From an uncultured Verrucomicrobiota bacterium (GTDB taxonomy: Bacteria > Verrucomicrobiota > Verrucomicrobiia > Verrucomicrobiales > Akkermansiaceae), in NCBI GenBank assembly GCA_913063525.1, contig CAJXYV010000010.1, positions 1 to 36,698 on the forward strand: a stretch of 36,698 nucleotides of DNA, written 5' to 3'. Below, piece after piece: positions 1 through 36,698 of this stretch. The notes under the pieces are model-generated. The model was given only the letters and a program-made list of their open reading frames with translations. It ran no database searches and was not told the DNA's origin. How positions within the stretch are numbered: the stretch's first letter is position 1; every line of letters starts with the position of its first letter. The translations under genes and the position numbers were made by a program.

Positions 1-272
1 GCGATGCGGCAACGATCGCTCCGACCGGAGCCAAGTCGGGCACCAACTACGTTTATACGTTCAAGCGCACCGACGCCTCGGAAGCCGACGCCACGGTATC
101 AGTTGAGTATGGCAACAACCTGAGCGGTTGGACCCCGTACTCGATTGGTGCGACCACGTCATCGCCAGTCACCGTCACGGAAAACGACACCGCAGCTGAC
201 ACAGTGGTGGTGACCATTCCTAATGCGAGCGCGACGAAGTTCTTCGCCCGCCTCAAGGTGGTCGCTCCCTGA
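1..272 (+). CDS. C-terminal end of a secreted/surface protein (partial)
   Basis: An open frame runs in from the left edge (first complete codon at base 3) and stops with TGA at 270-272, giving about 89 residues. They are rich in T, V, A and S and look like a beta-sandwich. The motifs VEYGNNLSGW and TVTENDTAADTVVVTIP followed by the end FFARLKVVAP resemble the last domain of many large secreted Verrucomicrobiota proteins, which finish in R-L-K-V-x-x-P. The giant protein at 17269-27525 ends similarly (FYRLKVWLE), so the two may share a C-terminal surface or sorting module. The main body lies outside the window, so its function cannot be given. A terminator follows at once, separating it from the downstream cluster. 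Confidence 0.8.
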   Translation, partial: DAATIAPTGAKSGTNYVYTFKRTDASEADATVSVEYGNNLSGWTPYSIGATTSSPVTVTENDTAADTVVVTIPNASATKFFARLKVVAP

Positions 273-298
273 GCTTGGCGCGGCTGATTTCTAAAAAA

Positions 299-330
299 GC
301 GGCGAGTGATCCATTTCGCTCGCCGTTTTT
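299..330 (+). terminator. Rho-independent terminator
   Basis: A 10-bp stem (300-309 with 316-325, one G-U pair) with a 6-base loop is followed by TTTTT and preceded by six A. It lies 27 bases past the stop of the partial gene and should end that transcript. Confidence 0.85.
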
Positions 331-491
331 CGGATTCATCGTTCAGCGAGCTGGCCACGTTCGTTAATTCCCAGGATCAAACGAACCGCAAGGGGAGGGT
401 AGTGTTATTTGCCGATTTCTCGCTCGATCACCCCATCAGCAACCATCGAACTGATTCAATGGTGAAATGACCGTTCAAAGCCTAATCAAAC

Positions 492-722
492 CACTGTCCC
501 AACGGAAAAGATCACTGTCCTAACGGAAAAGATCACTGTTCCAACGGAAAAGATCACTGTTCAAACGGAAAAGATCAACGTCCCAACGGAAAAGAACACT
601 GTCCCAAAGGAAAAGAACACTGTCCCAAAGGAAAAGAACACTGTCCCAAAGGAAAAGATCAACGTCCCAACGGAAAAGATCACTGTTCCAACAGAAAAGA
701 TCAACGTCCCAGGGCAGAAGAA
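492..722. repeat. 21-bp tandem repeat array, 11 units
   Basis: Eleven directly abutting 21-bp units, consensus CACTGTCCCAACGGAAAAGA plus a final T or A. They start at 492, 513, 534, 555, 576, 597, 618, 639, 660, 681 and 702; the last is degenerate. Variants alternate CACTG/CAACG at the front and AACGG/AAAGG in the middle; GGAAAAGA is the most constant part. There are no unique spacers. The period is a multiple of 3, so several frames stay open and read as heptads (for example T-V-P-T-E-K-I on plus), but the plus frame has no start codon and no domain is recognisable. 21 bp is also two turns of B-DNA, so each unit presents the same helix face. The function is unknown. Confidence 0.95.
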
Positions 723-770
723 CATTGATCACGGAATCTCTTACAAAGCGAATGATGGGCGGAATTCCAA

Positions 771-782
771 TTTCTATAAAAA
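771..782 (+). promoter_or_regulatory. AT-rich promoter-like motif upstream of the cluster
   Basis: TTTCTATAAAAA contains a TATAAA that could act as a -10 element about 200 bases before the first cluster gene. The identical 12-mer recurs at 17241-17252 just before the giant lyase gene. No convincing -35 hexamer is visible at the right spacing in either place, so this is only a candidate. Confidence 0.25.
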
Positions 783-979
783 CACCCCCCGCTGGCTCGA
801 AGGGTTAAGATGGTGAACCCAGCTCAGACCATCCCTCAAGACCGATCGACACATCATCCGACTACCAGAATCCAAGGGAATATCCAACAATGTGGCATTC
901 CAAAGGAGTTTCAGCCATCCAAGGGCGGGAGCCGCAAACCAATTTATTTGTTAATTCACACGTTTTCAATCATTTAACC

Positions 980-3142
980 ATGATTCGGCTAAAATTTCAC
1001 TCCTGTTTCCACTGCCATTTACCACGAGTTCTGGGAGCCTCGTTCGTGGTTTTTGCGCTCGTGGGGACGGATCTCAACGCCGCCCCGGCAAGCGTGGCGC
1101 GCGCCAGCGAGTCTGATGCCCTGCTGCGCTCGATTCCGCAAAGTTTCGATCGTGCCGCCGCGCAGTACACCCGCCTGCTCGATCAGTCGAAGAACGAGCC
1201 GCTGATTCCCCGGTCATGGGCCGATGGCGTGCTGAAAGCGGTGGCTCCAAAAGACTGGACCAGTGGATTTTTCGCGGGTTCATTGTGGTACTTGTACGAG
1301 TACACTCACGACTCAAAATGGCTGGCGGCAGCCAAAGATTACACGGCGCGGGTCGAAAGTATCAAAGACTATAGCGGCAGCCATGATGTGGGTTTTATGC
1401 TCGGCTGCAGTTACGGCAACGGCTACCGCCTGACCAAAGACCCCGAATACCGGAATGTCATGCGCCAAGGTGCCGCAACGTTGGTGACCCGATACAATTC
1501 CAAGGTCGGGGCGCTGCGCTCCTGGGATCATGGCGACTGGAGCTATCCAGTCATCATCGATAATATGATGAATCTTGAGTTCTTGATGACGGCCGCCCGC
1601 GAAGGTGGGGATGGTCGCCTTCGGGATATCGCAATCTCGCATGCGGATAAGACTTTGAAAAATCAGTTTCGCGCGGACTACAGCAGCTTCCACGTCGTGG
1701 ATTATAACCCCGACAATGGTGAGGTGCTGGCTCGCAAAACACACCAAGGTGCCGCAGATAACTCCGCCTGGGCCCGCGGCCAAGCATGGGCCTTGTATGG
1801 ATTTACAATGATGTATCGCGAAACCGGCCGGCCTGCCTATCTGGTGCAAGCCAAGCATATCGCCGCCTACCTCATCAATCATCCCCAAATGCCGTCTGAT
1901 AAAATTCCCTATTGGGATTTCGATGCGCCAAGCATTCCTAACGCCCCGCGCGATGCATCCTCCGCAGCAGTCATGAGCTCGGCGCTGATCGAACTCAGCA
2001 GCCTGGTGGGTGGAGAACTCGGGATTCAGTTTCTGACCTTGGCGAGACAACAGCTCATTTCGCTCTCATCGCCCGCTTATTTCGCCAAGCCGGGTGACAA
2101 CGGGAACTTCATTCTGATGCACAGCGTGGGCAACCTGCCTGCCAAAAGTGAAGTGGATGTGCCGCTGAACTATTCTGATTATTACTATCTCGAGGCCTTG
2201 CTGCGCTATCGCACGCGGATGGATGCCGCCGATCTGAAAACAGCAATAGCCCCCCCCGCAGAGATCGTCCCAAATACTACTACCGCACAGCCGGTGAGCG
2301 CGGATGTACCAGCGGCCGAAACCAAAGCGCCAGAGGAGACCCCGCTCAATCTCCCAGGCAGCGAACCATTTATTTATCGCAAGGTCGGGAATGCCGAGAT
2401 GAGGCTCCACTGTGTGAAGCCCAAAGGCTGGTCGGTAGAAAACCGCAGAGCTTGTTTTGTCAGCTTCTTCGGCGGGGGCTGGAGCAGCGGGTCTCCTGCC
2501 AAAAGCATCGGCTGGGCCAAGTGGGCCGCCGACCAGGGCTTGGTCGGCGTCGCTCCTGACTATCGCACGCGCCTGCGTTTCGACGGGACGCCCGAGGATT
2601 GTGTTTCTGACGCCAGAGCCGCAGTCGCCTGGGTGGTCGCCCACGCCGCAGAACTGGGAATCGATCCTCAAAAAATCATTGTCGAGGGCGGTTCCGCAGG
2701 TGGTCACGTGGCTGCATGGACGGCGATCCCCGCCGCAGGTCCTGGCAACGATTCACCAGCAATGACCATGCAGCCTGCGGCCTTGGTTTTACTCAACCCC
2801 GTGACCGATACCACCGCCAGTGGTTATGGTGGACCGAAGCGCTTTAGCAACGATGCCGCTCGCGCTATGGCGTGTTCCATTCCCGATCAAATGCCCGCCA
2901 GGATGCCTCCTGCCATCGTTTTTCATGCCACGGGCGATACCACCGTCGCCTATGCCAATTCAGTCGCGTTCAAGGATAAACTGGTGAGCCAGGGGAATCG
3001 CTGCGAATTAGTGACCTTCGAAGGGCTGGGTCATTCATATAATTCTTCGAAGTTTGGTGAAGCGGGTAAGGCTGCAGATAAAAAAACTCGCGAAGATGTT
3101 GCAACTTTCCTCATCAGCCTCGGTTTGATGGCTAGGCAATAA
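980..3142 (+). CDS. GH88 unsaturated glucuronyl hydrolase fused to an alpha/beta-hydrolase esterase
   Basis: Predicted exported enzyme of 720 residues. The N-terminal half (about 45-420) is GH88-like: W-T-S-G-F-F-A-G near 93-100, HDVGFM (Asp136) and IIDNMMN (Asp194), matching the two catalytic Asp of unsaturated glucuronyl hydrolases, and an ARGQAW motif. This family hydrates and removes the 4,5-unsaturated uronic acid that lyases leave. The C-terminal half (about 475-720) is a carbohydrate-esterase-like alpha/beta hydrolase with oxyanion motif FFGGGW, nucleophile motif GGSAGG (Ser572), a late HATGD Asp and GLGHSY His. The linker is Pro/Ala-rich and contains an 8-base C run (2250-2257). I prefer the ATG at 980 because a signal peptide follows directly; an in-frame ATG at 890 would add 30 unlikely residues. 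First gene of the cluster. The exact ester removed is not predictable. Confidence 0.88.
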   Translation: MIRLKFHSCFHCHLPRVLGASFVVFALVGTDLNAAPASVARASESDALLRSIPQSFDRAAAQYTRLLDQSKNEPLIPRSWADGVLKAVAPKDWTSGFFAGSLWYLYEYTHDSKWLAAAKDYTARVESIKDYSGSHDVGFMLGCSYGNGYRLTKDPEYRNVMRQGAATLVTRYNSKVGALRSWDHGDWSYPVIIDNMMNLEFLMTAAREGGDGRLRDIAISHADKTLKNQFRADYSSFHVVDYNPDNGEVLARKTHQGAADNSAWARGQAWALYGFTMMYRETGRPAYLVQAKHIAAYLINHPQMPSDKIPYWDFDAPSIPNAPRDASSAAVMSSALIELSSLVGGELGIQFLTLARQQLISLSSPAYFAKPGDNGNFILMHSVGNLPAKSEVDVPLNYSDYYYLEALLRYRTRMDAADLKTAIAPPAEIVPNTTTAQPVSADVPAAETKAPEETPLNLPGSEPFIYRKVGNAEMRLHCVKPKGWSVENRRACFVSFFGGGWSSGSPAKSIGWAKWAADQGLVGVAPDYRTRLRFDGTPEDCVSDARAAVAWVVAHAAELGIDPQKIIVEGGSAGGHVAAWTAIPAAGPGNDSPAMTMQPAALVLLNPVTDTTASGYGGPKRFSNDAARAMACSIPDQMPARMPPAIVFHATGDTTVAYANSVAFKDKLVSQGNRCELVTFEGLGHSYNSSKFGEAGKAADKKTREDVATFLISLGLMARQ
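2250..2257 (+). repeat. Eight-C homopolymer at the GH88/esterase linker
   Basis: A C8 run encodes I-A-P-P-A exactly where the GH88 domain ends and the linker begins (about residue 424). A one-base slip would release GH88 without the esterase. Confidence 0.9.
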
Positions 3143-3146
3143 CTAT

Positions 3147-3169
3147 TTCATGCTTATAACAAGCATGAA
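3147..3169 (+). other. Perfect 9-bp inverted repeat between first two cluster genes
   Basis: TTCATGCTT and AAGCATGAA (3147-3155 and 3161-3169) are perfect complements around a 5-base loop, starting 4 bases past the stop codon. No T-run follows, so it is not a classical terminator; an mRNA-stabilising hairpin or an operator is possible. Confidence 0.5.
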
Positions 3170-3211
3170 GAACATCTATAATTTTATGTCAGAATTAGAC
3201 AAAGTCGAATC

Positions 3212-4990
3212 ATGAAATACTTCACATCCATCGCTACGGCCATTCTTTCACTTGGATCGCTCCACGCGGCCGATAAAAAACCGAATGTTCTCTTCATCGC
3301 GGTCGACGACCTTCGGCCCGAGCTTGGCTGTTATGGTAACACGCTCATCAAGACCCCGAACTTCGACCGTCTCGCCGCGCGCGGCACTGTCTTTAATCGT
3401 GCCTACTGCCAGCAAGCGGTCTGTGGTCCGTCACGCACTTCGTTGATGACGGGCAAGCGTCCCGATGCCACCCGCGTCTGGGACTTGGATACCCATTTCC
3501 GCGTCGCCATGCCTGACGTGGTCACTCTTTCTCAATATTTCAAGGTCAACGGCTATTTTGCCGCGGGCTTGAGCAAGATTTATCACCGCGGCCTAGAGGA
3601 TGGGCGCTCATGGAGTACGCCTAATTGGTACTCGAACGGAACTGCCGTTGATACCGATCTGATGGACTGGCGCAAGCAGATCAAGTCTACCCATAGCGTC
3701 ATCACCGAGGAATACTCCAATGCTGTTTCTGCCGAAGACAATGATAAGCCCAACAAGAAGGCAGGCAAAGAAGGCAAAGCTGGACCCGCCTTTGAAGTCA
3801 GCCCCAAGAGCGACGACCAGCTGCCCGATGGCGCGACCGCTGCCGAGGCGGTGAAGCGACTCCACGATTACAAGTCAAAGGCCGAGCCGTTTTTCCTCGC
3901 CGTCGGATTTCTCAAGCCGCATTTGCCATTTGTCGCGCCCAAGAAGTACTGGGATCTCTATGACCCAAATCAAATCCCCGTGCCTGTCAGTGACAAGCTG
4001 CCCACCGGCGCACCCGCTTTTGCCGGCCATACCAATGGTGAGCTTCACGCCTATCGTGGAGTGCCCGAGGGAAATCCGATTCCCACGGATTTTGCCAAAA
4101 CACTCCGCCACGGTTACTATGCCGCGATCAGCTACACTGACGCACAGATCGGGCGCTTGCTGGATGCTCTCGATGCGGAAGGTTTAGCCGACAACACGGT
4201 CATCGTGTTATGGGGAGATCACGGCTGGCATCTGGGTGAGCACGGAATTTGGGAGAAACACACCAACTTTGAGGTCGCTGCCCGCGCGCCGCTGATCATC
4301 AGTCTGCCCCAGCAAAAATCGGTTGGTAAAAAGTGCGATGCCACGGTCGAGTTTGTCGATATTTATCCCACTCTCGCCGATGTCTGCGGCTTGCCTGCAC
4401 CTGCGAATGTCGATGGCACCAGCTTGAAGCCATTCATCGAAAATCCAGAGGCGGGTTCGACGAAGATCGCCATGAGCCAATATCCGCGCAAGGCAGGCAA
4501 GACCGGCGGCGGAAATGTCATGGGTTACAGCATCCGCGACAACCGCTGGCGTCTCACGCTATGGCGCGAAGTCAACGGCACCAAGATCGTCTCCACCGAA
4601 CTGTACGACGAAAAAAATGACCCTAACGAGCTCGTCAACGTCGCCGACAAGCCAGAAAATAAGTCTGTGATCGAGTCGCTTTCCAAGAACCTTCCCCCAG
4701 TCCTAGCTCCCGAGGATAAATCAGCTCCCAAATACAAGAAGAACAAGCTCATTACTCCCACACCGGCTACGACAGAAACCAAGGCGAGTGATCCCTCGGA
4801 CAGGGGGGCAAAATTTGACAGGATCGACAAAGAAAAATCAGGGAAACTCACCCGCGAGCAATACATCGATAACCAAAAGGTGCCTGAGGAGGCTGCAGTG
4901 CGTTTTGACAAGTGGGATACAAACCACGATCGCATGCTGACCCGTGACGAGTTCGTCACCCAAGGCAAAGCAGTTAAGAAGAATCTGTGA
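3212..4990 (+). CDS. Iduronate-2-sulfatase-like sulfatase with C-terminal EF-hand tail
   Basis: Exported sulfatase of 592 residues that would hydrolyse sulfate esters on the polysaccharide. The signal peptide ends near residue 20 (HAA). The metal-binding VDD is at 31-33. C-G-P-S-R at Cys71-Arg75 is the sulfatase signature whose Cys must become formylglycine. WGDHGWHLGEHG supplies further active-site residues. The R-P-E-L-G-C-Y-G and V-W-D-L-D-T-H-F-R segments are typical of iduronate-2-sulfatase-like S1 enzymes. After a Lys/Pro/Thr linker the last ~65 residues (from about 527) form an EF-hand pair: a degenerate loop DKEKSGKLTREQ and a second loop DTNHDRMLTRDE in which the usual Gly6 is Arg, so calcium binding there may be weak. 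The tail closely resembles the free EF-hand protein encoded next. The natural substrate is inference. Confidence 0.92.
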   Translation: MKYFTSIATAILSLGSLHAADKKPNVLFIAVDDLRPELGCYGNTLIKTPNFDRLAARGTVFNRAYCQQAVCGPSRTSLMTGKRPDATRVWDLDTHFRVAMPDVVTLSQYFKVNGYFAAGLSKIYHRGLEDGRSWSTPNWYSNGTAVDTDLMDWRKQIKSTHSVITEEYSNAVSAEDNDKPNKKAGKEGKAGPAFEVSPKSDDQLPDGATAAEAVKRLHDYKSKAEPFFLAVGFLKPHLPFVAPKKYWDLYDPNQIPVPVSDKLPTGAPAFAGHTNGELHAYRGVPEGNPIPTDFAKTLRHGYYAAISYTDAQIGRLLDALDAEGLADNTVIVLWGDHGWHLGEHGIWEKHTNFEVAARAPLIISLPQQKSVGKKCDATVEFVDIYPTLADVCGLPAPANVDGTSLKPFIENPEAGSTKIAMSQYPRKAGKTGGGNVMGYSIRDNRWRLTLWREVNGTKIVSTELYDEKNDPNELVNVADKPENKSVIESLSKNLPPVLAPEDKSAPKYKKNKLITPTPATTETKASDPSDRGAKFDRIDKEKSGKLTREQYIDNQKVPEEAAVRFDKWDTNHDRMLTRDEFVTQGKAVKKNL

Positions 4991-5053
4991 GGTGCAAATC
5001 GCCTGTCAATCGTTCCATCAACCATCTTATATAATACTTACCGATAGAAATTC

Positions 5054-5584
5054 ATGAAAAAATTAATCCTTCTGATGACAGCAACCATGCTAGCGCCTTT
5101 GGCGTCCACGCGGGCCGTCGAGGCACCCACGCCTCCGGCAGCAACACCCGATGATCGCGGTAGCAAATTCGACAGCATCGACAAAGAGAAGGCTGGGAAA
5201 CTTAGCCGCGAGCAATACATTAAAAGCCAGAAGGTTGCCGAAGAGGCTGTGATCCGCTTTGAAAAATGGGATACGGATAAGGACGGATTTCTCACCCGCG
5301 ACGAGTATCTGAAAGTTGGAAAGACCAAGAAAGCGCCAGCCGAAGCATTACCTGCTAAACCTGCGCCCGTGTCTCCTGGGTCTGCCGATGAACGGGGAAC
5401 CAAATTTGATAATATCGACAAGCAAAAATCAGGTAAAGTCACCCGCGAACAATACCTCAAGAGCCAGAAGGTTCCGGAGGAGGCCGCGATCCGCTTTGAC
5501 AAATGGGATGCGGATAAAGACGGCTCGCTTACCCGCCAGGAATTCATCACTCAGGGTGGAAAAATCAATAAAGCCCAGCAATGA
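5054..5584 (+). CDS. Secreted EF-hand protein with two repeats
   Basis: A 176-residue protein with a signal peptide (first ~22 residues, ending T-R-A) followed by two copies of a ~60-residue EF-hand pair (about 32-92 and 111-171) joined by a Pro/Ala linker. Each copy has one degenerate loop (DKEKAGKLSREQ, DKQKSGKVTREQ) and one canonical calcium loop (DTDKDGFLTRDE, DADKDGSLTRQE). The copies are very like the C-terminal tails of the sulfatases on either side. It has no catalytic domain, so a role as calcium-dependent adaptor, scaffold or stabiliser is plausible but unproven. Small EF-hand proteins beside sulfatases are known in Planctomycetota and Verrucomicrobiota. Operon-like spacing (63 bp before, 57 bp after). 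Confidence 0.9.
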   Translation: MKKLILLMTATMLAPLASTRAVEAPTPPAATPDDRGSKFDSIDKEKAGKLSREQYIKSQKVAEEAVIRFEKWDTDKDGFLTRDEYLKVGKTKKAPAEALPAKPAPVSPGSADERGTKFDNIDKQKSGKVTREQYLKSQKVPEEAAIRFDKWDADKDGSLTRQEFITQGGKINKAQQ

Positions 5585-5641
5585 CCGTATGTGATCCCCT
5601 TATGGTGCACTTATCGAAAATCTACTAAATTTAAAAGAATC

Positions 5642-7210
5642 GTGAAAAAGACAATCCTCACGCTCGCATCGTTACTGCTTGCTCCGCTTGCAGTCAGTCA
5701 TGCAGCAGAATCCACCGCGCCGCGAAAGCCGAACATCGTTTTCATCCTCGCAGACGATCTCGGAAACGGCAATGTCAGCGCTTATGGCGCCGATCACTTC
5801 AAGACGCCCCAGATCGATGCTCTCGCCAAAAGTGGCATGCGCTTCGACCGCTGCTTCAGTGCTCCAGTCTGCGGACCATCGCGAGCTCTCCTGATGACGG
5901 GGCGCTATGGCTTTAGAACCGGCATGACGGGTAACGACAAGGAAAGCGCCAAGATCATGGCTGCCGCCACCGAGATCATGATGCCAAAGGTACTCAAGCC
6001 TGCAGGTTACGTCACCGGCCAAGTCGGCAAATGGAGTCAGGTGCCGCTGGAGCCTAGCGATTGGGGTTTTGATGAGTATTTGCGGTTCCAAGCGAGTGGC
6101 GACTACTGGAATACCCAGAAGCGCGCCGAAAACTACACGGTCAATGGCAAGCAGGTGCCATTGCCCGATGGCGTCTATCTTCCGGACAAGATGCATGAGT
6201 TCGCTGTTGACTTCATCAATCGTCACAAAGATGAGCCGTTTTACCTCTACTATCCGATGTCGCATGTCCATTCAGACATATTGCCGACACCCGACAGTGC
6301 TCCAGATAGCAAAGACTTGTTCATGGATAACATCAACTACATGGACAAGCTGGTGGGGAAACTCATGGCAGAGCTTGATCGCCTCAAGTTGCGGGAGAAT
6401 ACCATCGTCTTCTTCGTCGGCGACAACGGAGTGATTCCTGGGGAAAGCGATCGCTCCACGATCCGCGGACGACGTATTTCTGGGGCCAAGGGCACGATGC
6501 TGGAGGGCGGAAGTCTTGTCCCATCCATCGCCAGCTGGCCGGGAACAATTCCTGCCGACAAGGTCACCTCCAATCTAACCGACTTTTCTGACTTCTTTCC
6601 GACCATCACGGAACTGGCAGGTGGTAAACTGCCTGAGGGGGTGACGATCGACGGTAAGAGCTTTGCATCCACATTGAAAGGAGAGGCAACTACGCCGCGC
6701 CAATCGATCTTTGTGCAACTCGGCCGTCATTGGTACGCACGTGAGTCTGACTGGAAGTTAAATGAAGCGAACGAGCTATTTGACATGAAGGATGCGCCAT
6801 TTGTCGAGAAAGCGATCGCTGCTGACACGACCGATCCCGAGGCCATCGCCGCGCGCACGCGACTTCAAGCGGTACTTGCAAAACTTGATGTGACCTCCGG
6901 GAAAATCAGTCATGGCGATGGAACAGGCAAACACGCGGACAAAACCGAAACGGCGCCTAAAAAGGATAAGACCAAAGCGGCCAAGCCAACCGCGCCGGTG
7001 CAGCCGACCGAAGGCGCGACGGTCACCACGGATGACCGCGGTGCCAAGTTTGACAAACTCGACAAGGAAAAGTCCGGCAAGGTGACTCGCGAGGAATACA
7101 TGAAGAAGCAGTCAGACGCCGAAACCGGTGCCAAGCGTTTTGATAAGTTGGATGCCAACCAAGATGGCGTCCTCACCCGCGAGGAGTTTCTAGCACATCC
7201 TTCCAAGTAG
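5642..7210 (+). CDS. Arylsulfatase-like sulfatase with C-terminal EF-hand tail
   Basis: Exported sulfatase of 522 residues. I place the start at GTG 5642 because it is followed directly by KKTILTLASLLLAPLAVSHA, a clear signal peptide; a longer in-frame ATG at 5591 would put 17 charged residues before it. Motifs: ILADD (metal), C-G-P-S-R at Cys77-Arg81 (formylglycine site), GKW near the middle, and FFVGDNG. It is a paralogue of the sulfatase at 9525: shared Y-W-N-T-Q, DKLVGKL and a similar GDG-[ST]-G-[KR]-H-A C-terminal segment. The last 60 residues (from about 463) are an EF-hand pair with loops DKEKSGKVTREE and DANQDGVLTREE, both close to consensus, so calcium binding is likely. The specific sulfate ester is unknown. 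Confidence 0.92.
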   Translation: MKKTILTLASLLLAPLAVSHAAESTAPRKPNIVFILADDLGNGNVSAYGADHFKTPQIDALAKSGMRFDRCFSAPVCGPSRALLMTGRYGFRTGMTGNDKESAKIMAAATEIMMPKVLKPAGYVTGQVGKWSQVPLEPSDWGFDEYLRFQASGDYWNTQKRAENYTVNGKQVPLPDGVYLPDKMHEFAVDFINRHKDEPFYLYYPMSHVHSDILPTPDSAPDSKDLFMDNINYMDKLVGKLMAELDRLKLRENTIVFFVGDNGVIPGESDRSTIRGRRISGAKGTMLEGGSLVPSIASWPGTIPADKVTSNLTDFSDFFPTITELAGGKLPEGVTIDGKSFASTLKGEATTPRQSIFVQLGRHWYARESDWKLNEANELFDMKDAPFVEKAIAADTTDPEAIAARTRLQAVLAKLDVTSGKISHGDGTGKHADKTETAPKKDKTKAAKPTAPVQPTEGATVTTDDRGAKFDKLDKEKSGKVTREEYMKKQSDAETGAKRFDKLDANQDGVLTREEFLAHPSK

Positions 7211-7233
7211 GCCATGAATGGATCAACGCCCTC

Positions 7234-7995
7234 ATGCATCGCACTCTGAAATCCACCAGTTTTATTCTCTGCCTCAGTTTCTCGCCGTTGCTGTTGGCAG
7301 GTGAGCCAACTTCTAAAAATCCGATAGAGTCGTCTCGGTCCACAGCCGGTGAGTTGCTCTATCAGGATGATTTCGACAATGACTTATCTCAGTGGGTGGT
7401 CGAGCAAGCGTCTGGCGGGGCAACCCGTTTGATCGATGGCATGCTGGACATCGACGATGCCGCGGGATGCACGGTCTGGTTCAAACACAAAATCGATGGT
7501 CCCGTCTCGATTGAATATGAGGCAAAGATGGTTCAACTCGGTGGCCCCAACGACCGCAACAGCGATCTGAATTGCTTCTGGATGGCGACAGATCCTGAGC
7601 ACCCTGAGAATCTTTTCACCAACAGCCAGCAACGTGGCGGTGACTTTAAGAAATACGACTCGCTCCAACTCTACTACGTGGGCTACGGCGCCAATGAAAA
7701 CAAGACGACCCGCTTTCGCCGTTACCCTGGTGACGGCACCAAGCCCTTGCTGCCGGAGCACGACCTGAAGGACGAAAAAATGATGAACACCCCAAACCGG
7801 ACCTTGAAGATTCAACTCATTGCCGATGGCGGCAGGATCCAATACCTGCGGGACGGCGTGACCATCTTTGACTTCGCTGACCAAGCCCCTTTCCGCAGCG
7901 GCTGGTTTGGATTCCGGACGCTGAGGAATCACATGAAAATGGAACACTTTCGCGTCTATCGTCTCGCCACCCACAAGGGGAAATCCGATCAATGA
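7234..7995 (+). CDS. Secreted DUF6250-like beta-sandwich protein
   Basis: A 253-residue protein with a signal peptide (about 1-22). The body resembles DUF6250: a D-D-F-D-N-D-L-S-Q-W start, DLNCFWMATDP, a Y-Y-V-G-Y-G-A-N-E-N segment, FRRYPGDG, LPEHDL, and a G-W-F-G-F-R-T-L-R-N-H-M end. It is probably a concanavalin-A-like jelly roll. This family is frequent in polysaccharide-degradation loci and its length fits a single-domain member. Whether it binds or cleaves glycan is not known to me; conserved His, Asp and Arg in these segments make an enzyme possible. Its stop overlaps the next start by 4 bases (ATGA), so translation is probably coupled to the PL6 lyase downstream. Confidence 0.75.
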   Translation: MHRTLKSTSFILCLSFSPLLLAGEPTSKNPIESSRSTAGELLYQDDFDNDLSQWVVEQASGGATRLIDGMLDIDDAAGCTVWFKHKIDGPVSIEYEAKMVQLGGPNDRNSDLNCFWMATDPEHPENLFTNSQQRGGDFKKYDSLQLYYVGYGANENKTTRFRRYPGDGTKPLLPEHDLKDEKMMNTPNRTLKIQLIADGGRIQYLRDGVTIFDFADQAPFRSGWFGFRTLRNHMKMEHFRVYRLATHKGKSDQ

Positions 7996-9491
7996 ATCAA
8001 CTTCATTCCATCGCATTCATCTGCATTGTTTTCAATTCACTGATCGGTCAGACCAGCCTATCAGCGCGTGAAGTCACCATCGCCGGACCGTCACAGCTAA
8101 AGGCTTTGTCATCGGTGAGGCCTGGTGACATCGTGACTTTGAAGAACGGCAATTGGATGGATGCCGCGATTTCCATCAGCAAAGGAGGAGATGCAAGAAA
8201 TCCCGTCGTGATCAGAGCCGAGAAGCCGGGCGGGGTGATTTTTGGCGGCAGTTCGACGCTTGAGATTAATGCACCATTCGTAACGGTGGATGGCCTTTTT
8301 TTTTACAAGGGGTCCATTGCGAAGGATTCGCTTGTTCGCTTCAATTCCCATCACGGCGTTGTCAGTAACATCGCGATTGTCGATTGCAATCCAGCCGCCT
8401 TTGAGACAAAGTATTACTGGGTTTTCTTCAGTGGCGATCATAACCGAGTGGATCGCTGTTACTTCAAAGGCAAGAATAACCTAGATCCTCTGATCGGAAA
8501 CGCTGTCGAGATGAGCCGCCATAACAGCGTGACTCGTTCTTATTTCAAAAATATTCCATACAACGTCGGCAACGGCAGGGAAGTCATCCGAGTCTGGGGA
8601 TCTGGCAAATTTGATGAACCTGACGAGGATGGTGCGTTCTTCAATATCGAGGGCAATCTATTCGACCACGCGGACGGAGAGGGCACGGAGATCATTTCCC
8701 TGAAATCCAACCACAATGTGGTTCAGCACAATACGGTGATCGCAACCCGCGGCGGAATCAATATCCGCCGTGGCAACTATAACACCGTCAAAGACAATGT
8801 GGTTCTTGGGATGAACCGCGAAGGCACCCAAGGTCTGCGCATGTCGGGGCAGCACAATACCGTGCAGGGAAATTACGTGTCCGGCTGCGAGTACGGGATA
8901 CGGGTTTCTAGTGGTGAGTTTATCGAAAAATCTCTCACACCAAGTTATCAGCCTGATAACAAGGAAAAGGGTAAAAAGAACCAAGTAGTCCGTATTCCCA
9001 CTTATCCGCAAAACAGGCAGCTCACCTTAACCGACAATGTCATGGTTGGAATTACGGGGGCTGATTTGGAGATTGGATTCGGTTACAAAAACAGCTGGCC
9101 TGAGTCTCAACAAATTCTGATGCCCGAAGAATGTTTGGTTAAAAACAATCGCTTTGTCAGGCCGAATGGCGGCATTTCGGTCATTGGGACCATACCCGAT
9201 GTTAGCCCGCCATTGGATTGCTTCAATTTCAAACCCAATCAGTACGACTCCAATCGAGTTTGGGGTGGCCAGGTTACCTATGCACCTGCGGCGGCTGGAT
9301 TCAGGATACAGAATATCCCGCCCAACTGGTCTGAACCGCTTGAACCTCTCGCCAAAAAAACACTCACCGCCGAAGAGGTCGGGCCGGAGTGGGTGATCGC
9401 TTTGCGCAGGGCTGGCAATTTCCCGATGGAGGAAATGGCCGCGAGTGACAGACCCGTCAATCCGAAGAATCACGATAACAAGAAAAAATAA
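7992..9491 (+). CDS. PL6-family polysaccharide lyase with catalytic His replaced by Arg
   Basis: A 499-residue exported right-handed beta-helix protein. After a signal peptide (about 1-25) come features of polysaccharide lyase family 6 (chondroitinase B and alginate lyases): LRPGD-like VRPGDIVTL, F-K-G-K-N-N, GREVIRVWG, H-A-D-G-E-G-T-E-I-I-S-L-K-S (Lys238) and I-N-I-R-R-G-N (Arg259-Arg260). In chondroitinase B the catalytic Lys250, Arg271 and His272 have the same spacing (21 and 22), so Lys and Arg are retained but the position of His is Arg here. This suggests a different substrate or altered mechanism. It would cleave a uronic-acid-containing chain by beta-elimination. A run of nine T (8296-8304) lies in the coding sequence. 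Overlaps the preceding gene by 4 bases. Confidence 0.85.
   Translation: MNQLHSIAFICIVFNSLIGQTSLSAREVTIAGPSQLKALSSVRPGDIVTLKNGNWMDAAISISKGGDARNPVVIRAEKPGGVIFGGSSTLEINAPFVTVDGLFFYKGSIAKDSLVRFNSHHGVVSNIAIVDCNPAAFETKYYWVFFSGDHNRVDRCYFKGKNNLDPLIGNAVEMSRHNSVTRSYFKNIPYNVGNGREVIRVWGSGKFDEPDEDGAFFNIEGNLFDHADGEGTEIISLKSNHNVVQHNTVIATRGGINIRRGNYNTVKDNVVLGMNREGTQGLRMSGQHNTVQGNYVSGCEYGIRVSSGEFIEKSLTPSYQPDNKEKGKKNQVVRIPTYPQNRQLTLTDNVMVGITGADLEIGFGYKNSWPESQQILMPEECLVKNNRFVRPNGGISVIGTIPDVSPPLDCFNFKPNQYDSNRVWGGQVTYAPAAAGFRIQNIPPNWSEPLEPLAKKTLTAEEVGPEWVIALRRAGNFPMEEMAASDRPVNPKNHDNKKK
8296..8304 (+). repeat. Nine-T homopolymer in the PL6 coding sequence
   Basis: A T9 run encodes part of G-L-F-F-Y. It is a potential slippage site for replication or transcription; a one-base change would truncate the lyase early. 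Confidence 0.9.
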
Positions 9492-9524
9492 GATCTCTGA
9501 TTTTTTCCTAACTTTCATACTCCT

Positions 9525-10856
9525 ATGTTGAAACCTTCACTGACCTGGATTCTTTCCTTCGGCTTCCTGGGATCACCCCTAGTGCTTGCTGCTGCTGATT
9601 CTTCTGTTCCAACCAAACCGAATATCATCTTTATCCTTGGAGATGATGTCGGAATCGGCGATATCGGATGCACCGGATCTGATGTTTACAAAACTCCGAA
9701 CATCGATGCTCTCGCCCGTGGCGGAACTCGTTTTTCCAACGCTTACACGGTTTCATTGTGCGGCCCATCTCGTGCGACCATCATGACGGGACGTTATCTT
9801 TTTCGTACGGGTGCCACCAATCAAGACGCTGTCACCAATCTCAAACCTTCTGACGAAACATGGATGCCTAAGGTTCTCAAGCCTGCGGGATACGTCACTG
9901 CGGCTATCGGTAAATGGAGTCAGTTTACACTCACTCCAGCGGATTTCGGCTTCGACGATGGTTTGAATTTTAAGGGAAGTGGCATCTACTGGAACACTCA
10001 GGAAAAGGGCAAGGAATACGAGTTGAACGGTGAGACACTGCCGCTACGAGATAAGGAGTACTTGCCCGATGTGATGCATGCACATCTCGTGGATTTTATT
10101 ACCCAACATCACGACGACCCTTTTTACGTTTACTATTCCATGTCTCATATTCACAACGAGATCCTGCCTACGCCAGACAGCGCTTCAGACAGCAAGGATC
10201 TTTATCGGGATAACATCACCTACATGGACAAGCTCGTGGGTAAGCTGGTTGCCGAACTGGAGAGGCAGCATCTTCGGGAAAAAACCTTGATCGTATACTT
10301 CGGTGACAATGGCACGGCCAATCTACAGGCCCCCAAATCGACCGTTGGCGGTCGTCGCTTGGACGGGGCCAAGGGATCGATGCTGGAGGGCGGCAGTCGC
10401 GTCCCGATGATAGTGAACTGGCCAGGCGTCACCCCAGCGGGTAAGGTGTGCGAAGATTTGATCGACTCAAGCGACTTCTTGCCGACTTTTGCCGAACTGG
10501 CGAACGCAAAACTTCCGGAAAAAACCGTGATTGATGGCCAGAGCTTTATGGGCCAGCTGCGTGGCGAAAAAGGCAGTCCCCGCGAGTCGATCTTCATCCA
10601 ACTCGCCCGTAAATGGTACGTGCTGGAACACGGCTGGAAGCTAACCCAATCTGGAGAACTTTTTGACATGAGCGATGCACCATGGGGCGAGAAATTGGTG
10701 CCCGCTGACAGCAAAGACCCCATGGCGATAGCTGCCCGCAAGCGATTGCAGACTGCTCTCGATCAACTCAATCCCGCAGGTGGGCACCTTGACCAAGGTG
10801 ACGGCAGCGGCCGACATGCCAATAAAAAAGACAAGCCCCAAAAAGAGGCTGAATGA
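9525..10856 (+). CDS. Arylsulfatase-like sulfatase without EF-hand tail
   Basis: Exported sulfatase of 443 residues: signal peptide (about 1-24), ILGDD metal motif, C-G-P-S-R at Cys79-Arg83 as formylglycine site, M-T-G-R-Y-L-F-R-T-G, GKWSQ and VYFGDNG. It is the closest relative in the window of the sulfatase at 5642, with matching Y-W-N-T-Q, PTPDSASDSKDL and DKLVGKL. Both share a GDGSG-R/K-H-A motif near the catalytic-domain end, but this copy then stops in a short lysine-rich tail (KKDKPQKEAE) instead of continuing into an EF-hand pair. It either lost the tail or never gained it. The sulfate position attacked is unknown. Confidence 0.92.
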   Translation: MLKPSLTWILSFGFLGSPLVLAAADSSVPTKPNIIFILGDDVGIGDIGCTGSDVYKTPNIDALARGGTRFSNAYTVSLCGPSRATIMTGRYLFRTGATNQDAVTNLKPSDETWMPKVLKPAGYVTAAIGKWSQFTLTPADFGFDDGLNFKGSGIYWNTQEKGKEYELNGETLPLRDKEYLPDVMHAHLVDFITQHHDDPFYVYYSMSHIHNEILPTPDSASDSKDLYRDNITYMDKLVGKLVAELERQHLREKTLIVYFGDNGTANLQAPKSTVGGRRLDGAKGSMLEGGSRVPMIVNWPGVTPAGKVCEDLIDSSDFLPTFAELANAKLPEKTVIDGQSFMGQLRGEKGSPRESIFIQLARKWYVLEHGWKLTQSGELFDMSDAPWGEKLVPADSKDPMAIAARKRLQTALDQLNPAGGHLDQGDGSGRHANKKDKPQKEAE

Positions 10857-10904
10857 CTTGGAAATGACTTACCCACGACTTGTAAAAAAATTTGAATTAA
10901 AAAT

Positions 10905-12443
10905 ATGAAACTAAGAAACATCATTGTCACCGCATTCTCGCTTGCCGGCGGCACATTGCCCGCAGCTGCAGCCGATACGTTGCCTAAAAAGCCGAATGTT
11001 CTTTTCCTCATCGTTGACGACTTGCGTCCTGAACTGGGATGTTATGGTCGAAATGAAATCAAGAGTCCAAATATCGATCGCATCGCAAAAAATGGAGTGG
11101 TCTTCGATCGCGCCTATGTTCAACAGGCGGTGTGCTCGCCATCTCGCACCAGTGTCATGACGGGTATGCGGCCAGATACGACGAAAGTGTGGGATTTGGT
11201 CACGCCTTTTCGCGTTGCTCAACCAAATGTCGTGACGCTCCAGCAGAACTTCATGAGTCATGGCTACTTCGTCCAGGGAATGGGTAAAATTTTCCACGGC
11301 AGCCTCAACGATGAATCCTCGTGGTCGGTGCCATGGCAGGTCCCCAAGTCTCCTGTTTATGCACTACCTGAAAACGTGGCGGTGAGCGAGGCGAACAAAC
11401 AGGGTGAACCTGATGCTACGCCGAAAGCGAAGAAGGATAAATCGAAAAAAACTAAGAAGTCGGAGAACGATGAGGGCACCCCGGGCAGTAAGGCTAATTC
11501 TCGCGGTTCTTATTACGAGTGCGCCAATGTGCCCGACAATACCTATCAGGATGGGAAGGTCGCTGAATTGGCGGTGAAGACTCTGGGTGATCTCAGTCAA
11601 AAAAGTCAGCCATTCTTCCTAGCCGTCGGCTTCATCAAGCCGCACATGCCATTCGTATCGCCTAAAAAGTATTGGGATCTCTATGACCCGGCAAAGATCG
11701 AACTTGCAGCCAATCCGTTTCTTCCCAAAGACTCGCCTAGTTACGCGATCAATCCGAACGATGGTGAAATCCGCGCCTATAGGGGCGTTCCGGCGGAAGG
11801 GCCATTCCCTGCCGACGTCGCCCGCAACTTTAAGCACGCCTACTATGCAGGCATTAGCTACACCGATGCTCAGGTTGGCAAGGTGCTCGACGAACTCGAT
11901 CGGCTCGGTCTGAGTAAAAATACGATTGTCATCCTTTGGGGGGATCACGGCTGGAAGCTAGGCGAACACGGTTCCTGGGGAAAGCACACCAATGTCGAAG
12001 ATGACACGAACGCCCCACTGATCATCTCTGTTCCAGGAATGAAGCATACCGGTGAACGTACCAAATCACTGGTGGAATTCGTCGATATGTATCCCACGCT
12101 GTCGGAACTGGCGGGTTTGCCGCTACCGTCTACCGTCGAGGGGACTAGCTTAAAGCCTCTGCTCGACGATTTGAGCCGTCCTTGGAAGTCGGCTGCATTC
12201 AGCCAGTATCCGAGAGGGGCGAATCTGATGGGCTACTCGATGCGCACGGATCGTTACCGCTTTACAGTTTGGGTCGATCGCGACGATCACAGCAAGGTCG
12301 ATGCTTCTGAGCTCTATGATCACCAGTCGGATCCTCAGGAAAACACGAATATCGCCAAGGATCCTGCCAATGCAGCGCTCGTCGAACGAATGATGGAACA
12401 ATGGAAGAAAGGCTGGAAGGCTGCAAAACCGCCGGGCGCCTGA
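10905..12443 (+). CDS. Iduronate-2-sulfatase-like sulfatase
   Basis: Exported sulfatase of 512 residues: signal peptide (about 1-23), IVDD metal site, R-P-E-L-G-C-Y-G, C-S-P-S-R at Cys77-Arg81 as formylglycine site, V-W-D-L-V-T-P-F-R, and WGDHGWKLGEHG. It is a paralogue of the sulfatase at 3212 and has the same iduronate-2-sulfatase-like features, including the K-P-H-[ML]-P-F-V-[SA]-P-K-K-Y-W-D-L-Y-D stretch. It carries a lysine-rich insertion near residues 165-190 and has no EF-hand tail. The S1 subfamily acts on sulfated uronic acids and related sugars, which fits the lyases nearby. Confidence 0.92.
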   Translation: MKLRNIIVTAFSLAGGTLPAAAADTLPKKPNVLFLIVDDLRPELGCYGRNEIKSPNIDRIAKNGVVFDRAYVQQAVCSPSRTSVMTGMRPDTTKVWDLVTPFRVAQPNVVTLQQNFMSHGYFVQGMGKIFHGSLNDESSWSVPWQVPKSPVYALPENVAVSEANKQGEPDATPKAKKDKSKKTKKSENDEGTPGSKANSRGSYYECANVPDNTYQDGKVAELAVKTLGDLSQKSQPFFLAVGFIKPHMPFVSPKKYWDLYDPAKIELAANPFLPKDSPSYAINPNDGEIRAYRGVPAEGPFPADVARNFKHAYYAGISYTDAQVGKVLDELDRLGLSKNTIVILWGDHGWKLGEHGSWGKHTNVEDDTNAPLIISVPGMKHTGERTKSLVEFVDMYPTLSELAGLPLPSTVEGTSLKPLLDDLSRPWKSAAFSQYPRGANLMGYSMRTDRYRFTVWVDRDDHSKVDASELYDHQSDPQENTNIAKDPANAALVERMMEQWKKGWKAAKPPGA

Positions 12444-12468
12444 ACTTTATCAATATTTTTTGCTTAAA

Positions 12469-14916
12469 ATGATCTCTACCCTGAAAAATATCCGGAACTC
12501 CATTGCTGCCATTCTTGTAGCTCTGCCCAGTCTGGCTGATGCCCAGACGAGTCAGCGCCTCTCGGATGGCTGGGAGTATTATCAAGGGTCTCTTGGTAGT
12601 ATCTGGGAGATTTGGCGGGGGGATGCCGCGACTGACAACGTGGCATGGACGCCCGTCAAGCTGCCGCATTGTTTCAATGCTCGCGACGCAGTCGATCCTG
12701 ACGTGCGCTACTATCAAGGCCCTGGCTGGTATCGCACACATCTTCATGTGGATAATCCATTCCCGGGCGGCAGGACGCTGCTGCACTTTGATGGAGCGGG
12801 GCAGTCATCGCAGGTTTATATAGGTATGGACAAGGTGGCCGAACACACCGGTGGTTACGATGAATGGACCGCCGATATTACGGTGCCGATCTCGAAACTA
12901 CCAGCCAAAGCTGCCGTGCCGCTATCCGTACGATGTGATAATTCGCGTGATGCGGAGTGCATCCCATCCGATCAAAGCGACTTCAATCGCTATGGAGGAA
13001 TCTATCGCCATGTGACGATGTCTTATGTCCCAGCAATCTCGGTCGAACGAATCCATGTGGAGCCGACTTTGACAGCCGATGGCAAAGCTGTGGTAAAGGT
13101 TCGCTCAAGACTCTTGAATCCGAGTCTGTCGTTGGAGGAAGTCGATTTGAATATAGAAATCACCGATCCATCCGGAAAAATCATCAAGTCGGCCGGCCGA
13201 AGGATTGCCGCATGGCCGGATGAAAAAGAGATTGCAGTCATCGATATCGCAAAGCCGGATCTTTGGTCGCCTAAAACTCCGGCTCTTTATCACTGCGTGG
13301 TCACGGTGAAATCAAAGCATGGTGAACAACAAATCAGACAACGGTTTGGCATTCGTTCATGCGAATGGATCGAACATGGTCCCTTCAAGCTGAATGGAGA
13401 GCGCTTGCTTCTGCGGGGAACTCACTACCACGAAGATCATGCTGGGGTGGCTGCTGCCGTACCCGATGAGGTGGTGCGTCAGACTTTGCAGGCGATGAAG
13501 GATATGGGAGCAAATTTTGTTCGGCTTGGTCATTATCAACAGGCACCGCTGGTGTTGGAGATGTGCGATGAACTCGGATTGCTGGTGTGGGAAGAAATTC
13601 CTTGGTGCCGCGGCGGCCTGGGTGGCGAACGCTACCAAAAGCAATGCCGTGACATGCTGCGCCAGCTGATTGATCAGCACTACAATCATCCGTCCGTGAT
13701 TCTTTGGGGACTCGGCAATGAAAATGATTGGCCGGGCGACTTCGAGACCTTTGACAAAAAAGCCATTCACGATTTCATGTCGGAATTAAATACGATTGCC
13801 CATACGCTCGATCCCTCTCGTAAAACATCCATCCGCCGCTGCGACTTTTGTAAGGACGTCGTCGATGTCTATTCCCCAAGCATCTGGGCGGGTTGGTACA
13901 GTGGCCGTTACACGGAATACCGAAAAGCCACTGATAAAGCGATCAAGGACACGCCGCATTTTTTCCACGCTGAATACGGCGGTGACAGCCATGCGGGAAG
14001 ACACGCTGAGGATCCCGAGCAGTTTCTTTCAAACGTAACAACCGGGCAGGGGACCGCCGAAGTAGGTAAGGCTTATAAGGCTAGCGGCGGCAACGCGCGT
14101 CCCTCGAAGGACGGCGACTGGTCGGAGAGTTACATGGTCAACCTGTTTGACTGGCATCTCAAAGAGCAGGAATCCATGCCAAATCTCACGGGTGCTGCAC
14201 AATGGATCTTCAAGGACTTTTCAACGCCACTGCGGCCCGAAAATCCCGTGCCTCGGGTGAATCAGAAAGGGGTCATGGAGCGCGACGGTACCCTCAAGGA
14301 AAGTTACTATGTGTTCCAGAGTTACTGGTCAGAAAAACCGATGATTCACATTTACGGCCACACCTGGCCGGTTCGTTGGGGGAAGCCCGGTGAGAGTAAA
14401 TTGGTCAAAGTGTTTTCGAACTGTCCGGAGGTTGAATTGTTTGTCAACGGTACTTCGGCGGGCATCAGAAAACGCGAAGTTTCGAACTACCCAGCTGCCG
14501 GCTTGAGCTGGATGGTTCCTTTTAAAGATGGAGCGAACATCCTTCGTGCGGTGTCACACGGCGGCGCGGTGCTGAACGATGAGATCCGCTTTAACTACCA
14601 GACCGCGCCCTGGGGCAAACCTGCAAAACTGGTCCTCAAGGAGATCGGGCGGAACAAGAGCAAAGTGACGATCGAGGCGCGAGTTCTCGATGTTGCCGGA
14701 ATACCCTGTCTTGACGCGGCCAATCTGGTGCGATTTGGCCTCACGGGTGATGGCCTTATGCTTGACAATCTCGGCACCGCTGGAGGTTCGCGCTCAGTTC
14801 AGTTAGCCAACGGCAGGGCTCAAATAAGTGTCAATTTGAGCGGAAGAACAGCTGTTGCCAGTGTTTCAGGCGAAGAACTCAACACAGAATTTATTCGCAT
14901 CGGCCAGACTCAATAA
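12469..14916 (+). CDS. GH2 family glycoside hydrolase (beta-galactosidase/beta-glucuronidase type)
   Basis: An exported enzyme of 815 residues. The start is ATG 12469; a TTG nine bases upstream is less likely. Signal peptide to about residue 26 (ADA). Order: sugar-binding beta domain (Q-G-P-G-W-Y-R-T, then F-N-R-Y-G-G-I-Y-R-H, classic GH2), immunoglobulin-like domain, TIM barrel (L-L-R-G-T-H-Y-H, FVRLGHYQ, WEEIP), and C-terminal beta domains with V-E-L-F-V-N-G. The acid/base is Glu418 in W-G-L-G-N-E and the nucleophile Glu502 in H-A-E-Y-G. It would remove a beta-linked galactosyl, glucuronyl or similar residue from oligosaccharides; the motifs do not settle which. Its stop TAA overlaps the next ATG by one base. 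Confidence 0.88.
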   Translation: MISTLKNIRNSIAAILVALPSLADAQTSQRLSDGWEYYQGSLGSIWEIWRGDAATDNVAWTPVKLPHCFNARDAVDPDVRYYQGPGWYRTHLHVDNPFPGGRTLLHFDGAGQSSQVYIGMDKVAEHTGGYDEWTADITVPISKLPAKAAVPLSVRCDNSRDAECIPSDQSDFNRYGGIYRHVTMSYVPAISVERIHVEPTLTADGKAVVKVRSRLLNPSLSLEEVDLNIEITDPSGKIIKSAGRRIAAWPDEKEIAVIDIAKPDLWSPKTPALYHCVVTVKSKHGEQQIRQRFGIRSCEWIEHGPFKLNGERLLLRGTHYHEDHAGVAAAVPDEVVRQTLQAMKDMGANFVRLGHYQQAPLVLEMCDELGLLVWEEIPWCRGGLGGERYQKQCRDMLRQLIDQHYNHPSVILWGLGNENDWPGDFETFDKKAIHDFMSELNTIAHTLDPSRKTSIRRCDFCKDVVDVYSPSIWAGWYSGRYTEYRKATDKAIKDTPHFFHAEYGGDSHAGRHAEDPEQFLSNVTTGQGTAEVGKAYKASGGNARPSKDGDWSESYMVNLFDWHLKEQESMPNLTGAAQWIFKDFSTPLRPENPVPRVNQKGVMERDGTLKESYYVFQSYWSEKPMIHIYGHTWPVRWGKPGESKLVKVFSNCPEVELFVNGTSAGIRKREVSNYPAAGLSWMVPFKDGANILRAVSHGGAVLNDEIRFNYQTAPWGKPAKLVLKEIGRNKSKVTIEARVLDVAGIPCLDAANLVRFGLTGDGLMLDNLGTAGGSRSVQLANGRAQISVNLSGRTAVASVSGEELNTEFIRIGQTQ

Positions 14917-17222
14917 TGAAATACATTTTCCATATTCTTTTGCTACTAGGCACCAATCTGCCTTCATTCTCTGAAGTCACACTTCCGCGTTATTATGGCA
15001 CCAATCCTTCACAGCTTGCTCGGACCAAGTCGAGACTGGCTGCTGGCGACGCTGCTTTGAAATCCGCTTTTAAGGGCCTCATGAGTGACGCCGAGATGGC
15101 ACTAAATCGTGTGCCCCCCTCGGTCACAGATAAGCCGAAGCTTCCCCCGAGCGGCGACAAAAACGACTACATGACTACGGCTCCCTATTTCTGGCCGGAT
15201 CCTGCAAAAAAAGATGGCCTCCCTTACATTCGGCATGACGGCAAGGTTAATCCAGAGTGTTCAGGCCCGTTGTACGATCATGAGCGAGTCGGAGACATGG
15301 CTTCGAGCGTGCAATCACTTGCTTTAGCCTATTATTTTACGGGCAAGGAGGTATATGCCGAAAAGGCCGCCAAATATCTCAAAGTCTGGTTCCTTGATCC
15401 GAATACCCGGATGAATCCGAACCTCAACTATGCGCAGGCGATACCTGGCAAAAACACGGGTCGCGGCACTGGCATTATCGAGGGTCGAAATCTAACCCAG
15501 GCTGCGGATGCGGCTGGCCTTTTGGAAGGTTCTCAGGCATGGAATCGTCAGGATAACGAAGGTTTGAAACGATGGCTGAGTGGTTTTCTGGACTGGATGT
15601 TGAACAGCGAGAACGGACGCGAGGAAGCCAGTGCCAAGAATAATCACGGCACCTACTATGATTCGCAGGTCATCAGTCTTGCTTTGATGCTAGACCGAAA
15701 AGACTTGGCGAAGCAATTCGTCATGGAGGCCAGAGAGAAGCGAATCGGGATTCAGATTGCGGCTGACGGCAGCCAGCCTTTGGAACTGACTCGTGAAACC
15801 TCCCTTGGCTATTCCTTATTCAATCTTGAAGCTCTTTTTGAATTGGCAACACTGGCTGATTACGTCGGTGTCGATTTGTGGAATTATCAAACTCCGGACG
15901 GGCGCGGGATTGAGAAGGCTTTGGATTACTTGTTGCCATACGTGGTTCCACCGGTTCAAAAATGGCCTTACAAACAGATCAAGCCTCTGAAACAGTCCAA
16001 TATGGCACCGCTTTTGCTACAAGCTATTTCGGTTTATCGTGATCCTAAGTATGAAAAGGCGTTGTCAGATTATGGTAAAATCAGCGGGAAAAGAATTCAA
16101 TTGCTATACCCATCGGGCATTTCGGCTACGGACGTGGCGGCAATTGACCGTGGCAGAATCTTAAAGGCCGCTGATGCGGCACTGCGCATTGATCCTCTCA
16201 GTATCACAAAGTACAAGTCGCCGCTGAGTGACGGTGGTCCCAATGACTTTTACTCAAACGGTGATTACTGGTGGCCAGACCCCAGTAAGCCCAATGGCCT
16301 CCCTTATATCCAAAGAGACGGCCAGACCAATCCAGAGAACTTTGATCAACACCGTATGATGGTCCGCCAATTGCGCGATGCCGTCGCAGCGCTTGCAGCA
16401 GCCTATAAAATCACCAATGACGAGCAATTTTTGCTCAAGGCATCCGAATTGCTGCGTGTGTTTTTCATCGATCCAGCCACTCGGATGGCTCCGCATCTTA
16501 AATATGCACAAGCAATTCCCGGGGTATCTCCGGGCCGCGGAATCGGCATTATTGATACCCTTCATCTTATCGAAGTGCCTACCTCCATCGAAACGTTTAG
16601 AAAATCAAAGTCCTTCTCTCCAGAGCTCAACGCTGGGTTGAAGCAGTGGTTTGCGGAATATCTGGATTGGATGACGACCAGTAAAAATGGTCACGATGAG
16701 GCCACAACCAAGAACAATCATGCAGTTGCATTTTGGTTGCAAGCCGCAGTTTTTGCTCATTACACAGCGAATGAAGGCATTCTCGCGGAATGCCGCCGCC
16801 AATATAAAGAGGTTTTGGTGCCGAGGCAGATGGCTGCTGATGGCAGCTTCCCTGCCGAGTTGGCCCGTACCAAACCCTACGCCTATTCCATATTCCAGCT
16901 CGATAACATGACCACTTTATGTCAGGTTTTATCAAGTTCGGAGGATGATTTGTGGAACTTCACCTTGCCTGATGGCCGTGGCATTCGCAAAGCCGCTGCT
17001 TATTTGTTCCCGTTCCTATCCGATAAATCAAAGTGGCCTCTTAAGCCTGATGTTCAGGCATGGGCAGGCTGGCCTGCGCGACAAACTTCACTCATTTTCG
17101 CTGGCACGGCTCTTCGTGAGAGTCATTACATCGATCTCTGGGAGAATCTACCTGCAGATCCGACTGATCCCGAAGTGCAACGTAACATCGCCATCACGCA
17201 GCCCTTGCTTTGGATGAACTAG
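14916..17222 (+). CDS. Tandem two-domain alginate-lyase-like (PL5/PL38-type) lyase
   Basis: A 768-residue exported protein made of two copies of the same (alpha/alpha)-barrel lyase domain, about 25-390 and 395-768. Paired motifs: Y-F-W-P-D-P / Y-W-W-P-D-P, GLPYIRHDG / GLPYIQRDG, LNYAQAIPG / LKYAQAIPG, K-N-N-H (Asn242-Asn243-His244 / Asn600-Asn601-His602), then Arg293...Tyr299 / Arg651...Tyr657, and PDGRGI twice. Every candidate catalytic residue is offset by exactly 358, so neither half looks dead. The N-N-H plus R...Y arrangement matches alginate lyases of Pfam PF05426 type and PL38-like glucuronan lyases. Family members are normally single-domain. It should cleave uronic-acid linkages by beta-elimination, feeding GH88. 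The PL38 assignment is from memory of motifs. Confidence 0.8.
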   Translation: MKYIFHILLLLGTNLPSFSEVTLPRYYGTNPSQLARTKSRLAAGDAALKSAFKGLMSDAEMALNRVPPSVTDKPKLPPSGDKNDYMTTAPYFWPDPAKKDGLPYIRHDGKVNPECSGPLYDHERVGDMASSVQSLALAYYFTGKEVYAEKAAKYLKVWFLDPNTRMNPNLNYAQAIPGKNTGRGTGIIEGRNLTQAADAAGLLEGSQAWNRQDNEGLKRWLSGFLDWMLNSENGREEASAKNNHGTYYDSQVISLALMLDRKDLAKQFVMEAREKRIGIQIAADGSQPLELTRETSLGYSLFNLEALFELATLADYVGVDLWNYQTPDGRGIEKALDYLLPYVVPPVQKWPYKQIKPLKQSNMAPLLLQAISVYRDPKYEKALSDYGKISGKRIQLLYPSGISATDVAAIDRGRILKAADAALRIDPLSITKYKSPLSDGGPNDFYSNGDYWWPDPSKPNGLPYIQRDGQTNPENFDQHRMMVRQLRDAVAALAAAYKITNDEQFLLKASELLRVFFIDPATRMAPHLKYAQAIPGVSPGRGIGIIDTLHLIEVPTSIETFRKSKSFSPELNAGLKQWFAEYLDWMTTSKNGHDEATTKNNHAVAFWLQAAVFAHYTANEGILAECRRQYKEVLVPRQMAADGSFPAELARTKPYAYSIFQLDNMTTLCQVLSSSEDDLWNFTLPDGRGIRKAAAYLFPFLSDKSKWPLKPDVQAWAGWPARQTSLIFAGTALRESHYIDLWENLPADPTDPEVQRNIAITQPLLWMN

Positions 17223-17240
17223 CTTTTACGCATTCGCCGA

Positions 17241-17252
17241 TTTCTATAAAAA
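17241..17252 (+). promoter_or_regulatory. Second copy of the AT-rich promoter-like 12-mer
   Basis: TTTCTATAAAAA in the 46-bp gap before the giant lyase gene is identical to 771-782 upstream of the cluster. It could be an internal promoter -10 element or an AT-rich translation-initiation region. No -35 box is clear. Confidence 0.2.
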
Positions 17253-17268
17253 ACATAAAAACCCTCCT

Positions 17269-20200
17269 GTGAAAACTTCGCTAAATAAATATTCAGCAGA
17301 TGCTCGCGTCACTTGGTTGTCGCGTATCGATCGAACATTGGCTCCGTTGAACTTGCTCGGTGGTCGCCGGTTTCTCGTTGGTTTCATTGCCTACTTGTTT
17401 TTCGCCGCTAACAGCTTTGCGAGTATTTACACGGTTACGAATGCGTTGGAATTCAATAGTCTGCCTCGTCTAAACGCCGGTGACGTGGTTAAGATGAGCA
17501 GTGGCAATTACGGTACGATCAACAAAATTCTTGAAAGTACGATTGCCGACGATACGACCGCTAAAAACAATCCTGTCTTGGTCTATGCGGTTACTCCGGG
17601 AGGGGTGATCGTTGATGCTCCCTCGATGATCACTCTGTCGGGCAGAGGGATCACGTTGGCAGGTCTAGACTTTGGGCCAAATAGTGGTCTCATTGACAAC
17701 GGCACCGATGGCTCGACCTACATCGTCGGCACTGCCTCGGGGTCTCGGTACATGACGTTGTCGAATATCCGGTTCAACGGCTGTGCCGCTGGTGATAATT
17801 ACGGCCATTGGGTTTATATCGCTGGTTTTAACTGTACGATTCAGTATTGCAGCTTCATCGAGCACCCCGATACCGTTCGGAATAGCACGGTTTCATTTCT
17901 AGCGAATACGATTGAGGGAAGTACGGCTGTTCCCCGGCTGCACAAGATTCGCTATTGCTATTTTGGGCCGCGCTACGTGGTTCCTCAAAATACTAACAGC
18001 GATTTGGATAACGGCTTCGAATCGATACGGATCGGTACCGGCGACACTCAGACCTTCGACATGCAAGTTACGGTGGAGTGTAACGTCTTCTATCATGCGA
18101 TTTGGCGCTCTGACGGGGCAACGGCCGGCGAGCCCGAGATCATTTCCAATAAATCTAAAAACAACAAGATTCTCAACAACACCATCCTTGAGAGCCAAGG
18201 GGGAATTTGCTTGAGGAGCGGCGACGGTGCTACCGTAGAGGGTAATTTTATCTTTGGAGCTGGATCCTATTCCGGATCAAGCATCGTACTCGGCACATCC
18301 AGTGCCAACCAAGGCGGGATTCGAGTGATTGGCCAGAACCACGTCGTCCGCAACAATTATATTCAGAACGTTTCTGGCACTGGAATTCGTGCAGCTCTCA
18401 GTTTGATGTCTGGCGAATCGGGTTATATCGATGGGGACCCTGCCACCAATCTAGGCAATTTCGGTTCCTACGAACCTGCCCACAATGCCCAGATCTACAA
18501 TAACACCTTCCTGAGTTGCAAAGAGATGAGCTTGGGGCTGCTCTCCACCGACAGTCTAACCAATGGTCCAACCTCTCCAGTTGGCGTCAAGATGTACAAT
18601 AACGTCTGGCAGGGTAACGGCACCGCTAGCGCTGCAATCAACCGCGATACCACCGTCGCGGCCGGCTATCTTCCGATCGAACTGGGAGGGGCGGGTGGGA
18701 ATTACGTCTATGAGACGAGTTCTTCCAAGTACGGATGGACTGCTTTGACTGGTACCTATTCTGCTACTGTCAGCCCTGCAATCACGGAATCATTCGACAA
18801 TTACAAGATTCCCGTTTCAACCAGTCCTCTTCTTGGCGCGGCCAATACAACCTTAGTAGCATCCACGGATGTGCGGGGACTTTCGCGCCCTGCCACCGGC
18901 AAGGACATCGGGTGTTACGAGCGCGAGGTTTCAGGCAGTGGGCTAAAGCCGTTGTTGCAGAGCGATGTTGGTCCAGGTTTTGACGGTGGTCCTTCTTCTT
19001 ATCCTGTCGCGGGTGATGGCGACAGCAAGCCGACAATTTTGACCTCTGCCCTACAAGGTGGTAGCCAGGGTTCTCCATTCTATCAGACGTTACAGGCGAG
19101 TGGCGGAGACGGCCTGCTGACGTGGACGGTTAGTGGTGGAAGCCTGCCAGCAGGCTTGTCTTTGTTCGGCAGCGGATACATTTCTGGGACTCCGACTGTA
19201 AGTGGGACCTACACATTTACGGCTAGGGTGACTGACAGTGATCTGATCGCTCCTGATTCGGCCGAATTGTCTTATACTTTAATCATCGCAGCCGAGGGTG
19301 GAGCTAAACTCGCCGTCACTGCGGCTTCCGCACTCAGTTACACCAGTGGGAATCGTCCCTCATATACCATCGACGCAAAGACCAGCACTCGCTGGACGAG
19401 TTCGTTCTCTCCTTCTGCCGGCAAAACTGGATTTGGTTATGACAGTACTTGGATCCGATGGGATTTGGGCGAGTTGAAGACGATTTCCTATCTGAATATT
19501 GCCTGGTATTCAGGGACATCACGCACCACCAGCTTCAAACTTGAGGTGTCTAACGACGGGACAAACTTCACTGAGTTGCGAACCAAGCAGAGCAGCACTG
19601 GGACGACCGCCAGCTTGGAAAAATACGATTTCACTGACGCATCAGGACGCTACGTGCGTTTGGTCTCGTATGGGAACAACAGCAGTTCTCCCTACAGCAC
19701 CAACATCACGGAGGTTGAAATTTACGGCACAGCCTACTCCGCCCCCGACACTCGGACCGCTCAATCCATTTATTTTGGCACCCTGAGTAGCGTCTTGCAG
19801 AACGACCCACCATTCGCGTTATCTGCGTCCACCACTTCTGGACTTCCAGTTACTTACCAATGTTCTGATTCAAGCGTGGCAACCATCGACGGCAGCACGG
19901 TCACCATCACCGGTCCCGGCTCGGCGTGGATTACCGCTAGCCAACCGGGAGACATCTCCTACAAACCAGCGGCCTCAGTCCAGCAAATCCTGACCGTGAT
20001 CCAGGTGAGCCCCGAAATTACCAGTTCGACCAGCGCCACGGCGGTTGGAGGGCTGCCGTTCCGCTATCAAATCATTGCCACGCGTGAGCCGACTCTTTAC
20101 GGAGCCACCGGCTTGCCAACCGGTCTGCTCCTGAATCCAGCGACTGGAAGAATTAGTGGCACTCCAGTCGTCACGGGCAATTACCCGATTGTCATAACCG

Positions 20201-23200
20201 CTCAAAATACGGCAGGAACTGGCAGTTTGACATTGAATTTAAATGTCATTCCACCGTTCGTGAACGAGACATTTGAATCTTACACGGCGGACGTTGCGAT
20301 TCCTGCCGTTTCACCGACAAGTACGACAAGCGGCATCAAGACGGTGGCCCAAGTGAGCGCCAAGGCGGGAGTAACCGCGATTGGCGGCACTTCTGGCAAG
20401 GTCGCATGGCTCAACGACATAATCGCAGGTGCCGGAGGCGGCGGCACGTTGGAGTTCAATGCGGGATCCTCAGGGCAATCCGCATTGGCGGCATCTTTTG
20501 AGATTTACAACAACGCAACCCCCTCAGCCTCTGGGACACAGCCGATCAATGTATCACTCGCGGCATGGAATTCTTCGAATAATTCTACTGCTGGAGGGAG
20601 TAGCATCAAGCGGATCGTAAGTCTTGAATTCAATCAATTCGGCTCGCTTACGAATCCTTCATGGTATATCAAAAATGCGGGAAGCGTGGCAACCGCTTTT
20701 ACAGGTTCGTATTCACTTGCAAGTAAATTGGCTGTCAATCTTTTTGCGAACGACCACGATACAAACTCAATCAATTATGTTGGGCCAGATGGTAACATTC
20801 GCGCATTGGCAGTGAATAGTTGTGCTGTTTTCATGAATGGCAATTTTATTGGAACGTACGCTTTTCAAACAAATGCAACGGCCAGTGACGGTACAACGCT
20901 TCTGAGCGGCAACAATAATCTCGGTCGCCTCTGCTTCAATACCTCCACAACCAATTTAGGTAACTGGCTGATTGACAATGTAATTGTCTCGGATATGCCA
21001 ACCGACGTCCTTATTCCTGCCGTCGTTACGCCAACGATCACCAGCTCTGCGTCCGTGAGCGGTCAGGCCGGATTTTCCTTTTCCTACCAAACTACCACCT
21101 CGGATTTAGCCGACAGTTTTACCTGCGATGGGATTTTGCCCACTGGACTTTTGTTCAACACGGCCAGCGGATTGATCTCTGGTAGCCCGAACCAGAGTGG
21201 AGTTTTTCCTGTTACGATTTATGCCAGCAACTCGGCGGGTACGGGAGCCCTTGATATCACACTGACGGTGACTGCGGCGCCTGCGAACGTTTTTGGTGGT
21301 TCGGATTCCAGCCTAAATACGGCTGCTAGCTGGAGTCTTGGCTCTGCTCCCAACGCATCAACTAGCGGAGGATCCTACACTGACCTTGTATTTGCTTCCA
21401 CATCTCTCAATCTGACGACTACGTCCGGCAATATTAACGGCAAGTCCTACAATGTTAGCAACGGTTCAAGTTACGTCTTGAGTTCGCTGCGTGCTCTTGC
21501 TGACGCAGGGGGGACTGTTTTCAAGATCGGCAATACGGGATCGACGGACACGTATCCCTACGTCAATACAGTCAGCGGCGTGTCCAATGAAATGCTTTGT
21601 CTCACCAACAGTTCGAGGCTTACTTTTCTGTCTTCAAGCCCAAACAACAGCATCGCGCCGATCCTTCAGCTGCGAAACAATGGAATCTTTCGTATCGAGG
21701 CTGGATCAACGCTGGATGTTCAGACCAGCATTGCCCAAAGTTTGACTAATATCGGTTTCTCGAAGACCGGAGGCGGCAAGCTCATTCTCTCTGGAATCAA
21801 CAGCTACACCGGCACTACCACGGTCAATGCAGGTACTTTGGCTCTCAGTGGAAGTGGGAGCTCGCCACTGACGGTGAAGTCCGGTGCCGTTTTGGAGATT
21901 TCGTTGGGTAGTTCCAGCACTCCATCGGCATCAATCGGGGCCGCCCTGTCTCTGGAGTCCGGATCTCTGGTGAGAATTGTCGGCACGCCTGCGCCGGGAA
22001 GTTCCTACACTTTGGTCACTGCCAGTTCGGTGACTTCACTTGCCAGTTTGGAATCGGCTATCAACGGGTACCAGCTGCTTGTTTCTGGAAATTCGCTAAT
22101 TCTGCAGTCCACCCCCGTGCCCAGTATCACCAGCGCCGCCACAGCTAGCGTTCAGGTAGGAAGCGCCTTCAGTTATCAGATTACAGCGTCCAATAGTCCC
22201 ACTTCGTTTGCTGCCGCCGATCTCCCGGCTGGACTGAACTTGAACACGGTGACTGGCATGATTTCTGGGACTCCGACTGTCGTGGGGAATTATTCCGTAA
22301 CATTGTCGGCGACCAATGCCGGAGGTACTGGCACTGCCAGTTTGACCTTGGCCGTAACTAGTGTTCCGGTACCTGTGCCTGTGCTGTCCAGTTCGATCAC
22401 TGCAAATGGTCAGATTGGCAGCGCCTTTAGCTACCAGATCAGCGCTTCCAATAATCCGAGTTCCTTCGGAGCTGCCAATTTGCCGGCGGGATTGAGTCTG
22501 GATTCAGCGTCCGGCATCATTTCGGGGACTCCTACCATTTCTGGAATCACCACAGTCACGATATCGGCTATCAATGCAGGGGGCACTGGAACTGCCGAAT
22601 TGACCCTCACGATCGTCCCTGCTGCACCAGTCATCACCAGCAATTTGACGGCGAGCGGGCAAGTTGGAAGCGCCTTCAGCTACCAGATTACAGCTTCCAG
22701 CAGTCCGACATCTTTCGGCGTCGGCAATCTACCTGCGGGGCTGAGTTTGGACACCGCGAGCGGAGTGATTTCCGGTACGCCGAGCGTTTCCGGGACGACC
22801 TCGGTCACTCTCTCGGCGACCAACGCAGGCGGCGAGGGGACTGCCAGTTTGACGCTGACCATTGTCCCGGCCGCGATTTCAGCCAATGCTAGTCTGTCCA
22901 ATCTTGTTTTGAGTTCCGGTTCGCTCAGTCCGGTTTTTGCCAGTGGTACGACCAGTTACACGGCCAGCGTCAGCGGACTCTTGGAAATCCAGGTTACTCC
23001 GACCGCGACCAGCAGCGGTGCGACGGTTAAAGTCAACGGGACTAGCGTCAGCTCCGGCACGGCGAGCGGGAAAATTAAATTGCAGGTAGGGAGCAATGTT
23101 ATCACGACTGTGGTCACTGCGCAGGATGGCACAACCATTCTAAACTACACTGTGACGGTCACGCAAAATGATAACTATGACGCGCTAAGGGCTAACTGGC

Positions 23201-26200
23201 AGAGTGCCTTATTAGCCGCCAATACCTCCAGTGCCACCTCTGTCGCAACCAAAGCGACGGGTTATCAGTCCTCGATGATCACGAGTGGCACGAGTTATCT
23301 TTGGAGTGATCTTCCGCTCGGTGCAGTTTCAGCTAACATGAACAGCACCTTCAGTCGACTTCAGTCGATGGCATTGGCTTACGCGATGCCGAACTGCTCG
23401 CTTTACGGCAATGCGAGTCTCGCAGCGGCGGTTGCCAGCGGACTCGACTGGATGAACACCAATGTTTATAAAAAGACGGGCGGGCAGTATGATAACTGGT
23501 TTCACTGGGAAGTGACTTCTCCACAGAATCTATTGAACACCGTCGTATTGCTTTATCCTGCACTCAGTGGCACGCAAATTGCCAATTACTGTGCAGCTGT
23601 CGATAACTACGGGCCAAACAGTGCTAACGCCTACCCCTATTTCAACTGGGCGAACCTGACGGGGGCTAACACCTCCAGCGTGGTATTGGTGATGGCCATC
23701 AATGGGATTCTCGTGAAGAGCAATTCCAAGCTGACGGAGGCTCAAACCAATCTCAGTAAAGTGTTTCCTCCCGTGACGAGTGGTGACGGTTTTTACACCG
23801 ATGGATCCTTCGTCTTTCACGGAAATGTCGCCTACAATGGGCACTATGGTTTTGTTCAGGTCGAGGATATCGCATCCATTGCAAATCTCCTCGCTGGATC
23901 GAATTGGGCCATTTCCGAATCAAATCTAGCTTATGTTTACAACTGGGTGAGCCAGGGACTGGAGCCGTTCTTTTATCACGGTGCCATGATGGATATGGTT
24001 AGGGGACGATCTATCGGCTCGTCGTCCTCCACGGAATACGATGACGGAATCGAGGTGATTGCCGCGATTCGGCAAGTGGCTAATTTTGCTCCGGAACCGA
24101 CCAAGACGGCCCTGACGTCGTTTGCCAATTTCCCGCACCCAGCTACTGGACAATACCATTTTCCAAATAACGACCGAGTGGTTGCGATTCGTAGCGGATT
24201 TGGCTTTGGCCTGAGCATGTCATCGAGTCGGATCGCCAACTTTGAGGATCTGCGGGCGGTCGCCAGCACATCCAATAATTTGAAGGGTTGGTTCACGGGT
24301 GACGGGATGACCTATCTCTATGTCGGGGCGCAGGACACGAATTTCACTGATGATTACTGGGCCACTGTGGATTATTATCACCTCCCCGGCACCACGACGG
24401 AAATGACCACTGCGCCTGGGGCGTCCACTTCGGATCAGGCGTGGGTGGGAGGGGCGGAAGTTTCCGACGCCTATGGAGCTGCAGGAATTTCGCTGCATCC
24501 CGCAAGCGAACGGGTGAGTGGTGCTGCCTCTACGTTGTATGGAAAAAAATCGTATTTCATGTTTGAAAATGAAATCGTCTGCCTTGGTGCCGGAATCAAA
24601 TGCACCAGTGCCAATCAGGTCGATACCACGGTGGAGAATCGTCGCATGGGTAGCTCGGTCACCTCTGCCAATCTCTGGGTGGATGGAGTGCAGACCGTGC
24701 GCGCCCTGGGTTCCAGCGCGACCCTTAGTAGCCCCAAATCCTGCGCAATCGAGGGAGTCGGCGGATATTACTTTTACAACAGCCCTTCCAATCTGCAGGC
24801 GGAATTCGTGGCAAACTCCGGAACCTGGATGGCGGTACATCCTACTGACTCGGACACTGCGACCCACACCAACAACTATCTTAAGCTCTATTACAAACAT
24901 GGGGTTCAGCCACTTGCTGCAAATTACGCCTACACTCTACTGCCGGGGATGTCCCCCAGTAATGTCAGCGCCTATGCCGCAAATCCAAAGACTGTTATCG
25001 TGGCCAATACGGAAAGCGTCCAAGCCGCCAAAAATCAAACGTTGGGCCTAGTCTCGGCGAATTTCTGGGGAATCGCTGGTGGGACGGCGGACCTCATTGC
25101 CTCGAACAAGGCCTCCTCGGTGATCACGTCCGAAACCTACAACACGATTTCCGTAGGGGTTTCTGACCCCACGCAACAAAATACCGGCACGATCACCGTC
25201 ACGCTCAACCGCGCGGCTACCGGCCAGTTATCCGTGGATGCCGGAGTGACGGTGACTCAGCTCTCGCCGAAGATTATATTGTCGGTTAACGTCAATAATT
25301 CGAAAGGGAAAACCTACAACGCCAGCTTCCAACAGGCGGCTCAGGCCCCGGCCATTACGAGCCTTGGCACCGCAACCGCAAATCAGACGGTACCGTTCAC
25401 TTACCAAATCACGGCAAGCAATGCGCCTACGAGTTATAGCGCCACAGACTTGCCTTCAGGATTGAGCATAGACAGCGCCACCGGCCTGATCTCCGGGACA
25501 CCAACCACCATGGGGACTTTTGTCGCGACCATCACTGCGACAAATTCTGGCGGCAGCGGCAGCACTTCTCTGACATTCACGGTTTTGACTGGCCCGCCAT
25601 CGATCACCAGTATCCTAAGCTATGTGGGGAGCAACGGCACAGCCTTCAGTTATCAGATCACGGCAACCAACAGCCCCACGAGTTATTCCGCGACAGGGTT
25701 GCCGACAGGTTTGAGCCTTAATACTTCAACTGGCATCATTACTGGTACTCCGTCTGGGATGACATTGCCGACGGGCATCACGCTTGGTGCCACCAATGCG
25801 GGTGGGACAGTCTATGCTACGCTAATCATCAGTGGCGCGGTGACTTCGATTTCCACGGTGGGATCAAGCACTTGGACCTGTCCCGTCAATGTCACCTCGG
25901 TTCAAGTCGAATGTTGGGGGGCAGGCGGCACTGGTGGTAGCGCGCTAAGAGGAACATCTAACTCTGCAACCGGTGGTGGTGGGGCTGGCGGGGCCTACGC
26001 CAAGTTTTTTTCATACCCAGTGACTCCAGGAATGACCTACTATGTCAATGTTGGTGCAGGTTCGATTAGTTCAACAACGGATGGCTCTGTCGTATCAGGT
26101 GGCGATTCGTGGTTCAATTCTGTAAACTCTCCCTCATCCATCATCATCGCCAAGGGGGGGGCGGGTGGACAGAGTGCCGTTACTACGACTGCTAACAAAT

Positions 26201-27525
26201 ATGGTACGGGTGGAATCGGCACTGCGGCAGGTAGTGCTGGCAACGTCGTGAATGCCGGAGGCAGTGGTGCTACTTCCTCTAGTAGTAATTATGGCGGCGG
26301 CGGAGGTGGCAGTGGAGGGCCTGGCAATACCACTGGTGGTAATGTTGGAATTAGCGCGACTGCGAACTCGGGAGTCGGCGCGCTCGCAGTCAGTGGTGGT
26401 GGAAATGGTGGAAATCCTAACCCGACCTCTGCTTCTTCAGCAGACGGTCAAGCACCAACCATTCCACCGGGTGGGGGAGGTGGCGGTGCAAGAGCTGCTA
26501 GTACTACGCAGAGAATCGGTGGAATTGGTGCTGCTGGCCAAGTCATTTTAACGGCGACGGTTAATGCTGTAGCGACGGTTCCTGATGCGCCAACTGGTGT
26601 GTCAGCGACTGCAGGCAATGCGCAGGCAAGTGTGGGATTCACCGCACCAGCGAACAATGGCGGCGCGACGATCACCAGCTACACCGCCACCGCAAGTCCG
26701 GGTGGCGCTTCTGCCACGGGTGCGGGTTCCCCACTTATTGTCACGGGTCTGACTAATGGCACGGCATACACCTTCACGGTCACCGCGACTAATAGTGTTG
26801 GCACGGGGAGCGCCTCGAGTTCATCGCTTGCGGTTACTCCTGCGACGGTTCCCGGCGCGCCGACTGGCGTGTCTGCGACTGCGGGCGATGCTCAGGCAAG
26901 CGTGGGATTCACCGCGCCAGCGAGCAATGGCGGCGCGACGATCACCAGCTACACCGCCACCGCAAGTCCGGGTGGCGCTTCTGCCACGGGCGCGGGTTCC
27001 CCACTTGTGATCACGGGTCTGACTAACGGCACGGCATACACCTTCACGGTCACCGCGACTAACAGTGCTGGCACGAGCAGCGCCTCGAGTGCATCCACCG
27101 CCGTGACGCCAGTGGCAGCCGTGCAGACGATAGCCGATTGGCGCCAGTCGAACTTCGGGACCTTGCTGAACACCGGCACCGCAGCCGACACCGCGAACCC
27201 TGATGGCGATGCCTTCAGCAATTTGCAAGAATACGTGCTGGGGGCTAACCCGAAGGTTTCAGATTCTGCGAATCTCATCACGATCACTCCTTCGGGCTCC
27301 AATATAGTTCTGGCCTTTGTCGCCAAGCAGGCCGGGACCGGTGCGGGTTATGTCGGGCTGGCACGTCACTATGCTTTGGAAACGACCGTCGACTTGACGA
27401 ATGCAAGTTCTTGGTCTGCATTGACTAACTATTCGAACATCACGGGGGCAAACCAGTCGGTGAGCAGCACCCAAGCTAAAAGCGGAGCCAAATCGTTCTA
27501 TCGGCTCAAGGTGTGGCTGGAATGA
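17269..27525 (+). CDS. Giant modular double lyase: PL6-like plus PL8 with Ig, CBM32, FN3 modules
   Basis: A 3418-residue secreted protein starting at GTG 17269. A long signal region (about 1-52) is followed by a PL6-like beta-helix (about 53-565; Lys295, Arg316, but Ser317 where chondroitinase B has His), a putative Ig (He_PIG) repeat, an F5/8-type CBM32 domain (about 680-825), another Ig-like domain, a jelly-roll-like region (about 1000-1245), an autotransporter-associated beta strand repeat (GGGKLILSGINSYTG near 1500), more He_PIG repeats (eight in all), a cadherin-like beta-sandwich (about 1870-1965), a PL8 lyase (about 1966-2690), two He_PIG, a Gly-rich domain (about 2860-3095), two near-identical FN3 domains (3104-3193, 3194-3283) and a C-terminal module (GDAFSNLQEYVLG...RLKVWLE). 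PL8 residues Asn2134, His2184, Tyr2193 and Arg2245/2247 keep the chondroitinase AC spacing (Asn175, His225, Tyr234). Last gene of the cluster. It may anchor lysis at the cell surface. Confidence 0.88.
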   Translation: MKTSLNKYSADARVTWLSRIDRTLAPLNLLGGRRFLVGFIAYLFFAANSFASIYTVTNALEFNSLPRLNAGDVVKMSSGNYGTINKILESTIADDTTAKNNPVLVYAVTPGGVIVDAPSMITLSGRGITLAGLDFGPNSGLIDNGTDGSTYIVGTASGSRYMTLSNIRFNGCAAGDNYGHWVYIAGFNCTIQYCSFIEHPDTVRNSTVSFLANTIEGSTAVPRLHKIRYCYFGPRYVVPQNTNSDLDNGFESIRIGTGDTQTFDMQVTVECNVFYHAIWRSDGATAGEPEIISNKSKNNKILNNTILESQGGICLRSGDGATVEGNFIFGAGSYSGSSIVLGTSSANQGGIRVIGQNHVVRNNYIQNVSGTGIRAALSLMSGESGYIDGDPATNLGNFGSYEPAHNAQIYNNTFLSCKEMSLGLLSTDSLTNGPTSPVGVKMYNNVWQGNGTASAAINRDTTVAAGYLPIELGGAGGNYVYETSSSKYGWTALTGTYSATVSPAITESFDNYKIPVSTSPLLGAANTTLVASTDVRGLSRPATGKDIGCYEREVSGSGLKPLLQSDVGPGFDGGPSSYPVAGDGDSKPTILTSALQGGSQGSPFYQTLQASGGDGLLTWTVSGGSLPAGLSLFGSGYISGTPTVSGTYTFTARVTDSDLIAPDSAELSYTLIIAAEGGAKLAVTAASALSYTSGNRPSYTIDAKTSTRWTSSFSPSAGKTGFGYDSTWIRWDLGELKTISYLNIAWYSGTSRTTSFKLEVSNDGTNFTELRTKQSSTGTTASLEKYDFTDASGRYVRLVSYGNNSSSPYSTNITEVEIYGTAYSAPDTRTAQSIYFGTLSSVLQNDPPFALSASTTSGLPVTYQCSDSSVATIDGSTVTITGPGSAWITASQPGDISYKPAASVQQILTVIQVSPEITSSTSATAVGGLPFRYQIIATREPTLYGATGLPTGLLLNPATGRISGTPVVTGNYPIVITAQNTAGTGSLTLNLNVIPPFVNETFESYTADVAIPAVSPTSTTSGIKTVAQVSAKAGVTAIGGTSGKVAWLNDIIAGAGGGGTLEFNAGSSGQSALAASFEIYNNATPSASGTQPINVSLAAWNSSNNSTAGGSSIKRIVSLEFNQFGSLTNPSWYIKNAGSVATAFTGSYSLASKLAVNLFANDHDTNSINYVGPDGNIRALAVNSCAVFMNGNFIGTYAFQTNATASDGTTLLSGNNNLGRLCFNTSTTNLGNWLIDNVIVSDMPTDVLIPAVVTPTITSSASVSGQAGFSFSYQTTTSDLADSFTCDGILPTGLLFNTASGLISGSPNQSGVFPVTIYASNSAGTGALDITLTVTAAPANVFGGSDSSLNTAASWSLGSAPNASTSGGSYTDLVFASTSLNLTTTSGNINGKSYNVSNGSSYVLSSLRALADAGGTVFKIGNTGSTDTYPYVNTVSGVSNEMLCLTNSSRLTFLSSSPNNSIAPILQLRNNGIFRIEAGSTLDVQTSIAQSLTNIGFSKTGGGKLILSGINSYTGTTTVNAGTLALSGSGSSPLTVKSGAVLEISLGSSSTPSASIGAALSLESGSLVRIVGTPAPGSSYTLVTASSVTSLASLESAINGYQLLVSGNSLILQSTPVPSITSAATASVQVGSAFSYQITASNSPTSFAAADLPAGLNLNTVTGMISGTPTVVGNYSVTLSATNAGGTGTASLTLAVTSVPVPVPVLSSSITANGQIGSAFSYQISASNNPSSFGAANLPAGLSLDSASGIISGTPTISGITTVTISAINAGGTGTAELTLTIVPAAPVITSNLTASGQVGSAFSYQITASSSPTSFGVGNLPAGLSLDTASGVISGTPSVSGTTSVTLSATNAGGEGTASLTLTIVPAAISANASLSNLVLSSGSLSPVFASGTTSYTASVSGLLEIQVTPTATSSGATVKVNGTSVSSGTASGKIKLQVGSNVITTVVTAQDGTTILNYTVTVTQNDNYDALRANWQSALLAANTSSATSVATKATGYQSSMITSGTSYLWSDLPLGAVSANMNSTFSRLQSMALAYAMPNCSLYGNASLAAAVASGLDWMNTNVYKKTGGQYDNWFHWEVTSPQNLLNTVVLLYPALSGTQIANYCAAVDNYGPNSANAYPYFNWANLTGANTSSVVLVMAINGILVKSNSKLTEAQTNLSKVFPPVTSGDGFYTDGSFVFHGNVAYNGHYGFVQVEDIASIANLLAGSNWAISESNLAYVYNWVSQGLEPFFYHGAMMDMVRGRSIGSSSSTEYDDGIEVIAAIRQVANFAPEPTKTALTSFANFPHPATGQYHFPNNDRVVAIRSGFGFGLSMSSSRIANFEDLRAVASTSNNLKGWFTGDGMTYLYVGAQDTNFTDDYWATVDYYHLPGTTTEMTTAPGASTSDQAWVGGAEVSDAYGAAGISLHPASERVSGAASTLYGKKSYFMFENEIVCLGAGIKCTSANQVDTTVENRRMGSSVTSANLWVDGVQTVRALGSSATLSSPKSCAIEGVGGYYFYNSPSNLQAEFVANSGTWMAVHPTDSDTATHTNNYLKLYYKHGVQPLAANYAYTLLPGMSPSNVSAYAANPKTVIVANTESVQAAKNQTLGLVSANFWGIAGGTADLIASNKASSVITSETYNTISVGVSDPTQQNTGTITVTLNRAATGQLSVDAGVTVTQLSPKIILSVNVNNSKGKTYNASFQQAAQAPAITSLGTATANQTVPFTYQITASNAPTSYSATDLPSGLSIDSATGLISGTPTTMGTFVATITATNSGGSGSTSLTFTVLTGPPSITSILSYVGSNGTAFSYQITATNSPTSYSATGLPTGLSLNTSTGIITGTPSGMTLPTGITLGATNAGGTVYATLIISGAVTSISTVGSSTWTCPVNVTSVQVECWGAGGTGGSALRGTSNSATGGGGAGGAYAKFFSYPVTPGMTYYVNVGAGSISSTTDGSVVSGGDSWFNSVNSPSSIIIAKGGAGGQSAVTTTANKYGTGGIGTAAGSAGNVVNAGGSGATSSSSNYGGGGGGSGGPGNTTGGNVGISATANSGVGALAVSGGGNGGNPNPTSASSADGQAPTIPPGGGGGGARAASTTQRIGGIGAAGQVILTATVNAVATVPDAPTGVSATAGNAQASVGFTAPANNGGATITSYTATASPGGASATGAGSPLIVTGLTNGTAYTFTVTATNSVGTGSASSSSLAVTPATVPGAPTGVSATAGDAQASVGFTAPASNGGATITSYTATASPGGASATGAGSPLVITGLTNGTAYTFTVTATNSAGTSSASSASTAVTPVAAVQTIADWRQSNFGTLLNTGTAADTANPDGDAFSNLQEYVLGANPKVSDSANLITITPSGSNIVLAFVAKQAGTGAGYVGLARHYALETTVDLTNASSWSALTNYSNITGANQSVSSTQAKSGAKSFYRLKVWLE
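26154..26161 (+). repeat. Eight-G homopolymer in the giant lyase gene
   Basis: A G8 run encodes K-G-G-A-G-G in the glycine-rich domain, downstream of both lyase domains. A slip here would remove the FN3 and C-terminal modules but keep both lyases. Confidence 0.9.
26578..27117 (+). repeat. 270-bp tandem duplication encoding two FN3 domains
   Basis: Two head-to-tail 270-bp copies (26578-26847 and 26848-27117) encode two 90-residue fibronectin type III domains. A 66-base stretch (26655-26720 and 26925-26990) is identical in both, including third codon positions, which points to recent duplication or gene conversion. Confidence 0.9.
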
Positions 27526-27560
27526 TGGATTTTCCGATTCTGAATCGAGCGATCCAAAGG

Positions 27561-30500
27561 TCAGTAGTTTTGCAGTAGGGTTGCCGCTTCTTCGAGCTTC
27601 CCTTGTGGGCTGACGGATTGCAGGCGGGGAAAGCGGCGACCTTCCAAGAGAATATAGTCACCGTTGCGGTGGAGCATCAGCCGCTGTCCTTGGATCTCGA
27701 CCGAGGCAATGCCTTCTGTCGCGGCGAGCGCTTTGATCCGGGTGATTTGGATGAGTCTCGCCGCCGCGTCGGGGATTCTGCCGAAGCGGTCGCGCCATGA
27801 TTTTTCGAGCGCGGTGAGTGCTTTTTCCGTGCCAGCCTCGGAGATTTCACGGTAGGCGGTGATGCGGACCTTGGTTTCTTCCAGCCACGACGAGGGCAAA
27901 TACGCAGGAAGCACGAGCTTGGGATCTTCGCGAGAGTAGGCGGTTTCGCTAAATGCGATGAAGTCTGCCTTGAAACTCGTCTCGCCGCGCGGGGCATCCT
28001 TGCGACCTTTCAGGCGGTCGACCGATTGGCGCAGCAACTGGCAATACAGCTCAAAGCCGATCTGTGAGATGTGGCCCGATTGTTTGGTGCCGAGCAGATT
28101 GCCCGCGCCGCGGATTTCCAGATCCTTCATCGCGATCTTGAAACCCGAACCCAGCGCGGTGTATTCCTTGATCGCGTTGATGCGTTTGCGCGCGTCGCCG
28201 ACCGTCATCATGTCGCGCGGCAGCAGCAGGATGGCGTAGGCTTTTTCGCCCGCACGGCCGACTCGACCGCGGAGCTGATAGAGATCCGCCAGGCCGAAGC
28301 GGTCGGCGCGGTCGATCAGGATGGTGTTAGCGTTAGGAATGTCGATGCCGGTCTCGATGATGGTGGTGGCTAACAAGACATCGGCTTCGCCTTTGACGAA
28401 GGCGTGCATGACCACTTCCAGATCATCCTTGTCCATTTGCCCGTGGCCGATGATGACCCGCGCTTCGGGCACCAGTTCGCGGATTTTGGATGCCATCATG
28501 TCGATGGTCTTGACCCGGTTGTGGAGGAAAAAGACCTGCCCGCCGCGCTTCATTTCTCGGCGGATCGCGTCGCGGATCACCCGCTCGTCGTAGGCGCAAA
28601 CGGTGGTGGCGACGGGAACGCGGTTGGGCGGCGGGGTGTCGATCGTCGACATGTCGCGCGCGCCCATCAGCGCCATGTAGAGTGTGCGCGGGATCGGCGT
28701 GGCCGAAAGGGTTAGCACGTCGACCTGGCGGAAGAGTTGTTTGAACTTCTCCTTGTGGGCGACGCCGAAACGCTGTTCTTCATCGACCACCACCAGCCCG
28801 AGATCCTTGAATTTCACATCGCCGGAAACCAAGCGGTGCGTGCCAATGACCAAGTCCACCGAGCCGTCGGCGAGGCCAGCGAGCGTCTCGCGCACTTCGG
28901 CCGCGCTGCGGAAGCGGTTGAGCAATTCGATGCGGATCGGGTAGTCCGACATCCGCTCGCGAAAGGTCCGCCAGTGCTGCTCTGCGAGAACGGTGGTCGG
29001 CACGAGGATCGCGACCTGTTTGCCGCTGGTGATCGCCTTGAACGCACCGCGGATCGCGACTTCGGTTTTGCCAAAGCCGACGTCGCCGCAGATCAGCCGG
29101 TCCATCGGCCGCGGCGACTCGAGGTCGAGTTTGGTCTCGTCGATCGCGCGGCGCTGGTCGGTCGTTTCGGTGTAGTGAAAGGAGCGCTCGAATTCCCACA
29201 TCCAGCGCGAATCCGGCGGGTGGGCGAATCCTTCTTCCGACTGGCGCTCGGCCTGCACCCGCAGCAGTTGCGCCGCGTAGTCGAGGATCGATTTTTCCGC
29301 CGCCTTGCGCGCGGTTTTCCACGCGCTGCCGCCGAGTTTGTTGAGCTCCGGGGTCTTGCCGCCGAGTCCGACGTATTTCCCAACCAAGTGCGCCTGCTCC
29401 AACGGCACGCCTAACAACGCGCCGTCGCGGTATTCTAACACTAGCTCGTCGCCTTCGTCGCCCTGCTCGATGCCGCGGAATCGGCCGATGCCGTACTCGT
29501 AGTGCACGACCAGATCGCCCTCTTCCATCTCGTCGATGGTGGCACGGGCGCGCGCGCTGCGGGCCTTTTCCAGCAGCGAGCGGCGCGGTCCGCCCGGCGT
29601 GCGGTAGCGGCCGAAAAGCTCGGAGGACGACAGCACCGCCAGCTTGGAAACCGGCACGGTGAAACCCGCTAACAATTCGCCGCGGATCGGGATCACCCCC
29701 AGATCGCGCTCCAGATCCTTGCCCGCCAACTCGGCGAAGCGCTCCTCTTCGCCCTTGTTGCCAAAGACCATCGCGATGTCCCAATCGTCGCGTTGCCACT
29801 CGTTGAGCTGGCGGAAAAAGTTCTCGCGCCGCGTTTCCTCTAACACGAAGTCGCCCGCCTCAAAAGTGCCCAAGGGGCTGCCAAAACAGGCGAGCGTAAA
29901 ATCCTCTTCGCTGTTATACTCGGCCGCTCCTTCGAGGATGCGCACGTCGGGTTTTTCAATCTCCGCGCCGAAGGAGATGATTAAATCGTTTTTGCGGCGG
30001 TAGTCGGCGACGGTGGCCTCCGACGATGGCTCGGCTAACAGCAAATCCGCTTCGAGCAGTTTTTGGGTCGATGCCTGCGAATCGAGGTCGAACTCGCGGA
30101 TCGATTCCAGATCGGTGTCGAAAAATTCCAGCCGCAGCGGTTTCGCTGCCTGCCAGGCAAACAGGTCGAGAATCCCGCCGCGCACCGCAAATTGACCGCG
30201 CCCCATCACCGTCGGCACCCGTTCGTAGCCGTGATCGGTTAGCGATTGGGCGAGCTCGCCGGGATCCAGCGCCTTTCCGGGTTTGAGCGGAGTGCGGCTG
30301 GCGCGCAGCGCCTTGGGGGAGGGGGCCTTGCCGGCAAAGGCATCGCTGCCGCAGATGATCGCGCAACTTTCGGAACGGGCCAGAATCTCTAACACCGCAA
30401 ACCACTCCGCCGCCGACTCCGGGTCGGCGATCGTGCCGTCGCCCGTTTCGACGGGTCCTTCAGGTAGAATGAGGCCGGTGATGCCCCATAGCTCCAGTTC

Positions 30501-30728
30501 GGCGGCCAGCCGCTCGCGGTGGCGGGGGAGATCGCAGACCAGCCAAAGCCGCGTCTTTTTGCGGTCCTTGGCCGCGAGGCAAACCATCGCCGCGAGGAAT
30601 GCGTGCGATGCTTCGGCCGACTGATCGAGCACGACCTCGCTCTCACCATTGGCCAATGGGGCCAGGCGCGCTGCGAATTCGGGCTGGGTCACGGCGGCGC
30701 GGAGCCAGCCGTGAGTGCGATCGTCCAT
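27561..30728 (-). CDS. mfd: Transcription-repair coupling factor Mfd
   Basis: A 1055-residue ATP-dependent translocase that removes RNA polymerase stalled at DNA damage and recruits UvrA. Order: UvrB-like N-terminal region (about 1-330), CarD-like RNA-polymerase interaction domain (about 400-470, GDLVVHYEYGIGRF), RecG-like motor with Walker A GDVGFGKTE near 550, DEEQ Walker B near 645, LSATPIPRTL, and QLRGRVGR motif VI, then the TRCF domain. It is a little shorter than typical Mfd (about 1150), mainly in the N-terminal part. Start at ATG 30728; a GTG nine bases upstream is in frame. It converges with the giant lyase gene (35 bp apart) and diverges from the P-II gene. Confidence 0.97.
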   Translation of the reverse strand: MDDRTHGWLRAAVTQPEFAARLAPLANGESEVVLDQSAEASHAFLAAMVCLAAKDRKKTRLWLVCDLPRHRERLAAELELWGITGLILPEGPVETGDGTIADPESAAEWFAVLEILARSESCAIICGSDAFAGKAPSPKALRASRTPLKPGKALDPGELAQSLTDHGYERVPTVMGRGQFAVRGGILDLFAWQAAKPLRLEFFDTDLESIREFDLDSQASTQKLLEADLLLAEPSSEATVADYRRKNDLIISFGAEIEKPDVRILEGAAEYNSEEDFTLACFGSPLGTFEAGDFVLEETRRENFFRQLNEWQRDDWDIAMVFGNKGEEERFAELAGKDLERDLGVIPIRGELLAGFTVPVSKLAVLSSSELFGRYRTPGGPRRSLLEKARSARARATIDEMEEGDLVVHYEYGIGRFRGIEQGDEGDELVLEYRDGALLGVPLEQAHLVGKYVGLGGKTPELNKLGGSAWKTARKAAEKSILDYAAQLLRVQAERQSEEGFAHPPDSRWMWEFERSFHYTETTDQRRAIDETKLDLESPRPMDRLICGDVGFGKTEVAIRGAFKAITSGKQVAILVPTTVLAEQHWRTFRERMSDYPIRIELLNRFRSAAEVRETLAGLADGSVDLVIGTHRLVSGDVKFKDLGLVVVDEEQRFGVAHKEKFKQLFRQVDVLTLSATPIPRTLYMALMGARDMSTIDTPPPNRVPVATTVCAYDERVIRDAIRREMKRGGQVFFLHNRVKTIDMMASKIRELVPEARVIIGHGQMDKDDLEVVMHAFVKGEADVLLATTIIETGIDIPNANTILIDRADRFGLADLYQLRGRVGRAGEKAYAILLLPRDMMTVGDARKRINAIKEYTALGSGFKIAMKDLEIRGAGNLLGTKQSGHISQIGFELYCQLLRQSVDRLKGRKDAPRGETSFKADFIAFSETAYSREDPKLVLPAYLPSSWLEETKVRITAYREISEAGTEKALTALEKSWRDRFGRIPDAAARLIQITRIKALAATEGIASVEIQGQRLMLHRNGDYILLEGRRFPRLQSVSPQGKLEEAATLLQNY

Positions 30729-30900
30729 GGGCGGCACATCGCAGCGTTAAGGCGGAAATCGCATTCCCGCAAGTGGGATCGCGCCGGGCAACGCGGGCGG
30801 CTGCCGAATTTCATCGCCTTTCGCCGTTTTTTACTCTCGTCAGCAGTCCACATGCTGGTTAGACTGTCGGCAGCTAAAAATAATCTGAGGGGTGTGCAAG

Positions 30901-30917
30901 TTGGCACGCTCTTTGCT
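30901..30917 (+). promoter_or_regulatory. Sigma-54 (RpoN) promoter of the P-II gene
   Basis: TTGGCACG-CTCT-TTGCT matches the -24/-12 consensus (TGGCACG-N4-TTGCW) without a mismatch. The GC of the -12 box at 30915-30916 predicts a transcription start near 30928, leaving a leader of about 17 bases before ATG 30945. Sigma-54 control fits nitrogen regulation of P-II genes. An enhancer-binding activator would be needed; its site is not evident. Confidence 0.85.
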
Positions 30918-30920
30918 TAA

Positions 30921-31292
<372 letters not shown>

Positions 31293-31322
31293 TCGGGTTT
31301 CCGGTAAATTTCCAATTAACCT

Positions 31323-31358
31323 ACCAATGGTCTTCTTCGCGAGGGCCATTGGTTTTTT
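31323..31358 (+). terminator. Rho-independent terminator of the P-II gene
   Basis: A 10-bp stem (31323-31332 with 31344-31353, one G-U pair) is followed by a run of six T (31353-31358). It lies 30 bases past the P-II stop codon. Confidence 0.88.
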
Positions 31359-31400
31359 GTTGCGTTGAGGCAGGCCGCGTTTGTCCGGTGGACGCGTTGC

Positions 31401-32897
31401 CTAGCGGCCGGCGGATCTCCAGTCCTGATAGGCAGCGCCGAGGAAATGGAGCACATCGCTGGCGGCCAGCGAATCCTCGGACAAGTGCGGCTCGCTCAGT
31501 GCGATTTCCGCGCTGCGGCCACAGAGCCACGCGCCGAGGGCGGCGGCTTCGACCGGCGAATCGCCGATCGCGACGCGGGCGGCGATGACTCCCGTGAGCA
31601 CATCGCCCTGCCCACCACTGGCCATCGCCGGGCTGCCGGTGGCGTTGCTCCAGAGCGTCTGGCCGCGGCGGGTGACCAGCGTGCGGCTACCTTTTAATAG
31701 CAGAGTGGCGGGAACCCGATCGGTGAACTGGCGCGCCGTATCCTCGCGGGGGAGGCCTGCGAGATCGGGGGCCAGCCTCGCAAACTCGCCGGGATGCGGC
31801 GTCAGCAGATGACTTTCCCCGAGAATTCCGGTTTTCCCGGATCGCGCGATGAGGTTGAGCGCATCCGCGTCGACCACCGTGGGGGCGGGGGACTGGGCGA
31901 TTAGATCGAGCAATCCCTCGGCGGCGGAGCCGGTCATTTCGCCCAGCCCGCAGCCGACGGCGAGGGCGTCGAACTGAAATTCTAACAATTCCCGGGGATC
32001 GTTGAATCCGCGGACGATGATTTCCGGCGGGCACTTGGCAGAGACCACGGCGCGGGCATCGTTCGGGACAAATAAGGTGACCAGCCCGCCACCGCCGCGG
32101 AGCGCGCCTGCCGCAGCCAGTGCGGCGGCTCCGGTGTATGCCTGCGACCCTGCCAGGATGGCGATCCGCCCGGCCATGCCTTTGTGGAAATTAAACGGGC
32201 GCGGCTGCTTCCCGCAGTGAAGCGCGAGCGGGGAAATCAGTTCGCAGCTGCCGATGCGGGTGCTCGTCAGGGCATCCACCGGCACGACTGCCAGTGCGCC
32301 GGTGGCCGCTGCAGCGTGGCTGTGGAGCAGCCCGCGCTTCGCATTGCCGATCATGAAAGTGATGTCTGCGGTCACGGTGTCCGGTAAAATCTCGCCCGAG
32401 TCGGCACCGATGCCAGAGGGTAAATCCACCGCCGCCACGCGGGCGCCGGCATCGCGCCGCAGGTCTGCCATTTCATGGGCCAGTGGGATCAGCGGCCCGC
32501 GCAGCGGCCCCGCGGCGCCGCTGCCGAGCAGTCCGTCTAGCAGGACTAACGGCTGCCTGCAGTCGCGCCACGGCACGCTGCCTTCCCACGGTGCGGGGCT
32601 GCCGAGCTCAGCCCATTTTCTAACGGTTAGCTCGGCGCAGGTCTCCATCCGGTAGGCAGTGCGGATGGAAATTTCCCAGCCGAAACGGTCGCGCAGGATG
32701 CGAAGCGCCACCAGCGTATCGGCCGCATTGTGGCCTTTCCCTAGATAGCCCACCGCGCTGCCGGGCCGCGGGAAATGGCGCCCGATCGCCAGCCCTAACC
32801 TTTCACCCGCAGCGTCGATCAGCCCCTCTTCCGTCCAGCCGCGCGCCATGGCGGCGGCTTCCATCGAAATCGTTTCGGCGAGGGTCACGGCGGCCAT
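31401..32897 (-). CDS. nnr: Bifunctional NAD(P)H-hydrate epimerase / ADP-dependent dehydratase
   Basis: A cytoplasmic metabolite-repair enzyme of 498 residues that converts hydrated NAD(P)H back to NAD(P)H. The N-terminal YjeF domain (about 1-210) epimerises the hydrate; its usual G-N-N-G-G-D loop reads G-K-G-H-N-A-A-D here, so Asp is kept but the glycines are not. AVDLPSGI is typical. The C-terminal ribokinase-like dehydratase (about 215-498) has AGSQAYTGAA, VVDADALN, LTPHPGEF and S-G-G-Q-G-D-V-L-T-G with the catalytic Asp near 430. Probably co-transcribed with the amidase gene, which ends 9 bp away. Confidence 0.93.
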   Translation of the reverse strand: MAAVTLAETISMEAAAMARGWTEEGLIDAAGERLGLAIGRHFPRPGSAVGYLGKGHNAADTLVALRILRDRFGWEISIRTAYRMETCAELTVRKWAELGSPAPWEGSVPWRDCRQPLVLLDGLLGSGAAGPLRGPLIPLAHEMADLRRDAGARVAAVDLPSGIGADSGEILPDTVTADITFMIGNAKRGLLHSHAAAATGALAVVPVDALTSTRIGSCELISPLALHCGKQPRPFNFHKGMAGRIAILAGSQAYTGAAALAAAGALRGGGGLVTLFVPNDARAVVSAKCPPEIIVRGFNDPRELLEFQFDALAVGCGLGEMTGSAAEGLLDLIAQSPAPTVVDADALNLIARSGKTGILGESHLLTPHPGEFARLAPDLAGLPREDTARQFTDRVPATLLLKGSRTLVTRRGQTLWSNATGSPAMASGGQGDVLTGVIAARVAIGDSPVEAAALGAWLCGRSAEIALSEPHLSEDSLAASDVLHFLGAAYQDWRSAGR

Positions 32898-32906
32898 GAC
32901 CGCACT

Positions 32907-33542
32907 CTAGCGGGCGTAGGCCAGTCGTGCGATAGGAAACGCACTCGAACTGCGGTAGCTCTGGATCCCATCCACCACCCCCTGCGCGATGGTGTCGCGG
33001 AACCAGCCTGACTTCATGCGATTGCGCTCGGACTCATTGCTGACGAAGCCGCCCTCGACGAGGATCGCCGGCAGTGTCGAATTACGGATCACGTAGTAGC
33101 GGGCGTACTTCGCGCAGCGGTCCACCGTGTGGGTGCGCTGGATCAGGCTGCTGTGCACGCATTGCGCCAGGCGCTTGCCCTCTTCGCTGTAGTAAAAAGT
33201 TTCCAGACCGCTGACTTCTGGCTTCCACGTATAGTTGTAGTGGAGGCTCACGAAGATCGCGTTGTCATTGCGGTTGCCGGCGGTCACGCGCTGCGGCAGC
33301 GAAATGAAGCAATCGCTGCGGCGGGTCATCACCGTCTTGTATCCCAGACGTTGCAATTTGCTTTCCAGGCGCACGGCCGTGTCCAGCGCCAGGTGCTTTT
33401 CATAAACTTTCCCCCATTGCCCGCCGCTGTCATGCCCGCCGTGGCCGGCATCGATCACCACCGTCCCAAAGTTCGCCGCTTCCAATAAACTGCCGCATGC
33501 CGCGATGGCTAGCAGGGCGATAACGTGGGCAATGGCTTTCAT
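32907..33542 (-). CDS. N-acetylmuramoyl-L-alanine amidase (Amidase_3)
   Basis: A cell-envelope zinc amidase of 211 residues that cuts the amide between muramic acid and the stem peptide. Zinc and catalytic residues: DAGHGG (His34), Y-E-K-H (Glu48), V-S-L-H-Y-N (His101) and L-V-E-G-G-F (Glu163). The N-terminus is a short signal with a lipobox-like I-A-A-C (Cys16), so it may be a lipoprotein. Single catalytic domain with no SPOR or LysM, and shorter than the AMIN-containing AmiC type. Likely in cell separation or peptidoglycan recycling. Only 9 bp separate its end from the nnr start codon. Confidence 0.93.
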   Translation of the reverse strand: MKAIAHVIALLAIAACGSLLEAANFGTVVIDAGHGGHDSGGQWGKVYEKHLALDTAVRLESKLQRLGYKTVMTRRSDCFISLPQRVTAGNRNDNAIFVSLHYNYTWKPEVSGLETFYYSEEGKRLAQCVHSSLIQRTHTVDRCAKYARYYVIRNSTLPAILVEGGFVSNESERNRMKSGWFRDTIAQGVVDGIQSYRSSSAFPIARLAYAR

Positions 33543-33634
33543 CTGGGCAGATCGCTACGAACGATAATAAGGAAATGTTGATTTTCTAAAAAAATGTAAA
33601 GCCTATTCTCCCGGATTTTTAAAATTTTACGCGG

Positions 33635-34504
33635 TCAGTAAACCATCGCCGGCCGGTCCGAGAGCTTGTGGATCTTTGCACGGGCCTCGGCCGCAGCCTT
33701 CGGGTCGTAGGGGATGCTGTTGGCCACGCTGACGTTGCCATCCGCAGCGGTCATCAGCTGCGGATCTCCCTGCGGGCCGCGCTGGTGGATCTGGCGGTTC
33801 ACCAGCTTGCCGTCCGTATCGATCTGGCAGTGGACCCACATCGTCGGCGTGGCCAGAAACATCAGGTTCAGTCGTTGTCCGCGGTCGATGGTGACCAGCG
33901 GCTTGCGCAGCAGCAACACATCGCCCAGCAAGAAAGTCCGCACGTTTTGGCCAGTCCGGTCGTCTTTGATCTGCGCGTAGATCTGGGTTTTCTGGTCGCC
34001 GCTGAATGTCAGCACGCGGAACTCGCGCGTCTGCCCGGGCCGGCCGGCGACCCCCACCTTCTGCGACCAATACAGCACACCCGGACTCTGGTTGAATAAA
34101 ACGCGGTTCGTCGACGAACCCTCCAGCCGGTTGCCCGGCATGTGGACGATGGCCGTCACCGAAAAATTGCCCGGCTCGCTCAGCTGGAAGTACTGGGCCA
34201 GGTCCACCTCGCGCGCCATCGTTTCCCCTGCCCGCAGCGTCATCCTGCCAAAGTTGGCATTGCCCCGCGGCGTGGCAGATTCGCCATTGCGGTCGTTCAT
34301 CATAAAGTCCAGCCACGGCGTGCGGCCGTCGCTGGCGAAGGTCAGTTCCTGGCCCGCGTGGTTGGTGATCGTCACCACCGCCGTCACCGGCTCGCCCGCC
34401 ACGTACTGGCTTTTGGAAAGCTTCAGAGAAGTGCTGAGCTGGCCATTTGCCAAGCCCACCAGCGCCAAAGCCAGAGAAAGAATGCAGCTATTCCGGAATG
34501 TCAT
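33635..34504 (-). CDS. Exported protein of unknown function, beta-sandwich N-terminus
   Basis: I do not recognise the family. 289 residues begin with a clear signal peptide (about 1-21, ending A-N-G). Residues 25-125 look like an immunoglobulin-type beta-sandwich (KSQYVAGEPVTAVVTITN, F-S-V-T-A-I-V-H-M-P-G). The middle is basic and rich in Val and Leu, with FLLGDVLLLRKPLVTIDRG; the second half (M-W-V-H-C-Q-I-D) has no transmembrane helix. No catalytic motif is apparent. It has its own spacing (92 bp to the amidase gene, 61 bp to the next gene) and high GC like its neighbours, so it is probably resident. Confidence 0.75.
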   Translation of the reverse strand: MTFRNSCILSLALALVGLANGQLSTSLKLSKSQYVAGEPVTAVVTITNHAGQELTFASDGRTPWLDFMMNDRNGESATPRGNANFGRMTLRAGETMAREVDLAQYFQLSEPGNFSVTAIVHMPGNRLEGSSTNRVLFNQSPGVLYWSQKVGVAGRPGQTREFRVLTFSGDQKTQIYAQIKDDRTGQNVRTFLLGDVLLLRKPLVTIDRGQRLNLMFLATPTMWVHCQIDTDGKLVNRQIHQRGPQGDPQLMTAADGNVSVANSIPYDPKAAAEARAKIHKLSDRPAMVY

Positions 34505-34565
34505 TACGCTGAGACGTTAGCCCGCGCCCGAGACCCCGTCAACCTAACGAACCCCTCCGCCCAAA

Positions 34566-34928
34566 TTAAATCCCCTCCGGCTTGGCCTTTCGCGGCCTGC
34601 CGCGGCGCTGTTCGCTTTTCGGAACGTAGCCGAGCGCGCGGTAAAACGGGCTTTCGTAGCCGAATTCCGAGGTCCCCCGCACCGTGTTGGCGATCAATCC
34701 CAGATTCTCTTTGATCTGGTCGTCCTTCTGCTTCCGCTTCAGGATCAGTCCGGAGACTATCGTGCGTGCCGCCGCGATCTGCTCGCGAATCTCGCGGGCC
34801 TCGGCGATGTCGGCCGCCAAATCGTCGATGCTGAACCCGGCGATCTCTGTGTCCGCAGCGTACGCTTTCCAAGCGGTGAGGAAATGCTTGCTGCGGAAAG
34901 TGGTGGGCTTGTTATCCAAGAGAGACAT
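34566..34928 (-). CDS. Small basic protein with AT-hook-like C-terminus
   Basis: A 120-residue protein of unknown family. Residues 35-80 are predicted long helix (D-L-A-A-D-I-A-E-A-R-E-I-R-E-Q, then KRKQKDDQIKENL), which could dimerise. A conserved-looking S-P-F-Y-R-A-L-G-Y-V-P-K-S-E follows, and the C-terminus is Q-R-R-G-R-P-R-K-A-K-P with the R-G-R-P core (Arg109-Pro112) of an AT-hook, a minor-groove DNA-binding motif for AATT-type sites. The gene starts just downstream (on minus) of the AT-rich repeat array. No signal peptide, so cytoplasmic. Function by homology is unknown; DNA binding is inferred from the tail only. Confidence 0.7.
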   Translation of the reverse strand: MSLLDNKPTTFRSKHFLTAWKAYAADTEIAGFSIDDLAADIAEAREIREQIAAARTIVSGLILKRKQKDDQIKENLGLIANTVRGTSEFGYESPFYRALGYVPKSEQRRGRPRKAKPEGI

Positions 34929-35504
34929 GGCGTGATAAGTGGCGGGTTAGAGACAAGAATTGCGGGTCGTCGCGCTCTGGCGACTCTCTTCTCTGCCGCA
35001 ATTCCCACTTTAATTCAAAAGATTTGCACTTTTAATTCAAATTCACCCACCTGTATGGAAATTTAAGCCAGTGAAAATTCCCATACCGGTGGTTCCATGG
35101 GAATTTAAGCCGGTGAAAATTCCCATACAAGTGGTCCAATGGGAATTTAAAGCGGTGAAAATTCCCATACAGGCAGTCTCATGGGAATTTAAAGCGGCAG
35201 CGTAAGGATCCAAAGCGGCGAAAATTCCCATACCAGTGGTGTCATGGGAATCTAAAGTGGCAAAAATTCCCATACCAGTGGCCTCATGGGAATTTAAAGT
35301 GGTGATAATTCCCATATCACTAGCCTCATGGGAATTTAAAGCGGTGAAAAATCCCATACCAGCGGCTCCATGGGAATTTAAACGCGTTGCATTGCCATCC
35401 AAACCGGTTGGATTGCCAATGAAACCGGTTGGATTGCCAATGAAAGCCGCGGCATTCCTCACGCAGGCCGTTTTGTTCGCAACGGCGCTGCCTCGCTTGG
35501 CATC
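34929..35504. other. Intergenic region between prfA and the AT-hook-like gene
   Basis: It contains the 21/42-bp repeat array (about 35005-35442) and no recognisable gene. The stretch 34929-35004 (likely promoter of the AT-hook-like gene on minus) and 35443-35504 show nothing else. Reading frames cross the array on both strands, but they follow the repeat and match nothing I know. Confidence 0.7.
35005..35442. repeat. Array of 21-bp half-units forming 42-bp palindromic repeats
   Basis: ATGGGAATTTA or a close variant recurs at 35055, 35097, 35139, 35181, 35244, 35286, 35328 and 35370; spacing is 42 bp except once 63 (3 x 21). Each unit carries a matching inverted arm AAATTCCCAT about 20 bp later (for example 35139-35148 with 35159-35168), so each 42-bp unit is two 21-bp half-units in opposite orientation. 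Two CACTTTAATTCAAA-like copies at 35005 and 35026 begin the same phase, and two exact 21-bp copies (35401-35421, 35422-35442) end it. The half-units are helically phased and AATT-cored. The function is unknown. Confidence 0.93.
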
Positions 35505-36587
35505 TCAGAGCCCAGCTTCGGCGAGGCGCTCGTCCATTTCGGTCTTCTGGAGCTCGTTGGTGAACTCGGTGAGGTCGCCGGCGACGACGCCGGTGAGGTT
35601 GTGCGAAGTGAAACCGATGCGGTGGTCGGTGATGCGCGACTGCGGAAAGTTGTAAGTGCGGATCTTTTCCGAGCGGTCGCCGGAACCGATCAGCGAGCGG
35701 CGGTGGCTGGAATACGCCTCCTGCTGGTCGCGCAGTTTCTGCTCGTAGAGTTTGGAGCGCAGGATCTGCAGCGCCATTTCCTTGTTCTTGATCTGCGAGC
35801 GGCCGTCTTCGCAGCGGACATAGAGGCCCGTGGGAAGGTGGAAAATCTGCACCGCCGACTCGGTGCGGTTGACGTGCTGGCCACCGGCACCGCCCGCGCG
35901 GCAAACTTCGATCCGCAGGTCTTCGGGCTTTAGCTCGACGTCGACCTCCTCCGCCTCCGGCAGCACCGCCACGGTCACGGTGGACGTGTGGACGCGGCCC
36001 TGGGTCTCCGTCGCCGGCACGCGCTGGACGCGGTGCACCCCCGATTCGTACTTCAAATAGCGGAAAACCTCCTGGCCGGTGACCTTCAGGATCACCTCCT
36101 TAAATCCGCCGACTTCCGACGGGCTGCTCTCCAAATGCTCGCACTTCCAGCCGCGCAGGTCCGCGTAGCGCTGGTACATCCGCATTAACTCGGCAGCAAA
36201 CAGCGATGCCTCGTCGCCGCCAGCCCCGGCGCGGATTTCGATCAGCGCGTCGCGGTCCTCGTTCGGATCCGCCGGCAGCAAGGCGTACTGCAGCTCGCCG
36301 CCGAGCTTGACGATCTCCGCCTCCAGTCCGGGGATTTCCTCCGCCGCCATCGCCGCAAAGTCCGGATCGTCCGACTTCGCCAGCTCCTGGTTGTCCGCCA
36401 GATGGCGCTTCGTCGCTTCGATTTTCTCCCACAGTGCCAGCGTTTGCTTCAGCTTCCCGTGTTCGCGCAGGATCTCCGTCGCGCGCTTCGGGTCGGCAAA
36501 AAGTTCCGGATCACCCACCGCCTCCTCCAGCTCCGAGAAGCGGTCGCGGCGTTTGGCGATGAGCGAAGAATAGTCCATGCCCGCCAT
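35505..36587 (-). CDS. prfA: Peptide chain release factor 1
   Basis: A cytoplasmic class I release factor of 360 residues recognising UAA and UAG. G-A-G-G-Q-H-V-N carries the universal GGQ that triggers peptidyl-tRNA hydrolysis. P-A-T-E-T fits the P-x-T anticodon-like tripeptide of RF1 rather than the S-P-F of RF2. The N-terminal helical domain and I-R-A-G-A-G-G-D-E-A are typical, and the protein ends D-E-R-L-A-E-A-G-L. ATG at 36587 chosen; an ATG nine bases further on (36578) is also possible. No prmC methyltransferase gene is adjacent in the window. Confidence 0.97.
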   Translation of the reverse strand: MAGMDYSSLIAKRRDRFSELEEAVGDPELFADPKRATEILREHGKLKQTLALWEKIEATKRHLADNQELAKSDDPDFAAMAAEEIPGLEAEIVKLGGELQYALLPADPNEDRDALIEIRAGAGGDEASLFAAELMRMYQRYADLRGWKCEHLESSPSEVGGFKEVILKVTGQEVFRYLKYESGVHRVQRVPATETQGRVHTSTVTVAVLPEAEEVDVELKPEDLRIEVCRAGGAGGQHVNRTESAVQIFHLPTGLYVRCEDGRSQIKNKEMALQILRSKLYEQKLRDQQEAYSSHRRSLIGSGDRSEKIRTYNFPQSRITDHRIGFTSHNLTGVVAGDLTEFTNELQKTEMDERLAEAGL

Positions 36588-36643
36588 CAAACCCCGAAAC
36601 CCCCAAAACGGAAATCCCGAAATCGCACAAGCAGGCGAAAAAG

Positions 36644-36698
36644 TGCGGAATGCGGAATGCGGAATGCGGAATGCGGAATGCGGAATGCGGAATGCGGA
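36644..36698. repeat. 7-bp simple repeat at window end
   Basis: TGCGGAA is repeated head to tail seven times plus most of an eighth copy, running off the window. It lies 57 bases upstream of prfA (minus strand). The period of 7 is one third of the 21-bp arrays in the window. Confidence 0.95.

Follow-up and report, generated by a model that had tools for sequence, protein, structure and literature searches.

A phased 21-bp repeat array upstream of a small unclassified helical protein gene in an Akkermansiaceae genome, one case of a recurring module

The array between prfA and a small gene

The window, a 36,698-bp stretch of DNA from an uncultured Akkermansiaceae bacterium that was analysed as a whole, carries a tandem-repeat array flanked by prfA and by a gene for a 120-aa protein, both on the minus strand. 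The features referred to below are as follows.

492..711, no strand assigned: gene-less 21-bp array of another unit family (CACTGTCCCAACGGAAAAGAT, 10.5 copies)
34566..34928, minus: partner gene P0001, 120 aa, 127 bp downstream of the main array
34929..35005, minus: spacer from array to partner gene, which would hold promoter and leader
35006..35047 (approximate), minus: pair of decayed units (GGTGAATTTGAATTAAAAGTG, CAAATCTTTTGAATTAAAGTG) on the side of the gene, same register
35055..35382, no strand assigned: main array of alternately inverted 21-bp units, 42-bp period, arms ATGGGAATTTAA / GAAAATTCCCATA
35193..35213 (approximate), no strand assigned: decayed 21-bp unit (CTTTGGATCCTTACGCTGCCG on the minus strand) behind the 63-bp step, register kept
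35386..35445, minus: block of a second unit sequence (TTTCATTGGCAATCCAACCGG on the minus strand) on the prfA side, three direct 21-bp copies in register with the main array
35505..36590, minus: prfA (peptide chain release factor 1), distal neighbour of the array

The ATGGGAATTT arms of the main array were located at 35055-35370, with the spacing of 42/42/42/63/42/42/42 bp that the initial annotation had claimed. On the plus strand, ATGGGAATTTAA-like arms lie at 35055, 35097, 35139, 35181, 35244, 35286, 35328 and 35370. Inverted arms are found between them at 35073, 35115, 35157, 35220 and 35262; those at 35304 and 35346 are weaker. The arm count of 15 compares with a maximum of 8 in 100 dinucleotide shuffles of the window. 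By TRF the period is 42 bp, the match between copies is 84-86% and indels amount to 0-1%. The layout is thereby confirmed. When the array was laid out in 21-bp lines, the register was continuous from ∼35006 to 35445, and the 63-bp step is explained by one decayed 21-bp unit that sits there without loss of register. The units are contiguous 21/42-bp tandem copies without unique spacers, in line with the earlier statement that this is not a CRISPR. A strict sigma-70 scan of the spacer between array and gene did not find a promoter.

Similarity of the prfA region to relatives stops at ∼35504, which places the array and the small gene outside the conserved prfA neighbourhood. A second array in the same genome, 83% identical to the window array, adjoins a truncated copy of the partner gene. 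The array itself had been recognized correctly in the initial annotation, which missed the partner gene and the gene-less arrays elsewhere. Two further repeats were seen in the window: 7.9 perfect copies of TGCGGAA at the end of the contig (36644-36698), with other 7-bp arrays present in this genome and its relatives, and a 270-bp tandem duplication (26572-27095, 91% match) within an ORF of 3418 aa (17269-27525).

Recurrence of the module and conservation of its spacing

The window array is one case of a recurring, apparently undescribed module in which a 21-bp-register array is combined with a gene for a small unclassified helical protein. P0001 has ∼30 paralogues in this 3.0-Mb genome. Tandem-repeat and autocorrelation scans revealed arrays upstream of most of them, with periods of 21, 42 or 63 bp and with units that are unrelated between loci. 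Arrays in the same register were also found upstream of homologues in other species of the genus, in other genera and in other families. The bias was quantified by a lag test on 900 bp beside each gene, in which the best lag within 12-63 falls on 21, 42 or 63 by chance in 3/52 of cases (6%). Upstream, such a lag was best at 22/28 loci in this genome, 14/23 in the genus and 19/25 elsewhere; downstream, the respective counts were 6/29, 2/23 and 4/27. In the 1.52 Mb sampled of this gene-rich genome (G000), an array began or ended no further than 1 kb upstream of 11 of 15 testable genes, and downstream of none. When placement was random, 0.6 genes on average had an upstream array, and never more than 3 in 2000 trials. 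The gap between array and gene ranges from 75 to 1000 bp across loci, and at some family members, mostly distant ones, an array was not detectable. A search of the open-access literature did not find a paper on 21-bp arrays in Verrucomicrobia.

Among 384 genomes searched in the class, 26 carry the gene family, as does one MAG labelled Acidobacteria. At this locus (L095, JAIVJI010000006.1) a 35% identical homologue is preceded by 21-bp units with a palindromic core, e.g. AGTACCGAGGTACT. Another record, L094 (CALPMD020000088.1), is titled Akkermansia muciniphila MAG HRS-ES7-bin-77 and is identical to G414:C88, from a relative, over 3063 bp; its species label may be unreliable.

Over 656 steps between neighbouring units we counted 2168 mismatches, equivalent to 3.3 substitutions per step, and 13 steps were off-register, i.e. 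better fitted by a spacing other than 21 bp. At L246, columns that vary freely separate the copies of an invariant core (TTTACCCAT) and indels are absent, as expected of sites under selected spacing. L005, L006 and L095 look like older arrays in which short cores are held in register. These data are best read as showing that the arrays conserve spacing and not sequence. Relatives keep the two-turn register described in the initial annotation, although on units of unrelated sequence; the annotation missed that spacing, and not the 42-bp unit that it suggested tracing, is what is conserved. Dyad symmetry at the 21-bp period was significant by column shuffling (p<0.05) in 30 of 83 arrays with ∼4 expected, where, as in the other unit statistics, the arrays are not all independent since some belong to a common unit family. 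A 7-bp sub-period reached p<0.05 in 8/83 arrays, with a mean excess of 0.01. Bending by A/T tracts, which had been proposed for the window array, is not supported as a general principle: an A4/T4 tract occurs in only 19/83 arrays and mean GC is 0.52. An RNA hairpin with compensatory arms was likewise rejected as a general rule, since arms covaried within a copy in only 7/53 arrays. Rfam searches of 20 and 12 loci gave no match at or above the gathering score.

Unit identity follows the locus. Unit similarity was 0.73 and 0.67 at orthologous loci. In several paralogue pairs with proteins 66-87% identical, it lay at background level (0.37-0.39). L027/L029 departs from this (0.70), its array having been duplicated jointly with the gene. 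The orthologues L237 and L039 differ by one whole 42-bp unit. Co-evolution of unit and protein gave a Mantel r of 0.18 (p 0.003), a signal driven by close pairs and absent below 55% protein identity. A composite array was seen at L150:16168-16561, where one unit family flanks a block of another in a single 21-bp register.

Partner protein, cassette boundaries and gene-less arrays

P0001 shares 22-54% identity with the 27 other members of alignment A1, and the protein is under purifying selection (dN/dS 0.14-0.41). AlphaFold predicted for P0001 a helix at residues 9-23 and a 52-residue helix at 34-85 (mean pLDDT 92, pTM 0.61). The C-terminal tail contains an AT-hook-like RGRP motif (QRRGRPRKAK), with RGRP core and basic flanks; judged by this sequence motif, DNA binding by the tail is putative. 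The RGRP tail is also present in L005 and L006 and a related SGRP form in L007, L243 and L251, and most members lack it. Its occurrence in the window copy and close paralogues agrees with their A/T-containing units. Scans of 28 members against Pfam, PHROGs and PADLOC yielded just three scattered single-member Pfam hits, each with E > 0.004, and a convincing match was found neither in NCBIfam (one member scanned) nor among PDB sequences. Foldseek searches of PDB and BFVD with the predicted structure returned nothing below E 1, and the structure searches did not match the predicted fold to known DNA-binding folds. The best VIA-align match, to histones (Z 4.1 over ∼51 residues at 7 A rmsd), is at the noise level for long helices. 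A catalytic domain or nuclease-like motif was not recognized. Phage, plasmid and viral-contig collections contained no relative of the partner protein, with one member as query for the plasmid and phage records.

What paralogue pairs have in common is ∼90-180 bp of upstream DNA and the gene, joined in many copies by a 3' region of three hairpins; beyond this, homology stops. At L004/L033 and L027/L029 the homology takes in the array and begins at its distal end. The upstream piece of L025 contains a promoter-like site, located between array and gene. The three-hairpin region follows the stop codon in many direct-array cassettes (e.g. L017, L020, L022, L039); its last stem is terminator-like, changes on both sides were seen in 14/24 pairs, and an Rfam match was not found. 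It is absent after the window gene. Folding z-scores for a structured 5' leader were inconsistent. Decayed gene remnants also occur (L132:3272-3363). From the sequences compared, cassettes and remnants form a pattern that a dispersing and decaying element would leave. An insertion site or duplicated target was not found, and neither was a clean empty site; L031/L247 retains the array with rearranged flanks.

TRF detected 73 arrays of the 21-bp family in the 1.52 Mb of G000. Most have no family gene close by, and the majority are intergenic; the ratio of gene-less to gene-linked arrays is ∼6 to 1 in this sample. Several gene-less arrays have their unit in common with a gene-linked array. The CACTGTCCCAACGGAAAAGAT unit of the gene-less array in the window recurs at L175:618-869 and is similar to the unit beside the family gene L252 in G414, the nearest sampled relative; the unit at L155:1350-1550 resembles that beside another G414 gene, L254. 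Array numbers were compared in four 200-kb samples from other genomes beside the G000 sample. Non-coding arrays were absent from the gene-free congener G003, a single one was located at the only gene of G135, three were present in G194 (6 genes) and none in the sample of G012 (5 genes), in which arrays do occur at two of the genes. The gene-rich G000 had more arrays than the four other genomes sampled, and the comparison suggests that array number depends on gene dose, with few genomes and with G012 as an exception. Arrays are undercounted because many contigs end inside them.

Comparison with known systems and proposed function

Iteron/rep, type III toxin-antitoxin and RAYT/REP systems may be regarded as the closest analogues, resembling the module only in layout. 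In iteron-controlled plasmid origins, an iteron array of direct repeats, spaced by about two turns and facing one side of the DNA, lies upstream of rep. The module shares the ∼two-turn repeats (here in a 21-bp register) upstream of a small-protein gene. In contrast to iteron/rep, it is chromosomal and dispersed, with ∼30 gene copies and many gene-less arrays, its unit sequence differs at nearly every locus, and inverted 42-bp versions are common. The partner protein is without a match in any library family and therefore has none to Rep or winged-helix models; the 28 members lacked a Rep match in Pfam and PHROGs, and a long-helix fold is predicted where Rep would be a winged helix. RAYT transposases are a multi-copy small-protein family tied to dispersed palindromic REP sequences, including repeat copies without a gene. 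The module likewise combines a multi-copy small-protein family with dispersed repeats, some of them gene-less. However, its repeats are fixed-period tandem arrays of locus-specific sequence, and the protein matched neither the Y1 HUH transposase nor any other transposase family. Partition centromeres (parS/ParR and TubC/TubR-type iteron arrays) also have a small DNA-binding protein adjoining phased repeats, as the module has a putative DNA binder beside a phased array. Unlike these, the window copy has no partition NTPase among its neighbours, there are many copies per chromosome, and a ParR/TubR-like match to the partner protein is absent from the sequence libraries. In type III systems (ToxIN, CptIN, TenpIN), RNA repeats of 36 and 45 nt that differ strongly by locus precede a small ORF (PMC4627078). 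Tandem repeats upstream of a small ORF are found at most module loci as well, but the module has a constant 21-bp period, many gene-less arrays and, at L025, a promoter-like site downstream of the array. Searches of Pfam, NCBIfam, PADLOC and PDB sequences gave no convincing match to the Kid-like ToxN/CptN/TenpN, and the prediction is all-helical.

We propose, with a probability of about one half, that the window array supplies the cis component of a two-part element, patchily distributed and dispersing, and is a platform for the small helical protein of this element. The element would consist of 21-bp units arrayed upstream, in direct or alternately inverted orientation, and of a gene downstream of them that encodes a helical protein of ∼120-130 aa with a basic tail. 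This protein, likely in dimeric or larger form, would sit on successive sites of the array, each two helical turns from the next and all on one DNA face, and the two-turn geometry would set the 21-bp period. Occupancy may serve autoregulation of the protein and/or anchoring, maintenance and spread of the element. Constant two-turn spacing on changing sequence is most simply accounted for by a repeated protein assembly on one face of the DNA, and the occupying protein is most likely the product of the gene next door. The terms "regulator landing platform" and "mobile repeat family", both offered in the initial annotation, are tenable for the window array. In its favour are the upstream association of array and gene, the register kept through many mismatches, the dyad symmetry, the lack of coding signs in the arrays, purifying selection on the protein, the trend with gene dose and the promoter-like site between array and gene at L025. 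Several observations argue against a platform: known DNA-binding folds were not matched, many arrays have no gene nearby, some family members lack a detectable array, and the G012 sample is array-free. Moreover, unrelated units beside proteins that are 66-87% identical are hard to reconcile with sequence-specific binding by a conserved surface. We tentatively consider, with the odds against it, that the small helical protein both imposes and uses the 21-bp tandem register on essentially arbitrary sequence.

The main rival holds that the protein or a recruited host factor drives duplication of upstream DNA in 21-bp steps, blind to sequence, with the geometry of the machine setting the period and the unit sequence being incidental. 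One period on unrelated sequences, similar proteins beside unrelated units, the whole-unit difference between L237 and L039, two unit types in one register (in the window and at L150) and the array-free sample of the gene-free genome all speak for such a process. We nevertheless think it unlikely: the partner protein has no recognized catalytic domain or nuclease-like motif, the decayed arrays L005, L006 and L095 appear to retain short cores, which points to selection after formation, and the units common to gene-less and gene-linked arrays indicate that some arrays spread by copying. Ordinary slippage minisatellites, near which a gene cassette happened to insert, would explain why cassettes (promoter, gene and 3' hairpins) are alike while flanks and units differ, and why gene-less arrays outnumber gene-linked ones about sixfold in the sample. 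This is improbable, because neutral slippage fixes no single period in 70-odd mostly unrelated arrays, nor does it hold the register through 2168 mismatches. In addition, the gene-free relative sampled had no arrays and the array is always upstream.

Less probable still is a type III toxin-antitoxin-like pair, in which a repeat RNA transcribed from the array would restrain the small protein encoded downstream. The layout is that of toxIN/cptIN, with short tandem repeats upstream of a small ORF and repeats very different between loci (PMC4627078), and many arrays fold better than shuffled sequence. Against this stand the promoter-like site between array and gene at L025, the wide range of array-to-gene gaps, the all-helical prediction as opposed to the Kid-like CptN/ToxN, and a fixed 21-bp period without parallel in repeats said to vary in length; the many gene-less arrays would be unaccounted for, and arm covariation was confined to few arrays. 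The coding alternative, in which 21 bp correspond to seven codons of a heptad-repeat protein, could draw on a 139-aa open frame on the minus strand across the window array and on the several open frames found in most direct arrays, an unavoidable property of any 21-mer that lacks stops. Of 57 arrays, however, 6 are closed in all six frames and none has a period-3 variability bias, which makes it very improbable that the arrays are translated. The initial annotation had named translation and loss of phase in relatives as the observations that would count against its idea; the phase is kept, evidence for translation was not found, and the idea survives.

To our knowledge, known systems that pair repeats with a protein conserve the recognized sequence. 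Here, one period extends over 70-odd arrays of one genome and across genera and families, the repeat sequence changes by locus, and such arrays always lie upstream of one unclassified protein family. The arrays may also help to explain broken assemblies, as many of this genome's contigs break off within one. If confirmed, the module would represent a spacing code in DNA that a small protein reads or, alternatively, a machine for writing arrays of fixed geometry, and either reading would bear on the birth of tandem repeats.
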